The position numbers were made by a program, and so were the translations under genes. Shown here piece by piece: positions 1-64,000 of a DNA stretch of 64,000 bases. The notes beneath the pieces are model-generated. The model was given only the letters and a program-made list of their open reading frames with translations. It did not search any database and was not told the origin of the DNA. Each line of letters begins with the position of its first letter. Position 1 is the stretch's first letter. Origin of the DNA: Nitrosopumilus oxyclinae (GTDB taxonomy: Archaea > Thermoproteota > Nitrososphaeria > Nitrososphaerales > Nitrosopumilaceae); assembly GCF_013407165.1 (NCBI RefSeq), contig NZ_CP026994.1, positions 496,001-560,000 of the forward strand, given 5' to 3'.

Positions 1-302
1 TTAATGCTCCTCCAACTGCAAAATTAGATTTTGCAATACTTAGAAAACGTGGTAACTTGGTTCTTGTTGGATTATTTGGCGGTTCTATTGAATTATCCCT
101 TGTTACAATTCCTCTAAAATCAATTATCATTCAAGGTGCATATACTGGAAATTACACTGATATGGTGGAACTACTTGATCTTGCACGAAAAGGTACAATT
201 AATCCAGTAATTTCAAAAAGATATTCCTTAGATGATGCAAACACTGCTCTTGAAGATCTCAAAGCCCGAAAAATTATTGGGCGTGCTGTGATAAATCCAT
301 AG
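1..302 (+). CDS. Zinc-type (MDR) alcohol dehydrogenase, C-terminal part
   Basis: The reading frame is open from the window edge, so this is the last 100 or so residues of a longer protein. The visible part has the end of a Rossmann nucleotide-binding domain (GNLVLVGLFGG) followed by the usual MDR ending, in which a segment like YSLDDANTALEDLKA precedes IIGRAVINP. This is the typical C-terminus of medium-chain dehydrogenases/reductases that use NAD(P)H. Substrate cannot be told because the catalytic zinc-ligand region lies outside the window. Confidence 0.8.
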   Translation, partial: NAPPTAKLDFAILRKRGNLVLVGLFGGSIELSLVTIPLKSIIIQGAYTGNYTDMVELLDLARKGTINPVISKRYSLDDANTALEDLKARKIIGRAVINP

Positions 303-344
303 TTCATTAGGCTGCTACAAAATTTTATAACAGAAAAAATTTGA

Positions 345-1103
345 GTGTTATTATTGGATACTAAAACAAGCTGTGAAATAGCATTAACTCATCTTAAAAA
401 TAAACAATTCATTACTGCTCATAATCTTTTTCTAAACCAAGCTGAATTGATAAAAAAATCAGACCTTCTAAAGTCTGCTTTGTTATACATGCTAGCAAGT
501 GAATGCAGAAATAGACAAGGAAAAAATTCTGAAAATGAAATTAAACAAGCAAGTGATTTGTTTTTAAAATATTCTAAAGCAAAAGATTCTACAAATGTTA
601 AAGGTGCTTTACTATGTGCATCAAAATGTCTTTTAAGTTTAGGTGAATTTGACAAAGCTAAAGTTGCATATCAAAAAGCAAAATTAATGTTTCAAACACC
701 TATCTCCACTATTCGACCTATTGTAATCATTGATGACAGTAAATCAATTGCAATGAAACTAAAAACATATGCTGAAAAACTGGGCTATTCTGAAATTCAT
801 GTCTTTGAAAATGGAAAAGATGGAGTGAAGGGATGCAAAAAACTATTTTCTGAAAACCAAACACCTGTAGTATTACTTGACATGGGATTGCCTGATTTAG
901 AAGGTGATGTGGTTGCTACAAAATTATTAAATGAAAAAATTGATTTACAGATTGTAGTAATTACTGCTGATGAAAAAACAACTACTCGTGTTAACAAAAC
1001 TATTAGTTCTGGTGTTTCTGCATTTATTCAAAAACCATTCACACTTGATGAAGTTAAAAATGCAATAGATATTGCAGAATCTGAATATTCCTTACTACAA
1101 TAA
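345..1103 (+). CDS. Receiver-domain protein with helical N-terminal half
   Basis: 252 residues from a GTG start. The C-terminal half (about residues 123-245) is a CheY-like receiver: an acidic pair after the first strand (VIIDDS), the phosphorylatable Asp in LLDMGLPD, Thr in VITAD, and Lys in QKPF are all present, so it should accept phosphate. The N-terminal half is helical with TPR-like pairs (for example AHNLFLNQAELIKKSD and GEFDKAKVAYQKAK), suggesting protein binding rather than DNA binding. No histidine kinase is adjacent. The 3' end overlaps the convergent Lrp gene by 9 bases. Partner and output are unknown. Confidence 0.8.
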   Translation: MLLLDTKTSCEIALTHLKNKQFITAHNLFLNQAELIKKSDLLKSALLYMLASECRNRQGKNSENEIKQASDLFLKYSKAKDSTNVKGALLCASKCLLSLGEFDKAKVAYQKAKLMFQTPISTIRPIVIIDDSKSIAMKLKTYAEKLGYSEIHVFENGKDGVKGCKKLFSENQTPVVLLDMGLPDLEGDVVATKLLNEKIDLQIVVITADEKTTTRVNKTISSGVSAFIQKPFTLDEVKNAIDIAESEYSLLQ

Positions 1104-1595
1104 CAATAATGACATGTTCAGAATGTTTACATCTTTAATGTCAATTTCATTTATTCTATAATCAATCAACTCATCTGAAAATTTCTCTACAATTTTTTGA
1201 GATGTGTTTGTTTTTTCTGAATTTATTTGTAATAGTACGAGCATGTTCCATTCCCCCTCCATGTTTGATATTAGTAGATAATTGTCCATTTTTGTAATAA
1301 AATCTTTGATTGAATCTTTTACTGCTTCAAGTGATTTGGATGGTTTTAATTTCATTAACACTGCTTGGTATTGATTAATTCCTGATACGTCTGTTAGAAC
1401 TGCTTTGTATCCTTTGATGATTCCACTTTTTTCTAAACGCTCTATTCTTTTTCTAATTGTTCTATCTGAAACGTCATGACCTGATTTTTTTAATTCAGAT
1501 GCAATTTCTTTTGATGGGGTCCTTGCATTATTGTTAAGAATTTCAATAATTTTTTGATCAACCTTGTCTAAATTTGACCAAGCATCTTCGCTCAT
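1095..1595 (-). CDS. Lrp/AsnC family transcriptional regulator
   Basis: 166 residues. An N-terminal winged helix-turn-helix (about residues 8-65, with LDKVDQKIIEILNNNART at its start and DRTIRKRIERLEKSGIIKGY as recognition region) is followed by a C-terminal RAM-type ligand-binding domain (about 70-160). This is the normal Lrp/AsnC layout; such proteins bind DNA as dimers or octamers and sense amino acids. Effector and targets cannot be read from the sequence. It is transcribed alone. Confidence 0.88.
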   Translation of the reverse strand: MSEDAWSNLDKVDQKIIEILNNNARTPSKEIASELKKSGHDVSDRTIRKRIERLEKSGIIKGYKAVLTDVSGINQYQAVLMKLKPSKSLEAVKDSIKDFITKMDNYLLISNMEGEWNMLVLLQINSEKTNTSQKIVEKFSDELIDYRINEIDIKDVNILNMSLLLL

Positions 1596-1664
1596 GTTAT
1601 TGCAAATATGTAATGCCTTTTGAATTTTTGGCTGAATTTGTACTGATTTGTATGCTTGGGATAT

Positions 1665-2228
1665 TTACTGCTCTAAAATCCAACCTGATTCCAATACCTT
1701 TTGATCCTCTATCTCTCCAACGTTTGTAGCATATCTCCAGATGACTTGAGCATCTGGAATCATTTTTTCTTTAATTTTTAAAAGCGCTTCAGTTTCAGCA
1801 TGTAAATTCCCATCTGCATTCCCATGCTCTTTGCAAAATTTGCATTTTTGATCTAGTGTGATTGGCTCTGTTTCAATCAAAGGATATGCAGTACATGCAA
1901 GAGGTCTTTGATTGTATATCTTACATGGGAATCCGCCATGTGGTGATTTATCTCCACTATCTTTATCTAAAAATGGGCATGTGTTCCCGTTTTTCTCTGC
2001 ACCCATTAATTGATATGCTAAAATTTTTGTTGGAAGGGTATTTTTATTTTCAGACATTCCAATTCTTGGTAAAATCTTAATTTCTAAATTATTTTTAATT
2101 GCAAGGGTTTCGATTCTTTTTTTCTCTTCAGGTAGAATCAATACTCCTATTTTGCCGAATTTTTTACTTGGATAATATTCTCTTTCAATGCAGCACTGAG
2201 AGCACTCATCAATGCATCTAAATTCCAT
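1665..2228 (-). CDS. YkgJ-type cysteine cluster protein
   Basis: 187 residues. The N-terminus has a C-x3-C-x2-CC cluster (CIDECSQCC), and the middle has CPFL followed by the CKIYNQRPLACTAYP segment characteristic of the YkgJ/Fe-S or zinc-chelating cysteine cluster family. A further CKFC pair sits near residue 132. These proteins are thought to bind zinc or iron-sulfur; no enzyme activity is established. It is transcribed away from the aIF1A gene on the opposite strand. Confidence 0.8.
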   Translation of the reverse strand: MEFRCIDECSQCCIEREYYPSKKFGKIGVLILPEEKKRIETLAIKNNLEIKILPRIGMSENKNTLPTKILAYQLMGAEKNGNTCPFLDKDSGDKSPHGGFPCKIYNQRPLACTAYPLIETEPITLDQKCKFCKEHGNADGNLHAETEALLKIKEKMIPDAQVIWRYATNVGEIEDQKVLESGWILEQ

Positions 2229-2333
2229 GTATTTTTTTATTCTACTTGATAGAAATCTCTTATGCTTAATTTTTGCTAATTTTTCTCATCAAATAACCCT
2301 ACCAGTTATATGCTGATAATGGAAATAAGTGAT

Positions 2334-2645
2334 ATGGGTAAGCGCCAAGTAAAAAATGAGAGTGCACTAAAAGAAATTCGATTACCTGAAGAGGGTGAAC
2401 TTTTCGGCCGTGTTTTAAAAATGATGGGAGGAGAAAATGTCATGATAAAATGCGATGATAATGTCACTCGTCGTGGAAGAATTCGTGGTAAACTAAAGAG
2501 AAGAGTCTGGATTAGAGATAATGATATTGTAATTATTGCTCCATGGGATTTCAAAGAGGATGAACGAGGCGATATTGTTTGGAGATTTACAATTCCTCAA
2601 GTTGAATGGCTCAAAGATAACAAGCACATTGCAAAAGATTTCTAA
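2334..2645 (+). CDS. Translation initiation factor aIF1A
   Basis: 103 residues from the ATG at 2334. An OB-fold with GELFGRVLKMMGGENVMIKC, followed by RRGRIRGKLKRRVWI and NDIVIIAPWDF, is diagnostic of aIF1A/eIF1A, which binds the 30S A site and supports start-codon selection with aIF1. In-frame ATGs also exist at 2310 and 2319. I prefer 2334 because TTATATG, centred about 26 bases upstream, would make the mRNA leaderless as for many neighbours, and MGKRQ is the usual start of the family. Confidence 0.93.
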   Translation: MGKRQVKNESALKEIRLPEEGELFGRVLKMMGGENVMIKCDDNVTRRGRIRGKLKRRVWIRDNDIVIIAPWDFKEDERGDIVWRFTIPQVEWLKDNKHIAKDF

Positions 2646-2712
2646 TTTTCACGTCTAACTTTATTTCGTTTTAATGCTTTAGTTAATATAGTGAATATTT
2701 TATTTCCATGTA

Positions 2713-2907
2713 ATGTCAGAAACAGGAACTGTAAAATGGTTCAACCGAACAAAAGGCTTTGGTTTTATTGAAAGAGAAGGTGGAGACGATCTGTTTGTTC
2801 ACAAATCAGATGTTGACGGATTCATCAACGAAGGCGATAAAGTCGAGTTTGTAGTAGGCGAAGGTCAAAAAGGCCCAGCAGCACAACAAGTCAAAAAATC
2901 AGCATAG
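2713..2907 (+). CDS. Cold-shock domain protein (CspA-like)
   Basis: 64 residues, a single cold-shock OB-fold with both RNA-binding motifs: KGFGFI (RNP1) and DDLFVH (RNP2), and the start GTVKWFN. Such proteins bind single-stranded RNA/DNA and act as RNA chaperones. CspA proteins are common in bacteria and present in thaumarchaea but absent from many other archaea, so an ancient bacterial origin is likely. It is a single-gene unit between aIF1A and the SPFH gene. Confidence 0.95.
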
Positions 2908-3018
2908 GCAACAAATTTTTTAATTTAAGATTTCAATTTGTTTTCTTAAACTAGTCTATCTTTTTATTATTTTTAAAAGTACAACTTTAATTTATTATGG
3001 CTCACATTTTGTGCCCGA

Positions 3019-3035
3019 TGTTATTTAAAATAACA
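3019..3035. promoter_or_regulatory. 17-bp palindrome at the promoter of the SPFH gene
   Basis: TGTTATTTAAAATAACA is a perfect inverted repeat with a TATA-like centre (TTTAAAAT). It ends 38 bases before the ATG at 3073. A near-identical copy is found at the same distance before the gene at 4939. An element overlapping the TATA box would suit a repressor operator; this role is inferred. Confidence 0.6.
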
Positions 3036-3072
3036 TACAGATACTAATGTGTGAAAATATGAGATATATCCT

Positions 3073-4002
3073 ATGGCTGAATTGGATGTTGGAATTTTAA
3101 TTGGACAGATTATTCTCGGATTAATTGTAATTGGAATTTTACTTTCTGGAATCCGAATTATTAGACCTACAAACAGGGCAGCTATTGAGACACTTGGAAA
3201 ATACACACGATTCCAAAATTCTGGTATTACATTCATTATTCCATTTGTTCAAAAAATGTATTCTGTAAACATTACAGAACAGTTAGTTGATGTCATGCGT
3301 CAAGAAGTAATTACAAAGGATAACCTAAACTGTACAGTTGATGCTCAAGTCTACTTTAAAGTGGGTGCATCTGAGAAAGAGCTCAAAAGTGCATTATACC
3401 AAGTAAATAATTATGATATTCAAATTGTTCAGCTAGCCCGTACAACATTAAGAAATGTAATTGGAGATAATGTTTTTAAAGATGTAAACTCTCAACGTGG
3501 CAAACTTAATCACGAGGTTTTTGAAACCATGGCAATTGAAACAAAAGATTGGGGGATTACTATAGTTCGAGTTGAACTAAAAGAGATTGAACCCCCAGAT
3601 GACGTTCAAGAAACAATGAACATGGTAATCAAGGCTGAAAATGACAAGCAATCTGCAATTGACTTTGCAAATGCACGTGAGACAAAGGCTGATGGTGAAA
3701 GAAGAGCCAGCATTAAAGAGGCCGAAGGTGTACGACAATCTCTTATTTTAGAGGCAGAAGGACAATCACAAGCAATTGAAAGAGTTGCAGCAGCACATGC
3801 AAAAGAAATTCAGCTTGTAAACGAATCTGCTGAAAAATATTTTATAGGCAATGCCAAGGAGTTAAAAAAATTAGAAGTAACACAAGCTAGTCTTGAAAAT
3901 AATTCAAAAATTGTATTGACTGAGCAAGGAATTTCCCCTACATTGGTGTTAAATCAAACTGATGAGAAAATAATTCCTATAAAGTCTGATAAAAAAGAAT
4001 AA
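3073..4002 (+). CDS. SPFH/stomatin-like membrane protein (slipin type)
   Basis: 309 residues. One N-terminal membrane helix (about residues 6-28) is followed by an SPFH/Band 7 domain (about 30-200; RPTNRAAIETLGKYTR, TKDNLNCTVDAQVYFKV, ARTTLRNVIGD, EIEPPDDVQETM) and a coiled-coil rich in Ala/Glu (about 200-270). This is the prokaryotic slipin layout, forming large membrane-bound oligomeric rings. The usual NfeD partner is not next to it; instead a secreted Ig-like protein follows after 17 bases, and the two may share a transcript. The promoter carries a palindrome shared with the gene at 4939. Confidence 0.88.
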   Translation: MAELDVGILIGQIILGLIVIGILLSGIRIIRPTNRAAIETLGKYTRFQNSGITFIIPFVQKMYSVNITEQLVDVMRQEVITKDNLNCTVDAQVYFKVGASEKELKSALYQVNNYDIQIVQLARTTLRNVIGDNVFKDVNSQRGKLNHEVFETMAIETKDWGITIVRVELKEIEPPDDVQETMNMVIKAENDKQSAIDFANARETKADGERRASIKEAEGVRQSLILEAEGQSQAIERVAAAHAKEIQLVNESAEKYFIGNAKELKKLEVTQASLENNSKIVLTEQGISPTLVLNQTDEKIIPIKSDKKE

Positions 4003-4019
4003 TTCTATCACCTAGAAAA

Positions 4020-4871
4020 ATGTACAAATTTTTCATTTTAATTATTGTAATGGTCATTTTGGTATCTTCTGCAGTAGTTGTGTATAGTGGGGTGCTACTT
4101 GCTACCATGATTTATGAAGATGAAGAATTTTTCTTGCCTGATATTCCTGAATTAAAAACAGAATTAAATGAAGATTCCAATTTAAATGAAATCCAAGTAG
4201 AAGGAATTATTCAATCAACTATCAGGACAGATAAGAAGACATACTATCTTGATGAAACAATTCATGTCACAGGAGAGGGAAATCCGTGGGTTTATCGAAT
4301 ACAATTGACTCATCTTAATGGCGATAATATCGTTAATGCGTGGATAGATTCTAGAGGAATTTCTTATCAATATGATATTGTCTTGAAAAATTATGGGATT
4401 GTAATCAATGCTGATCCTAATAGAGAATATATCATAAATGCAATGGATGCAGACAACAATGTTGTTGCTAGCACAAGTGTTTTCATTAACCCCTTGACAA
4501 CTTCTACAAGTAAATCCCAATCCCTATCTTCTACTGAAACAACGATAGCAATTCAACTTGAAAAATATGCATATGTTGAAAATGAATCCATTCATGTTAC
4601 AGGACAAATTATCAATCCTGAATTTTCAAAACAAGTTTCTATTAAGATGTATGATGCAGACTCTGGAGAATTGATTAAAGGATTTGTGCACAATTCATCA
4701 AGCTTTGTTTCAAAGGAAGGCAAATTTGAGATAGGGTTTGGCTTTAATTGGTTAAATCTTGATGGATTGTATATGGTAACCGTATTTCATAATGGTATGA
4801 ACACTTCAAAATATTTTACAGTTCAAAGTGTTGATGAAACTACAGCCCCTTTTAACAGTCTAGAATCATAA
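4020..4871 (+). CDS. Secreted or membrane-anchored protein with two Ig-like repeats
   Basis: 283 residues. The N-terminus has a hydrophobic signal/anchor segment (about residues 4-30). Two beta-rich repeats follow, each opening with a similar phrase: IRTDKKTYYLDETIHVTGEG (about 66-85) and LEKYAYVENESIHVTGQI (about 180-197). This pattern resembles the macroglobulin/Ig-like repeats often seen in thaumarchaeal envelope proteins. No catalytic motif is visible. It lies 17 bases after the SPFH gene, suggesting one transcript and a shared site in the cytoplasmic membrane. Confidence 0.7.
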   Translation: MYKFFILIIVMVILVSSAVVVYSGVLLATMIYEDEEFFLPDIPELKTELNEDSNLNEIQVEGIIQSTIRTDKKTYYLDETIHVTGEGNPWVYRIQLTHLNGDNIVNAWIDSRGISYQYDIVLKNYGIVINADPNREYIINAMDADNNVVASTSVFINPLTTSTSKSQSLSSTETTIAIQLEKYAYVENESIHVTGQIINPEFSKQVSIKMYDADSGELIKGFVHNSSSFVSKEGKFEIGFGFNWLNLDGLYMVTVFHNGMNTSKYFTVQSVDETTAPFNSLES

Positions 4872-4884
4872 GATTTGTGCCTAG

Positions 4885-4901
4885 TGTTATTGTAAATAAC
4901 A
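4885..4901. promoter_or_regulatory. Second copy of the palindromic promoter element
   Basis: TGTTATTGTAAATAACA matches the element at 3019-3035 except near its centre. It again ends exactly 38 bases before a start codon (ATG at 4939). The flanks also match: TGTGCC precedes both copies and ATACAGAT, then TAATGT, follow both. The whole leader therefore looks duplicated, or kept by shared regulation. Confidence 0.6.
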
Positions 4902-4938
4902 TACAGATGGTAATGTATGAAAATCATAAGATGAATTC

Positions 4939-6780
4939 ATGAATAGAGATATGACTCTTCTCAAAGATATAGTAATTCATCCGATTAGTAGTTTCAAAGA
5001 AATTGCTGTAAGTGAAAAATATTCTCGCATAGGTATTGGTTTGTTGATATTTTCAATTGTTTATGCCACAATACGCGAAATGAATTTTGAATCATCTTCA
5101 TTTTACAATTTTTCAGGAGCAACGTGGATGGTGGAAATTATTAGTATTTTTGTAATATTTTATTTTGCAAAAAAACTAGACGGCAAAGGAAAACTTTTTG
5201 TATATTTATCGGCATTTGGTTATGCCTCAATTCCGCAAATTATTGGCTTTATTCTGGTTCCAACTGTATTTATTTTTGCAAGCGTTGCTGGAGTTTCCAA
5301 TGTGATAGATTCATCAACCCTTTCAATAGATGATTTTATTTTTGAACCCTCTGAAATTTATGTTAATTATTTTGGGGAATATCTTCCGTATCAACTTTTT
5401 TCATATTTCTTTATTGGATGGTCATTCATTTTAGGAATAATTGCCATAAAATATGTTCATCAAATTAGTTACTTTAAATCAATAATTTCTCTCATCATTG
5501 GAATGATTGTTGTTACTATTGTAGTTGGAATTCTTGTAGTGGTTGTAATGAGTATGTTGTTTCTTGTTGGCGATGATTCAAAGTCGTCAATCAGTTCTGA
5601 GATTACTCCTACGGATCCTGAATCTACTTCAGTACAAAATGCCATTACAGATAGATTTGCATTAAAAGATCTTGGTGATCCTGTATCTGTTGCTATGGGG
5701 GAACTAAATGGTGATGGACTATTGGATCTTGTTGTTGCTAATAGAAATGGAATGACTGCATCTGTTCTTCTAAGTAGGGGTCAAGGGGATTTTCAATCAT
5801 CAAAAGAGTATGGAATTAGCCATCATGGATCTTCTGTAAATATTGGGGATCTAAATAATGATGGTTACAATGATGTCATTATAGGATTAAATTCGGATAA
5901 AGGGGGTGTTGCAATTCTCCAAAATAAAGGAGATGGGACGTTTTATGATGCTCAAATACACAACACAGGAACTTTTTCAAATTCAATATCCCTTCAAGAT
6001 ATGAATAAAGATGGAATGTTGGATATAGTAATTGCAGATAATGACGTATCTATTCTAATTAATAATGGGACGGGAGGTTTTCAAGACATACAAAATTACC
6101 CTGCAAATAAAATGCCAAAATCAATTGCCACAGGTGATTTTAACGGTGATGGAAATCTAGACATTGTTGTTCCTAATTTTGACCCTGAGGTAACGATACT
6201 TTTGGGTAGTGGTGATGGCACTTTACATACAAAATTTTCTTGGCCATTATCTGAACCTGCATCGAATTCTGTAATGAAGGAAATAAATCAGAAAAAAAAT
6301 TCATTTAAAGAAGATGGTGTGTATCATTACTCATTTGATTCAATTGTAATTAGACCTTGGTCTGTTTTAACAGGTGATTTTAACGGTGATGGAAATCTAG
6401 ACATTGCTACATCTAATCAGTACTCTGATAATGTTAGTTTACTTTTTAACAATGGAGATGGAACATTCGAATCTATGTCTCCCATACGCGTTGGAATTGC
6501 TCCTAGAGACATTACATCTGCTGATTTTAACGGTGATGGAAATCTAGACATTGCTACTGCAAATTCCATATCAAATGATGTATCTGTTCTTCTTAACAAT
6601 GGAGATGGAACATTCCAAACAGCAAAAAATTATCTTGTAGGTGGTTATCCTCAGTCAATTACCACAGGTGATCTTAACGATGATGGAAATCTAGACATTG
6701 CTACTGCAAATCAATTTTCTAATGATGTTAGCTTACTTTTTGGGGATGGTTCTGGAAATTTCAATTTGCTGGAATCTTAA
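4939..6780 (+). CDS. Yip1-like membrane domain fused to seven FG-GAP/VCBS repeats
   Basis: 613 residues. The first 210 or so are hydrophobic with about five membrane helices and begin like Yip1-domain proteins (LLKDIVIHPISSFKEIA). The rest is a beta-propeller-like array of seven repeats, each with a calcium-binding DxNxDGxxD loop (for example GELNGDGLLDLVVAN, GDLNNDGYNDVIIG, GDFNGDGNLDIVVPN, GDLNDDGNLDIATAN). The later repeats are almost identical at DNA level (around 6133, 6370, 6526, 6665), so the array has grown by recent duplication. The propeller is likely outside the cell, anchored by the membrane domain. Function is unknown; adhesion or scaffolding is a guess. Confidence 0.75.
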   Translation: MNRDMTLLKDIVIHPISSFKEIAVSEKYSRIGIGLLIFSIVYATIREMNFESSSFYNFSGATWMVEIISIFVIFYFAKKLDGKGKLFVYLSAFGYASIPQIIGFILVPTVFIFASVAGVSNVIDSSTLSIDDFIFEPSEIYVNYFGEYLPYQLFSYFFIGWSFILGIIAIKYVHQISYFKSIISLIIGMIVVTIVVGILVVVVMSMLFLVGDDSKSSISSEITPTDPESTSVQNAITDRFALKDLGDPVSVAMGELNGDGLLDLVVANRNGMTASVLLSRGQGDFQSSKEYGISHHGSSVNIGDLNNDGYNDVIIGLNSDKGGVAILQNKGDGTFYDAQIHNTGTFSNSISLQDMNKDGMLDIVIADNDVSILINNGTGGFQDIQNYPANKMPKSIATGDFNGDGNLDIVVPNFDPEVTILLGSGDGTLHTKFSWPLSEPASNSVMKEINQKKNSFKEDGVYHYSFDSIVIRPWSVLTGDFNGDGNLDIATSNQYSDNVSLLFNNGDGTFESMSPIRVGIAPRDITSADFNGDGNLDIATANSISNDVSVLLNNGDGTFQTAKNYLVGGYPQSITTGDLNDDGNLDIATANQFSNDVSLLFGDGSGNFNLLES

Positions 6781-6902
6781 ACCACAATTCAATTTGATTT
6801 GGGGAACTCTGGAAAATTACTTAAACGTGGTTGGTCTAGTAGTATGTTGTAAAATTATCAAGATCGCAAAATACTCCAAAACTAAACATTTTCAAAAAAC
6901 TG

Positions 6903-7029
6903 TGGTCCCGCGGGACGGAATTGAACCATCGACAACCCGGTTTCTGTATGCCTGATGGGCTGTGTTTCGTTTAGCCATCTAAAGCCAACAACTACAGCCA
7001 GGAGCTCTACCAGGCTGAGCTACCACGGG
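6903..7029 (-). tRNA. tRNA-Tyr (GTA) with a 50-base intron
   Basis: On the minus strand, acceptor arm CCCGTGG pairs with CCGCGGG, followed by A73 and an encoded CCA (6903-6905). The D arm is GCTC/GAGC, the anticodon stem CCTGG/CCGGG, and the loop CTGTAG gives anticodon GTA. The T arm is GATGG-TTCAATT-CCGTC. A 50-base intron (6942-6991) sits at the canonical 37/38 position, to be removed by the archaeal splicing endonuclease. The C1-G72 pair is the archaeal tyrosine identity element. A run of six T follows the 3' end and probably terminates transcription. Confidence 0.93.
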
Positions 7030-7138
7030 ACAAAAAAATGAAGATCTCTACTATTAAAAAACTATTGTAGATGAACCACAAATCTGATCGTCAAGATCTG
7101 TATATGCATAAATACCCTGAAAAGTTTTGCAAGTGAGT

Positions 7139-7750
7139 ATGTCCAAACTAGAATTATCTTATTCTGGATACGTATGTGCTCCATATCTGCACAATCATGA
7201 TTCTATTGATCTAAAAGAGATTTGGACAAAATCAAAAAATATTGAAGAAATGTACTTTGTTACAGGAACATTTTCTAGTGAAAGCAAACCGTACTTTTCT
7301 GATTCTACAAACCATTACATTTTAGCCAAATTCAATGACAGTGAACAAATTTCAAAAGATCTTGCAGCTCACAATCAAGAGAAAACATCATTTGTCTTTA
7401 ACATCAAAGACGGTCTCTTTGAAAGAGAAGTTCAGGGTGATACAAATTTTGTCTCTGTATATTATTTAGAATATGGGGATGAGGGAGATGATTTACAAGA
7501 TATTGCAAATCTCTTACTAAAAAGGGACAAAATTGAGGTAGCCGGACTAGGAAATATGAATACATTTTGCTTAAACAGTTCAAAATTTACATTTCCTTAT
7601 TCTGAAAATATTGTTGTAATTGAAGTCGCAAGCGAAAAAAGTCATCAAAGTGTAAAGAAATATTGTGATCAAACTAGACGAGATATTAATCGAAAAGGAA
7701 TGACAATGACCAATTTGATGAGTCTTTCAATTCTTGAAAAACTAAAGTAG
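7139..7750 (+). CDS. Conserved hypothetical protein
   Basis: 203 residues from the ATG at 7139; a TTG at 7127 is also in frame. The TATA-like ATAAATA at about 7109 lies 26-30 bases before the ATG, favouring a leaderless start there. The protein is soluble, mixed alpha/beta and rich in acidic residues, without membrane segments, cysteine clusters or a nucleotide-binding loop. I do not recognise the family. It precedes the aIF5A gene by 33 bases, but aIF5A has its own TATA-like TTAAATA. Confidence 0.6.
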   Translation: MSKLELSYSGYVCAPYLHNHDSIDLKEIWTKSKNIEEMYFVTGTFSSESKPYFSDSTNHYILAKFNDSEQISKDLAAHNQEKTSFVFNIKDGLFEREVQGDTNFVSVYYLEYGDEGDDLQDIANLLLKRDKIEVAGLGNMNTFCLNSSKFTFPYSENIVVIEVASEKSHQSVKKYCDQTRRDINRKGMTMTNLMSLSILEKLK

Positions 7751-7783
7751 AAAAGTTAAATATTCGAGCAAAAACTGATTTTC

Positions 7784-8197
7784 ATGAGTAAACCTTCTGA
7801 CCTTGGTTCTTTGAAAATTGGATCATACATTCTATTGCCTCACTCAGATCAACCTAGTGGAGAGCCATGTAGAATTGTAGAATATGATACTTCAAAACCA
7901 GGTAAACACGGAGCAGCAAAAGCAAGAATTGTTGGCCAAGGTGTTTTTGATGGTCAAAAAAGACCTCATGTCGGACCCGTCAGTATGCAAATTCACATTC
8001 CTCTAATTAACAAAAAAATTGGTCAAATTATCTCAATTAATGGTGATACCATTCAAGTTATGGATTCAGAATCCTTTGAGACTATTGACATATCTTTGAT
8101 TGATGATGAAGTCAAAGGTAAGTTGGAAAATGGTCAAAATGTAGAATACTGGGTTGTAATGGATAGAACTAAAATAATGCGTGTTAAGAACGATTGA
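7784..8197 (+). CDS. Translation factor aIF5A
   Basis: 137 residues. The N-terminal SH3-like domain carries the hypusination loop PGKHG with the modified Lys near residue 41, then AAKARIVG. The C-terminal OB-fold (about 75-137) begins at GQIISINGDTIQVMD. aIF5A helps ribosomes stalled on difficult sequences such as polyproline. The mRNA looks leaderless (TTAAATA at about 7756). A box C/D RNA begins immediately after the stop codon. Confidence 0.96.
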   Translation: MSKPSDLGSLKIGSYILLPHSDQPSGEPCRIVEYDTSKPGKHGAAKARIVGQGVFDGQKRPHVGPVSMQIHIPLINKKIGQIISINGDTIQVMDSESFETIDISLIDDEVKGKLENGQNVEYWVVMDRTKIMRVKND

Positions 8198-8198
8198 T

Positions 8199-8262
8199 GA
8201 TGCTGATGATTATCGGAAAAGCCGTCTGATTTCGTGATGACGATTATGAGTATTGAAGCATC
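8199..8262 (+). ncRNA. Box C/D guide RNA, predicted to target elongator tRNA-Met C34
   Basis: In order: terminal stem GATGC (8199-8203), box C TGATGA (8204-8209), a 16-base guide (8210-8225), box D' CTGA (8226-8229), 5-base spacer, box C' TGATGA (8235-8240), a 12-base guide (8241-8252), box D TTGA (8253-8256), one A, and GCATC (8258-8262), which pairs with the terminal stem. TTTTT follows. The 12-base guide matches an anticodon loop CUCAUAA, and the N+5 rule points to C34. Box D differs from CTGA in its first base. A TATA-like AAAATAAT at 8171 is about 25 bases upstream, so it may have its own promoter, or it may be cut from the aIF5A mRNA. Confidence 0.82.
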
Positions 8263-8310
8263 TTTTTCAATTAACCTAAAAAATTTATTGAATTAAATAT
8301 TTTTTAGATA

Positions 8311-9000
8311 ATGAAATTAGCTTCTCTTTTTTCAGGAGGAAAAGATAGCACATATGCAATCTATCTGGCACAAAAACAAGGACATGAAGTAAAATGTCTG
8401 TTGAGTATATTTCCAAAATCTGATGAAAGTCATTTGTTACATCATCCAAACATGAAATGGACAAAATTACAATCAGAGACAATGAATATTCCTCAATTAA
8501 CTATTACGTCAAACTCTGATGAAACTAATAATGAATTAATCCTAATTGAAAATTTATTGCAAAATGCAAAAGACCAATTCCAGATTGAGGGATTAGTGCA
8601 CGGTGGAATCCAGAGTAAATTTCAAAAAGATAAATTTGAAAGCATTTGTTTGAAATTAAATTTGAAAGTTATTGCCCCCTTGTGGAATACTGATCCAGAA
8701 AAATATATGAATGAATTAGTTGATTCAGAATTTAATTTTATAATGACTACAGTATCTTCAGATGGATTAAATGATTCTTGGTTGGGAAAAAAAATTTTAA
8801 AATCTGATATTATCTCATTGAAACATTTGTCTGAAAAATTTGGTTTTAATTTAAATTTTGAAGGGGGTGAGGCTGAGACATTTGTAATTAATTGTCCTCT
8901 TTTTACAAACTCGATCAAAATTAATCAGTCCGAAAAAATATGGGATGGCTATAGAGGAAGGTTTGAAATAGTGGATGCGGGGTTGAATTTCCATGCTTGA
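8311..9000 (+). CDS. Diphthine-ammonia ligase (Dph6-type ATP pyrophosphatase)
   Basis: 229 residues. The N-terminal PP-loop SGGKDST (about residues 8-14) binds ATP, and GGEAETFV near residue 186 is the conserved motif of this family (archaeal Dph6/MJ0570-type). The enzyme performs the last step of diphthamide synthesis on elongation factor aEF2, amidating diphthine with ammonium. Its 3' end overlaps the SRP54 start by 8 bases, so the two are translated from one mRNA. Confidence 0.87.
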   Translation: MKLASLFSGGKDSTYAIYLAQKQGHEVKCLLSIFPKSDESHLLHHPNMKWTKLQSETMNIPQLTITSNSDETNNELILIENLLQNAKDQFQIEGLVHGGIQSKFQKDKFESICLKLNLKVIAPLWNTDPEKYMNELVDSEFNFIMTTVSSDGLNDSWLGKKILKSDIISLKHLSEKFGFNLNFEGGEAETFVINCPLFTNSIKINQSEKIWDGYRGRFEIVDAGLNFHA

Positions 9001-10321
9001 TGGCCTTAAGACTAGTTTAGGAGATGCAATCAAAAAAATTGTAAAATCTTCAGGTATCGATGAGGAACTAATCAAAGAATTATCAAAGGATGTTCAAAGG
9101 GCATTACTTCAATCTGATGTCAATGTCCGACTTGTTTTAGAAATTACAAAACACCTTGAGGAGCGTGCTCTTAATGAGACTCCTCCACCTGGTCTCTCTC
9201 GAAAAGATCACATCGTAAAGATCCTATATGATGAACTTTCAAAATTACTTGGTAATGAATCTGAATTTGAATTTAAACCTGATAGACAAAATAAGATTAT
9301 TCTACTGGGAATTCAAGGCAGTGGTAAAACTACTGTGGCATCAAAACTTGCCAAATTTCTAACACACCAAGGATACAAAGTTGGTGTTGTAGGTGCTGAT
9401 ACGTATAGACCTGGAGCATTGGTTCAACTCAAAACCATGTGTGAAAAATCAAATGTTGAAGTCTATGGTGAAGAAAATAACAAAGATTCTCCAAATATTG
9501 TTAAAAATGGATTGAAACATTTTGCAGGACAAGCATTAGATGTAATTCTAATTGATACTGCTGGTCGTCATAAGGAAGAACAAGATCTCTTAGAGGAAAT
9601 GGAGAGAATTAACAAAGTTGCAGATCCTGATTTAGCTTTACTAGTGATTGATGGAACAATAGGACAACAATGTTTCAATCAAGCTGAAGCATTTCATAAA
9701 ACAATCCCTGTAGGTGGTGTCATTATCACTAAACTAGATAGTTCTGCAAAAGGTGGTGGTGCACTTGCAGCATCAGCAGCTACTGGTGCACAAATAATGT
9801 ACATTGGTACTGGTGAGAGAATTGATGATTTAGAAAAATTTTCACCTACTAGATTTGTTGGAAGATTACTTGGCATGGGTGATATCCAAGCTGTTTTGGA
9901 TTTAGCCAAACGATTAGAAAACGAGGGTGATGATGTGAGAATGAAAAGAATCTCTAGTGGAAAAATGAACATGGAGGATTTTCTTTCTCAGTTAGAAGAA
10001 GTCAGCAAAATGGGTTCATTGCAAGGAATTCTTGATAGTATGCCCGGACTTTCTGGAATGGTCAAGGGTGATCAAGTAGATCAAATGGAAGGCCGAGTTA
10101 CAAAATGGAGATTCATAATTCAAAGTATGACCAAAGCAGAAAAAGCAGATCCTGAAGGATTACTAAACTCATCTAGAATCAAAAGAATCTCTCGTGGTTC
10201 AGGGTGGCCTGAAGGTGAAGTTAAAGAATTAATTAAAAATTATAAAAATTCTAAGAACATGATGAAAGCATCTAAAGGTCGTCAAATGCAAGGGACTCTT
10301 AGAAAATTAGGATTGGGCTAA
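8993..10321 (+). CDS. srp54: Signal recognition particle GTPase SRP54
   Basis: 442 residues with the full NG-M layout. The N-terminal helical bundle is followed by the G domain with P-loop GIQGSGKTT (about 104-112), DTAGRH, and TKLDSSAKGGGALA. The C-terminal methionine-rich M domain (about 300-430) contains SSRIKRISRGSG, which contacts SRP RNA. SRP54 binds signal sequences and delivers ribosomes to FtsY at the membrane. It overlaps the Dph6-like gene by 8 bases and is 21 bases from pus10. Confidence 0.98.
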   Translation: MLDGLKTSLGDAIKKIVKSSGIDEELIKELSKDVQRALLQSDVNVRLVLEITKHLEERALNETPPPGLSRKDHIVKILYDELSKLLGNESEFEFKPDRQNKIILLGIQGSGKTTVASKLAKFLTHQGYKVGVVGADTYRPGALVQLKTMCEKSNVEVYGEENNKDSPNIVKNGLKHFAGQALDVILIDTAGRHKEEQDLLEEMERINKVADPDLALLVIDGTIGQQCFNQAEAFHKTIPVGGVIITKLDSSAKGGGALAASAATGAQIMYIGTGERIDDLEKFSPTRFVGRLLGMGDIQAVLDLAKRLENEGDDVRMKRISSGKMNMEDFLSQLEEVSKMGSLQGILDSMPGLSGMVKGDQVDQMEGRVTKWRFIIQSMTKAEKADPEGLLNSSRIKRISRGSGWPEGEVKELIKNYKNSKNMMKASKGRQMQGTLRKLGLG

Positions 10322-10342
10322 TCTTTATTCCAATTTCAAAAT

Positions 10343-11482
10343 ATGTCTAATTATCAGAAAATTATTCCTATTGCAAATAAAATTACTAAAAAATATCCTT
10401 TATGTGATAATTGCTTAGGTAGACTATTTTCAAAACAATTACATCTTTCATCAAATAAATTTCTTGGTAAAAAATTAAATCAAAACCCTGTCGAAAAATG
10501 CTATGTATGTAAAAATCTGTTTGGTAATCTGGATCATTTTTTAAAACTTATGCTTGACAAATCTGCTGGTTATTCTTTTAAAACATTTGGGATTGGAGTT
10601 ATCGTAAAACCCTCAATTGTTGATAGGGATGATTTTATTAGATCTCAGTACAAACTACGGGGAATTGATAGCATCAAGACTGACATTACAAAAGAAATCG
10701 GGAAATTATATTCTAAAAGAACAAAGAAAACAATTGATCATCTTGATCCAGATGTAACTTTTACCATAAATTTCAAAGAAGAATTATGTGATTTGCGTTC
10801 AAAATCTATTACTTTTTCTGGACGATATCTAAAGTCTGAGCGAGGTTTTTCTCAAAAACAAAAGCCATGTGATAATTGTTCTGGAAAAGGATGTAGAGTT
10901 TGTGATTTTCATGGTATTTCAGAATATGATAGTGTGGAGGGTGCAATTTCTAAACCTCTTTTTCAAAAATTTGGTGGTACAACTACAAAATTTACATGGA
11001 TTGGCGGTGAAGATAAATCCAGTCTAGTTTTGGGCTCTGGAAGACCGTTTTTTGTAAAAATTCAAAATCCACACAAACAAAAGGCAAAATTCTCTAACGT
11101 TACAGTTGGTCCAATTAAAATAATTAATTTAAAACCAGTTTACGAATCTCCAAAAAAACCACTCAAGTTCAATTCTGTTATCAGTGTGAAAATTTCTACT
11201 GAATCCCAAATTGATTCAAAGATGTTGAAGAAATTAAAAGATCTCACAATCAATCCTGTGGTAGTTTATGAAAAATCTGGGAGACGATCAGAGAAGAAAA
11301 TTTTCAATGTGAAATCTAAAAAAAATTCAAATAATTTATTCACTTTGATTGTCAAGGCTGAAGGAGGCCTTCCAATCAAACGATTTGTTACTGGAGATGA
11401 CATTGCCCCTGGAATTTCAAGTATTCTTGATACTCCATGTGAATGTCGAGAATTTGATTTTCTTGAGATTGAAATGCAATGA
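10343..11482 (+). CDS. pus10: tRNA pseudouridine synthase Pus10
   Basis: 379 residues. The N-terminus has CDNCLGRLF and CYVC, a zinc-binding part preceding a THUMP-like region. A second Cys group (CDNCSGKGCRVC, about residues 176-187) precedes the catalytic region, and GSGRPFFVKIQNP is the conserved family motif. Pus10 makes pseudouridine 54/55 in archaeal tRNA. The catalytic Asp appears in GGEDKSSLVLG; most family members have GRED here, so Arg is replaced by Gly. It is in line with srp54 and the Dph6-like gene. Confidence 0.92.
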   Translation: MSNYQKIIPIANKITKKYPLCDNCLGRLFSKQLHLSSNKFLGKKLNQNPVEKCYVCKNLFGNLDHFLKLMLDKSAGYSFKTFGIGVIVKPSIVDRDDFIRSQYKLRGIDSIKTDITKEIGKLYSKRTKKTIDHLDPDVTFTINFKEELCDLRSKSITFSGRYLKSERGFSQKQKPCDNCSGKGCRVCDFHGISEYDSVEGAISKPLFQKFGGTTTKFTWIGGEDKSSLVLGSGRPFFVKIQNPHKQKAKFSNVTVGPIKIINLKPVYESPKKPLKFNSVISVKISTESQIDSKMLKKLKDLTINPVVVYEKSGRRSEKKIFNVKSKKNSNNLFTLIVKAEGGLPIKRFVTGDDIAPGISSILDTPCECREFDFLEIEMQ

Positions 11483-11517
11483 TAACAATTAACTAGCACT
11501 AATTATCATAAATCATC

Positions 11518-11610
11518 ATGCCAATGAGAAAAAAAAATAAACATATGAGACATGCTGATCAAAGGGCTGAAACTCGTAAAAAAAAGAAAGCAGGCAAACC
11601 ACGTTCCTGA
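11518..11610 (+). CDS. Very small, strongly basic protein
   Basis: 30 residues (MPMRKKNKHMRHADQRAETR, then KKKKAGKPRS), with about half the residues basic. It lies between pus10 and the HEXXH gene and uses codons like its neighbours. The charge suggests binding to rRNA or DNA, as for tiny ribosome-associated proteins, but no family is recognised. Reading-frame length alone is weak evidence, so this is a probable rather than certain gene. Confidence 0.5.
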   Translation: MPMRKKNKHMRHADQRAETRKKKKAGKPRS

Positions 11611-11652
11611 TCTAACCAACCTTTTTACATTCAAAATTGTCGAGGTGTAATA

Positions 11653-12360
11653 TTGGATCCGCTAGTACGTTTCAAAGATGCACATACTAAGGGAATTATT
11701 CCTGATAATGTCTTTGATTTAACCATGAAGAGATTCCCTCTAGTACTTGAAGGGATAAATCGAATTGAAAAAGCATCTGGAATTGCATATCCTATTGCAT
11801 ATGTTGAACCCACACTTGTCATTTCATCACCTAATCCTAATGCATACGAATTTGGAATCTTATTTGCAAGAACTATCCCTGTAATGTTTGAAGAAAAATT
11901 CCAGGTTGTTATACAAATTTCTGCACCCTTGATTGCCTATGGTCTAAAGGGAACAATTCATGCAATTTTGGCTCATGAATTTTTACATTTCTTAGATTTG
12001 ATGAGAAAAATCTCTAAAATGGAATTACTATCTGATGAAGTTTCTGGAAATTTATTTGAAAATGTTTACAGTGATGAAACTAGATTGTTTGAGCCCCGTG
12101 CTGTCTTCAAAGATCGTACATTACTAAATCACATTACAAAAAAATTCCCTGCAGGATTTCGTGATTTTAAGCTTGAAGATAAGGTGATGAAATTCTGGGC
12201 TGAAAAAAATCTTCCAAAGACTAACATTTCTTTAGATACTAATACAGTCAAACTATCTGCTGAATCTCTTTCAAAAATAAAACTTGATCCTGCATTTATT
12301 TCAAAAATGGAGTTATTGGAAGAAAAAAGTTCCAAAATTCACAAAAAACGAATTTACTAA
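11653..12360 (+). CDS. Putative HEXXH zinc metalloprotease-like protein
   Basis: 235 residues from a TTG start preceded by a Shine-Dalgarno-like GAGGTG (about 11641-11646). The segment AILAHEFLHFLDLM (about residues 106-119) contains HEFLH, the HEXXH zinc site of zincins, in a hydrophobic helix. A downstream Glu suitable as third ligand is possible (LFENVYSDETRLFEPRA). There is no signal peptide, so it would act in the cytoplasm. Only the motif supports the call; the family is not recognised. Confidence 0.6.
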   Translation: MDPLVRFKDAHTKGIIPDNVFDLTMKRFPLVLEGINRIEKASGIAYPIAYVEPTLVISSPNPNAYEFGILFARTIPVMFEEKFQVVIQISAPLIAYGLKGTIHAILAHEFLHFLDLMRKISKMELLSDEVSGNLFENVYSDETRLFEPRAVFKDRTLLNHITKKFPAGFRDFKLEDKVMKFWAEKNLPKTNISLDTNTVKLSAESLSKIKLDPAFISKMELLEEKSSKIHKKRIY

Positions 12361-12391
12361 AATATTTTATAATTAATTTTGAAATAATTTT

Positions 12392-12577
12392 TTATTGTTT
12401 AAATTCTGTCAAACCACATTTGCCACAAGTGTTTCTATCTTTATGTTGGGCCATGAAAGTTCCTTTACCGCATCTAGAACATATTTTTCTTGTTCTTGAT
12501 GCTTTGTCTCCTTCTACTTTGTAATATGATGCAATGCTAGGACTGGAACCTTTCTTACCTTTTTTCTCTACAGGCAT
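12392..12577 (-). CDS. rps27ae: Ribosomal protein eS31 (S27ae)
   Basis: 61 residues with four cysteines in a C-x2-C...C-x2-C zinc ribbon (CSRCGKGTFMA and CGKCGLTEF), the small archaeal eS31 of the 30S subunit without the ubiquitin part found in eukaryotes. Its start overlaps the stop of the eS24 gene by one base (TAATG), so translation is coupled. Confidence 0.94.
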   Translation of the reverse strand: MPVEKKGKKGSSPSIASYYKVEGDKASRTRKICSRCGKGTFMAQHKDRNTCGKCGLTEFKQ

Positions 12578-13002
12578 TATTCAGTTTTCTCCTCTTTTTT
12601 AGCTTCTTCAGCTGGTGCATCTGCTTTAACTTCTGCAGGTGCTTCTTCTTTAGCTTCTTCAGCTGGTGCATCTGCTACTTCAGCTTCTTTTGCAGCTGCG
12701 TCAGCTTCTGCAAGTTTTGCTTTAGTTCTTTCTAGTCTTGAAAATATTGTTGGATTGATGTGTTTTTTTGCCAACCCTTCATCGTCATAGACATAGAATG
12801 TTCCTGTAATGAGGGACTTACCGACTTGAGTTCTTAATCTCATTGGGATGACGACTTTGCCATCTAACTTGAACTCTTTTGTAATCATATCTACAGCTTC
12901 TAGACTTTTGAGTTTGCCTCCCAAGCCTGCAAAATTACAAGTCAACTCTCTTCTTGATAGAAAGGAGTTGTTGACGTCTGTAATTGTCTCAATTATGGAC
13001 AT
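12577..13002 (-). CDS. rps24e: Ribosomal protein eS24 with long Ala/Glu-rich tail
   Basis: 141 residues. The first 95 or so form the normal eS24 fold (SFLSRRELTCNF, DGKVVIPMRLRTQVGKSLITG, YDDEGLAKKHINP). The remaining 45 residues are low-complexity Ala/Glu/Lys/Pro with repeated PAEEAKEE-type units, well beyond the usual length of about 100. First gene of the eS24-eS31 pair; the gene at 13040 runs in the opposite direction from the same spacer. Confidence 0.93.
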   Translation of the reverse strand: MSIIETITDVNNSFLSRRELTCNFAGLGGKLKSLEAVDMITKEFKLDGKVVIPMRLRTQVGKSLITGTFYVYDDEGLAKKHINPTIFSRLERTKAKLAEADAAAKEAEVADAPAEEAKEEAPAEVKADAPAEEAKKEEKTE

Positions 13003-13039
13003 GTATCAAAAATCTCTGGATATTTCATATAAACCTTGA

Positions 13040-13645
13040 TTGAAATTACAGAAGAAATTTAAGAAATTCCCTCAGTACTATATCGTGGAACGTTATTTAC
13101 TGCATTTTAAAAATGAGAAATATTTGCCTCAGAATTGTAGAGAACTAGCACACAGGGCTCGAGATCTTGCATCTGACATGAATGTTTCAGTTAGACTTGC
13201 AAGAGTTGCCTCAAAATTTATTGAATTTGATGTAGCATCAGAAAAAGTAGATCTAGATCCTCTTGTAGAGAGATTATCCCCAATTGGCGAACTTGATAAT
13301 GTGAGACATGTTGTTGAAGAACACATAGACAAAGACAAAGGAATCCAAGATGGAATATTTTATTTTAACAATGAACGCTTTTGGGAATGCCATGAAGCAT
13401 TTGAAGGAGTTTGGAATCAATGCTATGGGCGGGAAAAAGAACTTGTTCAAGGTATTATTCTAGTTGCAGTTGCATTTGCTCATGAACAAGAAAATGAAGA
13501 AAGCATAGGTATTGGAATGTTGAAAAGAGCTTTGGAAAAATTAGGTTCTTCCCCATCTATGTATTATTCAATAGATGTAGATAGAATTAGAAAAAAAGCA
13601 ATTGAAATGCAGCAAGCAAACAAACTAACTAGATTTGAGATTTAA
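13040..13645 (+). CDS. DUF309-domain protein
   Basis: 201 residues from a TTG start, with a TATA-like CATATAAA shortly upstream. The C-terminal half (about residues 100-165) has the DUF309 signature: FNNERFWECHEAFEGVWNQ, then ELVQGIILVAVAFAHEQ. The His/Glu positions suggest a metal or small-molecule site in a helical bundle, but no activity is established. The N-terminal 90 residues are specific to this protein. It converges with and overlaps the ApgM gene by 17 bases. Confidence 0.75.
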   Translation: MKLQKKFKKFPQYYIVERYLLHFKNEKYLPQNCRELAHRARDLASDMNVSVRLARVASKFIEFDVASEKVDLDPLVERLSPIGELDNVRHVVEEHIDKDKGIQDGIFYFNNERFWECHEAFEGVWNQCYGREKELVQGIILVAVAFAHEQENEESIGIGMLKRALEKLGSSPSMYYSIDVDRIRKKAIEMQQANKLTRFEI

Positions 13646-14894
13646 TTAATTCTAAGGCTTTTGAAACAACTTCTGCCCCTTGAAGTAATCCTATGTTTCC
13701 TTTTTTTGCCTGCTCTTCAGTCATTCTGGTAGTTCCATCATTTTTGATAAAATCACCTGAAACTAGAATTGGAACTGGATCATCGCTGTGTCCTTTGTTA
13801 ATACATGGAGTTGAGTGGTCTGCAGAAATTATAATTGCAACTTTGCTAGAATCAATATTATCTACTAGCGTTTTGAAGAATCTTTGATCAATCTCTTCTA
13901 TATTTTTCATTTTTCCAATTGCATCTCCGTCATGACCAAATTCGTCTGGTCCTTTGAGGTGTACGTAAATTGAATTTTGAGTCTCCATAGCCTTTGCAGC
14001 GACTCTTGCTTTTTCTTCATAATCTGTTAAACCTCCAGCTTCGAAGGCTTTCATTTTTAGAACTTCTGAAATTCCAAGTTCTACTGGCATATCTACTATG
14101 CATGAAAAGTTCATTCCATATTTTTCATTAATTGGAATAACATCAGGATATTTGTTTCCTGCATCTCTTAACAAGATACAACTAAGTTGTTTTTTATTTT
14201 CTTCTTGTCTTTTTTTGTTAATTTGACTATTCTTCATGATTTCAATTGATTTTTCTGAAAATTCATTTACTAAATTTGCAGTAAACTTTGATTCTTCAGT
14301 ATCTTCTAATGGTAAACATTTTTCAATTTTAAGAAAGTCCCCCACTGCTTTTGCAACTCCCATACCTCCAATGTTGCTATAGGCTGGATCAGTATTGGTA
14401 ATTCTTGAAGATAATTTTTGAGATTCTTTTCTTATTCTTACTGTTACTCTGTGTCCTATTGTTGGGGCCACTACTATTGAAACACCTGGAGATGATAGTT
14501 TGATCTTTTCTTCAATCTCTTTTGCAACTCCATCTGCATCTTCTTTTTCAATGTGTCTTCCTGCTCTTCTATCGATAATTACTCCCTCATCATTTAATGT
14601 AGAATAATTTCCCCTAAGTGCCAAGTCGCCGTCTTTGAAATCGATACCTATGCCTATTGCTTCAATTACTCCTCTACCTGCATAATCTGCATGTTTGAAT
14701 TTGTATCCTAACATATTGAATACAGCAATATCTGATTCTGGAGCAATTCCTTTCCCAACTGAAATTACTTCTCCAATAGTACCATTGCTGGCAATTTTGT
14801 CTAATGTTGGAGTATTTGCAGCCTCCAATGGTGTTTTTCCATCCAAATCGGGATGTGGAAGATCTCCTACTCCATCTAAAAGAACATAGATCAT
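13629..14894 (-). CDS. apgM: 2,3-bisphosphoglycerate-independent phosphoglycerate mutase, archaeal type
   Basis: 421 residues from ATG 14894. It interconverts 3- and 2-phosphoglycerate in glycolysis/gluconeogenesis. The alkaline-phosphatase-type metal site is visible: YVLLDGVGD at the start, the catalytic Ser in PESDIAVFNMLGY, HLKGPDEFGHDGD in the middle, and SADHSTPCINKGHSDDPVP at the C-terminus. A TTG at 14915 would add seven residues; I prefer the ATG because AATAAAC lies about 35 bases upstream and the family usually begins near MIYVLLDG. Confidence 0.93.
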   Translation of the reverse strand: MIYVLLDGVGDLPHPDLDGKTPLEAANTPTLDKIASNGTIGEVISVGKGIAPESDIAVFNMLGYKFKHADYAGRGVIEAIGIGIDFKDGDLALRGNYSTLNDEGVIIDRRAGRHIEKEDADGVAKEIEEKIKLSSPGVSIVVAPTIGHRVTVRIRKESQKLSSRITNTDPAYSNIGGMGVAKAVGDFLKIEKCLPLEDTEESKFTANLVNEFSEKSIEIMKNSQINKKRQEENKKQLSCILLRDAGNKYPDVIPINEKYGMNFSCIVDMPVELGISEVLKMKAFEAGGLTDYEEKARVAAKAMETQNSIYVHLKGPDEFGHDGDAIGKMKNIEEIDQRFFKTLVDNIDSSKVAIIISADHSTPCINKGHSDDPVPILVSGDFIKNDGTTRMTEEQAKKGNIGLLQGAEVVSKALELIKSQI

Positions 14895-14915
14895 ATGAAT
14901 ATCCGAATTATCCAA

Positions 14916-15149
14916 AATAGTCCCTGTTTATTCGAAATCCAATGCTCTGTTTTAAATCTTGCAACAAATTTTGCGATCAAAACAAAACAACTGTTTATGA
15001 AATTTTTAACGAAACTTTTTCATTAAAATCATTTGATGAAAATGGGATTCTCTTAATTTTTTAAAATAAAATTGCAAAATTATTTTTAAAATTGTTTTGT
15101 ATAGATCTTAGTAAACGTTTTAACATACATTTTACTTCAACTAACCATT
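14916..15149. other. Divergent intergenic region between apgM and the galT-like gene
   Basis: About 230 bases of very AT-rich DNA with promoters for both neighbours. I see no small reading frame with a convincing start, no stable hairpin and no tRNA. Confidence 0.5.
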
Positions 15150-16166
15150 ATGGGGGATATGCGCAAAGACTATGTTTCTGAGCGTTTTATGATTGTCTCA
15201 AAAAAAGATGACAAAGTAATTGATCCTAAAAAATCACCGTTTGCTCCAGGTAACGAAGCTATGACAAATCCATCTGTTTTGTCTCTTGTTGCAAAAGATG
15301 GAATGTTACAACGTCTTCAAGATAATGATGATGATTATGTTAAAAATTGGGCCATACGAGTTTTTGAAAGTAAAAATCCTATCGTCTCAATTGAAACAGA
15401 AAACTCTTACAGTGACAAGCCATTTTACAGTGAACCTGCATATGGTTATCATTACATTGTAGTTGCATCTCCAAACGTCAAAGATACATTTGCAACAATA
15501 GACCCTGAACAATGGTCCAATGTGCTAGTTGTAGTTCAAGACAGATTACGATGGCTTTACACGCAAAAAGGTGTAACTTATGTTTCAATTTACGGTGACC
15601 ATGGTGAATTAGGAGGCAATGCAAATCCTCACCCTCATCTTAATCTTCTAACGTTCTCAACTATTCCTCCTGTAATTGAGACTGAAGCCGAAGCATCTCA
15701 TAAAATTTTGAATGAAAAAGGAGTTTGTCCAATGTGTCAGACAATAAATGAAGAAATCAGTGGTCCAAGACAGGTTCTTCAAACTGAGGGATTTATTGCA
15801 TATTGCCCATGGGCTCCTTCATATCCTTATGAATTCTGGATTTCTCCAAAAAAACATACTACTAGTTTTTCAAAAATAACTCAAAAAGAAATTAACGATT
15901 TATCATTAATTTTAAGGGCCACTCTTGGGGGATTGACAAAAACCGTAAAGAACGTATCATACAATTTGGTTTTTCATCTTTCTCCTGAAAAGAAAAATAG
16001 TCGACAAATTCATTGGCATATTGAAATTTATCCAATTACAAAATCTTGGTCTGGATTAGAACGTGGATATGGTATCTTCTTAAATGATATCTCTCCTGAA
16101 CAAGCAGCAGAAAAACTTGGAGCAGCTTGCAGGAAAGAATTAGCCAACTTAGTTGGCATTGTGTGA
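15150..16166 (+). CDS. Galactose-1-phosphate uridylyltransferase-like protein
   Basis: 338 residues of the GalT/HIT superfamily. The active-site region is NPHPHLNLLTF (about residues 155-165), and the C-terminal half has the second histidine-triad-like motif HWHIEIYP. A CPMC pair near residue 195 could bind zinc. Classical GalT has HPHGQ; here the Gln that fixes the uridylyl intermediate is Asn (HPHLN), so the nucleotide-sugar substrate may differ. Such enzymes move nucleotidyl groups between sugar phosphates. It lies upstream of a small membrane protein, near sugar-activation genes. Confidence 0.75.
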   Translation: MGDMRKDYVSERFMIVSKKDDKVIDPKKSPFAPGNEAMTNPSVLSLVAKDGMLQRLQDNDDDYVKNWAIRVFESKNPIVSIETENSYSDKPFYSEPAYGYHYIVVASPNVKDTFATIDPEQWSNVLVVVQDRLRWLYTQKGVTYVSIYGDHGELGGNANPHPHLNLLTFSTIPPVIETEAEASHKILNEKGVCPMCQTINEEISGPRQVLQTEGFIAYCPWAPSYPYEFWISPKKHTTSFSKITQKEINDLSLILRATLGGLTKTVKNVSYNLVFHLSPEKKNSRQIHWHIEIYPITKSWSGLERGYGIFLNDISPEQAAEKLGAACRKELANLVGIV

Positions 16167-16208
16167 TTTTTTGAATGGTTTATTTATCAACTAGAATCTG
16201 TTAGAATT

Positions 16209-16649
16209 ATGGCAATTGAAAAATGGCTTGCAGTGACAAGTCTTGGGTTATTTGCAATGTTTGCTGGTGAAATGATTTCTGTTTATAATTTTATGACCGA
16301 TGTTCCAGAAACTATTGCATTTTCAATAACATTTGATGCTGATCCAAAAATATTCCAATTCATTTCCATTGGAGCTGCACCTGCTGGAATACTAGCTGCA
16401 GTTCCATACATCATGACAAGACAATATGGTTCAAAACCTATTGGTGGATTGATAGTTGCAGGTGGAGTGATCATGCTCATAGGAATGTTTGTCTCTTATT
16501 CTCTTGTTGATAAAATTGATCCTGTCTATATTACAGATGTTGTAAAATATTCTCCTATACTGTTTATGATATTATCCATCCCTGTAATTGCTGTTGGCGC
16601 TTATTTAACAAAAGAAAAAAAGCGACGTCCGAAAAAAGAATTTTTCTAA
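16209..16649 (+). CDS. Small four-helix membrane protein
   Basis: 146 residues with four predicted membrane helices (about residues 5-28, 54-78, 81-104 and 117-137) and a basic C-terminal tail (KEKKRRPKKEFF), so the C-terminus probably faces the cytoplasm. No family motif is recognised. It follows the GalT-like gene after 42 bases in the same direction and overlaps the convergent acetyltransferase gene by 4 bases. Confidence 0.65.
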   Translation: MAIEKWLAVTSLGLFAMFAGEMISVYNFMTDVPETIAFSITFDADPKIFQFISIGAAPAGILAAVPYIMTRQYGSKPIGGLIVAGGVIMLIGMFVSYSLVDKIDPVYITDVVKYSPILFMILSIPVIAVGAYLTKEKKRRPKKEFF

Positions 16650-17083
16650 ATATTATCTAATCTTAATTCATTGCCTACTTGTTTGAAGCCTAGTTTTTCA
16701 TAAAATGGTTTTACATCATCTGTACAATCTAAAATTGTCTTGTAACAGCCTCGATTTTTTGATTTGTTGATAAGATGCTTCATGATTTTCTCACCAATTT
16801 CCTTACCTTGATGCTCTTTGTTTACCACTACATCCTCAATATGTCCAACCAATCCACCATTGTGGATAAATTTTGATTCTATGAGTAGTGTTGTAGATCC
16901 AACAATTTTTCCGTCTAATTCTGCAACTGCTATGATGTGATCTGGGTTGGCGTTAATTTTATCGAAAATTTCTTTTGCTTTAGATTTCTCAATATTGCTT
17001 GCTTGTTTTAAAGAATCAAGTGATGTTAAGAATCCATTCCAAAGGTCCTCTTCTTTTAATTCTCTAATGATTACATCACTCAT
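16646..17083 (-). CDS. GNAT acetyltransferase, GNA1-like
   Basis: 145 residues, single GNAT domain. The acetyl-CoA loop region HIEDVVVNKEHQGKEIGEKI is followed by GCYKTILDCTDDVKPFYEKL and GFKQVG. This pattern closely follows eukaryotic GNA1 (glucosamine-6-phosphate N-acetyltransferase), where GHIED and GCYK are characteristic. It is translationally coupled (4-base ATGA overlap) to a sugar nucleotidyltransferase, which fits a route to UDP-GlcNAc or a related amino sugar. Exact substrate is inferred. Confidence 0.75.
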   Translation of the reverse strand: MSDVIIRELKEEDLWNGFLTSLDSLKQASNIEKSKAKEIFDKINANPDHIIAVAELDGKIVGSTTLLIESKFIHNGGLVGHIEDVVVNKEHQGKEIGEKIMKHLINKSKNRGCYKTILDCTDDVKPFYEKLGFKQVGNELRLDNI

Positions 17084-17781
17084 TTCTTTCCTCGTCTTTG
17101 AGTATGTTCCTTAGATGCTTTTTCATATGATTCTTTATTTCCTATATCTGTAAATCCATTTTTTGTAATGAAACTGCTGACTAATTTTTTATTAGTCATG
17201 GCCTTTTTTATCACGTCATCCATTCCATATGGTTTGTTCTTTGGAATCAGATTGAGTACTTTTGGTTCCATTACATAGCAACCCATGTTTACATTGGCCT
17301 TTATCTCTGGTTTTTCTTTCCAGCTTAGCACTTTACCTGTTTTTGATACATCAATTACACCATATTCTAAATTGGTTTTGTATTCGTTTAGACTCATTGT
17401 AACAAATGCTTTTTTTGTTTTGTGCTGTTTGATCATATTTCTAAGATTAAAATCAAATATTGAATCTCCATACATGCAAACAAAAGTATCGTCAATGAAT
17501 TTCTCTGCAGTTTTTAGTTGACCTGCAGTGGCAAGTGGTTTGTTTGAAATTGCATATTCTATATTTACTCCAAATTTCTCACCATCTCCAAAATAGTCCT
17601 CAATTGTTTCTCTAAGATGACTTACACACAAAACAATTGATTTTACTCCGTTTTTTTTATTCCAATCTATGAGGTGTTCTAAAATTGGTTTTTTACCTAA
17701 TGGTAACATTGGTTTTGGAGTTTTCTTAGTCAATGGAAGCAATCTGGTACCTAGACCTCCTGCTAAAATCACTGTCTTCAC
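17080..17781 (-). CDS. Sugar-phosphate nucleotidyltransferase
   Basis: 233 residues. The N-terminus GGLGTRLLPLTKKTPKPMLP is the nucleotide-binding signature of NTP-transferases (glucose-1-phosphate thymidylyl/mannose-1-phosphate guanylyl type); YGDSIFDFN holds the metal-binding Asp and KEKPEI the sugar-binding Lys. There is no C-terminal left-handed helix domain, so acetyltransferase function is provided, if at all, by the coupled downstream GNAT gene. Product likely a nucleotide-activated sugar for glycans or S-layer glycosylation; base and sugar specificity cannot be told. Confidence 0.87.
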   Translation of the reverse strand: MKTVILAGGLGTRLLPLTKKTPKPMLPLGKKPILEHLIDWNKKNGVKSIVLCVSHLRETIEDYFGDGEKFGVNIEYAISNKPLATAGQLKTAEKFIDDTFVCMYGDSIFDFNLRNMIKQHKTKKAFVTMSLNEYKTNLEYGVIDVSKTGKVLSWKEKPEIKANVNMGCYVMEPKVLNLIPKNKPYGMDDVIKKAMTNKKLVSSFITKNGFTDIGNKESYEKASKEHTQRRGKK

Positions 17782-17836
17782 AAATATTATTTGAAATATG
17801 ACTATTTATGTTCGAGGATGTTTTTAGACTAGAATT

Positions 17837-19138
17837 TCATCCTGTAATTTTTGATAATTTTTTCAAAATACTTTTGGGGTTATCTCCAAAAATTATTATC
17901 ATTGGCTCTTTTCCAAAATCTCCCTTATGAAAAATAACATCTGGAGGTGATTTCAAATTTTTTATTGCATTTTGAATTCCCCACTCTATCGATGATCCTT
18001 TAATTTTTACATCATTGGGCTCTTTAACTCTGTCATAGCTAGAAACTGATAATTTTGATTTTTTAATTTTAGAAATTATTGATTTTTCATATTTCAAATT
18101 TATTGCAGAATGAATTTCTGAAAATTTTTTATTTACTGTAAGCAATGCAGTAGCAACATGTTTTGAGCCCCCATATGTCAGATTGCCTGCAACTATGACT
18201 TCGTTTCCTGCTTTAACAATTCTTCCTGATAACCCTAAGATATCTTTAGTGGATTTGGGTTTTGATTTAGAATATACAAAATTTGTTTGACATTCAGGAA
18301 TGTTCCTGTAAATATTTTTAATTTTTACAAATTCATTAATTGACTGGGATAATTCTGAATTTATCTTGTCATTGTTCTGAATATCTGTTATCTTTATTCC
18401 CATTCCAACTTTTTTTGCATTTTTAATTGAATTATATGCAAATTCCTTTGCAAATTTTACAGATTCGCGGATTGTTTTTTTGTTTGCTATTGCATAAACA
18501 ATCGCGGCTGAATAATTGCATCCACTTCCATGGTTTGTACTGCTAATTTTTTCACCTGAAATTAGATATTTTGTATTTCTCTCTTGGACAAAATCTGCTA
18601 TCTGATTATTTTTTCCTTCTATTCCTGTAATTATTACATTCTTTGCTCCCATTTTTTGGATGTTTTTTGCAATTTTCTCTACTGTGTTTTTTGAATTTAT
18701 CTTTAATTTTGATAATATTTCTGCCTCGAATCTATTTGGGGTGATAACTGTTGCAAGTGGAATTATGTATTTTTGAAAATCTTTAATTGCTTTATTTTGT
18801 ATCAGTGCTCCACCAGTTGTAGATTTGATAACTGGATCTACAACAATTGGAATTTTTATTTTTTTTAATTGTTGGTATAGTGTTTTAATTATTTCAGAAT
18901 TAAACACCATTCCTATTTTAATTCCGTCAATTTTAAAATCATTTAATACTGATTCAAGTTGATTTTCCAATATTTTTTTTGATACTGGTTCAATCATTCC
19001 AAAACTTGAAGTATTCTGACCTGTAATTGCAGTGATTACTGTTAATCCATATGCTCCCAATTCTGAAAATGACTTTACATCACTTTGAATTCCTGCCCCT
19101 GATGATGGGTCGGATCCTCCAATAGAAAGCAGATTCAT
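17837..19138 (-). CDS. thiDN: ThiD-ThiN fusion: HMP(-P) kinase and thiamine-phosphate synthase
   Basis: 433 residues. The N-terminal 255 residues are a ribokinase-fold ThiD (GGSDPSSGAGIQSDVKSF; STNHGSGCNYSAAI as the anion-hole/ATP motif), which phosphorylates HMP twice. The C-terminal 170 residues match ThiN (LGLSGRIVKAGNEVIVAGNL, GSSIEWGIQNAI, DVIFHKGDFGKEPMIIIFG), the archaeal replacement for ThiE. Together with ThiC at 19878 this gives the pyrimidine branch and coupling step of thiamine synthesis. No TPP riboswitch is visible. Confidence 0.9.
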   Translation of the reverse strand: MNLLSIGGSDPSSGAGIQSDVKSFSELGAYGLTVITAITGQNTSSFGMIEPVSKKILENQLESVLNDFKIDGIKIGMVFNSEIIKTLYQQLKKIKIPIVVDPVIKSTTGGALIQNKAIKDFQKYIIPLATVITPNRFEAEILSKLKINSKNTVEKIAKNIQKMGAKNVIITGIEGKNNQIADFVQERNTKYLISGEKISSTNHGSGCNYSAAIVYAIANKKTIRESVKFAKEFAYNSIKNAKKVGMGIKITDIQNNDKINSELSQSINEFVKIKNIYRNIPECQTNFVYSKSKPKSTKDILGLSGRIVKAGNEVIVAGNLTYGGSKHVATALLTVNKKFSEIHSAINLKYEKSIISKIKKSKLSVSSYDRVKEPNDVKIKGSSIEWGIQNAIKNLKSPPDVIFHKGDFGKEPMIIIFGDNPKSILKKLSKITG

Positions 19139-19231
19139 TATATTTTCTTAGTTTAAAGTACTAATCTGTATTTCCATTTAATGTGCGTTTTTGTAATATC
19201 TATTTTATACTTGAATAACTCACTTTCTTTG

Positions 19232-19423
19232 ATGACAAAAATCCCTATGGTGGATGATGCTACTCCTGACACACTACAGTGTACCACTTGTTTGTTACCT
19301 ATGCAGTACCAAACAATAAAGGATGATAAATTTCTCTGGCAATGTTTCAAATGCGGCAAGCAATATCTTATTTCAAAAAATATGGATGACACTATGGAGG
19401 AGAGCTGGAGTCCACCAAGATAA
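19232..19423 (+). CDS. Small zinc-ribbon protein
   Basis: 63 residues from the ATG at 19232; the frame is open further upstream but a TATA-like TTTTATAC at about 19202 sits about 26 bases before this ATG. Two pairs of Cys (CTTC and CFKC) form a zinc ribbon. It overlaps the next gene by one base (TAATG), so the two are coupled. Role unknown; DNA, RNA or protein binding are all possible. Confidence 0.65.
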   Translation: MTKIPMVDDATPDTLQCTTCLLPMQYQTIKDDKFLWQCFKCGKQYLISKNMDDTMEESWSPPR

Positions 19424-19647
19424 TGGATGTCTCTGAATTAAATTCTTTAAAGTCTGAAAATAAAAAACTACGAAACTACATTTCACTAGTTTATGCTGAA
19501 ATTGAGTTATCTCAGCGTCTATATGAAATAAAACAAAACTTTGCAGATTCTCCTGATTCTAAGCGTATTATCGTGCCTATTGTGGATAGAATTTCTAAAA
19601 TAAAGTTAGAAAAACAAGTTTTAGAAAATGAATTGAAACTAGTGTAA
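19423..19647 (+). CDS. Small coiled-coil protein
   Basis: 74 residues with heptad-like leucines (LNSLKSENKKLRNYISL at the start; KLEKQVLENELKLV at the end), so probably a helical dimer. Its start codon overlaps the stop of the zinc-ribbon gene; the two products may form one complex. No family recognised. Confidence 0.6.
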   Translation: MDVSELNSLKSENKKLRNYISLVYAEIELSQRLYEIKQNFADSPDSKRIIVPIVDRISKIKLEKQVLENELKLV

Positions 19648-19650
19648 TGG

Positions 19651-19815
19651 TTATGATGTTTGAGTTACACAATCAAAAGAACAGAATTCATCTTTCATAC
19701 TGTAAAATTCTCTACCACAATGTCTGCATTCTCTAATTGATCTCATAGCATTATTTGCACTTTCTGGCATAAAAGGTCGATCATTTTTCTTAATATAGTG
19801 CCAAAGAGTTTTCAT
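19651..19815 (-). CDS. Mini zinc-finger protein (C-x2-C...C-x3-C)
   Basis: 54 residues from ATG 19815; a GTG at 19842 could add nine. The C-terminus CRHCGREFYSMKDEFCSFDC is a C-x2-C-x11-C-x3-C finger very similar to the two tiny proteins at 59949 and 60044, so it belongs to one family in this genome. It is divergent from thiC and shares the short spacer with it. Function unknown. Confidence 0.6.
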   Translation of the reverse strand: MKTLWHYIKKNDRPFMPESANNAMRSIRECRHCGREFYSMKDEFCSFDCVTQTS

Positions 19816-19877
19816 GCGATCAGAACTTTTTATGATTTTCACGATTGTTTAAATCAGGTAAAAACATAGAATACGTT

Positions 19878-21206
19878 ATGGCAACTCAAATGACTTCTGC
19901 AAGACGTGGAGTAGCAACTGATGAAATGAAACAAGTTGCAAAAGACGAGGATGTTTCACTTGAATGGCTAATTCCTAAAATTGCAAAGGGCTCAATAATT
20001 ATTCCAAGCAATAACGTGAGACCTCAAAAAATACACAATGTTGGAATCGGTAAGGGGTTGAAAACTAAAGTTAATGTCAACATTGGAACATCTACATTAA
20101 ATGTTAATCTTGATGAAGAAGTAGAAAAAGCTAAAGTTGCAATAAAGTATCATGCAGACACTATAATGGATCTAAGTGATGGCGGTGATGTTAAAGAAAT
20201 ACGTCGAACACTGATGGATGCTGCACCGATCACATTTGGAACTGTTCCAATTTACGAAGCTTACAATTACGGAGTTGAAGTTCACAAGAATCCTTTGAAT
20301 TTAACTGAAGATGATTACATCAAAGCATTTGAAAATAATGCAAAAGATGGAGTTGATTATACAACAGTTCATTGTGGAATTACTAAAGATATTGCAAAAA
20401 GAATTCTCAAAGTTCAACGATATGGTGGTGTTGTTAGTAAAGGTGGCACAATAACTGCTGCTTGGATGTTAAAACATGATAAAGAAAATCCATACATCAC
20501 TCATTATGATTACATGATGGAGATAGCCAAAAAATATGATGTTACATTTAGCCTTGGAGATGCATTAAGACCAGGCTCAATTTTAGATTCTCATGATGAA
20601 TTACAAGTTCAAGAGATGATTAACATCTCTAGATTAACTAAACGTGCACATGAACAAGATATTCAAGTGATGGTTGAAGGACCAGGACACGTTCCATTAA
20701 ATGAAGTTGCTGCAAACGTAAGACTTGCAAAATCTCTAATTGGCGATGTTCCATATTATGTTCTAGGACCCTTAGTCACTGATGTTGCATCTGGCCATGA
20801 TCATATTGCTAGTGCAATTGGTGCAGCAGTTTCTGCAAGTGAAGGTGTTGATCTTTTATGTTATCTTACACCTTCTGAACATTTAGCATTACCAAATGCC
20901 GATGAGGTAAAGGCTGGATTAATCGCATATAGAATTGCAGCTCATGCTGGAGACCTTGTAAAGATTCGTGACAAAGTTATCAAATGGGATATGGAAATGA
21001 CTGAAGCCCGACGTACTTTAGATTGGGAGAAGCAACTAGCATTATCTATTGATCCTGAAGAGGCTGCAAAAATTCATAGTAGAACAGGACAGCATCCTGG
21101 CAATAATGTTCCTTGTACTATGTGTGGTGGTGCTTGTGTCTACATGATGTTGCCACAACAGAAAAAATACGAAAAAGAAAATGAAAATTTACAACAAGTT
21201 GAATAA
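19878..21206 (+). CDS. thiC: Phosphomethylpyrimidine synthase ThiC
   Basis: 442 residues from ATG 19878 (in-frame TTG at 19845 rejected, since GTTTAAAT at about 19847 would be the TATA box of a leaderless mRNA). ThiC is a radical SAM enzyme converting AIR to HMP-phosphate. Visible: MDLSDGGDVKEIRR, EGPGHVPLNEV, GPLVTDVASGHDHI, and the C-terminal cluster motif CTMCGGAC that holds the 4Fe-4S cluster. It supplies HMP-P to ThiDN at 17837. The end overlaps the convergent Nudix gene by 18 bases. Confidence 0.97.
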   Translation: MATQMTSARRGVATDEMKQVAKDEDVSLEWLIPKIAKGSIIIPSNNVRPQKIHNVGIGKGLKTKVNVNIGTSTLNVNLDEEVEKAKVAIKYHADTIMDLSDGGDVKEIRRTLMDAAPITFGTVPIYEAYNYGVEVHKNPLNLTEDDYIKAFENNAKDGVDYTTVHCGITKDIAKRILKVQRYGGVVSKGGTITAAWMLKHDKENPYITHYDYMMEIAKKYDVTFSLGDALRPGSILDSHDELQVQEMINISRLTKRAHEQDIQVMVEGPGHVPLNEVAANVRLAKSLIGDVPYYVLGPLVTDVASGHDHIASAIGAAVSASEGVDLLCYLTPSEHLALPNADEVKAGLIAYRIAAHAGDLVKIRDKVIKWDMEMTEARRTLDWEKQLALSIDPEEAAKIHSRTGQHPGNNVPCTMCGGACVYMMLPQQKKYEKENENLQQVE

Positions 21207-21593
21207 TACTTTTTGAAGGCTTGGCACTGTTTCATAATTTTCTAATTCATCCATGTTAATCCATTTGAACTCTGAGTTCTCCCAGTTTAGTTTGATTGTA
21301 GGTTTACTTGATTCAAACAAAAATGGGAATATCTCCCATTCATGATTTTTGTATTGAGGTGAATGAATTTTCATTTCTTCACTTGCTTTGATTAGTGTGA
21401 TTTTGTCTTCTGTAATTCCTGCTTCCTCAAAAATTTCAATTTTTGCTCTTGAAAGAGGCTCTTCCTTATTTTCAATAATTCCGCTAATTCCTGCCCACAA
21501 TCCCTTCATGGATTTTACTTTATCACTCCGCTTGAGAATTAGTAATTTTTCATTATCTTTAATGAATGATGTAACGATCTTTGTAGAACGCAT
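21189..21593 (-). CDS. Nudix hydrolase
   Basis: 134 residues. The Nudix box is GIIENKEEPLSRAKIEIFEE followed by AGI, matching G-x5-E-x7-RE-U-x-EE-x-G-U except that the Arg is Ile; the catalytic Glu residues are kept. The enzyme probably hydrolyses a nucleoside diphosphate derivative. Only 5 bases separate it from the tyrA-like gene upstream, so it may be the last gene of the aromatic cluster. Substrate unknown. Confidence 0.85.
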   Translation of the reverse strand: MRSTKIVTSFIKDNEKLLILKRSDKVKSMKGLWAGISGIIENKEEPLSRAKIEIFEEAGITEDKITLIKASEEMKIHSPQYKNHEWEIFPFLFESSKPTIKLNWENSEFKWINMDELENYETVPSLQKVLFNLL

Positions 21594-21598
21594 GTCGA

Positions 21599-22450
21599 CT
21601 ATTTTTCGACTGCTTTTACCATTTTTGTCATTCTTTTGTAGGATTCAGTTACATCCGTATGTTTGGCAAGTCTCTCTTGGCATTCTTTGATGTAGTCTAT
21701 CACTTCTTCTGTCTTTGATTCTTGAACAGCTGTTAGTAATCTGCCAATGTCTTTCCAAAGTTCTTCTGCCACTCTTCGTATCTCTGGGTTTGCAATGATG
21801 GTCTCAATTAGTTCTGGAGATTCTGTCATGATACTTTCTGCCAATGTTTTTTGAACTCTGAAAGTTGTACCTGACATTTTTTCTGTGAGATTCATCTTTT
21901 CATCTTTTGAAATGATGTTTGCAAAAACTAAATTCATTAAATGTGTTAATCCTAAAATTACTGCTATCTTTTTGTCATGTTCTGCTGCATCTATTGTGAC
22001 AAAGTTTGCTCCACTAAACAATGCTTTTGCAACAGTTAATTCTTTTTTGGCATCTTTGATTGGAACTGAAATAATATTTTGGCCTTTGATTGTTTTGGTA
22101 CCTGGACCAAACATTGGATGAATACAGATTGGATTAATTTTTGCTGGCATTTTTGATAATGATGATACTACTTTGGATTTTTCAGATGATATTTCAATTA
22201 GATATGTGTCTCGTTTCATCTCTTTTGCAATCAGTCTGATTATCTCGGGTGTTCTTCTCGTAGGTGTACAAAGAACAACATAATCTGCTTTTAAAATTCC
22301 CCCTACTAGTGATTCTGATATTTTAACGTCTTTTCCAGATACTTTATTTTCAGAGTCATACCCTGTTACTTCAAATCCTTCGCTTGCAAAATATTTTACA
22401 AACCATTGTCCCATTTGACCCCCTGCGCCAATTATTGTGATCTTTTTCAA
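21599..22450 (-). CDS. tyrA: Prephenate dehydrogenase (TyrA-like)
   Basis: 283 residues. The N-terminal Rossmann motif IIGAGGQMGQWFVKYF binds NAD(P); the middle has HPMFGPGTKTIKGQN, the classic TyrA His-Pro-Met-x-Gly-Pro motif, and a helical dimerisation domain follows. No ACT or chorismate mutase domain is attached; the mutase is in the gene upstream. It oxidises prephenate (or arogenate) towards tyrosine. A 4-base overlap (ATGA) couples it to that gene. Confidence 0.88.
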   Translation of the reverse strand: MKKITIIGAGGQMGQWFVKYFASEGFEVTGYDSENKVSGKDVKISESLVGGILKADYVVLCTPTRRTPEIIRLIAKEMKRDTYLIEISSEKSKVVSSLSKMPAKINPICIHPMFGPGTKTIKGQNIISVPIKDAKKELTVAKALFSGANFVTIDAAEHDKKIAVILGLTHLMNLVFANIISKDEKMNLTEKMSGTTFRVQKTLAESIMTESPELIETIIANPEIRRVAEELWKDIGRLLTAVQESKTEEVIDYIKECQERLAKHTDVTESYKRMTKMVKAVEK

Positions 22451-23817
22451 TTGTTAGTCCTCATTATGTTACCAAGTATATTCATTCCTTCAACCAAAAC
22501 CTCTTCATCTTGGCATGCAGATAATCTGATAAAGTTCTTGTAATTTCCAAATCCTTCACCTGGAGCTACTGCCAAACCTTTCTCTAAGGCACTATTGGCG
22601 AAATTGACTCCATCAAAGCCCTCTTGATTGATTCTTGCAAAAAGGTACATTGCACCATCAGGGACTACAAAATCTAGTCCCATCTCACTTGCTTTTTTAG
22701 ACAACACATCTAGTCGGGTTTGTACTGTATTAGTATTGTTGGATGTGTCTGCTTCAAGGGCTTTCATGGCTACATATTGAATTGCTTCAGGGACATTTGT
22801 AAGACATAATGCTTCTAGTTTTGCCATTTTTTCGATTATTTTTGAATCGGCAATACCGTACCCTACTCTAAATCCGGTCATTGCATGTGATTTTGAAAAT
22901 GATTGTGTTACGATACTTTTCTCATAATTGTAACTTAGAATGCTTTTCCAGCTAGTCTTTGCATATTGTGAATAAATTTCGTCACTGAGAATGTATAGAT
23001 TATTTTCTTTTGCTAACTGGATAATTTCATCTTGTAATTTTTCATTTAGAATTTTTCCTGTGGGATTGTTTGGATAATTCAGAACGATCATTTTTGTATT
23101 TGAATTAATTGTACTTTTGATCTGCTCTACAGATGGTTCCCACTTGTCTTCAACAGTTGTATTGATGGTTCTAACTTTAATCCCTGCATTCAGTGCACAA
23201 TCTTTGTAAGCAGGCCATGCAGGCTCAATTACTATCATCTCATCTCCTGGATTCAAAAGAGTAGTTATTGCTGTGAAAATTGAAAATCTTGCACCGGGGC
23301 TTACAATTATGTTGTCTTGTTGAATATTCACATTGAATTTTTTTGATACATATTTTGCAAGTGATTCCCTAAAGACTGGCATTCCTTTTACTTGGCCATA
23401 TTTTAGAAAGCCTTTATCAAATACTTCTTCTAATGCATCTTTGACTATTTTTGGTGGTAAAAAGTCAGGCTCTCCAACTTCCATATGGATAATTTTTTTC
23501 CCTTGTGCTTCAAGTGATTTTGCTTTTAAGAAAATTGAGAGATGTGTTTGTTTATTTCTAGATTGAACTTTTACTGATTCATTTAATAGAAAATTTAGAA
23601 ACTTTGTTGCCATTGTTTCATCTAATCCGATATTGTTACACAGTGAAATTACTTTTCCACGTAGGCTATCTTCTCTTGCTTCGTCTGTTACTCCTTTACC
23701 GATATTTTTTTTGACTTCTCCAATCTCTTTTGCAATATCTGTTCTAGTTTTTAGTAACTCTATCATTTTTAGAGTGACCTCATCCATTTTGTTTCGAAGA
23801 TCGTTGATATCTGACAT
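22447..23817 (-). CDS. Chorismate mutase fused to class I/II aminotransferase
   Basis: 456 residues from ATG 23817, four bases after the aroC stop (an in-frame start at 23859 inside aroC is less likely). Residues 1-85 form an AroQ-type chorismate mutase (LRNKMDEVTLKMIELLKTRT, IAKEIGEVKK). The rest is a PLP aminotransferase: VGEPDF, NYPNNPTGK, DEIYSQY and the PLP Lys in SFSKSHAMTGFRVGYG. The fusion joins chorismate-to-prephenate conversion to a transamination, for example of prephenate or of the phenyl- and hydroxyphenylpyruvates. Confidence 0.87.
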   Translation of the reverse strand: MSDINDLRNKMDEVTLKMIELLKTRTDIAKEIGEVKKNIGKGVTDEAREDSLRGKVISLCNNIGLDETMATKFLNFLLNESVKVQSRNKQTHLSIFLKAKSLEAQGKKIIHMEVGEPDFLPPKIVKDALEEVFDKGFLKYGQVKGMPVFRESLAKYVSKKFNVNIQQDNIIVSPGARFSIFTAITTLLNPGDEMIVIEPAWPAYKDCALNAGIKVRTINTTVEDKWEPSVEQIKSTINSNTKMIVLNYPNNPTGKILNEKLQDEIIQLAKENNLYILSDEIYSQYAKTSWKSILSYNYEKSIVTQSFSKSHAMTGFRVGYGIADSKIIEKMAKLEALCLTNVPEAIQYVAMKALEADTSNNTNTVQTRLDVLSKKASEMGLDFVVPDGAMYLFARINQEGFDGVNFANSALEKGLAVAPGEGFGNYKNFIRLSACQDEEVLVEGMNILGNIMRTNN

Positions 23818-23821
23818 TTTC

Positions 23822-24919
23822 TTAGAGAACTGGTTTAATTGCTCCTGATAGGAGTGCATGATCTGCTATTGTTAATGCCACAAGTGAATCTACTACTGGT
23901 GGAGCTCTGGGTACTACACATGGATCGTGTCTTCCTTTGACTTGTAGAATAGTTTCTTTTTTTGTTTTGATATCTACCGTTTTCTGCTTTTGAGCAATAG
24001 ACGATGCTGGCTTGAAAGCGATTCTCATTGTAATTGGCATTCCATTTGAAATTCCACCTAGAATTCCACCAGATCTGTTTGTTTCAGTAACGATTTTTCC
24101 TCTCTTTACTACATACAAGTCATTATTTTCAGAACCAAAAAGTTCTGAACCTTGAAATCCTGAACCAAATTCAATTCCTTTCACTGATGGAATTGAAAAA
24201 ATTGCTTTACTCAAATCTGATTCTAATGAACTAAAAATGGGTTCACCTAATCCTACTGGAACATTTGTTGTAACTGATTCAATTATTCCACCAAGTGAGT
24301 CGCCTTTCTTTCTTGCATTTAGAATGTTTTCTCTCATGGTTTTTGCTGTTTTAGTTTCTGGACATCTTACTTCATTTTTATAAATTGAATTAATCATTTT
24401 ACTATTGAATTCTTTTTCCATCTTTATTTTTCCAATCTGTGATGTGAATGAGTTTGTTTCAACACCTAGTGTTACTTTGAGTAATTTTCTTGCAATAGCT
24501 CCTCCCATAACATGGGTAGCTGTTAATCTACCTGAGAATCTCCCTCCTCCTCTGTGATCATTATAGTGATTATATTTTGTCATGGCAGGATAATCTGAAT
24601 GACCTGGTCTTAGCTTTGTTTTCAAATTTTCATAATCTTTTGATTTTTGATCACTGTTCCAAATTACCATTGTAATTGGTGCTCCTGTTGTATGACCTCT
24701 GAAAACACCTGAAATTATTTCAACTACGTCTCCTTCTTTTCTTTGAGTAGAGATTAAATTCTGACCTGGCTTTCTAAGGTCTAGCATTTTTTGAATATCT
24801 TTTTCATCGATTTCTAATCCTGCAGGACATCCATCTAAAACTGCCCCGATTGATTTTCCATGACTTTCGCCAAAACTTGTTAAAACAAGACGCTGACCAA
24901 TAGAACTTCCCGGCAACAT
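23822..24919 (-). CDS. aroC: Chorismate synthase
   Basis: 365 residues. Family signatures are clear: GESHGKSIGAVLDGCPAG at the start, RPGHSDYPAMTKYNHYNDHR with RGGGRFSGRLTA, and RHDPCVVPRAPPVVDS at the end. It converts EPSP to chorismate using reduced FMN. First gene of the minus-strand aroC-CM/AT-tyrA-nudix set, which is separated from aroA by a 330-base spacer holding an RNA candidate. Confidence 0.98.
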   Translation of the reverse strand: MLPGSSIGQRLVLTSFGESHGKSIGAVLDGCPAGLEIDEKDIQKMLDLRKPGQNLISTQRKEGDVVEIISGVFRGHTTGAPITMVIWNSDQKSKDYENLKTKLRPGHSDYPAMTKYNHYNDHRGGGRFSGRLTATHVMGGAIARKLLKVTLGVETNSFTSQIGKIKMEKEFNSKMINSIYKNEVRCPETKTAKTMRENILNARKKGDSLGGIIESVTTNVPVGLGEPIFSSLESDLSKAIFSIPSVKGIEFGSGFQGSELFGSENNDLYVVKRGKIVTETNRSGGILGGISNGMPITMRIAFKPASSIAQKQKTVDIKTKKETILQVKGRHDPCVVPRAPPVVDSLVALTIADHALLSGAIKPVL

Positions 24920-25249
24920 ACTATCAAAGTTATTTGATGTTTATAATTCCTCATTCTGAAATTTGTTGAAAATTTTATCATGAAATTGATTATTTTTTAC
25001 TTATACTTTACACCTGTTTAGAAATTATATTATTATTGGATAAAACATGAAATAATTATAATATATTCTTAAATATAATAATAACATACACAATATATGG
25101 TAAAACGTGTAAATTATAACAAATAGTTTGCGCGGCCCTGCGAAAAAGACATGTTATCACGCGAAAGCGTTGTGAGTGAGGAGAATGCTTTTCACTCTAT
25201 ACAGGGTCGCGCCTTTTATCTCCCTGAATAATTTTTTCTAAAAATAATA
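24920..25249. other. Long spacer between aroA and aroC
   Basis: The 330-base spacer interrupts an otherwise tightly packed cluster. It contains the RNA candidate at 25130-25212 and, on the aroC side, about 200 bases of extremely AT-rich DNA likely to hold the aroC promoter. No protein-coding frame is convincing. Confidence 0.6.
25130..25212 (+). ncRNA. GC-rich three-helix structured RNA candidate
   Basis: In otherwise very AT-rich spacer DNA, GCGCGGCCCTG (25130-25140) pairs over 11 bp with CAGGGTCGCGC (25202-25212). Inside are ACGC-GAAA-GCGT (25159-25170, a GNRA tetraloop hairpin) and GAGTGAG/TTCACTC (25174-25180 with 25191-25197). CTTTTATC follows on the plus strand, like a terminator, which favours the plus strand. 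On the minus strand it would lie in the leader of aroC, 210 bases upstream. No known family is recognised. Confidence 0.65.
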
Positions 25250-26518
25250 TCAATCAACTAAGATTTTTGCACCCATACGATTCATCTCCTCTACAAAATT
25301 TGGATATGAAACTTTGACTGATTCCGGATCTGTAACTGTACAATTACCAACATACATTCCTGCAATACAAAATGCCATGAATAATCTGTGGTCTTCTTCT
25401 GATATTAAATCTGCACCTGAAATATTTTCTGATGCTTCTAAAATCATACCGTCTTCTTTTTCTTGAATATTAATTCCAAGTTTTACTAATTCTCTTGAAA
25501 TGATTGCAATTCTATCTGTCTCTTTTAATCTTGCATGTTTTACATTAAATATTTCAATTGGTCCAGATGAACATAATGCCAAAATTGCAAGTGGTGGAAG
25601 AAGATCTGGTGAATTACTCAAATTAAATTTTCCTCCCTTTAGTTTTTCAGGAGATTTAATTTTGATTTGTTCATCATCCATCATTATTTGAACTCCTAAC
25701 TGTTCTAAAATATCTATAAACACTTCATCTCCTTGAGGTAAATTCCCCATGTTTCCCTTTATTGTAATGTCCTCACCGTTTAGAACAGTTGCAGAAAGAA
25801 GTAGTGCAAGACTTGAAAAATCTATTGGAACAGTAAATGTAGATTCTTTGTAAATTTGTGGAGATATGTTGTACCTTTTGTATGGAATTAGTGTTTGCAC
25901 TGTTACGCCAAACTTTCGCATTGTGGCAATTGTTGCATCAAGATATGGCTTTGATACTAGGTTTCCTTCAATGGTGAGATTGATTCCTTTCTCAGTTAGT
26001 GGTGCACAAATTAATAATGAAGAGATAAACTGGCTAGAAAAATTCCCTGGAATCTTTACTTCTCCTCCAATTATTTTTCCTTTAATTTTGATTGGCGGTT
26101 TTCCATCAGTTGAACTACACTGTGCTCCAATACTTGATAATGCATCTAAGAGGGGCTGCATTGGTCTTTTTTGTAAACTTGAATCTCCAGTTAGAGTGAT
26201 TTCCTCAGAATACAGACTTGCTATGCCTGAGGCAATTCTCATTGTAGTACCTGAATTCTCAGTATCAATTTCAGGTACTTTTGTGCCTATTTTTATTGGA
26301 TTTTTAACAATTATTGATGAATCAGCAATCTCAATTTCTGCTCCAAATTTCTTACATGTCTCAATTGTTGCTTTAGTATCTGCTGAGAGTAATACATTCT
26401 CTACAGTACTGTTTTTTCCAGCAAGTGATGCTAGAAAAATTGCTCTGTGTGTATAGCTTTTGTTTGGAGGACAAATTATCTGTCCTGTTATTTTTGATTT
26501 TTGAATTTTACACTTCAT
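25250..26518 (-). CDS. aroA: EPSP synthase (3-phosphoshikimate 1-carboxyvinyltransferase)
   Basis: 422 residues with the duplicated inside-out barrel. Key motifs: GQIICPPNKSYTHRAIFLAS at the start (PEP/S3P-binding Lys and Arg), ENSGTTMR, GDSSLQKRPMQPLLDAL, and RLKETDRI near the end. It adds enolpyruvyl from PEP to shikimate-3-phosphate. The start overlaps the shikimate kinase gene end by 11 bases. Confidence 0.97.
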   Translation of the reverse strand: MKCKIQKSKITGQIICPPNKSYTHRAIFLASLAGKNSTVENVLLSADTKATIETCKKFGAEIEIADSSIIVKNPIKIGTKVPEIDTENSGTTMRIASGIASLYSEEITLTGDSSLQKRPMQPLLDALSSIGAQCSSTDGKPPIKIKGKIIGGEVKIPGNFSSQFISSLLICAPLTEKGINLTIEGNLVSKPYLDATIATMRKFGVTVQTLIPYKRYNISPQIYKESTFTVPIDFSSLALLLSATVLNGEDITIKGNMGNLPQGDEVFIDILEQLGVQIMMDDEQIKIKSPEKLKGGKFNLSNSPDLLPPLAILALCSSGPIEIFNVKHARLKETDRIAIISRELVKLGINIQEKEDGMILEASENISGADLISEEDHRLFMAFCIAGMYVGNCTVTDPESVKVSYPNFVEEMNRMGAKILVD

Positions 26519-27362
26519 GAACTTCTGCCTTTTTATTGCTAATTTTTGAAACGATTATGTTTCCTTCTAATGTTGAGAATACTTTTTTGATTGCAGTTTC
26601 ATTTTCTTTTTTTGTTACTGCTGCAATTGATGGTCCATTTCCAGAAACTGATGCTCCTAGTGCGCCTTTTTCAATTAGTTCTGTAATAATTTTAGAATCT
26701 GAATTTAATATTGATGCAGTAGCTAATCCGTTTATTATCATTGCATCCCAATAGTTTGCTTTTCTGGCTAACTCCCATGCATTTTCAAAAATTGATGAGA
26801 GAATCTTGAGTTTTTTTAAGTTTCCTCTTTTTCTATTTTTTGGAATAAATATTACTGCAATTAGGTTGGATGGCCCCTTTTCAAATTGTATTCTCTTCTT
26901 TTTTGCATTGTCTGTAACATTAAATCCCCCATAATAACAAGAACATGCATCATCGTATGCTCCGGTAATGCTGACTTTGGATTCAATTGATGCATCTACT
27001 CCTGCAAGTAAAATTTGCTGATCAGTGAATTTTGGTTTGAATATTTTTGCACATGCTAGGGCAACGGCTGAAGAAATAGCGCTTGAACTTTTTAATCCGT
27101 AACCTGTTGGGATTTCTGAATCTAATGTAATTATGATCTTGTTTTGCTCCAAGTCTTTTTTTGAAACAATTTTTTCAATTGTTTTGTTAATCAAGCGAGA
27201 ACTTAGGCTCTTATTCTCAGATTGTATTGAAATCCCTTTTCCTGGGCTGGTCTCTACTGTAGCCTCTACTTTAAGCTCAATTCCTAGGGTGGCCCCTTTA
27301 TGATTTGCAATTGCATTTACCAATGAAACTGCCCCATGGACTGTAGCCTTTGCTTTTGCCAT
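26508..27362 (-). CDS. aroK: Shikimate kinase, archaeal GHMP type
   Basis: 284 residues from ATG 27362, overlapping the aroE stop by one base (TGATG). It is a GHMP kinase: the ATP loop is PTGYGLKSSSAISSAVALAC (about residues 86-105) and GASVSGNGPSIAAV is the C-terminal motif 3. Archaea use this type in place of the P-loop AroK of bacteria. The context, between aroE and aroA, confirms shikimate as substrate. Confidence 0.92.
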   Translation of the reverse strand: MAKAKATVHGAVSLVNAIANHKGATLGIELKVEATVETSPGKGISIQSENKSLSSRLINKTIEKIVSKKDLEQNKIIITLDSEIPTGYGLKSSSAISSAVALACAKIFKPKFTDQQILLAGVDASIESKVSITGAYDDACSCYYGGFNVTDNAKKKRIQFEKGPSNLIAVIFIPKNRKRGNLKKLKILSSIFENAWELARKANYWDAMIINGLATASILNSDSKIITELIEKGALGASVSGNGPSIAAVTKKENETAIKKVFSTLEGNIIVSKISNKKAEVHEV

Positions 27363-28183
27363 CAAAATCCCCCTAACAGTGCTTTTTTCATGGCATTATA
27401 AGGTGCTTCTATGCCCTGCCAAATCTCAAAAGCCCTGACTGCTTGACCTAGAAGCATTTCATACCCGTAAATTATAATTGCTTTTTGTGCTTTTGCTTTT
27501 TTGATAAAATCTGTGTTCATTGGCATGTATACGATATCATACACGATTGTTTTTTCATTAATTCCATCTAATTCAATTACACTGGATTCATTTTTGAGAC
27601 CTACTGATGTTGCATTGACAATAATGTCGTAATTCTTTGCTGAATCTTTAATGTCTTCAATTTTTACAGCACTAGCATCTAGTCCTATTGTTTTTGCAAA
27701 TTTTGAAAGACTGACTGCTTTTTCTAGTGTTCTATTTGCAATGGTTATACTATCTGCTTTTTCTTTAGCAAATCCTGCAACTATTGCTCTGGCTGCTCCT
27801 CCTGCTCCAATTAAAAGAACTTTGGCTCCTTTGATGTTTAATTCTTTTTTCTTAAATGGTTCTAGGAATCCATCCATGTCTGTATTGTATCCTTTTAAAA
27901 CTCCATCTTTGTTTGATACTGTGTTAACTGCACCAATAAGACTACACGTTTCATCAATTTTATCTAGATACTTCATCATCTCCACTTTATGTGGGATTGT
28001 AATGTTGAAACCGTCTATCTTTATTTTCTTTAATCCTTCAATACCTTCAGCTAATTCTCCTTTAGGAATTCTATATGCAATGTATGATGAATCTAAATCT
28101 AATTCCCTAAATGCTGCACTATGAATATTTGGTGATAATGAGTGATCAATGGGATCTCCAATTACGGCAAATGATTTACTCAT
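27362..28183 (-). CDS. aroE: Shikimate dehydrogenase
   Basis: 273 residues. Substrate motif DPIDHSLSPNIHSAAF at the start, catalytic Lys in FNITIPHKVEMMKYLD, NTDMDGF, and NADP-binding GAGGAARAIVAGFA. It reduces 3-dehydroshikimate to shikimate. Tightly packed between aroD (42-base gap) and shikimate kinase (1-base overlap). Confidence 0.96.
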   Translation of the reverse strand: MSKSFAVIGDPIDHSLSPNIHSAAFRELDLDSSYIAYRIPKGELAEGIEGLKKIKIDGFNITIPHKVEMMKYLDKIDETCSLIGAVNTVSNKDGVLKGYNTDMDGFLEPFKKKELNIKGAKVLLIGAGGAARAIVAGFAKEKADSITIANRTLEKAVSLSKFAKTIGLDASAVKIEDIKDSAKNYDIIVNATSVGLKNESSVIELDGINEKTIVYDIVYMPMNTDFIKKAKAQKAIIIYGYEMLLGQAVRAFEIWQGIEAPYNAMKKALLGGF

Positions 28184-28225
28184 CTTATTTTCTTGAGTAT
28201 TATGATTGATTTAAACTCTCAACTG

Positions 28226-28897
28226 TTATTTTTTTAAATTGATAATTTTTTTCACTTCATCTACACTGAATTGCCCAGGAGCTATTGCTTTTCCTAGTGA
28301 GACGTATGTGTATGGACTGCCCAAATATAGGCACAAAATCCTTGAAATTCTACCATAATCTCCCATTGCAAATGCGATGAGATTATTTTTCCCTTTCTTA
28401 CTGTACAATTCTAACATTCTAGTAGAGTCATCAGTTGATTTTGCCGTACTGACTATTTTTACATTTGAAGAATATTTACTCATTAGAGTTATCTTCTTTT
28501 TTAGTTCTGCAGAACTTGGGGTCTTTTTGAAATCGTGCCATGAAACAAGTAATTTTGTTTTTGTTGATTTTAAATAATTCGTTAATGTTGCATTTCTCTT
28601 CAATGTGTTAAATTCTATATCTAGCAAGAATGGGTTGTACTCTGCAATTAATTTTATAATTGCAATTCTTTCTTTTTCATTTCCTGAAAACTTTCCACCT
28701 TCGTTTTTTGGTCTTAATGTGCATACTATTCTATTGAGATCTTTTTTTATCAATTCTAATGTTTCTGGAATTTGGTCTGATCTTAGAAAATCAAATCTAA
28801 CTTCAACATAATCTGATTTTGATAGTGCAATTTTTAATCTTTTTTTAGTTTTTGCTGGTGTTTGTTCTGCAATGGAGACACATGTTTTGTATTTCAT
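28226..28897 (-). CDS. aroD: 3-dehydroquinate dehydratase, type I
   Basis: 223 residues, a TIM barrel with EVRFDFLR near the N-terminus, the catalytic His in SWHDF, the Schiff-base Lys in NVKIVSTA, and a C-terminal APGQFS. It dehydrates 3-dehydroquinate to 3-dehydroshikimate. Start overlaps the DHQ synthase stop by 4 bases (ATGA). Confidence 0.95.
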   Translation of the reverse strand: MKYKTCVSIAEQTPAKTKKRLKIALSKSDYVEVRFDFLRSDQIPETLELIKKDLNRIVCTLRPKNEGGKFSGNEKERIAIIKLIAEYNPFLLDIEFNTLKRNATLTNYLKSTKTKLLVSWHDFKKTPSSAELKKKITLMSKYSSNVKIVSTAKSTDDSTRMLELYSKKGKNNLIAFAMGDYGRISRILCLYLGSPYTYVSLGKAIAPGQFSVDEVKKIINLKK

Positions 28898-29952
28898 TTT
28901 TCTAAGATATATTCATCTGAGACTTCCATTCCAAAATGTCTGCCCATTGCAGCCTTTGAATGCACCATGACTGTATCTCCTTTCTTTAGGTGTGTAACTG
29001 AAACGAGTTGCCCATTTGATTTTACAAAGCGAATTGTTTCTGCGTCTTGTGCAATGATTCCTCCTGTTTCTCCTCCCACAGTAGCTTTAATCATCAACAT
29101 TGGTCTTCGTTCGATCTTTGATCTTCCTACAGTTGCTCTTCTTGCTTTACCTTTTGAATTAAGAATTAAAACTTCAGAACCTGTCTCTATTTCTGAGAGA
29201 TAACTTGTTGTTCCATCTGGTGACAATGTATAGCAATGAACTGCACCTGCGTTTACTCGAAATGGTCTAGGTGATGTAAATGATGATCCTACTGATTCAT
29301 TATGAACTAGAAACAAAAAGTTTGATCTGCTCCCAATTAACATGCCTTCCCCTTTGTGAAGCATAGATGCAGTATCCACACAAACGCGCTCTCCGTCTCC
29401 TACTTCCTTGATTTCTGTAATCTTTGCAGGCTTCATATCGAAACTCTTTGTTCCCAAGTATATCATGACTTCACGAACTTCACTAATTGATGATGTGCTG
29501 AATATTACGCCATCTACTCCGACTTCTAAAATTGAAAACATCTTCCTGACTTCCTCAGGGGTTCTAGCTATTGCAAAGATTTTGGTGTGAATTTTATGCA
29601 ATTTTGCAATAATGTTTTCTAGTGGAATTATTTTCCAGTCTTTTACTTCGATAATTACAAAGTCTAATCCTTTCTTGGCTATGTTGAGAACATTTTCGAT
29701 ATCAGAATTTGATAAGATTTGGAATTTCCTTCCAACTTTCTTACCCTTTGGTTTTGGAGCCTCTTTTTCTAATACTACATAATTTGCAGAACTAGATGGA
29801 AATACTGTTTGAAGTTTAGTCTTTTTCTTGCCTAGTTTTTTTGGGTCAAGATACACCATCTTGATTCCTTCTTCTTCTAATTGAGGAAGAAGTTTAGCTA
29901 ATTGTGTCTGTGACACTTTAGGTGAAATTATTAATTCTCTTGATTTACTCAA
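28894..29952 (-). CDS. aroB': 3-dehydroquinate synthase II
   Basis: 352 residues of the archaeal DHQ synthase II family, unrelated to bacterial AroB. Visible family segments: EVGDGERVCVDTASMLHKGE, GMLIGSRSNFLFLVHNES and RPFRVNAGAVHCY. It makes 3-dehydroquinate from the ADTH-synthase product by oxidative deamination and cyclisation with NAD. It overlaps the ADTH synthase gene by 8 bases, matching the consecutive steps of the pathway. Confidence 0.95.
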   Translation of the reverse strand: MSKSRELIISPKVSQTQLAKLLPQLEEEGIKMVYLDPKKLGKKKTKLQTVFPSSSANYVVLEKEAPKPKGKKVGRKFQILSNSDIENVLNIAKKGLDFVIIEVKDWKIIPLENIIAKLHKIHTKIFAIARTPEEVRKMFSILEVGVDGVIFSTSSISEVREVMIYLGTKSFDMKPAKITEIKEVGDGERVCVDTASMLHKGEGMLIGSRSNFLFLVHNESVGSSFTSPRPFRVNAGAVHCYTLSPDGTTSYLSEIETGSEVLILNSKGKARRATVGRSKIERRPMLMIKATVGGETGGIIAQDAETIRFVKSNGQLVSVTHLKKGDTVMVHSKAAMGRHFGMEVSDEYILEK

Positions 29953-30727
29953 TTTTTTTCATTGCTTCCTTTGCGGTTCCTTTTCTGAAAATTATTTCGG
30001 CTAATGCTTCTACCATTTTTTCAGGTGTTTTATGTGCAAAGATGTTTCTACCATATGTAACTCCTTTAGCTCCTGCAGTCATTGCGTCTTCGGTCATTTG
30101 AAGAATATCTAAATCTGTTTTAGCTTTTGGTCCGCCAGCAATTACAATTGGAACTGGTGTGCTTTTTACAATTTTTGCAAATGAATCAATATCACCTGTG
30201 TATAGTGTTTTTACAATATCTGCACCACACTCTGCTCCGATTCTTGCAACATGTCCGACAACTTCTGGGTCATGTGGATTCTTGATATTTTCTCCTCTTG
30301 GATACATCATTGCTAAAAGTGGCATTCCCCATTTGTGACATTGGTCTGCAGTCATTCCTAACTGCTCTAACATCTCTGGCTCTTCTTTGCCTCCAATGTT
30401 GATGTGCAATGAAACTCCATCAGCTCCCATAGCTGCTGCCTCTTTTACAGTTCCAGTTAACATTTTGCGATTTGGTGCTAATGATAATGATGTACTACTT
30501 GAAAAATGAACTAAAATTCCTATTTTGGTTGGTTTTGGTAATGCTTTGAGAATTCCTTTGTTAATGATTACACTTGTGAGTCCATGTGTTTCACATTTGT
30601 AAATTGTTGATATTGGATCTTCAAGACCCTCAATTGGTCCATTAGAGATGCCGTGATCCATTGGAATGCAAAGCATTCTTCCCTTTCTGAGAATTCGATT
30701 AAGTCTAATTTGATTTCCTGATACCAT
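29945..30727 (-). CDS. aroA': 2-amino-3,7-dideoxy-D-threo-hept-6-ulosonate (ADTH) synthase
   Basis: 260 residues, class I aldolase fold. [17 protein letters not shown] near the start, the Schiff-base Lys in [12 protein letters not shown], and [10 protein letters not shown] at the C-terminal phosphate site are typical. It condenses aspartate semialdehyde with a 6-deoxyketohexose phosphate, opening the archaeal route that avoids DAHP synthase. It is first in the cluster, so the promoter for aroA'-aroB'-aroD-aroE-aroK-aroA lies just upstream of 30727. Confidence 0.93.
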
Positions 30728-30884
30728 GATTTGATCTGATTTTTGTGCCCTACTTAAAAATAACGTGAATCTTTGAATTCGAATTTCTCAAAAATTGCGC
30801 ACAAATCACTCATTTTGTTTATTTCTTTTTCCATTGTTTATTTCTATCAAGAATTAAATAGAAATTCTAAGGGATTATGGTTAC

Positions 30885-32003
30885 TTGAGTCAAACTACTG
30901 AGCAGATACAAAAAAGTGATATCAAAGATATTTTAGAAAATTCTCTTAATGGCCAGAGACCTGGTCCTGAAGATATTTTGAGATTATTAGAGTCTGATGA
31001 TATTCATTTGATGGGTCTTACTGCAGGTCATTTAACACGAAAACAGTTTGGCAAGAAAGCCTCTTTTGTAAATAATATTATTTTGAATTATACCAATGTC
31101 TGTATCACAGATTGTAAGTTTTGTGCATTTTACAGATCTCCTGGAGCTGAGGATTCTTACACATTAACTCTTGATGAAATTGAAGCTAGAGTAAAAACCT
31201 CTTATGACATGTTTAAGATTCGACAAGTTTTGATTCAGGGCGGTCATAACCCTAATTTGAAAATTGAATATTATGAAGATGCATTTAGGATGATTAGAGA
31301 AAAATTCCCAACTGTTGGGGTTCATGGATTATCTACATCTGAAATTGATATGATTTCTAGAGTTGAAAAATCATCTACAAAAGAAATCTTATCTAGATTA
31401 AAAGATGCAGGATTGCAATCAATTCCCGGAGCTGGTGCTGAAATCTTAACTGATTCAGTTAAAGAAATTATTAGTCCTAAAAAAATCTCTAGTGCTGATT
31501 GGATTAGAATTATGGATGAGGCACACACCTTGGGTATTCCAGGTTCTGCAACAATGATGTATGGCAGTGTTGAGAACAATAATGATATTGTTGAGCATTT
31601 TTCTAAAATTGTAAAATTACAAGAAAAGACCAAAGGCTTCATGGCATTTATTCCGTGGAACTTTGAGCCAAACAATACCTTGATGCAAGAAGAAGGTATT
31701 GTGGATTACGGAACTGGCGGAACTCAGCTATTGAAGATGATAGCAATATCTAGACTAGTTCTTGATGGACTAATCCCCCACATTCAATCCTCATGGTTAA
31801 CAAATGGGGTTGGTATGGCTCAACTAGCACTACAATATGGTGCTGATGACTTTGGTGGCACACTCATTGGAGAAGAAGTTGTTTCTTGTACTGGAGCACG
31901 TTCAACAGAACTTACTGAGAAAATAATTGTCGATGCAATTCATCAAATTGGCTATCAGGTAGAAGAGCGAGATAATTTCTATAATCCTATTTCAGTATCA
32001 TAA
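30885..32003 (+). CDS. mqnC: Radical SAM enzyme, MqnC-like (dehypoxanthine futalosine cyclase)
   Basis: 372 residues from a TTG start with TTAAATAG about 28 bases upstream. The cluster motif C-x3-C-x2-C lies in NVCITDCKFCAFYR; LIQGGHNPNLKIEYYED and SIPGAGAEILTDSVKEIISP follow closely the MqnC/CofH group. MqnC makes cyclic futalosine in menaquinone synthesis; CofH works in F420 synthesis. QGGHNP and FIPWNFEPNNT favour MqnC, and so does the neighbouring UbiD-like gene (3'-ends overlap by 6 bases). Confidence 0.78.
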   Translation: MSQTTEQIQKSDIKDILENSLNGQRPGPEDILRLLESDDIHLMGLTAGHLTRKQFGKKASFVNNIILNYTNVCITDCKFCAFYRSPGAEDSYTLTLDEIEARVKTSYDMFKIRQVLIQGGHNPNLKIEYYEDAFRMIREKFPTVGVHGLSTSEIDMISRVEKSSTKEILSRLKDAGLQSIPGAGAEILTDSVKEIISPKKISSADWIRIMDEAHTLGIPGSATMMYGSVENNNDIVEHFSKIVKLQEKTKGFMAFIPWNFEPNNTLMQEEGIVDYGTGGTQLLKMIAISRLVLDGLIPHIQSSWLTNGVGMAQLALQYGADDFGGTLIGEEVVSCTGARSTELTEKIIVDAIHQIGYQVEERDNFYNPISVS

Positions 32004-33440
32004 TCCGTAACTGGACCATTTAGAATTTACTAGATCTTTTGTCTTCTCATCGACTTTGACTTGTTGTTGAATTTCTCTTTCATATCCTTCTTCTCTAGTT
32101 TTTTGAGTTGCATCAATTCCCATTTTAGATCCCAAGTTCACTAGAGGTGATGCAGGATCTAGTGTGTCAGTTGGTGTGTTGTTGATAATTACAGTATCTC
32201 TTGCAGCATCTGCCCTTGTAGTGATTGCCCAAATTACATCATTGATATCATGAACATTGATGTCCTCATCTACGACTACGAACATTTTTGTCAGTGATAG
32301 CTGTCCCATTCCCCAAAGACCCATCATGACTTTTTTTGCCTGTCCTGGATATCTTTTCTTTATTGATATAATTGCAAATCCTTGGAACCATCCAGCAGGT
32401 GGCATGCTAAAGTCTATCACTTCTGGATGGAACATTTGAATCAGTGGCAAAAATGAACGCTCAATTACTTTGCCGATATATGCATCCTCTAGAATTGGTT
32501 TTCCAACAACTGTTGTAACGTAGATTGGATCTTTTCTTCGCATAATTCCTGTTAGTGTAAATGTTGGGTATGGCTCAACTGGTGTATAGTATCCTGTGTG
32601 ATCTCCAAACGGTCCTTCATCTCTAATGTCTGCAGGATCTACATATCCTTCTAAAACAATCTCTGCATTTGCTGGAACATCCAAATCAATTGTTTTACAT
32701 TTTACAGTTTTGATTCCTTCTTTTCTTGTAATTCCTGCAAAGAGATACTTGTCCAGTCCTTCTGGAACTGGAGCAATTGATGAAAATACTGTAGCCGGCT
32801 CTCCGCCAATAATAATTGCAGTAGGGATTTTTTCTCCTTTTTCTTTTGATAGTTCACTGTGATGTGCACCTCTCTTGTGTTTTTGCCAGTGCATTAGTGC
32901 ATGAGTTTTATCAACAATTTGCATTCTGTAAACTCCTAAATTTCTTACTCCTGTTTCTGGATGTTTAGTTGCAACTAGTCCTAGTGTTATGAATCGGCCT
33001 GCATCATCAGGCCATGATTTTAAAATTGGTAAATCATCAAACGATGCATCACTTGATGTAATCTCAGTTACTGGTCCACTTGATTCTGCTTTTGGAAATG
33101 ATGCAGTCATTTTGGATAGTTCTGGAAGTTTTTTAATTTTATTTAGTAACCCTGATGGGATGTCCATCTTTGTCATATCTACAATACGTTGACCAATTTC
33201 AGTAAAGTCTGTCATCTCTAATCCAATTTCTAATCTTTTCATTGAACCAAACGCATTTCCTAAAACTGGCATGTCGAATCCTTTTACATTTTCAAAAAGT
33301 ATTGCCGGACCATTAGAGTACATTTCACGTCTCATGATTTCTGCAATCTCTAAATCTGAATCAACTTCTGTTTTGACTCTCTTTAATTCTCCGTGTTTTT
33401 CAAGCTCTGAAATGAAATCTCTAATTCCTTCTATTCCCAC
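31998..33440 (-). CDS. UbiD-family decarboxylase
   Basis: 480 residues from a GTG start. UbiD features: GVRNLGVYRMQIVDKTHALMH, EIVLEGYVDP, GPFGDHTGYYTP and a C-terminal DPASPLVNLGSKMGIDAT. These enzymes use prenylated FMN to decarboxylate aromatic acids. Next to an MqnC-like gene it could be the late decarboxylase of the futalosine menaquinone route (MqnL-like), but UbiD sequences do not define substrate. The prenyltransferase UbiX is not in the window. Confidence 0.87.
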   Translation of the reverse strand: MGIEGIRDFISELEKHGELKRVKTEVDSDLEIAEIMRREMYSNGPAILFENVKGFDMPVLGNAFGSMKRLEIGLEMTDFTEIGQRIVDMTKMDIPSGLLNKIKKLPELSKMTASFPKAESSGPVTEITSSDASFDDLPILKSWPDDAGRFITLGLVATKHPETGVRNLGVYRMQIVDKTHALMHWQKHKRGAHHSELSKEKGEKIPTAIIIGGEPATVFSSIAPVPEGLDKYLFAGITRKEGIKTVKCKTIDLDVPANAEIVLEGYVDPADIRDEGPFGDHTGYYTPVEPYPTFTLTGIMRRKDPIYVTTVVGKPILEDAYIGKVIERSFLPLIQMFHPEVIDFSMPPAGWFQGFAIISIKKRYPGQAKKVMMGLWGMGQLSLTKMFVVVDEDINVHDINDVIWAITTRADAARDTVIINNTPTDTLDPASPLVNLGSKMGIDATQKTREEGYEREIQQQVKVDEKTKDLVNSKWSSYGL

Positions 33441-33480
33441 ATTGACTCTCTAGTCAGATCAAGTATAAGCTTAACTGGTT

Positions 33481-33855
33481 TTACATTGGTGGGAGTTCTG
33501 TTTTTCTATCATGTCCGCCAGAACCGAATTTACAGTAAAAGCACAATTCTGATTCCATGTACTTTAATTGTTCAACTTGAATTGCTCCTAGTTTTAGTGC
33601 AATTTTTGTTAGAATTTTATATTTTAATGGCATTGCAGGAATTACTTCATCCATGTACACTCTGTAATGATCTGGACAAAACTTTAGAGTGACTTTTGAT
33701 GGCTCTTTGCCTTTCTCGTTTACTTGTTTTGTAAAATTGATCTGCTCTCGAATGTATTCATGTTTAGGACATGGGCAATCCTTACCTCCAGGATGTTTGT
33801 AGGCTGGAGTGTTCTTCCAATCAAAATCTGGATATTCTTTTTCAAAGTCATCCAT
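33481..33855 (-). CDS. Conserved hypothetical Cys-rich protein
   Basis: 124 residues from ATG 33855; TTTATATG centred about 25 bases upstream indicates a leaderless start here rather than at in-frame 33894. It has CPCPKHEY, FCPDHYRVYMDEV and CFYCKFGSGGH, enough Cys/His for one or two metal sites. No known family is recognised. Confidence 0.6.
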   Translation of the reverse strand: MDDFEKEYPDFDWKNTPAYKHPGGKDCPCPKHEYIREQINFTKQVNEKGKEPSKVTLKFCPDHYRVYMDEVIPAMPLKYKILTKIALKLGAIQVEQLKYMESELCFYCKFGSGGHDRKTELPPM

Positions 33856-33951
33856 AAGATCAATTGTGCATTTTAGCATATAAAACTTGATCAAAATTAG
33901 TTGGCGGAATCAACCCAAATGTACATAAACCCCGAATTGGCCATCAAAATT

Positions 33952-34695
33952 ATGGCAGCTGCTAAAAAGCAAACAAAACAAGATCTTGAAAACAAGATTG
34001 CCGAATTAGAAGCAAAGCTAAACAAACTTTCTACTCAGCTAGATTCAAAACCTGCTGAAGTGAAACCAGCAGAAACAAAACCTGCTGAAGTAAAACCAGC
34101 AGAAACAAAACCTGCTGAGGTTAAACCAGCTGAAACCAAACCAAAAGGTGTTCTACCTAAAGGAACGGATTCAAAACCAGCTGAAGTGAAACCAGCTGAA
34201 AGACCTGCAGCAACTACAAAACCTAAAGGTACACTACCAAAAGGATTTGGAGATGCACCAGCAGAAGCTCCTAAACCACAGGATGCCCCAAAACCAGCTG
34301 AAACTACATCACAACCTCCAGCAACTGTACAAGATGCATTAGAGAATGCATACATGACAGCTCCTATGACATCATTCCATGATTATAGAGCCAAAGTCAC
34401 AGGTTATTCTCCAGCACCTAACAGATACTTTGTCAGACTAACAGCTCCTGTAGGTAAAGTCCCAACTAAAAATTGGAATGATCAAAAAGCAGTAGTAACA
34501 GGTTACACTGCACCATCAAACCAATACTTTGCTACAAGAACAAGAATGGCATTCCATCCTGCTGATAAGCGATTTGGAAGTTTTAGTGGAGTCCCAATGA
34601 CTGTTGACGGTCTTAGTGCACAAACACAAACACAACAAGCACCACCGCCAGAACCACCAAAGCCTGCAAAAGGCACACTACCAAAAGGTTTCTAA
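33952..34695 (+). CDS. KGTLPKGF-repeat protein A (Pro/Ala/Glu/Lys-rich)
   Basis: 247 residues from ATG 33952; the frame is open from 33901, but ACATAAAC, about 26 bases before 33952, marks a leaderless start and matches the paralogue start. Layout: short coiled coil (KQDLENKIAELEAKLNKL), a PAEVK/PAETK repeat linker, KGVLPKGT and KGTLPKGF motifs, a conserved 90-residue domain with two similar halves (KVTGYSPAPNRYF and VVTGYTAPSNQYF), and KGTLPKGF at the very C-terminus. No signal peptide. Function unknown. The paralogue is at 35063. Confidence 0.7.
   Translation: MAAAKKQTKQDLENKIAELEAKLNKLSTQLDSKPAEVKPAETKPAEVKPAETKPAEVKPAETKPKGVLPKGTDSKPAEVKPAERPAATTKPKGTLPKGFGDAPAEAPKPQDAPKPAETTSQPPATVQDALENAYMTAPMTSFHDYRAKVTGYSPAPNRYFVRLTAPVGKVPTKNWNDQKAVVTGYTAPSNQYFATRTRMAFHPADKRFGSFSGVPMTVDGLSAQTQTQQAPPPEPPKPAKGTLPKGF
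34291..34689 (+). repeat. Direct repeat shared with 35333-35731
   Basis: The block covers the conserved domain of both KGTLPKGF proteins. Offset is 1042 bases; I count three base differences over about 399 bases, two of them in the short segment after TCATTCCA. Sequences outside the block diverge and differ in length. Confidence 0.8.
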
Positions 34696-34758
34696 TTCAA
34701 AAATAACTTTTATTTTCTATTTTTAATAGTAATATTCTTCTCTGTTCATACACTATAC

Positions 34759-34950
34759 ATGGCTCCAAAAATCTCATGTCCTAACTGTCAACAAAATGAA
34801 TGGCTTGAAAATTCTGAACTGAGCTATCTTCCAACGGTTATGAAGATGGATGATGGAACTTATGCTGCTGATCCAAAAAATGGAATTCATGTTAGATTGT
34901 GGCGCTGTAACAATTGCATGTATGTGATGCAATTCTGGGAACCTGATTGA
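34759..34950 (+). CDS. Small zinc-ribbon protein between the two KGTLPKGF genes
   Basis: 63 residues with CPNC and CNNC pairs at both ends of the chain, a single zinc ribbon, ending in YVMQFWEPD. It sits alone between two duplicated genes that point the same way. Its role is unknown. Confidence 0.65.
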   Translation: MAPKISCPNCQQNEWLENSELSYLPTVMKMDDGTYAADPKNGIHVRLWRCNNCMYVMQFWEPD

Positions 34951-35062
34951 TAAAAAAACTAATGTAATTATTTCAAAATATTGTTTGATTTTACTAATTA
35001 ATTTGAACAAAAGTTTTCGATGAACAAAATGTAAATAAACAATGCGATATTTACTGTAAGGA

Positions 35063-36004
35063 ATGGCAGCAAAAAGCAAAGCAAGTACAAAAAAGGATCT
35101 AGAATCCAAAATTGCTGAACTAGAGGCAAAATTAACAAAATTAGCTACACAACTAGAAGATAAGCCTGCTCCAAAACCAGCTGAAGTAAAACCTGCAGAA
35201 ACAAAACCTACTGAGGTTAAGCCAGCTGAAGTAAAACCAGCAGAAACAAAACCTGCTGAGGTTAAACCAGCTGAGACCAAACCAAAAGGTGTTCTACCTA
35301 AAGGAACAGAAGAGAAACCTGCAGAAACACCAAAACCAGCTGAAACTACATCACAACCTCCAGCAACTGTACAAGATGCATTAGAGAATGCATACATGAC
35401 AGCTCCTATGACATCATTCCACGATTATAGGGCAAAAGTCACAGGTTATTCTCCAGCACCTAACAGATACTTTGTCAGACTAACAGCTCCTGTAGGTAAA
35501 GTCCCAACTAAAAATTGGAATGATCAAAAAGCAGTAGTAACAGGTTACACTGCACCATCAAACCAATACTTTGCTACAAGAACAAGAATGGCATTCCATC
35601 CTGCTGATAAGCGATTTGGAAGTTTTAGTGGAGTCCCAATGACTGTTGACGGTCTTAGTGCACAAACACAAACACAACAAGCACCACCGCCAGAACCACC
35701 AAAGCCTGCAAAAGGCACACTACCAAAAGGTATGGGAGAAACACAGCAAGCACCACCACAACAAACCACTAAAGTTGATGATGGAAAATCTAGAGGGGAG
35801 AAACTTGCAGAATATGAAGCAGATTACTTGCAAAGAATAGAACAACAAAGAATAGATGATGAAAAAGCCTTTGATGAATTACTAGAAGCAGAATCTAAAG
35901 CACGTTCTACAGCTAGTAGAGGTACTTTACCAAAAGGGTTTGAACCAAAAACAGAACCTGAAGCACCAAAAGCATCTAAAGGAACTTTACCAAAAGGTTT
36001 CTAA
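35063..36004 (+). CDS. KGTLPKGF-repeat protein B
   Basis: 313 residues, a longer paralogue of the 33952 gene. Same coiled coil (KKDLESKIAELEAKLTKL), PAEVK linker, KGVLPKGT motif and 90-residue domain, then extra C-terminal sequence with a helical stretch (EYEADYLQRIEQQRIDDEKA) and three more motifs, KGTLPKGM, RGTLPKGF and a terminal KGTLPKGF. About 400 bases (35333-35731) are almost identical to 34291-34689, with three differences by eye, which points to recent duplication or gene conversion. Function unknown. Confidence 0.7.
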   Translation: MAAKSKASTKKDLESKIAELEAKLTKLATQLEDKPAPKPAEVKPAETKPTEVKPAEVKPAETKPAEVKPAETKPKGVLPKGTEEKPAETPKPAETTSQPPATVQDALENAYMTAPMTSFHDYRAKVTGYSPAPNRYFVRLTAPVGKVPTKNWNDQKAVVTGYTAPSNQYFATRTRMAFHPADKRFGSFSGVPMTVDGLSAQTQTQQAPPPEPPKPAKGTLPKGMGETQQAPPQQTTKVDDGKSRGEKLAEYEADYLQRIEQQRIDDEKAFDELLEAESKARSTASRGTLPKGFEPKTEPEAPKASKGTLPKGF

Positions 36005-36033
36005 TCTATTAACAATCTTTTCTTTACTTATTT

Positions 36034-36498
36034 TTATTTTAAACTTAGAAAATCCTCTAGAACTTCTTTAGAATGTCCTGCAGGTTTTACCTTGGGATAT
36101 ATTTTGAAAATTTTCCCCTTTTCATTTACAAGAAATGTACTTCTCATTACTCCCATGTATTCTCGACCCATGAATTTTTTCTTTCCCCAAACACCAAATG
36201 CATTTGAGACTTCTTTCTCAACATCTGCCAATAATGGATATTGGATTTTCATCTTGTCACAGAATTTTTTATGAGAATCTACATCGTCCGGACTGACTCC
36301 AATAATTTCGATTCCTTCCTTTTGGAATTTTTTATAATCTTTAGAAAATTCATCAGCCTCTGTAGTGCATCCTGGAGTGAAGTCCTTTGGGTAAAAGTAG
36401 ATGACGTGCTTTTTTCCCTTAAAATCACTTGACTTTACCTTGTTACCGTTTGCATCATTTACTGCAAATTTTGGAACAGAATCGCCTTCAGAAACCAT
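36034..36498 (-). CDS. Peroxiredoxin, Bcp/PrxQ type
   Basis: 154 residues. The peroxidatic Cys is at about residue 44 in YPKDFTPGCTTEADEF, with Thr two residues earlier as expected. The resolving Cys five residues later, typical of many PrxQ enzymes, is Asp/Glu here; another Cys lies near residue 87 (KFCDKM). It reduces H2O2 and organic peroxides, probably with thioredoxin. It is divergent from the aquaporin gene. Confidence 0.93.
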   Translation of the reverse strand: MVSEGDSVPKFAVNDANGNKVKSSDFKGKKHVIYFYPKDFTPGCTTEADEFSKDYKKFQKEGIEIIGVSPDDVDSHKKFCDKMKIQYPLLADVEKEVSNAFGVWGKKKFMGREYMGVMRSTFLVNEKGKIFKIYPKVKPAGHSKEVLEDFLSLK

Positions 36499-36601
36499 AT
36501 GTTCTCAAATGGATTGGCCTGTAATTAATTACTTTTTGAGATCAATGGATCCAAAATCAATGTCGAATCTTTTATATGGATAAATGCGAGGTTTTAGCTT
36601 G

Positions 36602-37306
36602 ATGGTTAATCCAAGAGCATATCTTGCAGAAGCAATTGCAACTTTTGGTTTAGTATTCTTTGGTCCTCTTTCAGTAATTCTAGCAGTTTCTGCATTTGGT
36701 GAGGATCTAACAACACAATCAGTATTGTTCATTTCTCTTGGACACGGTGGTGCCATTGCTTTGATGGTTTATGCATTCGGACATGTTTCTGGTGCTCACA
36801 TTAATCCAGCAGTTACAATTCCTATGATGATTACAAAAAAGATTGGAATCGTAGATGGAGTCGGATACATTATTTCACAATTAATCGGTGCAGTAGCAGC
36901 AGCTGCAACACTTGCAGCAATATTGCCTGAACTTGGCGCCAAAGTTAACTTTGGAACTCAAGGTGGTCCAAGTGATTTAATCAACAACAGTATTGGTTCT
37001 GGATTTGCAATTGAGGCAATCTTGACATTCTTCCTAGTTACTGTAATCTTTATGGTTGCAGTTCACAAAAAAGCAACTCCTGGAATTCAAGGACTTGCAA
37101 TTGGTGGAATGGTTTTCCTAATTCACCTAGTTGCAGTACCATTAACAGGTGCATCAGTAAATCCTGCAAGAACATTTGGTCCTGCTTTAATTTCAGGATT
37201 CTGGGAATTCCATTGGTTATACTGGGCAGCCCCAATATTAGGTGGAATCATTGCAGGTTTGATTATGAATTATGTTTACACCAAACCAGCAGAAAAAGAA
37301 GCATAA
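36602..37306 (+). CDS. Aquaporin/glycerol-facilitator (MIP) channel
   Basis: 234 residues from ATG 36602, with TTTATATG centred 27 bases upstream (an in-frame ATG at 36584 is too close to the TATA box). Six membrane helices and two half-helices with NPA motifs: SGAHINPAVT (about 63-72) and GASVNPARTFGP (about 182-193). It passes water and possibly small neutral solutes; ammonia has been suggested for some family members, and this would suit an ammonia oxidiser, but selectivity residues were not resolved. Confidence 0.94.
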   Translation: MVNPRAYLAEAIATFGLVFFGPLSVILAVSAFGEDLTTQSVLFISLGHGGAIALMVYAFGHVSGAHINPAVTIPMMITKKIGIVDGVGYIISQLIGAVAAAATLAAILPELGAKVNFGTQGGPSDLINNSIGSGFAIEAILTFFLVTVIFMVAVHKKATPGIQGLAIGGMVFLIHLVAVPLTGASVNPARTFGPALISGFWEFHWLYWAAPILGGIIAGLIMNYVYTKPAEKEA

Positions 37307-37345
37307 TCCTAACGTTTTTAAAAATTTGAACTTTAAATTTTACAT

Positions 37346-37780
37346 ATGACATCCTCTGATGCTGTTTCTGAAATGTTTGATTCAGAATCTCAAAAACTTT
37401 CTAGTCTAATTGATACTGCAAATTCTAAAACCGATATGAATATTCATGAAATTGTCGAGACCTACTATCAGGTCATGAATGTCTCATCTATGGCCACAAT
37501 GCTCAAACAACAGGCAGATTCTGAGCCTAATGTCTTGTTAAAAATCAAAGAAACTGAAAAATTCATTTCTGAAAAATTTGATTCTATAGTTCATCCAAAT
37601 ATTATGGCAAAAATATCTACAACAATTCAGGAGATGACCCAGAAATTACAATCTGGAACTTCTGGAGAAAAGTCAAAAGAGCAGATAGAGTCTGATGCTA
37701 AACTGTTTGAGGAATTACGTCAAACAATGAGTACCAAAGAATTTGTTGAGCAATATGAGAAAGGAATCTCTCATGATTGA
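37346..37780 (+). CDS. Conserved hypothetical helical protein
   Basis: 144 residues, acidic and almost entirely helical, with no membrane segment or Cys. Its 3' end overlaps the start of the next gene by 8 bases, so both are probably made together. I do not recognise the family. Confidence 0.6.
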   Translation: MTSSDAVSEMFDSESQKLSSLIDTANSKTDMNIHEIVETYYQVMNVSSMATMLKQQADSEPNVLLKIKETEKFISEKFDSIVHPNIMAKISTTIQEMTQKLQSGTSGEKSKEQIESDAKLFEELRQTMSTKEFVEQYEKGISHD

Positions 37781-38594
37781 TGATATTGCAAAAAACCTAG
37801 TTGAATTAAAACAAGAATTTGTGAAAATATATGATGGGAATAGCCAAGTTCAGGAATTAATTCCAAAATGTACTTCTGAATTATTTCCAATTGAACAATC
37901 TCATTTAGATTTGTTACATGAGTTTGCAACAAAGAATCCAATTTACTATAATTCTTTTGAGAAAAAAATTGGTTCTATAGATTGTATTGTTTATGAAGGT
38001 GACATTAACAAATATTGGCTGAACAGTATTCAACATGGATCAAGCAAAGCTCCGTTTTCTCCTACTTGGATAATGTCTGGATACATTGGTGTGTTGTTTG
38101 CAAAGGAATTAGGATACTCTGAAGTGATTGATATTGGTTCAGGCGATGGACGAATTGCATATTGTGCCAAAATTCTTGATTTGGAATCGTACAGTATTGA
38201 AATTGATGATATGTTAGTTGATTTACAAAATCTTTTAACATCAAAACTAAACTTTCATCCTTACTGTGCAGATGCTATCTCTTTTGATTATCTTTCTCTG
38301 AATTTGACACGACCTGTATTTTTCATTGGAGGGCTGGCACAAATGGGTGGAGTGTTTCTTGCATCTGGGGTGTTGGATAAAATCAATTCAATATCTAATT
38401 TGAAACAGAATTCCGGATGGGTATTTGCTGGAACTCTATCTCAAAAGTATCCCCAAGATCCTAAAAATGAGGCTGGATGGGGGACATTAATTGAAAAAAA
38501 TAATCTAAAATCTATACAAACTATTCCATTACCTGCAGCTTGGACTATTCATGAATCGGACGATGTTCAATACATTTTTGCAGAATCTAACTAA
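37773..38594 (+). CDS. SAM-dependent methyltransferase-like protein
   Basis: 274 residues from ATG 37773 (in-frame 37743 lies inside the previous gene). The segment VIDIGSGDGRIAYCAKILD (about residues 118-136) is motif I of class I methyltransferases, and the acidic YSIEIDD that follows would hold the ribose. Before it lies a 110-residue N-terminal part without similarity that I know. Substrate unknown; tightly coupled to the helical protein upstream, which may be a partner. Confidence 0.7.
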   Translation: MIDDIAKNLVELKQEFVKIYDGNSQVQELIPKCTSELFPIEQSHLDLLHEFATKNPIYYNSFEKKIGSIDCIVYEGDINKYWLNSIQHGSSKAPFSPTWIMSGYIGVLFAKELGYSEVIDIGSGDGRIAYCAKILDLESYSIEIDDMLVDLQNLLTSKLNFHPYCADAISFDYLSLNLTRPVFFIGGLAQMGGVFLASGVLDKINSISNLKQNSGWVFAGTLSQKYPQDPKNEAGWGTLIEKNNLKSIQTIPLPAAWTIHESDDVQYIFAESN

Positions 38595-38632
38595 TAGCAA
38601 TCCAAATTAAGCGTAAATTTTAAAATATTTTT

Positions 38633-38707
38633 GGACTCGTTGCATAGCTTGGATAGTGCGATTGCTTGCGGAGCAATAGGTCGTCGGTTCGAATCCGATC
38701 GGGTCCG
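38633..38707 (+). tRNA. tRNA-Arg (GCG)
   Basis: Acceptor GGACTCG/CGGGTCC, D arm GCAT/GTGC, anticodon stem ATTGC/GCAAT with loop TTGCGGA (anticodon GCG), and T arm GTCGG-TTCGAAT-CCGAT. G73 follows; CCA is not encoded (GTAA follows), unlike tRNA-Tyr at 6903. No intron. TATA-like TTTAAAAT lies upstream. Confidence 0.95.
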
Positions 38708-38759
38708 TAATATCTCATGACAGGCATGATCTTAAGTTGAATTTTGTGTTAAATAATAC

Positions 38760-38984
38760 ATGATGATTGGTATCTCAAAAACACGAACACAAGAACAAAT
38801 ATCAAAAAAGATGATTAATGAAGAGAGAACAATTATCGATTTAGAATTGGCAATAAAAAAAGAACAATTCCGAAATTACATCAAGGGCACGCCTGATTTT
38901 GATGAGGGATATGCAAAAGTTGTAGACACAAAACCTTACGAACTTGATATGTCTGCTGTATGCTGGTGTACAGAGCAATCTTGA
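38760..38984 (+). CDS. Small hypothetical protein
   Basis: 74 residues, helical and basic in the first half, ending in SAVCWCTEQS. No known family. The start could be either of two adjacent ATGs. Confidence 0.5.
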   Translation: MMIGISKTRTQEQISKKMINEERTIIDLELAIKKEQFRNYIKGTPDFDEGYAKVVDTKPYELDMSAVCWCTEQS

Positions 38985-39052
38985 TAATTCTGATTTAACT
39001 ATTTTTTATTCTGTCCTTGTAAAATGAATCTGTAATATTTGATCGCTGACAC

Positions 39053-42000
39053 ATGATCGGTTTTATAAATAGTGCAGATTTGCATTTTTTATTGAGTTTT
39101 AGTAGAAATCTGCTATTAGGATTAATTTTTACAGTATTTTTAATTGGATTTTCATTTAATCAGGATGCATATGCAGCTACAATAACTGCAGCACCTGCAG
39201 GTGGAGACTGGAATGTTGGTTCAACTTGGGTTGGTGGGATAGTTCCGGTATCTGGAGATACTGTTGTTATTCCAAGTGGTTCTACTGTCACAGTTACTTC
39301 ATCCATAACAATTAATGAAATTCAAAACTCTGGAACTATCGATATCAATAACTCTGTTGCAATAACGATTACATCAAATCTACATAACGACGGTATTGTA
39401 AACACTGGTTCTTCTACTACATTATTTTTCGAAGATGATGCAACACTTACCACCACTTCATCAACTGGCCCTAGTCAAATCTTCATTGGAGCTGGAAAGA
39501 CATCCTTTATCCAACAGAGCGGAACCAACACAATTCCGTTTACACATCCTGCAGGTCACACCATTACTATTGAGGGTGCAGGACATCTTGGCAACAATGC
39601 TGGAGACCTAGGAGTTACAAATGACGGTGACATTATTGTCCAAGCTGGCGGTGACCTTACAATTAACGTCTCTCCTGGTAATGATTTCATCAACAATGCA
39701 GTAGTTAGATCAACTGGAGTAGGCAGTGACATACATTGGCTTGCTATTCCTTCAGAACGTTTCTTACAAAATGGAACATTTGAGGCCATTGACAATGCAG
39801 ATATCCGATTACAAAATGGAATATTAGAAAATGATAATCTCTTTACTGCAACTGGCGGACAAATTACTGTAATTCAATCTATGACATTTGTAAATGTCTC
39901 AAATGATCAAAACAATTCTCTAGACATCAACAACAGTGTTGCAGTTACCATGGAGGGAAACTTCCACAATGACGGTATTGTAAACACTGGTTCTTCTACT
40001 ACATTATTTTTCGAAGATGATGCAACACTTACCACCACTTCATCAACTGGCCCTAGTCAAATCTTCATTGGAGCTGGAAAGACATCCTTTATCCAACAGA
40101 GCGGAACCAACACAATTCCGTTTACACATCCTGCAGGTCACACCATTACTATTGAGGGTGCAGGACATCTTGGCAACAATGCTGGAGACCTAGGAGTTAC
40201 AAATGACGGTGACATTATTGTCCAAGCTGGCGGTGACCTTACAATTAACGTCTCTCCTGGTAATGATTTCATCAACAATGCAGTAGTTAGATCAACTGGA
40301 GTAGGCAGTGACATACATTGGCTTGCTATTCCTTCAGAACGTTTCTTACAAAATGGAACATTTGAGGCCATTGACAATGCAGATATCCGATTACAAAATG
40401 GAATATTAGAAAATGATAATCTCTTTACTGCAACTGGCGGACAAATTACTGTAATTCAATCTATGACATTTGTAAATGTCTCAAATGATCAAAACAATTC
40501 TCTAGACATCAACAACAGTGTTGCAGTTACCATGGAGGGAAACTTCCACAATGACGGTATTGTAAACACTGGTTCTTCTACTACATTATTTTTCGAAGAT
40601 GATGCAACACTTACCACCACTTCATCAACTGGCCCTAGTCAAATCTTCATTGGAGCTGGAAAGACATCCTTTATCCAACAGAGCGGAACCAACACAATTC
40701 CGTTTACACATCCTGCAGGTCACACCATTACTATTGAGGGTGCAGGACATCTTGGCAACAATGCTGGAGACCTAGGAGTTACAAATGACGGTGACATTAT
40801 TGTCCAAGCTGGCGGTGACCTTACAATTAACGTCTCTCCTGGTAATGATTTCATCAACAATGCAGTAGTTAGATCAACTGGAGTAGGCAGTGACATACAT
40901 TGGCTTGCTATTCCTTCAGAACGTTTCTTACAAAATGGAACATTTGAGGCCATTGACAATGCAGATATCCGATTACAAAATGGAATATTAGAAAATGATA
41001 ATCTCTTTACTGCAACTGGCGGACAAATTACTGTAATTCAATCTATGACATTTGTAAATGTCTCAAATGATCAAAACAATTCTCTAGACATCAACAACAG
41101 TGTTGCAGTTACCATGGAGGGAAACTTCCACAATGACGGTATTGTAAACACTGGTTCTTCTACTACATTATTTTTCGAAGATGATGCAACACTTACCACC
41201 ACTTCATCAACTGGCCCTAGTCAAATCTTCATTGGAGCTGGAAAGACATCCTTTATCCAACAGAGCGGAACCAACACAATTCCGTTTACACATCCTGCAG
41301 GTCACACCATTACTATTGAGGGTGCAGGACATCTTGGCAACAATGCTGGAGACCTAGGAGTTACAAATGACGGTGACATTATTGTCCAAGCTGGCGGTGA
41401 CCTTACAATTAACGTCTCTCCTGGTAATGATTTCATCAACAATGCAGTAGTTAGATCAACTGGAGTAGGCAGTGACATACATTGGCTTGCTATTCCTTCA
41501 GAACGTTTCTTACAAAATGGAACATTTGAGGCCATTGACAATGCAGATATCCGATTACAAAATGGAATATTAGAAAATGATAATCTCTTTACTGCAACTG
41601 GCGGACAAATTACTGTAATTCAATCTATGACATTTGTAAATGTCTCAAATGATCAAAACAATTCTCTAGACATCAACAACAGTGTTGCAGTTACCATGGA
41701 GGGAAACTTCCACAATGACGGTATTGTAAACACTGGTTCTTCTACTACATTATTTTTCGAAGATGATGCAACACTTACCACCACTTCATCAACTGGCCCT
41801 AGTCAAATCTTCATTGGAGCTGGAAAGACATCCTTTATCCAACAGAGCGGAACCAACACAATTCCGTTTACACATCCTGCAGGTCACACCATTACTATTG
41901 AGGGTGCAGGACATCTTGGCAACAATGCTGGAGACCTAGGAGTTACAAATGACGGTGACATTATTGTCCAAGCTGGCGGTGACCTTACAATTAACGTCTC

Positions 42001-45000
42001 TCCTGGTAATGATTTCATCAACAATGCAGTAGTTAGATCAACTGGAGTAGGCAGTGACATACATTGGCTTGCTATTCCTTCAGAACGTTTCTTACAAAAT
42101 GGAACATTTGAGGCCATTGACAATGCAGATATCCGATTACAAAATGGAATATTAGAAAATGATAATCTCTTTACTGCAACTGGCGGACAAATTACTGTAA
42201 TTCAATCTATGACATTTGTAAATGTCTCAAATGATCAAAACAATTCTCTAGACATCAACAACAGTGTTGCAGTTACCATGGAGGGAAACTTCCACAATGA
42301 CGGTATTGTAAACACTGGTTCTTCTACTACATTATTTTTCGAAGATGATGCAACACTTACCACCACTTCATCAACTGGCCCTAGTCAAATCTTCATTGGA
42401 GCTGGAAAGACATCCTTTATCCAACAGAGCGGAACCAACACAATTCCGTTTACACATCCTGCAGGTCACACCATTACTATTGAGGGTGCAGGACATCTTG
42501 GCAACAATGCTGGAGACCTAGGAGTTACAAATGACGGTGACATTATTGTCCAAGCTGGCGGTGACCTTACAATTAACGTCTCTCCTGGTAATGATTTCAT
42601 CAACAATGCAGTAGTTAGATCAACTGGAGTAGGCAGTGACATACATTGGCTTGCTATTCCTTCAGAACGTTTCTTACAAAATGGAACATTTGAGGCCATT
42701 GACAATGCAGATATCCGATTACAAAATGGAATATTAGAAAATGATAATCTCTTTACTGCAACTGGCGGACAAATTACTGTAATTCAATCTATGACATTTG
42801 TAAATGTCTCAAATGATCAAAACAATTCTCTAGACATCAACAACAGTGTTGCAGTTACCATGGAGGGAAACTTCCACAATGACGGTATTGTAAACACTGG
42901 TTCTTCTACTACATTATTTTTCGAAGATGATGCAACACTTACCACCACTTCATCAACTGGCCCTAGTCAAATCTTCATTGGAGCTGGAAAGACATCCTTT
43001 ATCCAACAGAGCGGAACCAACACAATTCCGTTTACACATCCTGCAGGTCACACCATTACTATTGAGGGTGCAGGACATCTTGGCAACAATGCTGGAGACC
43101 TAGGAGTTACAAATGACGGTGACATTATTGTCCAAGCTGGCGGTGACCTTACAATTAACGTCTCTCCTGGTAATGAATTTGATAATAGAGGAATAACTAC
43201 TATTTCTGATGCATCTAGTACTGTTACATTCATAGCTATTCCTGGTGAAGTCTATAACAATTTCAATCTAGTTGATAATAGCAATGGTGGTGTATTCAGT
43301 TCATCTGGATTATTCATTAATCACTGTGGTGCCATAGTTCTTAATTCTATTGCAGATATTATAGGAACTGGAACTGTTCAAAACAATACATGTGATGCAT
43401 CCATTGACGATGTAACTCAATTCGAAGGTGATGCTGGAACTAGTATCTTTACCTTTACAATAAGTCTGGATGATACACCACAAATCCCTGTAGATATTTC
43501 CTTTGGAACTGCAGATGACTCTGCAACAACTGCTGATGATGACTATGTTGCAAGTTCTGGAATTGCCACAATTAATGCTGGAGAAACATCAACTACTATT
43601 CCTGTAACTGTAAATGGTGATATCGATCTTGAAACTGATGAAACATTCTTTGTTGATTTACTTAATTTACAAATTCCTGAACAAAATGTAGCATTTGCAG
43701 ATAATCAAGGATTGGGTACAATAACTAATGAGGATGTGTGTCCTGCAGGTTCTTTTGCAGCACCTGGTGATAATTTTTGTACTCCTGCACCTCCAGGTAG
43801 TTTTGTTCCAACAGCCGGTGCTACTAGTGCAACACTATGTGCTCTTGGAACCTTCCAACCATTACCAGGACAATTACAATGTGAACTAGCACCTCCAGGT
43901 TCATTTGTTCCAACTACAGGTGCAATTGATTCACAACTCTGTCCAGCAGGATTCTTCCAAGACCAACTAGGTCAACAACTATGTCTTGAAGCACCTCCAG
44001 GTTCATTTGTTCCAATAGAGGGTCAAACTCTACCTATTCAATGTCCAGTTGGAGAATTCCAACCATTACCAGGACAATTACAATGTGAACTAGCACCTCC
44101 AGGTTCATTTGTTCCAACTACAGGTGCAATTGATTCACAACTCTGTCCAGCAGGATTCTTCCAAGACCAACCAGGTCAACAACTATGTCTTGAAGCACCT
44201 CCAGGTTCCTTTGTTCCAACTACAGGTGCAATTGATTCACAACTCTGTCCAGCAGGATTCTTCCAAGACCAACCAGGTCAACAACTATGTCTTGAAGCAC
44301 CTCCAGGTTCATTTGTTCCAATAGAGGGTCAAACTCTACCTATTCAATGTCCAGTTGGAGAATTCCAACCATTACCAGGACAATTACAATGTGAACTAGC
44401 ACCTCCAGGTTCATTTGTTCCAACTACAGGTGCAATTGATTCACAACTCTGTCCAGCAGGATTCTTCCAAGACCAACCAGGTCAACAACTATGTCTTGAA
44501 GCACCTCCAGGTTCCTTTGTTCCAACTACAGGTGCAATTGATTCACAACTCTGTCCAGCAGGATTCTTCCAAGACCAACCAGGTCAACAACTATGTCTTG
44601 AAGCACCTCCAGGTTCATTTGTTCCAATAGAGGGTCAAACTCTACCTATTCAATGTCCAGTTGGAGAATTCCAACCATTACCAGGACAATTACAATGTGA
44701 ACTAGCACCTCCAGGTTCATTTGTTCCAACTACAGGTGCAATTGATTCACAACTCTGTCCAGCAGGATTCTTCCAAGACCAACCAGGTCAACAACTATGT
44801 CTTGAAGCACCTCCAGGTTCCTTTGTTCCAACTACAGGTGCAATTGATTCACAACTCTGTCCAGCAGGATTCTTCCAAGACCAACCAGGTCAACAACTAT
44901 GTCTTGAAGCACCTCCAGGTTCATTTGTTCCAATAGAGGGTCAAACTCTACCTATTCAATGTCCAGTTGGAGAATTCCAACCATTACCAGGACAATTACA

Positions 45001-46810
45001 ATGTGAACTAGCACCTCCAGGTTCCTTTGTTCCAACTACAGGTGCAACTGACACATTAATTTGTCCTGCAGATAATTATTGTCCAGCCGGTTCTGCAATT
45101 CCTACGATGTGTCCTGTAGGAAGTGAATCTCCTGAAGGTTCATCATCACCTGCAGATTGTACTGTAATTGATGTAACTCCTCCTGTATTCACATCATTGA
45201 TTTTAGATGTAACAGTTGAAGTAGCAGGACCATCTGGTACTACTGCAACATTTGCAATTCCAACTGCTGAAGATCCTGAAGAAGGACCAGTTGTTACAAC
45301 ATGTGATGCAACATCTGATGTTACCCTTTTCCAATACACTCCTCCAACTCAAACATTCAATCTAGTAACGTGTACTGCTAGTGATTCAGAAGGAAACACT
45401 GCAAACACCAGTTTCAATGTTATAGTTGAAGATACTATCGAGCCCTTCATATCCACTCCAGCAAATATTGATGTTGAAACAGTTGATCCTGCAGGAATTC
45501 TAGTATCTTACACTGCAACTGCTTCTGATGTATTTGATGGCTCAGTTACACCAACTTGTAACCCTCCATCTGATGATGTATTCCCAGTAGGAGTTACACA
45601 AGTTGATTGTACTGCATCAGATAGTTCTACTAACATTGCAAATGAGTTCTTTTTAGTTACAGTTACACTTACAAATCTTCCACCCGTTGCATCTGATGAC
45701 TTCTTTACACTAGACCAAGATACTACAAACAATCCACTTGATGTCTTGCTTAATGATAATGATGAAAACAAACCCGCACTAGTAATTTCTGGAGTTGGTC
45801 CTGCTGATAGTGGTGGAATTGTAAATAATTTGGTAACCTCCTTAGAATATTCTCCAGCACCTGGATTCTTTGGAGATGAAATTTTTACATATACCATTTT
45901 AGATGATGCTGGACTAGAAGACACTGCAACTGTGACTGTATCAGTTTCATTTGTTGATTCTGACGGAGATGGCCTATCTGATGCAGAAGAGATAGCATTA
46001 GGAACTGATCCTAATAATGCCGACACTGACGGTGATGGATTAACTGATGGTGCAGAAATTAACACTCATGGAACAGACCCATTACTAACTGACACTGACG
46101 GTGACGGATTAACTGATGGCGGTGAAATTAACACTCATTTTACTAATCCATTACTATCTGACACTGACGGCGGTGGGGTAGATGATGGCACAGAAGTTAA
46201 CATCGATGGTACAGACCCGCTTAATCCTGCAGATGATATAGTATCTGAAGTTTCAGTACAGGATCAAAAATCAGATTTCATTACTCAACTAAATGATAAG
46301 ATAGATGATGCAGAAAATAAAAAGACTGAAAAGAATTTAGAAAAAGCAATTAAGGATATTGAGAAAAGCCTCAAATCTAAAAACTGGGAAGATGAAAATA
46401 CACTAAGTGACAAACATGGTCACAAGGCAATTCACTCAGAAGAAAAAGCAGTAAAAGATTTGATGAAGATTACTAATGAAAAGAAAAATCCAGAATCTGG
46501 TTCATTTATTGCAATGATTCAAGGCGTTATTGATAGTATAGTAGAAATTGATAGAAACTTTGCACAAACTGCTCTAGATGATGCACAAGTATTTGCAGGT
46601 GACAAAAAATCTGATAAGGAAATTAGCAAAGCAGTAGAGGAGATGGCAAAAGGTGACGATGAAGTAGCTGATGATAAATTCGATAAAGGTATTCATCATT
46701 ATGAAAAAGCATGGAAACATGCCCAAAAGGCAATGAAACATGAGATGGACGATGATGAAGAAGATGACGATGAAGACGATGAAGACGATGAAGACGATGA
46801 AGAAGACTAG
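39053..46810 (+). CDS. Giant 2585-residue modular surface protein
   Basis: Order: signal peptide (hydrophobic to about 36, ending DAYA); a G8-like opening (GGDWNVGSTWVGGIVPVSGD); about 6.5 perfect copies of a 194-residue beta-helix-like unit (about 112-1373); Calx-beta domain (about 1450-1562); Cys-rich ephrin-receptor/GCC2-like repeats (CPAGFFQDQPGQQLCLEAPP, about 1562-2040); two HYR-like domains (2040-2210); a cadherin/Ig-like domain (2210-2300); TSP3-type calcium loops (DTDGDGLTDG, 2302-2396); a helical region and a Asp/Glu tail. No C-terminal membrane anchor is obvious. A secreted adhesin or cell-envelope fibre is likely. Confidence 0.85.
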   Translation: MIGFINSADLHFLLSFSRNLLLGLIFTVFLIGFSFNQDAYAATITAAPAGGDWNVGSTWVGGIVPVSGDTVVIPSGSTVTVTSSITINEIQNSGTIDINNSVAITITSNLHNDGIVNTGSSTTLFFEDDATLTTTSSTGPSQIFIGAGKTSFIQQSGTNTIPFTHPAGHTITIEGAGHLGNNAGDLGVTNDGDIIVQAGGDLTINVSPGNDFINNAVVRSTGVGSDIHWLAIPSERFLQNGTFEAIDNADIRLQNGILENDNLFTATGGQITVIQSMTFVNVSNDQNNSLDINNSVAVTMEGNFHNDGIVNTGSSTTLFFEDDATLTTTSSTGPSQIFIGAGKTSFIQQSGTNTIPFTHPAGHTITIEGAGHLGNNAGDLGVTNDGDIIVQAGGDLTINVSPGNDFINNAVVRSTGVGSDIHWLAIPSERFLQNGTFEAIDNADIRLQNGILENDNLFTATGGQITVIQSMTFVNVSNDQNNSLDINNSVAVTMEGNFHNDGIVNTGSSTTLFFEDDATLTTTSSTGPSQIFIGAGKTSFIQQSGTNTIPFTHPAGHTITIEGAGHLGNNAGDLGVTNDGDIIVQAGGDLTINVSPGNDFINNAVVRSTGVGSDIHWLAIPSERFLQNGTFEAIDNADIRLQNGILENDNLFTATGGQITVIQSMTFVNVSNDQNNSLDINNSVAVTMEGNFHNDGIVNTGSSTTLFFEDDATLTTTSSTGPSQIFIGAGKTSFIQQSGTNTIPFTHPAGHTITIEGAGHLGNNAGDLGVTNDGDIIVQAGGDLTINVSPGNDFINNAVVRSTGVGSDIHWLAIPSERFLQNGTFEAIDNADIRLQNGILENDNLFTATGGQITVIQSMTFVNVSNDQNNSLDINNSVAVTMEGNFHNDGIVNTGSSTTLFFEDDATLTTTSSTGPSQIFIGAGKTSFIQQSGTNTIPFTHPAGHTITIEGAGHLGNNAGDLGVTNDGDIIVQAGGDLTINVSPGNDFINNAVVRSTGVGSDIHWLAIPSERFLQNGTFEAIDNADIRLQNGILENDNLFTATGGQITVIQSMTFVNVSNDQNNSLDINNSVAVTMEGNFHNDGIVNTGSSTTLFFEDDATLTTTSSTGPSQIFIGAGKTSFIQQSGTNTIPFTHPAGHTITIEGAGHLGNNAGDLGVTNDGDIIVQAGGDLTINVSPGNDFINNAVVRSTGVGSDIHWLAIPSERFLQNGTFEAIDNADIRLQNGILENDNLFTATGGQITVIQSMTFVNVSNDQNNSLDINNSVAVTMEGNFHNDGIVNTGSSTTLFFEDDATLTTTSSTGPSQIFIGAGKTSFIQQSGTNTIPFTHPAGHTITIEGAGHLGNNAGDLGVTNDGDIIVQAGGDLTINVSPGNEFDNRGITTISDASSTVTFIAIPGEVYNNFNLVDNSNGGVFSSSGLFINHCGAIVLNSIADIIGTGTVQNNTCDASIDDVTQFEGDAGTSIFTFTISLDDTPQIPVDISFGTADDSATTADDDYVASSGIATINAGETSTTIPVTVNGDIDLETDETFFVDLLNLQIPEQNVAFADNQGLGTITNEDVCPAGSFAAPGDNFCTPAPPGSFVPTAGATSATLCALGTFQPLPGQLQCELAPPGSFVPTTGAIDSQLCPAGFFQDQLGQQLCLEAPPGSFVPIEGQTLPIQCPVGEFQPLPGQLQCELAPPGSFVPTTGAIDSQLCPAGFFQDQPGQQLCLEAPPGSFVPTTGAIDSQLCPAGFFQDQPGQQLCLEAPPGSFVPIEGQTLPIQCPVGEFQPLPGQLQCELAPPGSFVPTTGAIDSQLCPAGFFQDQPGQQLCLEAPPGSFVPTTGAIDSQLCPAGFFQDQPGQQLCLEAPPGSFVPIEGQTLPIQCPVGEFQPLPGQLQCELAPPGSFVPTTGAIDSQLCPAGFFQDQPGQQLCLEAPPGSFVPTTGAIDSQLCPAGFFQDQPGQQLCLEAPPGSFVPIEGQTLPIQCPVGEFQPLPGQLQCELAPPGSFVPTTGATDTLICPADNYCPAGSAIPTMCPVGSESPEGSSSPADCTVIDVTPPVFTSLILDVTVEVAGPSGTTATFAIPTAEDPEEGPVVTTCDATSDVTLFQYTPPTQTFNLVTCTASDSEGNTANTSFNVIVEDTIEPFISTPANIDVETVDPAGILVSYTATASDVFDGSVTPTCNPPSDDVFPVGVTQVDCTASDSSTNIANEFFLVTVTLTNLPPVASDDFFTLDQDTTNNPLDVLLNDNDENKPALVISGVGPADSGGIVNNLVTSLEYSPAPGFFGDEIFTYTILDDAGLEDTATVTVSVSFVDSDGDGLSDAEEIALGTDPNNADTDGDGLTDGAEINTHGTDPLLTDTDGDGLTDGGEINTHFTNPLLSDTDGGGVDDGTEVNIDGTDPLNPADDIVSEVSVQDQKSDFITQLNDKIDDAENKKTEKNLEKAIKDIEKSLKSKNWEDENTLSDKHGHKAIHSEEKAVKDLMKITNEKKNPESGSFIAMIQGVIDSIVEIDRNFAQTALDDAQVFAGDKKSDKEISKAVEEMAKGDDEVADDKFDKGIHHYEKAWKHAQKAMKHEMDDDEEDDDEDDEDDEDDEED
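39389..43173 (+). repeat. Tandem 582-bp repeats inside the giant surface protein
   Basis: Period is 582 bases (194 codons), about 6.5 units. Marker positions recur at 39556, 40138, 40720, 41302, 41884, 42466 and 43048. I found no base differences between copies by eye, including third codon positions. The last unit ends in GGTAATGA, after which sequence becomes unique. Confidence 0.95.
43870..45030 (+). repeat. Cys-rich tandem repeats, 102/306-bp higher order
   Basis: The basic unit is 34 codons (102 bases) with two Cys, opening with APPGSFVP. Three unit types form a 306-base block that repeats at 44109, 44415 and 44721 with no visible difference. The first block is shorter (204 bases) and slightly diverged. 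Confidence 0.9.
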
Positions 46811-46880
46811 TCTTATCTAGTACTGTCAGATCCATAATTGATTCCATATTGTATTTTAAGACCTTTGAATTACTCTTAAT

Positions 46881-48473
46881 GTGATTCAGAAATTCCTTCT
46901 AGTTGCATTTGCACTATTACTTGCCATTTCATTTTCTCCAGCATATGCCCAACACCATTCAGGATCTCTTGCCCCGCCAGTTGATTTTGATGGTATGAGA
47001 TTGGCTTTAATCACTGCACTCACTCCTGAAAATTTTACACTTGGTGATTCAAAAAACCCTATTCTCTCAATTAGATTGTTTGATACTGATACTAACACCA
47101 ATGTCAAAAGTGTAACATATCGTATTCAAATTTTTCATGGGGATAGCCTTGTTGCAAATGAATATTTCTTTGATGAAGATGGAAAATTAGATTTAGAAAT
47201 TAAACCAAAATCTGAATGCATGAATCAAGAACTTTGGAAATGTACAAAATATTACGGTGAAAAACATCCTATCGCAGGTGGCTACTTTGCACGTGGAGAT
47301 TCAATCCCAGTTATTCAAGGACCTGTTTTTGATAAGAGCGGAGAATATGCTGTAAATGTGTCAATTGTAGGTGCAACAAATCCTAAAACAATGACTACAA
47401 AAGATTTCCTTTTTGAAACTTTTGTACATGTTCCTCAAAAAGAAACTTTTCTGATAAAATCTGCAACTGCACAAGAATATCCAGTTTCAATCAAATCTTA
47501 CAACAGTGAAACCTCTAATTTCAAACATGATAGTTTGTTAGATTCAATTTCTTATGATACAATTCTTACCCAAGAATATTCGTATCAGCCTAACTCCTAT
47601 GTTGAACAATTAATTATTTTAGAAAAAGATTTCTCATCATTCAAACAAGGATATGATGTTAATGTATTTGTAGATAGAAATCAATTAGATTCTCAATATG
47701 TTAAATTTGATGATTCCTCTATCCATGAAAATATAATTAAAATTAAAATTCCACATGATATGTATCTAGAAAAAAATGATGATTCATTAAATATTGAAAT
47801 TTCATCTGGAGATTTAATTGAATTTAATGTTCTGGATTTAAAATTTGATAACAATATTGTATCCAAAGTATCATGGGATTCAAAATCTGCTACAGGAAAA
47901 AATATTCCCTTTACGTTCTCTTTTCTTGATTCGGGGAATAATCCTGTAAATGATATTTTGTTTGCATACAGTATATCTGATTCATCTGGAAAAGAAATAT
48001 GGTCAAATCTTGGAACAGGTGAATCATATCTTGGTATTTTGGCCAATAACGGTATTGCTCAAGAATCAATTTTCATTCCAAGTGATGGGAAATACAAATT
48101 AAAATTAATTTTAACTGGTCAAAACTCTAAAAACTTTGAAGAATTTCTTGTATCCCAGTTAGATTTTGATATTTCTAACTCTATTATACAAGAGAAAAAA
48201 TCTGGCGAAATTCCATCCTGGATTAAAAATAACGCAGGTTGGTGGTCTGAAGGTACTATAGATGAGGATTCCTTTATTGGAGGAATTCAATTTCTAATTA
48301 AAGAAGGAATCATAGAAATCCCAGACACTACGCAAACTGCTGAATCTCAATCCTCTGAGATTCCGCAGTGGATTAAAAATAACGCAGGCTGGTGGTCACA
48401 AGGATTGGTATCTGACTCTGATTTTATTTTGGGGATTCAATTTTTGATATCAAGTGGCGTGTTGGTAGTCTAA
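46881..48473 (+). CDS. Secreted protein with two IPxWIKNNAGWW repeats
   Basis: 530 residues from a GTG start (the upstream ATG is followed at once by TGA). Signal peptide of about 24 residues ending in AYAQ. The long middle part is beta-rich with no Cys pairs recognised. The C-terminus has two copies of a 45-residue module starting IPSWIKNNAGWWSEGTID and IPQWIKNNAGWWSQGLVS, each ending in GIQFLI, a module common in thaumarchaeal extracellular proteins whose role is not known. It follows the giant surface protein by 70 bases and may share its location. Confidence 0.75.
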   Translation: MIQKFLLVAFALLLAISFSPAYAQHHSGSLAPPVDFDGMRLALITALTPENFTLGDSKNPILSIRLFDTDTNTNVKSVTYRIQIFHGDSLVANEYFFDEDGKLDLEIKPKSECMNQELWKCTKYYGEKHPIAGGYFARGDSIPVIQGPVFDKSGEYAVNVSIVGATNPKTMTTKDFLFETFVHVPQKETFLIKSATAQEYPVSIKSYNSETSNFKHDSLLDSISYDTILTQEYSYQPNSYVEQLIILEKDFSSFKQGYDVNVFVDRNQLDSQYVKFDDSSIHENIIKIKIPHDMYLEKNDDSLNIEISSGDLIEFNVLDLKFDNNIVSKVSWDSKSATGKNIPFTFSFLDSGNNPVNDILFAYSISDSSGKEIWSNLGTGESYLGILANNGIAQESIFIPSDGKYKLKLILTGQNSKNFEEFLVSQLDFDISNSIIQEKKSGEIPSWIKNNAGWWSEGTIDEDSFIGGIQFLIKEGIIEIPDTTQTAESQSSEIPQWIKNNAGWWSQGLVSDSDFILGIQFLISSGVLVV

Positions 48474-48546
48474 TTCTAACATCCCTTCTAGTAAAAATTG
48501 CCAATTATCTCTAAACGCTAATAATTTAGTAGGATAAACAATATTA

Positions 48547-48909
48547 TTGGATTATGAAAAATTCTGCTCTCAAATTTTGGATATAGATCCTAAGGTTCGA
48601 TTTGCCACAGTATTTGATGAATGGTCTGTCAAATTAGGGGGTGGAATGAGAGAAGGAGTAGAAAGTTTACTTTCTGAGCGCGCATCAAAAGAACTTGTTA
48701 ATCTTGCAACATTTGATTGGAAATCAAGAAAAGATATGGCCAAAATGTTAGGGAAGACAAAATACACTCTAGCCGAATATGATACGGTTAAGCGTTTTTC
48801 ATTTTATCTTGGGGATGATAACCTGCTTCTTGTAAGTACTGAAAAAGAATGTGACACCAATACCATAGTTGATCAAGTGATCAAACTATATTATGAAAAT
48901 CAAAACTAA
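48547..48909 (+). CDS. Conserved hypothetical protein, paralogue of 55808
   Basis: 120 residues from a TTG start. It shares with the 55808 product the opening YEK-C, then VRFATVF/IRFVAVY, GGGMREG, YTLAEYDTVKRFSFYLG and LLLVSTE. The GGxMREG and AEY..KRF..H/Y pattern suggests a small alpha/beta sensor fold resembling roadblock-type proteins, but this is only an impression. Function unknown. Confidence 0.6.
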   Translation: MDYEKFCSQILDIDPKVRFATVFDEWSVKLGGGMREGVESLLSERASKELVNLATFDWKSRKDMAKMLGKTKYTLAEYDTVKRFSFYLGDDNLLLVSTEKECDTNTIVDQVIKLYYENQN

Positions 48910-48958
48910 TCCATTCCTAAAGTTGAATCTTTTTATGAGTAAAGAGTGAATGATAATC

Positions 48959-49486
48959 ATGGAATTAAAGTCCGAAAAATCAATTAAAGATTATTTGGAA
49001 AAATTACCTGATGACACTATAATCAAATACTATCTTGATGTGGAGTATAGTCCATTTCCAGTATTGCTCATTGAAGAATATACAAGACGATTCAAACGAA
49101 AAACAAAAAATGAAATTATTAAAGATCTGGTATTGCAAACTCGTCTTGCCAAAAAGAAAACCAAAGAACTGGGTTCCATGGCAAAAAAACACAAACTAGT
49201 TGATGATGTTACACGAGAGAAATCTGAAGAGATAATCAAACAAGCAAAGAAAAAGGGATATAAAATTAGTGAAAGACTGGCTTCCAAAGGAAGTATTTTG
49301 GGTTCTAAATTAAAAAAGAAAACAAAATCTGGCATCAAATCTGGAATTAAAGTAAAAGAGAATCTACAAACTCCCAAGCATAGAGAACTGGACTTGCTGA
49401 AAAAACTTGGTGATTTACAAAAAGCGGGAATTATCACAAAAAAAGAATTTGATGAAAAAAAGAAAAAAATCCTCTCTAAAATTTAA
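48959..49486 (+). CDS. Basic protein with C-terminal SHOCT domain
   Basis: 175 residues from ATG 48959 (TTTTTATG about 26 bases upstream; in-frame 48950 is the alternative). Lys-rich helical middle part (many KKK) and a C-terminal SHOCT motif: LLKKLGDLQKAGIITKKEF, then DEKKKKIL. SHOCT motifs are short helices thought to mediate oligomerisation. A paralogue with the same ending lies at 60357. Confidence 0.65.
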   Translation: MELKSEKSIKDYLEKLPDDTIIKYYLDVEYSPFPVLLIEEYTRRFKRKTKNEIIKDLVLQTRLAKKKTKELGSMAKKHKLVDDVTREKSEEIIKQAKKKGYKISERLASKGSILGSKLKKKTKSGIKSGIKVKENLQTPKHRELDLLKKLGDLQKAGIITKKEFDEKKKKILSKI

Positions 49487-49591
49487 TCATCTACTATTGA
49501 GTCTATTTTAGCCTGAAGAAATGTTGTAAATTGCGGATTAGCACTCTCTGTATGAAATCGTTTAAATTTTAATGAACTATTTTGAGTGTAA

Positions 49592-50680
49592 ATGAATTCT
49601 TTTTTGTATAATTTTATGATTGTTTTTTTAATCGGTTTCTCTTTAGTTATCTATAGCATTCCTTCAGTTGATGCTATTCAATCTGAAGGAAAATCTGCAT
49701 GGGAAGTAATGTCAGACAAAGTTTGTGGGGACAAATTATGTTCCGAAATAGATGTAACTTCTGAACCATCCACTATGTCCTCTGTTGCATATTTCCCTCC
49801 ACCTTTAGTTCAAATCACTCAAGGCGTTGATCCTTCAAACGTTACATGCACTGAAGGAAAATCACTTGTTCTAAAACAATCAAATGGATTACCTGCATGT
49901 GTTAATCCGACAAGTGTTGAGAAATTAATTACAAGAGGTTGGGCAATTCATGTTTTACCTGATTATGTTGATGACAACAATACCTCTGAAATTTTTACAC
50001 TGGGAACTCATTTGACAACTTCAGAAATGGTTGTCTACTCTGGTAATACTTCTGGCTACTTGTCAAAACCTGTAGATGATGGAGATTATCCTGGAATTAT
50101 TATGATTCATGAATGGTGGGGATTAAATGACAACATCAAAGAGATGGCAGACAAACTTGCATCTCATGGATATGTAGTATTGGCAGTTGATCTTTATGAT
50201 GGTAAAGTTGCAACTACTTCTGATCAAGCCAGGCAATTAATTTCATCATTTGATTCTGAATACGGACTACAAAACATGAATTCTGCAGTTTCATTATTGA
50301 GTGATGATTATTCTGCAAACACTGTTGGTTCAATTGGTTGGTGCTTTGGTGGTGGTCAATCCCTAAACCTTGCACTAGGTAATGGTGAGATGGATGCTAC
50401 TGTAATTTACTATGGTTCACTTGTGACTGACTCTGATAATCTGTCTTCTATTGATTGGCCTGTTCTTGGAATCTTTGCAGAACTAGATAGGGGAATTCCA
50501 GTTGACACAGTTAATGAATTTGAATCTGCATTGAATGATGCAGGCGTAGATAATCAAATTTACATCTATGAAGGAGTTGATCATGCCTTTGCAAATCCTT
50601 CTGGAGAGCGATATGCTCCTGAAGAGTCAAAATCTGCTTGGGATAAAACTCTCTCTTTTCTAGAATTAAATTTGAAATAA
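49592..50680 (+). CDS. Secreted dienelactone hydrolase-family protein
   Basis: 362 residues. Signal peptide to about residue 28 (ends SVDA). A 115-residue N-terminal extension with Cys residues (KVCGDKLCSEID) precedes an alpha/beta-hydrolase domain: HEWWGLNDNIKEMADKLASH, AVDLYDG, nucleophile Cys in SIGWCFGGGQSLNLAL, an acidic residue in AELDRGIP and His in EGVDHAFANPS. The DLH family Cys-Asp-His triad is therefore complete. It hydrolyses an ester or lactone outside the cytoplasm; the substrate is unknown. Confidence 0.85.
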   Translation: MNSFLYNFMIVFLIGFSLVIYSIPSVDAIQSEGKSAWEVMSDKVCGDKLCSEIDVTSEPSTMSSVAYFPPPLVQITQGVDPSNVTCTEGKSLVLKQSNGLPACVNPTSVEKLITRGWAIHVLPDYVDDNNTSEIFTLGTHLTTSEMVVYSGNTSGYLSKPVDDGDYPGIIMIHEWWGLNDNIKEMADKLASHGYVVLAVDLYDGKVATTSDQARQLISSFDSEYGLQNMNSAVSLLSDDYSANTVGSIGWCFGGGQSLNLALGNGEMDATVIYYGSLVTDSDNLSSIDWPVLGIFAELDRGIPVDTVNEFESALNDAGVDNQIYIYEGVDHAFANPSGERYAPEESKSAWDKTLSFLELNLK

Positions 50681-50705
50681 TTTTAATTTAGATTTTTTAA
50701 AATTA

Positions 50706-50981
50706 TTATTTTTCTAAACATGATTTGCATAGTTTCTCATTCATCATGCTATTTTTAGGAATGAACTTGTTTTCACAATTACTGCATACATTAAGTAACC
50801 GCAGTCCCTTGACTGTACTTTGACTCTCATCTATCTTGATTGTTTTATTTTTCTCATTTGATATTTCAAGAGGCTTTGAGATGTTATCTGCCCCTTTGAG
50901 TTCTTCATCTATTTTGTTGATGTCCTCTGTTGATAGTTGTATTTTGAATTCACTATCTTTAGATGTATTATCCATTTCCAA
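50706..50981 (-). CDS. Small acidic protein with C-terminal zinc ribbon, next to tfb
   Basis: 91 residues. The first 60 are acidic and polar (EFKIQLSTEDINKIDEELKG); the end has CSNCENKF and CKSC, a zinc ribbon. It lies 7 bases after the tfb stop, so it is cotranscribed with tfb and may modulate transcription; this is inferred from position only. Confidence 0.65.
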   Translation of the reverse strand: MEMDNTSKDSEFKIQLSTEDINKIDEELKGADNISKPLEISNEKNKTIKIDESQSTVKGLRLLNVCSNCENKFIPKNSMMNEKLCKSCLEK

Positions 50982-50988
50982 CTCCGAA

Positions 50989-51918
50989 TTAACTTAATGT
51001 GCCAAACAAATCCAATTTTGTTTTAAATTCTTGAATTCTATTTCTTATTGAAACTGTGCTGGTATTTGCAGCTGCTGCAATTTCTGTTTGAGATTTTGAT
51101 TCTCCTGTAATCACACATGCTGCATAAACTGCAGTGGCTGCCACGATTTCTGGATTTTTACCAGCTATGATTCCTGCATCTTGGGCTGCAGTTAAAATTT
51201 GTGTTGCTTTACGAATTGTTTTTTCAGATGTTCCTATCTTACTTGCAATTTTACTAATTGATTTTATTGGATCAACTACAGACACAGTAAATTCTAATTC
51301 TCTAAACAATATTCTGTATGCACGTGCTATCTCTTTTCTTTTAATTACAAATTGATCTGCAATCTCAGTTAGAGACCTGTGGTGCTCTAAATCTCGACAT
51401 GAGGCATACAAACATGCTGCTGCAATGGATTTTACAGTTCTACCACGAATAATGTTTCTCTCAATTGCCTTTCTGTAAAATAGTGATGCGCGCTCAACTA
51501 CTGTATCTGAGAGGCCTAATTTTGACTGTACTTTATCAAATTCTATTAGTGCAAATCTGAGATTCCTTTCTGCTGAGTTTTTTGTCTGTGATCTGCTATC
51601 CCATTTTCGTAATCTGTCAAACATCTGAGTGGTTTTACCCGAGAGTGGCTTTCCAACTGCATCCTTGTTTTGTGCTCCAATTCTTGTATTGAGGCCCTTG
51701 TCGTGCATTTTCAGTGATAGTCCGGGACCTGTTCTGGCAGTATCTGCAGTATCTGAAATTAGTCTGCGCTCTGCTCCTCTATCTTCGGCATTTTCTGAAA
51801 TAACAAATCCACAACTAGAGCAGATAGTTTCTCCAATAACTTGGTCAGTTACAAATTTTGAGGCATGACAATAATCGCAAAATATTTTTGTTTTTTTAAC
51901 TACTTGAACTGTGGTCAA
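50989..51918 (-). CDS. tfb: Transcription initiation factor B (TFB/TFIIB)
   Basis: 309 residues. N-terminal zinc ribbon with CDYCHASKFV and CSSCGFV, the B-reader segment (NTRIGAQNKDAVGKPL), and two cyclin-like repeats (about 115-205 and 210-300; TVKSIAAACLYASCRDL, EIVAATAVYAACVI). TFB recruits RNA polymerase to the TBP-TATA complex. It follows a 54-residue zinc-ribbon gene after 9 bases. Thaumarchaea often have several TFBs, so this is one of possibly many paralogues. Confidence 0.96.
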   Translation of the reverse strand: MTTVQVVKKTKIFCDYCHASKFVTDQVIGETICSSCGFVISENAEDRGAERRLISDTADTARTGPGLSLKMHDKGLNTRIGAQNKDAVGKPLSGKTTQMFDRLRKWDSRSQTKNSAERNLRFALIEFDKVQSKLGLSDTVVERASLFYRKAIERNIIRGRTVKSIAAACLYASCRDLEHHRSLTEIADQFVIKRKEIARAYRILFRELEFTVSVVDPIKSISKIASKIGTSEKTIRKATQILTAAQDAGIIAGKNPEIVAATAVYAACVITGESKSQTEIAAAANTSTVSIRNRIQEFKTKLDLFGTLS

Positions 51919-51927
51919 TAATTTTCC

Positions 51928-52092
51928 TTAAACCACGACAGGTATTTTCTCAATGATGCAATTTGTGTGAATTTCTTTATCTGTGTGAAGATTGCAATTG
52001 TGGCAAATAAACTCAATTGGTTTTTTACATTCAGGACAATTTTGATGTACATCAACATTGAAACCGCATTTTCTACAAGAGGTTATTTTCAT
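51928..52092 (-). CDS. 54-residue triple CxxC zinc-ribbon protein
   Basis: The protein begins MKITSCRKCGFNVDVH and has three Cys pairs (CRKC, CPEC and a CHNC) plus His, enough for one or two zinc ions. TTTAATAC is centred 26 bases before its ATG and a palindrome is just upstream of that. It sits 9 bases before tfb, so this gene and tfb share one promoter. Too short for confident family assignment. Confidence 0.68.
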   Translation of the reverse strand: MKITSCRKCGFNVDVHQNCPECKKPIEFICHNCNLHTDKEIHTNCIIEKIPVVV

Positions 52093-52123
52093 TGATTATC
52101 GTCTGTTTTCGCTTGTATTAAAG

Positions 52124-52158
52124 GAGCGTAAAATTAGTGTGCACTAATGATTACGCTC
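52124..52158. promoter_or_regulatory. Imperfect palindrome upstream of the zinc-ribbon/tfb promoter
   Basis: Nested arms: GAGCGTAA (52124-52131) pairs with TTACGCTC (52151-52158), and TTAGTG (52134-52139) with CACTAA (52142-52147). It lies just upstream of the TATA/BRE of the tfb transcription unit (TATA at about 52115-52122), where an activator or repressor could bind. It also lies downstream of the 52181 gene and could form a terminator hairpin for it. Confidence 0.55.
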
Positions 52159-52180
52159 TACATCAAAAATTAGTATTGAA

Positions 52181-52312
52181 TTATTTTTGATTAATTACAT
52201 TACCTTGTGTATCAAGTATATTGCCACATGTTTCACATTCCCACTTGTCACTAAATTCTTTTTGATCATTTGTAACTTTTGATGCGTTACAAACTTTACA
52301 GCGAATTGACAT
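52181..52312 (-). CDS. 43-residue zinc-ribbon protein
   Basis: Starts MSIRCKVCNASKV, with a second pair in WECETCGN; a single zinc ribbon. It begins one base after the stop of the preceding 42-residue gene, so three tiny genes (52546 down to 52181) form one transcription unit. Function unknown. Confidence 0.62.
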   Translation of the reverse strand: MSIRCKVCNASKVTNDQKEFSDKWECETCGNILDTQGNVINQK

Positions 52313-52313
52313 C

Positions 52314-52442
52314 TTAATAGCCTCCTCCGTTACTTTCTGATTCATTTTTTTCTAAATGTTTTTTTTCATGTTGACATACTTTTTCAAAAGTATCTACGGT
52401 TCCTTCCCATTTAAAATCACATTCTTTACAATTATATTTCAT
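52314..52442 (-). CDS. 42-residue Cys/His finger protein
   Basis: Begins MKYNCKECDFKWEG and contains CQHEKKH, giving a C-x2-C...C/H finger. Its ATG overlaps the stop of the upstream 35-residue gene by 4 bases (ATGA). This coupling supports translation of both, despite their small size. Confidence 0.6.
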   Translation of the reverse strand: MKYNCKECDFKWEGTVDTFEKVCQHEKKHLEKNESESNGGGY

Positions 52443-52546
52443 TTTGATTTTTCTTCAGTTTTCTTTTCGGATTCTTTGAATGCATTTACATCCTCTGTGG
52501 TTTTACAAGAACCACATCTTAGTTTTTCCATTATTTTTTTAAACAT
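52439..52546 (-). CDS. 35-residue CGSC protein, first gene of a mini-operon
   Basis: Begins MFKKIMEKLRCGSCKTTED and ends in a charged tail. TATATACT is centred about 25 bases before the ATG, so it is leaderless and first in the unit. Only one Cys pair is present, so two chains may share a zinc. Confidence 0.55.
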   Translation of the reverse strand: MFKKIMEKLRCGSCKTTEDVNAFKESEKKTEEKSK

Positions 52547-52683
52547 ACTTTGAGTGGGTTACCTGTAGTATATACTGGAGTATTGGTAAATCAGGTGCCT
52601 AAAAGAAGAGAATTAATCAAAAAGTAAATCTAAATGATACTCGAATATGAAGATCTTAAATATTATAATTCCTCAACCAAGGG

Positions 52684-53079
52684 ATGAGCCATGAAAATTT
52701 CAATTCTTCTATCTTGATTCAAGATGTTATGACTAGAGCCTTGATTACTGTAAACCCTTCTACTACTGCATTCCAGGTAGCAAAAATGATGGAGCAGGGA
52801 GGAATTGGAGCAATATTGGTTCAGGATAATTCTAATCCTGTGGGAATTGTTACCGATAGAGATTTTGCAACAAAAATTGCAGCAAAGAATCTTCCATTTG
52901 ACACTCCTGTGGAAAAAATAATGTCTTCTCCATTAATTACGATAAATCACAATGAACCAATTTCAGCTGCTGCTGAGAGAATGACTAGTAAAAAAATTAG
53001 AAAATTAGCAGTTACTGAAAACGGTAAGGTAGTTGGAATAATTACCTCTACTGATCTAGTAACACAGTTGGCAAAATAA
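52684..53079 (+). CDS. Two-CBS-domain protein
   Basis: 131 residues made of a CBS pair: VMTRALITVNPSTTAFQVAK...GIVTDRDFATKI and IMSSPLITINHNEPISAAAE...GIITSTDLVTQLAK. CBS pairs (Bateman modules) bind adenosine nucleotides and regulate partners. No enzyme domain is attached; partner unknown. Confidence 0.92.
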   Translation: MSHENFNSSILIQDVMTRALITVNPSTTAFQVAKMMEQGGIGAILVQDNSNPVGIVTDRDFATKIAAKNLPFDTPVEKIMSSPLITINHNEPISAAAERMTSKKIRKLAVTENGKVVGIITSTDLVTQLAK

Positions 53080-53505
53080 CTAGAAAGTTTTAGTCTTTCT
53101 GAGAAAAATTGTCACTGATGCCATGTAGCACCCTGTTGCAATAACTTCTGAAATTAATGATGCCAAGTATGGCTCTATTCCAATTTCAAGAAAATAGTAC
53201 AGTGTAGGCCATCTTATTCCCAGATAAATGATTTCACCCACTCCAAATGATGAAATCAAAGTTAGTAGTTCTTTTTTGATTAAATTTGACTTCATCGATT
53301 TGTATCTGTCTTTGTTATCCCAATAAAATAAGACCGAAAATATTCCAAAGTAAATGATGTATCCGATAATTATTGTAAATGTTGTATTGAGATAGTTTTC
53401 TTGATCTCCTAGTAACTGTGCAGCAACTGCTGATAATGATGCAGAAATTACAAAACAAATGAGAAAACTTCTATTGATTTGTAATAGTTGTGGATTTAAT
53501 TTCAT
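53080..53505 (-). CDS. Small integral membrane protein
   Basis: 141 residues from ATG 53505; an ATG at 53538 and an open frame to 53631 also exist, but the longer forms run into the divergent tag gene. About four membrane helices (for example FLICFVISASLSAVAAQLLG and TFTIIIGYIIYFGIFSVLFY). No recognised family; start uncertain. Confidence 0.6.
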   Translation of the reverse strand: MKLNPQLLQINRSFLICFVISASLSAVAAQLLGDQENYLNTTFTIIIGYIIYFGIFSVLFYWDNKDRYKSMKSNLIKKELLTLISSFGVGEIIYLGIRWPTLYYFLEIGIEPYLASLISEVIATGCYMASVTIFLRKTKTF

Positions 53506-53553
53506 GGTATCTCTTTGGTAACTGTTATTTTGAATCATATGATAAACTAAACT

Positions 53554-54108
53554 ATGAAAAAAAGATGTGAGTGGGCAAAAGATGAACCTAACACCACCTA
53601 CCATGATGATGAATGGGGGACACCTCAACATGATGATAAAATATTATTTGAATTTCTAATTTTGGAGGGGGCACAAGCTGGTCTATCCTGGACTACTATT
53701 CTAAACAGGAGAGAGGGCTATAGGAAGGCATTTTCTAACTTTGATGCAAAAAAGGTCTCAAAATACACTCAAAAAAAAGTAGAAAAACTACTGCAAGACG
53801 AATCAATAATTCGAAATAAACTAAAAATCAATTCTGCAATAAATAATGCAAAATTATTCTTAAAAATTCAGGATGAATTTGGAACTTTTGACAAATACCT
53901 GTGGGGATTTGTAAATCATAAACCTATCAAAAACAAGTTCAAAAAACACTCTGATTTGCCTGCAACTAGCGATATTTCAGAAAAATTGAGTAAAGATCTT
54001 AAAAAACGCGGGTTTAATTTTGTAGGTCCTACAATTTGCTATGCCTTGATGCAGGCAATAGGAATGGTAAATGATCATACTTCTGATTGTTTTTTGTATA
54101 AAAAATAA
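53554..54108 (+). CDS. tag: DNA-3-methyladenine glycosylase I
   Basis: 184 residues. Family signatures: CEWAKDEPNTTYHDDEWGTP with the zinc-binding Cys near residue 5, EGAQAGLSWTTIL, and the C-terminal FNFVGPTICYALMQAIGMVNDH, with His/Cys completing the zinc site. It removes 3-methyladenine from alkylated DNA. Bacterial-type enzyme, suggesting old horizontal transfer into this lineage. Confidence 0.94.
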   Translation: MKKRCEWAKDEPNTTYHDDEWGTPQHDDKILFEFLILEGAQAGLSWTTILNRREGYRKAFSNFDAKKVSKYTQKKVEKLLQDESIIRNKLKINSAINNAKLFLKIQDEFGTFDKYLWGFVNHKPIKNKFKKHSDLPATSDISEKLSKDLKKRGFNFVGPTICYALMQAIGMVNDHTSDCFLYKK

Positions 54109-54137
54109 TTTTTAAGGAAGACTAATTTTATTTTGGT

Positions 54138-54503
54138 ATGGCTGAAGGAAAATTTGCAACATCTGTATCTTGTATGGATGGCAGAATTCAACTTCCACTA
54201 AACAAGTGGATTAAAGAAAATTATTCCGCAGATTTTGTTGATACTATAACTGAACCTGGAGTTGATAAAAAAATTTCAGACGTTGTTGAATCAATCAAAA
54301 CAAAGGTTGGGATTTCTATAAATGCACACAAATCTGAACTAGTTGTAGTTTCAGGTCACTATGATTGTGCAGCAAATCCTGTCTCTGATGAAGAACATAT
54401 TGCACAAATCAAAAATGCAGTTGAAATTATTTCATCATGGAATTTGAATGCCAAAGTAATTGGTGTTTGGGTTGATGGCTCTTGGAATATTAATCCAGTA
54501 TAA
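54138..54503 (+). CDS. Minimal beta-carbonic-anhydrase-like protein
   Basis: 121 residues, shorter than typical beta-CA (about 170-220). It keeps the zinc-site spacing: CMDGR near residue 12 (C-x-D-x-R, as in beta-CA) and GHYDC near residue 73 (H-x2-C), with a strand ELVVVSGH before. The usual C-terminal region is missing or replaced. It could hydrate CO2 or be a zinc protein of this fold with another role. It lies 4 bases before an Nramp-like transporter and is surely cotranscribed. Confidence 0.65.
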   Translation: MAEGKFATSVSCMDGRIQLPLNKWIKENYSADFVDTITEPGVDKKISDVVESIKTKVGISINAHKSELVVVSGHYDCAANPVSDEEHIAQIKNAVEIISSWNLNAKVIGVWVDGSWNINPV

Positions 54504-54507
54504 AATA

Positions 54508-55776
54508 ATGAGTTCAACTGTATCTCGTTTTTCAAAGACTGCAGGACCTGGAATTTTATTTGCATGTACTGCCATAGGCGTATCTCATCTTGTCCAGTCA
54601 ACTAGGGCAGGCGCTGATTATGGATTGTTTATTGTGGGATTTGTCATCTTAGTAACTATACTAAAGTACCCTTTCTTTGAATTTGGTTCTCGTTATGCAA
54701 ATTCTACACAGACAAGCATAATTGATGGCTACAAAAAACTTGGCAAGCCTGCCTTGTGGTTGTATTTTCTATTAACTATTAGTTCGATGTTTTTTGTTAC
54801 AGGTGCAGTAGGATTTGTCACTGCGGGATTTTTTGAAAATCTATTTGGAATTGATTTTCTTGGAGAGTGGACAATAATTATTTTATTTGCAGTATGTGTG
54901 GCAGTTTTGGCTATTGGAAAATTCAATGCACTAGATAGTTTGATCAAAATTATTGCAATTGTTTTAGTTGTCTCTACAGTTGCTGCATTTTCACTCACAT
55001 TGTATAATGGGCCACTGGTACCTATTGCAGGATTTGAGCCAAAAGATCTTTGGGATATCTCTGGAATCTTTTTCTTACTTGCACTGATGGGTTGGATGCC
55101 AACTGCAGTTGATCTGTCCAGCTGGAATAGCTTGTGGACCTTGGAGCGAATGAAACAAACAAGATACAAACCTCGTTTGAAGGAGACTCTCTTTGAATTT
55201 CGATTAGCCTATTTGATAACTGGAATTCTTGCAATAATGTTTGTGACATTGGGTTCGTTTATTTTCTATGGTTCTGGCGAAGAACTTCCAAACAGTAATT
55301 CTCTTTTTGCACATGAAATAGTTACATTATACACACAGACAATTGGGGAGTGGAGCTATGTCTTCATTGCAGCTTCGGCATTTACTGTAATGTTTGGAAC
55401 TATAATTGCAGTTTTTGATGGATATTCCAGATCATTGCAGAGAACAGTTGAATTGATTTTTACCAAAAACGAAGAGAAAATACGCACAAAATTTCGAACT
55501 CTTTACTTGTTTTTCTTGATTCTAATCTCTGGTGGTTCACTTGTGGTGGTGTTTCAATTTGGAAACAATCTCAAGGAATTAGTTGATTTTGCAACTGTCC
55601 TGTCATTTGTAATTGCACCGGTAATTGCAATCTTTAATTTTAGATTGGTTACTGGCAAATTTCTTGACACAGAGCATCAACCTTCCATGTGGTTAAAAAT
55701 TCTAAGTGTTTCAGGAATTCTTTTCCTAATTGGGTTTGCAGTTGTGTTTGCAGTTCTAAAATTTGGATCTATCTAA
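54508..55776 (+). CDS. Nramp-related membrane transporter
   Basis: 422 residues from ATG 54508 (in-frame 54460 lies inside the previous gene). About 11 membrane helices. GPGILFACTAIGVSHLVQST, then RAGADYG, aligns with Nramp helix 1, but the metal-binding DPGN is replaced by GVSH. Helix 6 has GWMPTAVDLSS in place of the usual MPHN. It therefore belongs to the Nramp-like fold but may carry a different ion (for example Mg) or another substrate. Downstream of, and coupled with, a beta-CA-like gene. Confidence 0.75.
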   Translation: MSSTVSRFSKTAGPGILFACTAIGVSHLVQSTRAGADYGLFIVGFVILVTILKYPFFEFGSRYANSTQTSIIDGYKKLGKPALWLYFLLTISSMFFVTGAVGFVTAGFFENLFGIDFLGEWTIIILFAVCVAVLAIGKFNALDSLIKIIAIVLVVSTVAAFSLTLYNGPLVPIAGFEPKDLWDISGIFFLLALMGWMPTAVDLSSWNSLWTLERMKQTRYKPRLKETLFEFRLAYLITGILAIMFVTLGSFIFYGSGEELPNSNSLFAHEIVTLYTQTIGEWSYVFIAASAFTVMFGTIIAVFDGYSRSLQRTVELIFTKNEEKIRTKFRTLYLFFLILISGGSLVVVFQFGNNLKELVDFATVLSFVIAPVIAIFNFRLVTGKFLDTEHQPSMWLKILSVSGILFLIGFAVVFAVLKFGSI

Positions 55777-55807
55777 TTATTTTCATGTGATTGTGCTGGG
55801 TTCTGTT

Positions 55808-56161
55808 TTATTGTCTTATTGTTTTTAGAACATTTTCTATCAATAAATCATTGGATATTCCAAGTTCAGTGGAAATTAACAATAGGGCGTTTCCTCCCAC
55901 ATGAAATGTAAATCTCTTTAATTTTTCATATTCTGCAAGGGCATATTTTGGGGCTCCGATATATTCTCCCATTTGTAGGCGTGTAGTCCATCTATCAAAT
56001 GCCTGTTCAACTGATAGTCTGGTAATTGATTCTGGTGATAGGGTTTTAGTTCCTTCTCTCATTCCACCTGCAATCTTTTCATAGTTTTTAGAATAGACTG
56101 CAACAAATCTAATTTGTTTATCTAGACCAAAAATAGTCTCACATAATTTTTCATAATTCAT
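55808..56161 (-). CDS. Conserved hypothetical protein, paralogue of 48547
   Basis: 117 residues. Same landmarks as the 48547 product: NYEKLC at the start, IRFVAVYS, GGMREGTKTL, KYALAEYEKLKRFTFHVGG and ALLLISTE. A perfect 12-base palindrome lies upstream at the expected TATA position. Function unknown. Confidence 0.6.
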   Translation of the reverse strand: MNYEKLCETIFGLDKQIRFVAVYSKNYEKIAGGMREGTKTLSPESITRLSVEQAFDRWTTRLQMGEYIGAPKYALAEYEKLKRFTFHVGGNALLLISTELGISNDLLIENVLKTIRQ

Positions 56162-56181
56162 GAATTTACGATAAAATCATG

Positions 56182-56193
56182 ACGATTAATCGT
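56182..56193. promoter_or_regulatory. Perfect 12-base palindrome upstream of the 55808 gene
   Basis: ACGATTAATCGT is self-complementary and centred 26-27 bases before the ATG at 56161, exactly where a TATA box (ATTAAT) would be. It could be an operator over the TATA box. Chance occurrence in AT-rich DNA is possible. Confidence 0.35.
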
Positions 56194-56320
56194 GTAGATG
56201 TAGTTTTTTTATGTAAAAATGTTTGTTAATTTAACAGTGAATATCACAATTAGATACTGATGCCCTATCAATTTTTCAAAACTCCTATACCCTTAAGTCT
56301 CTAATTCTTAGAGATACACT

Positions 56321-56560
56321 ATGACTGATGACAAAAAAATGAAAATTGTATGTAAATGGTGTACTGTTTCTCAATCTTGCCATGTTGTTAGTCAAAAAAT
56401 TACAGATCATCATGGAAACTATGGAATAGATAGCATCATGATGGCTAAAATCAAAATTCACAAACATTTCAAAGGAAAAAATTATTGCAAAGGTGCAGAT
56501 AGAACAATTGAAGTGCCTCTAGATGAGGTGCAAAAGTATAATGAAAAAAACAAAGATTAG
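56321..56560 (+). CDS. Small conserved hypothetical protein
   Basis: 79 residues with CKWC near the start, a Cys pair further on and several His (TDHHGNYG, HKHFKG), so metal binding is plausible. No known family. Confidence 0.5.
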   Translation: MTDDKKMKIVCKWCTVSQSCHVVSQKITDHHGNYGIDSIMMAKIKIHKHFKGKNYCKGADRTIEVPLDEVQKYNEKNKD

Positions 56561-56680
56561 CTTCTAAATTCTAATACATAAATTCATCATTTCCAAATTG
56601 TAACTATGGTTTCATGAGTGGTGTATATCTAGTGGTTAATGTTGAAGATTCTTAATATAACAAGCTCAATTCGTAAAATC

Positions 56681-56782
56681 ATGAAATATTGTCATGATTG
56701 TTTAACTCCAATTAATAGTCATTCAAAAGAAGAGTACTGTGTTATTTGTAAAAGAGATAAGCCATTAAAGAAAGTGCTATAG
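56681..56782 (+). CDS. 33-residue double CxxC protein
   Basis: MKYCHDCLTPINSH... with a second pair CVIC and a basic tail (KRDKPLKKVL). Both pairs together make a minimal zinc ribbon. It lies alone in a 380-base spacer between 56560 and 56942; the rest of that spacer contains no other gene that I can support. Confidence 0.55.
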   Translation: MKYCHDCLTPINSHSKEEYCVICKRDKPLKKVL

Positions 56783-56941
56783 CATAGATTGAGTTATTTC
56801 ATATTTTATCTTACAGTGTAAATTTCATGTTTCATCAAAATGATCCTATTTTCAAAATCCCTTACATTGTCTGAATAACTGATGCTTTCTTGCCGTCTGG
56901 GCAGTCTAACACATTTTAAATGGATTTTGCCGAGTTAATTT

Positions 56942-57433
56942 ATGACTACTCGTGCTCAAGCATTAATTCCGATAACAATTGCGGCAGTCATTATTGGTGT
57001 AATTGGAATGTTGACGCTTCCAAGTGATAGTAAATTAGAATCAGTTGAATTTCCACGAGGTACCATTTTAGTTGATGATATTCCACTTGAAGTGCAAATT
57101 GCAGATTCAGAACCAAGACGAGTTCGTGGATTGATGTTTCAAGAACAATTGCCTTATGATCAGGGGATGATTTTTGTATTTGCAGATCCGGGTTTGTATT
57201 CTTTATGGATGCTTAACATGCAATTTTCATTAGATATGATTTGGTTTGATCAAGATGGAAATGTTGTACATATTGAAAAAGATGTTCCGCCATGTAAGAC
57301 AGTCGTAGAAATTACTACTTGTCAAAGTGTTGTTCCAGATAATGAGGCATCATATGTGCTAGAAGTAACTTCTGGATTTGTTGAACAAAATAATATCACT
57401 CTTGATTCGAAATTGACCATAATTTCTATCTAG
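56942..57433 (+). CDS. DUF192-family exported protein
   Basis: 163 residues. N-terminal membrane anchor or signal (about residues 6-25, ITIAAVIIGVIGML). The DUF192 domain (about 40-160) has the classic order: EVQIADSEPRRVRGLMFQE, GMIFVFADPGLYSLWMLNM, FSLDMIWFDQDGNVVHIEKD and SYVLEVTSGFVEQN. Role of the family is unknown. It is followed by another anchored protein and a TauE/SafE transporter in line. Confidence 0.85.
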   Translation: MTTRAQALIPITIAAVIIGVIGMLTLPSDSKLESVEFPRGTILVDDIPLEVQIADSEPRRVRGLMFQEQLPYDQGMIFVFADPGLYSLWMLNMQFSLDMIWFDQDGNVVHIEKDVPPCKTVVEITTCQSVVPDNEASYVLEVTSGFVEQNNITLDSKLTIISI

Positions 57434-57474
57434 AATTGCAAAGCCTTATCTTTGAATAAATAATTTGTAATTTA

Positions 57475-58101
57475 ATGAACAAGCCATTATTGATCATAAT
57501 GGGAGTTGTAATCATTGTTTTAGGTGCAATAATTATTTTTTATTCTACTCCTGAAACAGAATCAAAACCCGTTTACTATACTGGGTTTACATATTATGAT
57601 ATTGAAAAAATTCAAAAAACTTTAGCCAATCAAAATATTTTTGTATCTTCACCAACTGCAATAACTGATCATACAATTAGTCAATACTGTACATTTTTTG
57701 ATAAAGGATTACCAAGAACTGTAGAATATTGCACTACTACTGCTGTAACTGACATTCATGGAAACACTTTGGGAAATATCAACATTGGAGGTGACACTAA
57801 CTCTCCAGTCTTGGCAATAGCTAATCTTGAAACTCAAACTTTGGAGTCCAATCAAGATGAGGTTTTAGCAGTAATTGAGGCTATGATTGAAACTCTTGTC
57901 TGTGACTGTTGGGAGGAAGAAAAGGCTGATGATGATGTTGAGTCTATCTCTGCGTGGGTGGAACTTGTTCACACATTTTACTATGATTCTAATGAACGTG
58001 GAATAAAATCACAAATCGACGATTTGAAAACTTCTGAAATAACTTTGGAGATTACACCTAAGGACAATTCTGTTTTGCAGACATTGATCATTCTAAAGTA
58101 G
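57475..58101 (+). CDS. Membrane-anchored hypothetical protein
   Basis: 208 residues with an N-terminal anchor (LLIIMGVVIIVLGAIIIFY, about 4-22) and a mostly soluble outer part containing a Cys pair in VCDCWEEE and two further Cys. No family recognised. Gap of 41 bases from the DUF192 gene and about 40 to the next gene. Confidence 0.6.
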   Translation: MNKPLLIIMGVVIIVLGAIIIFYSTPETESKPVYYTGFTYYDIEKIQKTLANQNIFVSSPTAITDHTISQYCTFFDKGLPRTVEYCTTTAVTDIHGNTLGNINIGGDTNSPVLAIANLETQTLESNQDEVLAVIEAMIETLVCDCWEEEKADDDVESISAWVELVHTFYYDSNERGIKSQIDDLKTSEITLEITPKDNSVLQTLIILK

Positions 58102-58141
58102 TCTAATTATATACTACAAATTTCTTTGATTGACGATTACA

Positions 58142-58903
58142 ATGATTGATCAATTATGGTTAATTCCTTTAGGCTTTGCAGCTGGACTATTAGGTTCTAT
58201 GATTGGTCTAGGTGGTGGAATCATTGTTGTACCTGTCTTGACCTTTTTGGGGTTTCCGCCTACTGTTGCTGCAAGTAATAGTCTGTTTGCTGCATTAAGT
58301 AATGCCATTGCATCTACAATTTCATATTCAAAACAAAAACGAATTGAATACTCTTTGGGAATCAAATTGGGATTGCTTTCAATTCCTGGAACTGTTTTAG
58401 GTGCAATAATATCCACTGATGTTGCACCCGATATCTTTAAAATTTTATTTGGATTTGTGTTGATTGCATCAGCTGCGTACATATTTTTAAGGAAAAAAAT
58501 TGAAACCAGAGAGAAAACAATTTCAAAACAAATGATTGTTTTTGCAATCGGTGCAAGTTTTTTTGCAGGAATAATTTCATCTTTTTTTGGAATTGGGGGT
58601 GGGATAATTTTTGTTCCGTTAATGGTTGTAGGAATGGGCATGGCAATGAAAAAAGCTGCTCCTACATCTCAGATGATTCTCTTGTTTGCATCTCTGTCAG
58701 GAGTGATAGTTCATAGTTTCTTGGGACATCCAGATTTTCTTCAAGCAGGATTTTTGGCAATTGGTTCATTTATTGGAGGATTAGTTGGTGCAAGATTATC
58801 TATTGATATCAAAGAAAGATACTTGCAAATTCTTGTGTCTGTTGTAATTTTAATTGCAGCTGCAAAATTATTCTTTGATTCTATATCTGTGAATTTATTT
58901 TAG
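58142..58903 (+). CDS. TauE/SafE-family permease
   Basis: 253 residues from ATG 58142, with TATATA about 32 bases upstream (in-frame TTG at 58130 is too near). Eight membrane helices with the family repeats GLLGSMIGLGGGIIVVPVL (about 14-32) and GIISSFFGIGGGIIFVPLM (about 144-162). The family exports sulfite, sulfonates or related anions. The substrate here is unknown. Confidence 0.88.
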   Translation: MIDQLWLIPLGFAAGLLGSMIGLGGGIIVVPVLTFLGFPPTVAASNSLFAALSNAIASTISYSKQKRIEYSLGIKLGLLSIPGTVLGAIISTDVAPDIFKILFGFVLIASAAYIFLRKKIETREKTISKQMIVFAIGASFFAGIISSFFGIGGGIIFVPLMVVGMGMAMKKAAPTSQMILLFASLSGVIVHSFLGHPDFLQAGFLAIGSFIGGLVGARLSIDIKERYLQILVSVVILIAAAKLFFDSISVNLF

Positions 58904-58932
58904 AATTTAGGCTCAATATTTCATTTTATGTT

Positions 58933-58939
58933 TTTATAC
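58933..58939 (+). promoter_or_regulatory. TATA box of the small RNA candidate
   Basis: TTTATAC-type element in TTTTTATACC, centred about 26 bases before the first hairpin, as expected for archaeal initiation there. Confidence 0.45.
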
Positions 58940-58961
58940 CAATTTTGTAATGTATGTTGTT

Positions 58962-59020
58962 CATTAGGTCTTATGACCTAAGGGCGGGAGAGACTAGTCG
59001 GCTCTCCTGTATTTTACTTA
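58962..59020 (+). ncRNA. Candidate small RNA with two hairpins
   Basis: TTAGGTC-ttat-GACCTAA (58964-58981) is a 7-bp hairpin. It is followed by GGAGAG (58987-58992) pairing with CTCTCC (59002-59007) around a 9-base loop containing the self-complementary ACTAGT. A TATA box sits about 26 bases upstream and TGTATTTTACTT follows. The whole block is GC-richer than the 330 bases of AT-rich spacer around it. No known family recognised. Confidence 0.55.
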
Positions 59021-59239
59021 TGATATTTTTTCATAATTTATTTTAAAAATTGGTACTATTGATACATCTGAACTTTTTAGATTGTATTATGAATGATTAA
59101 ATCAAAAAGAAACGTCTAGTTTTTTGGGTCTTTCATTAATAAATAATTTTAAGAATATTATGTTGATAATTGTAAAATTAGGATATTGGTAACTAGAATT
59201 AGAATAATAACACACAGATGAGTTTCAGAAACGTTAAAT
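59021..59239. other. AT-rich spacer after the small RNA candidate
   Basis: About 220 bases, mostly A/T, between the RNA and the end of the 59240 minus-strand gene. No credible reading frame, tRNA or repeat is visible. Confidence 0.5.
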
Positions 59240-59776
59240 CTATTGCTCTGGGATTTTTATTTTAAATTCAAAACTTTCTTCATCTGATTTAAAATCTGAT
59301 GTGACATGTTTTGCATCATTGAACATTTTAAAATATATCATTCCATTAACATATAACCAATTATATCCCATGTCGCTATTTGCACATGTTATTGTCCTTA
59401 GTCCGTCTTTATCATCATAATACAAGTGATGGCCATTTTGTTTAAACCAACTTGACATAGTTTCAGTCATTTCTTCAAATTTTAACATTGGAGAAAATAA
59501 CTGCATGCAGGAAACAGTTGGCTCATATTTTGTTTTTATCCAAGGATCTAACTCTTTTTTGGTAAATCTATTGTATAGCTTTTTTATTTCACTACGTTGA
59601 ATTATCATATCTTGGCGTTTGAAACACTTGTCCAGAACATCTAGATGATTGTTGATGATATTTTCTGCAGCCTTTGTGGGGGAAATGTTGTTCTCTTGTG
59701 CTAATTTTTTAATGGAATTAATATGATCTTTGGTAAATCGTAAACTGATTACTTCATCTTTTGTTTTGACCGCCAT
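59240..59776 (-). CDS. Hypothetical protein with RHH-like N-terminus
   Basis: 178 residues. Residues 8-50 (VISLRFTKDHINSIKKLAQE, then NNISPTKAAENIINNHL) look like a ribbon-helix-helix DNA-binding domain. The C-terminal 120 residues have CMQLFSP, HHLYYDD and WLYVNGMIYFKMF, an unassigned sensor-like domain resembling those of thaumarchaeal transcription factors. The target is unknown. Confidence 0.6.
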   Translation of the reverse strand: MAVKTKDEVISLRFTKDHINSIKKLAQENNISPTKAAENIINNHLDVLDKCFKRQDMIIQRSEIKKLYNRFTKKELDPWIKTKYEPTVSCMQLFSPMLKFEEMTETMSSWFKQNGHHLYYDDKDGLRTITCANSDMGYNWLYVNGMIYFKMFNDAKHVTSDFKSDEESFEFKIKIPEQ

Positions 59777-59948
59777 ATTCCGAATTGGACTTTTTTTAAT
59801 AAATACCTTATCTGAAAATTAAATTTAAATAAATAAAATATGCAAATTGTATTCTGTTATTGCTTACTTTACTAGCAAAAGCTTACATTTTCCGATTTAT
59901 ATAAATTTGAGTGGGTCTTTTGATATTTGGTGTAATATAGGGGGGCAC

Positions 59949-60047
59949 ATGATGAATTCTGGAAAAAAATGTAAACATTGTAACAAAGAGTTTTTCAATA
60001 GAAGTAGTGATTACTGCTCTTCAGAATGTGCGGCTGAATCATTATGA
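59949..60047 (+). CDS. 32-residue zinc finger, first of an overlapping pair
   Basis: MMNSGKKCKHCNKEFFNRSS..., with finger C-x2-C-x10-C-x3-C (CKHC, CSSEC). ATGs at 59949 and 59952 are both possible; a G-run at 59940-59945 gives a Shine-Dalgarno-like site. A TATA-like TTTATATAAA is at about 59896. The start of the next gene overlaps its stop by 4 bases. Confidence 0.6.
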   Translation: MMNSGKKCKHCNKEFFNRSSDYCSSECAAESL

Positions 60048-60205
60048 AAATGCTTTGCAAGCATTGTGGTAAGGCATTTGAAGGCAATACTGAAAAATTT
60101 TGTTCTGACTCTTGTTTTAAATCACATATTTCAGATATTTCAAGAAGGAGTGCAGAAGCTGTTGAAGGTGATCCTGGTCATACTCAAAACCTATCTGAAG
60201 ACTAG
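60044..60205 (+). CDS. 53-residue zinc finger, second of the pair
   Basis: MKMLCKHCGKAFEGNTEKFC... with the same C-x2-C...C-x3-C finger as the gene it overlaps (ATGA), and a 30-residue polar tail. A third relative is at 19651. The finger recalls TRASH/FCS-type zinc fingers, but the exact family was not confirmed. Confidence 0.62.
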   Translation: MKMLCKHCGKAFEGNTEKFCSDSCFKSHISDISRRSAEAVEGDPGHTQNLSED

Positions 60206-60356
60206 ATTTTCACATTATTGATATGTACTAAATTCAAAGGTTGCACATTAATTGTAAGATGAGATTTTGATTAAAACGTGGTTTTGCAGTTAGTATTACC
60301 TAACAATGTGGATGTTAAAATAATACCTTTACACTAATACTTTGTACATCAATAAC

Positions 60357-60821
60357 ATGGTCGAGAAAAAAGAAAAATCAGAAAATCCTCGAGAAATACT
60401 CAAGGAAAAACAAGATAATATTTTAGAAGATGTAACAAAGAATTATACTCAAACTGTTGAACACGGAAAACAATTGGGTAGGGAATCTTTAGAAAAACTA
60501 AATCAAGTTACTAGTTCTACTACTGATTTTCTTAAATCTCAAGATTATCTAAAAACATTAAAAATCAATTCGCTAAAACTTAGAGAAAAAAGTTTAGAGC
60601 AAAAAAATATGCTAAAAAAGAAGAGTCCTAAATTTTATAAAAAAATCTATAATGCATTTTTTTACTTTTTTGAATTAATTGTAGGACGAATAAAACTTGG
60701 TACTCAATATGGTGCCTCAAGTCTTGAACTTTTAGAAAAATTGGCAAAGCTCAAAGAATTGGGAATAATTACTGACAAAGAATTTAATGAAAAAAAGAAA
60801 AAGATCTTAGATAGAATTTGA
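60357..60821 (+). CDS. SHOCT-domain protein, paralogue of 48959
   Basis: 154 residues from ATG 60357 (in-frame TTG at 60342 is less likely). Basic helical protein with one hydrophobic stretch (about residues 100-115, IYNAFFYFFELIVG) and a C-terminal SHOCT motif, LEKLAKLKELGIITDKEF. The hydrophobic stretch suggests weak membrane contact. Same ending as the 48959 product. Confidence 0.65.
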   Translation: MVEKKEKSENPREILKEKQDNILEDVTKNYTQTVEHGKQLGRESLEKLNQVTSSTTDFLKSQDYLKTLKINSLKLREKSLEQKNMLKKKSPKFYKKIYNAFFYFFELIVGRIKLGTQYGASSLELLEKLAKLKELGIITDKEFNEKKKKILDRI

Positions 60822-60846
60822 ATGAATACTTTGGATTTGAGATAAT

Positions 60847-61593
60847 TTGACAGACAAAACAAATCTAACACCTAGCAATACTCCTACAAAAGAAACTATA
60901 GTACTTAGAACTCAATTCTTACCTCAAGATATCATGGATGTTTTAAATAAAAAGAAAACATCTTTTTTTGGCTCTGCATTACGACGACCGAAACCTGATG
61001 AAATAAAAGTTGACATTCCACAATTGTATTTGGAGCAATTTATTTTTATTTTGGGTCATTATGAAATTGACTTTGATCGTAATGCATCATACATGATTAA
61101 AGTGGATCCTGATGTTGTTGAAGTTTCAATTGGAGATGAAAAATTCCCAATCTTAAATGAATCTGGTACCTGGAAAAAATTTGGCAAAAAAATGAAACAA
61201 GGAGTTGGAATCTCAAAACAAGATCTGGAACTTAATGTAGTTGAAAATGCCCTCAAAAGCATGACTGATTCAATGTATTTTGATCACAATGGATTGGTAA
61301 CTACCTTTGGATACAGTACTCACTCTGATGCCGTAGAAAATTATGTCCAAAGGGTACTTGATGTAAATAAAGACCACATCAGAAGAACTGAAATGACTGA
61401 TGATGAAGTTTTTTCAAAACTATCTCAAAAATTAAAAGAAAGTCTCAAACATGATCTGAAAATTAATCGTGAGGAGTACGTTATCGCTGAATTTCGTGAG
61501 ATACTTGTACCAATTTATGAGACAAAGTGTTATGATAAGAAAAACAAGGTTGTAATTGCCAGAATAGATGCTGTAACTGGAAAAATTATCTAG
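60847..61593 (+). CDS. Hypothetical soluble protein
   Basis: 248 residues from a TTG start. Mixed alpha/beta, without membrane helices or Cys pairs; the end, EYVIAEFREILVPIYETKCY then IARIDAVTGKII, resembles the exit strand of PepSY-like domains, which is a weak hint. It lies 3 bases before the antiporter gene and is cotranscribed with it, so a regulatory role for the antiporter is possible. Confidence 0.55.
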   Translation: MTDKTNLTPSNTPTKETIVLRTQFLPQDIMDVLNKKKTSFFGSALRRPKPDEIKVDIPQLYLEQFIFILGHYEIDFDRNASYMIKVDPDVVEVSIGDEKFPILNESGTWKKFGKKMKQGVGISKQDLELNVVENALKSMTDSMYFDHNGLVTTFGYSTHSDAVENYVQRVLDVNKDHIRRTEMTDDEVFSKLSQKLKESLKHDLKINREEYVIAEFREILVPIYETKCYDKKNKVVIARIDAVTGKII

Positions 61594-61596
61594 ATT

Positions 61597-63387
61597 ATGA
61601 CTGTTGAAGTAACTGATTTTCTAGCATTACTGGCATTGCTGCTTGGGGGAGGCATGATTGGTGCTGGAATTATGAAAAAAATAAAATTTCCCACAATTAT
61701 CGGTTTTATCTTAATTGGAATGATTGCAGGTCCGTATGGACTCGGTATCGTTGATGATGTAGAATTAATCAATCTGTTGGCAGAACTTGGAATTATCATT
61801 CTTCTTTTTGTCGTAGGGCTGGAATTTAGTTTACAGAAATTACGCAAAGCTGGAATCAAACCTATTGTCGTAGGAATGTCTGAATTATCAATAATGTTTT
61901 TCTTGGCATATATCGGGGCATTCTCTTTTGGTTGGACTCATTTAGAGGCTCTGTATCTGGCAGGAATTTTATCAATTAGTAGTACTGCAATTTCTCTTCG
62001 AATACTACGTGATCTTAAACTAGTCAAAACAAAAGAGTTCAACACTGTCATCACGATTTTGATAGTGGAAGATCTTGCAGCCGTATTGCTTTTAGTAATT
62101 TTAGGAAATGCATCAGCTGGTGCAGAGCTTGATTTCACTGGTGTTGGAATTTTAGTTTTACAGAGTTTAACGTTCTTTGTAATAGCGTTGGGCTTGGGAA
62201 TTAAACTAATTCCAAAACTGTTGGAGAAAATTCATGGATTAGATATCCCCGAAGCGCCGTTTATCACTGCATTAGCGCTGGGCTTTGGTTTGGCAGTTCT
62301 TGCTCATTTTCTAGGACAAAGTTCTGCAATTGGTGCATTTATCATGGGAATGATTATTGCATCATCGAAGCATTCTGAACAAATTACTAAAAAAATTCTT
62401 CCGTTACGTGATTTCTTTGGGGTGATATTCTTTGTGTCAATTGGAATGCTTGTAAATATAATGGCAATTCCTGAAGTTGCACTAATTTCAATACCTATAA
62501 TCATTTTAGCAATTATTGGAAAATTTGTAGGCAACTTCTTTGGAGCATCTATTGGTGGTCATGATGTCCCTGGTGCGTCTACTATTGGCACAGTGATGGT
62601 TCCTAGAGGGGAATTCTCATTTATCATGGCAAAACAGGCAGTAGATGGCGGTTCTGTTCGAGATACACTGTATCCAGTTACAATGCTTGTGACATTAGCT
62701 ACAATGCTGTGCATTCCATTGTTGCTGAAGATATTACCTACTCTTGCAAATAGAGAAAGTTATGTTCCAATGAAATTGTTAAATCCGATTTTCATTGTAG
62801 GTAGATTCTTCAACAAATTAATGAATTCATCAGATGGTGATACTCAATTTAATAAATTACTCAAAGAACATGGTCCTAAATTCTTTGTAAATCTAATGAT
62901 AGTAATTGCAATTTTAGCAGTTATTGATTACTTTAATGATGATATAGTGAACATCATTACTCAAACTGGAATTCCTTTGGCCATTGATCCTGAAATATTA
63001 CTAACCATTGTGAGTGTACTGTTAATTATTTATCCAGTAATTGCAATGCTTGGTAAAATTGAGAAACTGGTTACAAACATATCTGATATTTTATCTACAA
63101 AACTAATTCCAGCTGACACTCAAAAGTTGGAAGAGAAACCTCTACATAGATTACTGCGAAATATTTTCTTTACTGGATTTATTCTAGTATTGATTGCTGT
63201 GATTCAACCCTACATTGGAGATTTAGACTATTTGCCCTTTTTACCATTTATTATTTCAGGTATTGGTCTTGCTATAGCAATTCTATTAATTGCAGATTCT
63301 GTATTTGTATTTCAGAAATTGTCTCATGGACATATCATGGATAGCTTGATGAAAGACGATGAAGAATTGGAATCTGAAGAAAAATAA
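61597..63387 (+). CDS. CPA2 cation:proton antiporter (KefB/NapA-like)
   Basis: 596 residues with 12-13 membrane helices in the first 400: GPYGLGIVDDVELINLLAEL near helix 2, SISSTAISLRILRDL, VEDLAAVLLLVIL with the acidic transport residues, and MVPRGEFSFIMAK. Three further helices follow in the last 170. It lacks a TrkA-N nucleotide domain, so regulation differs from KefC. It probably exchanges K or Na for protons. Confidence 0.9.
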   Translation: MTVEVTDFLALLALLLGGGMIGAGIMKKIKFPTIIGFILIGMIAGPYGLGIVDDVELINLLAELGIIILLFVVGLEFSLQKLRKAGIKPIVVGMSELSIMFFLAYIGAFSFGWTHLEALYLAGILSISSTAISLRILRDLKLVKTKEFNTVITILIVEDLAAVLLLVILGNASAGAELDFTGVGILVLQSLTFFVIALGLGIKLIPKLLEKIHGLDIPEAPFITALALGFGLAVLAHFLGQSSAIGAFIMGMIIASSKHSEQITKKILPLRDFFGVIFFVSIGMLVNIMAIPEVALISIPIIILAIIGKFVGNFFGASIGGHDVPGASTIGTVMVPRGEFSFIMAKQAVDGGSVRDTLYPVTMLVTLATMLCIPLLLKILPTLANRESYVPMKLLNPIFIVGRFFNKLMNSSDGDTQFNKLLKEHGPKFFVNLMIVIAILAVIDYFNDDIVNIITQTGIPLAIDPEILLTIVSVLLIIYPVIAMLGKIEKLVTNISDILSTKLIPADTQKLEEKPLHRLLRNIFFTGFILVLIAVIQPYIGDLDYLPFLPFIISGIGLAIAILLIADSVFVFQKLSHGHIMDSLMKDDEELESEEK

Positions 63388-63560
63388 CATTACATACTAT
63401 AACCAAACAGAGATATTGTAAAATCAACTGTCTTTGTAAATTTCCTATAGACCTAATCTCCAAAATCCCAGTTTACAAATGTGATAAATTTTGAGCCTGA
63501 TTTTACAAATTTATGTGATTTGGGGCGTGATCTTTATCTATCATAAATGGGATTGAAGGT

Positions 63561-63815
63561 ATGCAAGCCTATATTCTCATAAATTGTAAAACTGGCCGTG
63601 AAATTAGCGTAATTACAGAACTCAAAGAATTACCTGAAATAATTGAAATTAATGGTATATGGGGCAAGTATGATGTTTTTATTAAAATTAAAACTCCAGA
63701 TCCTAACGGCGTAGAACTAATTCTCCAAAGATTAAGAAACCATCCTGATGTTACTGATACGTTTACCATGCATGTGTTGTATGGTCAAGGTGGAAGTATT
63801 GATCAAGAGATTTAA
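63561..63815 (+). CDS. Stand-alone RAM (Lrp/AsnC ligand-binding) domain protein
   Basis: 84 residues: MQAYILINCKTGREISVITE, then a central VFIKIKTPDPNG and THVLYG-like end. It is the effector-binding half of an Lrp regulator without the DNA-binding half, and may regulate by mixing with full Lrp proteins (for example that at 1095). Followed by a gap and an acetolactate-synthase-like start. Confidence 0.82.
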   Translation: MQAYILINCKTGREISVITELKELPEIIEINGIWGKYDVFIKIKTPDPNGVELILQRLRNHPDVTDTFTMHVLYGQGGSIDQEI

Positions 63816-63951
63816 TTTCTAATCATTGTAATTCCAATATGTTAAAATTATAGATGCATTCTCTTAAAAAATTAGCAATACATGTTGATTACTAATTTTG
63901 TCATTGGAACTTTTTTAAGAAATAATTGCGTTGTAAATTACAGGAACAATA

Positions 63952-64000
63952 TTGAAAGCTTCTGATTTATTTGTAAAATGTCTTGAAACTGAAGGCGTAG
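63952..64000 (+). CDS. Start of a thiamine-diphosphate enzyme, acetolactate synthase-like
   Basis: TTG start at 63952, then KASDLFVKCLETEGV up to the window edge. This is the usual opening of IlvB-type large subunits and related TPP enzymes. Only 16 residues are visible, so the exact enzyme is not decided. AGGAACA precedes the start as a weak Shine-Dalgarno. Confidence 0.6.
   Translation, partial: MKASDLFVKCLETEGV

Follow-up and report, generated by a model that had tools for sequence, protein, structure and literature searches.

The 330-nt spacer between aroC and aroA is the only large gap in the aro cluster, the next largest measuring 42 nt, and it holds a compact GC-rich segment (25130-25212) in the window, by which we mean the whole 64,000-nucleotide stretch of DNA analysed here. 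The original prediction offered two readings of this segment, an independent RNA on the plus strand followed by a T-run, or a leader element of aroC on the minus strand, and the question is which of them, if either, is right. The features of the locus, including those of the RNA that we call type 1, are as follows.

23822-24919, minus strand: aroC (chorismate synthase), the divergent neighbour (Pfam PF01264, E 4e-135).
24940-24946, minus strand: TATA-like box of aroC, TTATAAA, between the RNA and aroC, 21 nt before the start codon.
~25047-25078, plus strand: putative promoter region, its TATA-like box being TTAAATA (25069-25075; near-fixed distance, conservation profile).
~25096-25221, plus strand: type-1 RNA, predicted transcript of ~125 nt with predicted ends (covariance model R3, conserved block).
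25105-25154, plus strand: candidate pseudoknot, 25105-25109 with 25150-25154, joining the 5' leader and J1/2 (alignment).
25111-25129, plus strand: 5' hairpin P0, 25111-25116 with 25124-25129 (92.5% of cells paired).
25130-25212, plus strand: outer helix P1, 25130-25140 with 25202-25212 (99.1% of cells paired).
25141-25157, plus strand: junction J1/2 with a near-invariant GAAAAA (alignments A4 and A6).
25158-25172, plus strand: hairpin P2, variable in sequence, with a GAAA loop in the window copy (91.2% paired).
25174-25197, plus strand: hairpin P3, 25174-25183 with 25188-25197, loop AATG (97.7% paired).
25198-25201, plus strand: junction J3/1, UAUA invariant (invariant columns in alignment A4).
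25213-25239, plus strand: U-rich 3' end, with CTTTT (25213-25217) and TTTTTT (25232-25237) (sequence).
25250-26518, minus strand: aroA (EPSP synthase), the convergent neighbour (Pfam PF00275, E 1e-101).

Sequence inspection and folding recovered the predicted architecture, an outer helix of 11 bp enclosing two inner hairpins (25159-25162 with 25167-25170 and 25174-25183 with 25188-25197), one of them with a GAAA loop. The minimum free energy of the plus strand is -38.3 kcal/mol (z -5.8, equalled by 0 of 200 shuffles), while the minus strand folds less well (-31.0 kcal/mol, z -4.5); when both strands of the 64 kb were scanned in 12,785 tiles of 83 nt, nothing else proved as stable as 25130-25212. 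The fold described in the original prediction is confirmed. The G+C content of the segment is 53%, compared with 34% in the window and 17% in the remaining spacer; the description of the surroundings as more than 70% A/T holds for the spacer itself (83%), but not for the window as a whole (66%). The fold has the predicted extent, but the conserved unit is longer: it spans ~25096-25221, includes a 5' hairpin, and is preceded by a promoter region from ~25049. Conservation climbs at ~25049 and drops at ~25219, with 25049-25218 being conserved at the level of coding DNA.

BLASTN identified the type-1 RNA as a single copy per genome in 23 of the 61 genomes searched, all from the same genus, the matches being 87-96% identical to the window's copy. 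The covariance model found it in 108 of 250 genomes of the family, in five genera, again once per genome except for one genome with two contig-end pieces; the copy in the own genome scores 132.7 bits (E 4e-30) under model R3. The named records carrying type 1 belong to Nitrosopumilus and Nitrosarchaeum, where the RNA is linked to the aro genes, and to Nitrosotalea, which together with its relatives has a divergent type. Several complete genomes (e.g., G006, G022 and G165) lack type 1, which is therefore dispensable.

The pattern of substitutions was analyzed in a final alignment of 42 sequences and 33 base pairs. In this alignment, which the model adjusted to the structure, thereby flattering the counts, 96.0% of pair cells hold standard pairs and 21 of the 33 pairs have changes on both sides, compared with 10.9 in shuffles (0 of 500 had as many); when the partners were slid against each other as a control, only 32-54% were paired. 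Two-sided changes occur in all helices (4 of 6 pairs in P0, 6 of 11 in P1, 6 of 6 in P2, and 5 of 10 in P3; 42 sequences). A first alignment of 22 sequences had seven pairs changed on both sides versus 2.1 in shuffles, and earlier counts obtained with MAFFT only agree in direction with those from the final alignment. Covariation in related genomes, proposed as a check along with the original prediction, is thus present, the element being both conserved and subject to compensatory changes. An A/T-rich copy of the RNA (L082, 33% GC, from G085, a 1.2-Mb genome) retains 10 of the 11 P1 pairs with A-U replacing G-C, indicating that pairing, not G+C, is preserved.

The alignments also bear on the strand and on coding. 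In the 22 close relatives, one P1 pair is G-U on the plus strand in all 22, and two P3 pairs are G-U in 20 and 22, respectively; read from the minus strand, each of these fixed pairs would become a C/A mismatch, which identifies the plus strand as functional. A 26-codon frame starts from the ATG at 25151, and stops or shifts break it in most relatives; hence the reading as a small ORF was rejected, and the type-1 RNA is regarded as non-coding.

Is the RNA tied to the aro genes? The type-1 locus is syntenic across four genera, and in most carriers the RNA lies upstream of aroC, which, together with the ability of the minus strand to fold (z -4.5), is what can be said for a cis-regulatory leader of aroC, a riboswitch or an attenuator, on the minus strand. 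However, a separate TATA-like box precedes the aroC start codon by 21 nt, as would fit a leaderless transcript, and most genomes without the type-1 RNA retain a comparable element. Twelve type-1-less genomes have no model match near aroC; the adjacency of aroA and aroC is kept in eleven of them, with spacers of 121-290 nt, and the spacer in the twelfth (G112) measures 894 nt. Conversely, in genus g35 (Nitrosotalea-type) neither aroA nor aroC is found near the RNA at any of the 22 loci, and all eight loci examined have a sir2 gene no more than 1.4 kb away from it. A riboswitch or leader would be expected in the 5' UTR and on the same strand as its gene; here the RNA is on the opposite strand and its context is not conserved. 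Given also that the fixed G-U pairs suit the plus strand only, we consider a leader of aroC extremely improbable, and this half of the original prediction falls. Two carriers have an aroA-aroC spacer of ~1.5 kb (L076 in G084 and L083 in G094), with an extra 350-aa gene between the RNA and aroC at L076.

The other side of the spacer could be invoked as well, because the RNA and aroA converge, with ~30 nt between the predicted 3' end of the RNA and the stop codon of aroA, as would suit a cis-antisense or terminator element at the aroA 3' end. But the RNA is kept beside unrelated genes in g35, aroA is retained in genomes without the RNA, sister RNAs exist at other loci, and a promoter and two inner hairpins would be superfluous for a terminator; such a role is highly improbable. 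Taken together, the anatomy of the locus and comparative genomics show that the RNA does not serve as a control element for the aro genes. The reading as an independent plus-strand RNA with a T-run, on the other hand, is supported by a promoter box of its own, the compensatory changes, the strand signal of the G-U pairs, and its retention in another gene neighbourhood.

The putative promoter is defined by the TTAAATA box, which is found 60-63 nt before P1, at nearly constant spacing, in 47 of 50 type-1 copies, and has 11 plus-strand occurrences in the whole 64 kb. The conservation profile is 0.83-0.86 in the promoter region versus 0.52-0.57 further upstream. The predicted transcription start is at ~25096-25100, ~26 nt after the box. 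At the other end, 49 of 50 type-1 copies are followed by TTT within 25 nt, and the U-rich stretch 25213-25239 likely serves as a termination signal. The conserved tip of P3, GAGAAUGCUUU, contains a tandem G-U. P0 could be extended by two more pairs (25109-25110 with 25130-25131), at the expense of the base of P1. A pseudoknot between the 5' leader and J1/2 is possible and is proposed tentatively for the Nitrosopumilus/Nitrosarchaeum-type copies: 92% of its cells are paired, with one two-sided change and with four rows unpaired at two pairs, and it is not evident in the Nitrosotalea-type copies.

Searches with the type-1-only covariance model also picked up a second group of lower-scoring matches (25-36 bits), which we call type 2 and which in many cases lie in recurring gene contexts. 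Type-2 RNAs are ~135 nt long, type-1 RNAs ~125 nt. Both types have the TTAAATA box, an AATG...TTGCG 5' leader of about equal length, a 5' hairpin, an outer helix GCGYRRCC...GGRYYRCGCC enclosing two inner hairpins, and a U-run; in contrast to type 1, type 2 has an extra inner helix (GCAGAAC/GUUCUGC), an invariant GAGGnAAUCUC hairpin, another pairing of P0, and a wider spread. Eleven of the 28 type-2 pairs show two-sided changes, versus 5.1 in shuffles. All 58 genomes of the genus that are at least 90% complete harbor type 2, mostly in two copies, including genomes without type 1, so that where type 1 is present the usual count is three related RNAs per genome, type 1 once and type 2 twice. Of the two type-2 copies in the own genome, the one at C1:20419-20556 on the plus strand adjoins a short-chain dehydrogenase gene, and the other lies on the minus strand at C1:872542-872676. 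The weak model scores, combined with the shared layout, suggest that the two types are homologous, without amounting to proof.

Comparison with Rfam, likewise named as a check with the original prediction, matched neither type to any family. At gathering thresholds, the Rfam 15 scan of the window returned two tRNAs only; the best match of a relaxed scan at the locus reached 16.4 bits, where the gathering score is 65; and ten type-2 loci yielded nothing relevant at E up to 1. An Rfam tRNA match at 6906-7029 of the window (minus strand, 124 nt, 42.9 bits), which ARAGORN misses, is probably a tRNA gene with an intron. The archaeal SRP RNA (RF01857) and RNase P RNA (RF00373) are also independently transcribed structured RNAs, but they lie elsewhere (C1:117611-117922 and C1:993137-993415, respectively), and no covariance-model or ARAGORN match to SRP RNA, RNase P RNA or tRNA was found at the locus.

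Archaeal H/ACA guide RNAs have an internal-loop guide pocket, a kink-turn or K-loop, and a 3' ACA box. The type-1 RNA resembles them in being small and having hairpins, and in many Nitrosotalea-type copies ACA follows shortly after P1; unlike them, however, it has a P1 that enters a three-way junction without a guide pocket, no kink-turn was seen in the alignments inspected, and the ACA after P1 is not consistent in the other genera. C/D box sRNAs carry a C box (RUGAUGA) and a D box (CUGA) near their ends, and inspection of the conserved 5' and 3' ends found neither. A parallel in kind is Tan1 of the marine group II Euryarchaeota (PMC5069720), which is also a lineage-specific structured archaeal ncRNA of unknown function from an abundant marine archaeon, but belongs to another phylum and, at 229 nt, is nearly twice as long. 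No published description of the type-1 RNA was found in the literature covered, which included few subscription journals, and earlier detection as an anonymous small RNA is conceivable. We rate the type-1 RNA as a new RNA family among lineage-specific structured small RNAs.

At the level of sequence, the locus is shown to hold a structured non-coding element on the plus strand, almost always single-copy, present across genera independently of its neighbours and preceded by a promoter-like box. With a probability of roughly 85%, we read it as an autonomous plus-strand small non-coding RNA gene, the type-1 member of a new superfamily; it has the promoter box, the 5' leader, P0, P1 with two inner hairpins, and the 3' U-run by which we propose to define that superfamily. 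We infer that this RNA would be transcribed and act in trans. A plus-strand transcript starting at the RNA's promoter and ending at the U-run would comprise a 5' hairpin plus a long closing helix that bears a three-way junction with two hairpins, and the rigid P1 with the junction would present the GAAAAA and UAUA strands and the P3 tip to a protein. In the most likely mode of action, to which we give slightly less than even odds, the type-1 RNA would be the RNA part of a ribonucleoprotein or a protein-binding regulator.

Next in likelihood, and doubtful, comes a trans-acting antisense RNA whose J1/2 or 5' leader would pair with mRNAs. An independent gene with a promoter and a U-run, and the conserved unpaired stretches, would fit this role, and there is a precedent in haloarchaeal sRNA132 (PMC6560208), one of the intergenic regulatory sRNAs known in other archaea. 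However, J1/2 varies among genera outside GAAAAA, and much of the conserved sequence is located in helices and short junctions.

Returning to the protein-bound RNA, a switch based on the leader is conceivable, since P0 and P1 overlap by 2 bp and type 2 pairs its leader differently, but this is speculation. A bolder extension, which we consider unlikely, is that types 1 and 2 together make up a core RNA system in Nitrosopumilus-type ammonia oxidizers. Two or three paralogous RNAs per genome would share a scaffold and have divergent inner domains, and the 5' leader, by folding into alternative hairpins or a pseudoknot, would switch the state of a dedicated ribonucleoprotein. Such a system would function like 6S or 7SK RNA, yet it would be archaeal and would rely on a different RNA.

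Ammonia-oxidizing archaea rank among the most abundant cells of the ocean and soil, and to our knowledge little has been recorded about their regulatory RNAs. The clean covariation, the RNAs' own promoters, the usual presence of two to three members per genome, and the occurrence of at least one type in every near-complete genome of the genus that was checked suggest a general cellular function, which could be tested in cultured strains. The covariance models supplied here would annotate the intergenic regions concerned.

Within the genomes searched, the superfamily is restricted to a single family of ammonia-oxidizing archaea, type 2 being the more widespread sister; sampling 400 genomes at the order level and 250 at the class level turned up neither type beyond this family. 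Compact GC-rich palindromic DNA within an A/T-rich spacer could also be a mobile element or the remnant of a repeat, but the RNA is single-copy in the own genome and in relatives, it is syntenic across four genera, its helices evolve by compensation, and there is no link to viruses, leaving this explanation a vanishingly small chance. The only pattern match in a viral contig was not confirmed by the covariance model, and a viral source was rejected. The bacterial pattern matches tested were due to chance, with the exception of one contig filed as a KSB1 bacterium (JAJDAE010000327.1, locus L207); it carries a full type-1 RNA scoring 139.7 bits and is probably a misbinned Nitrosopumilus contig.
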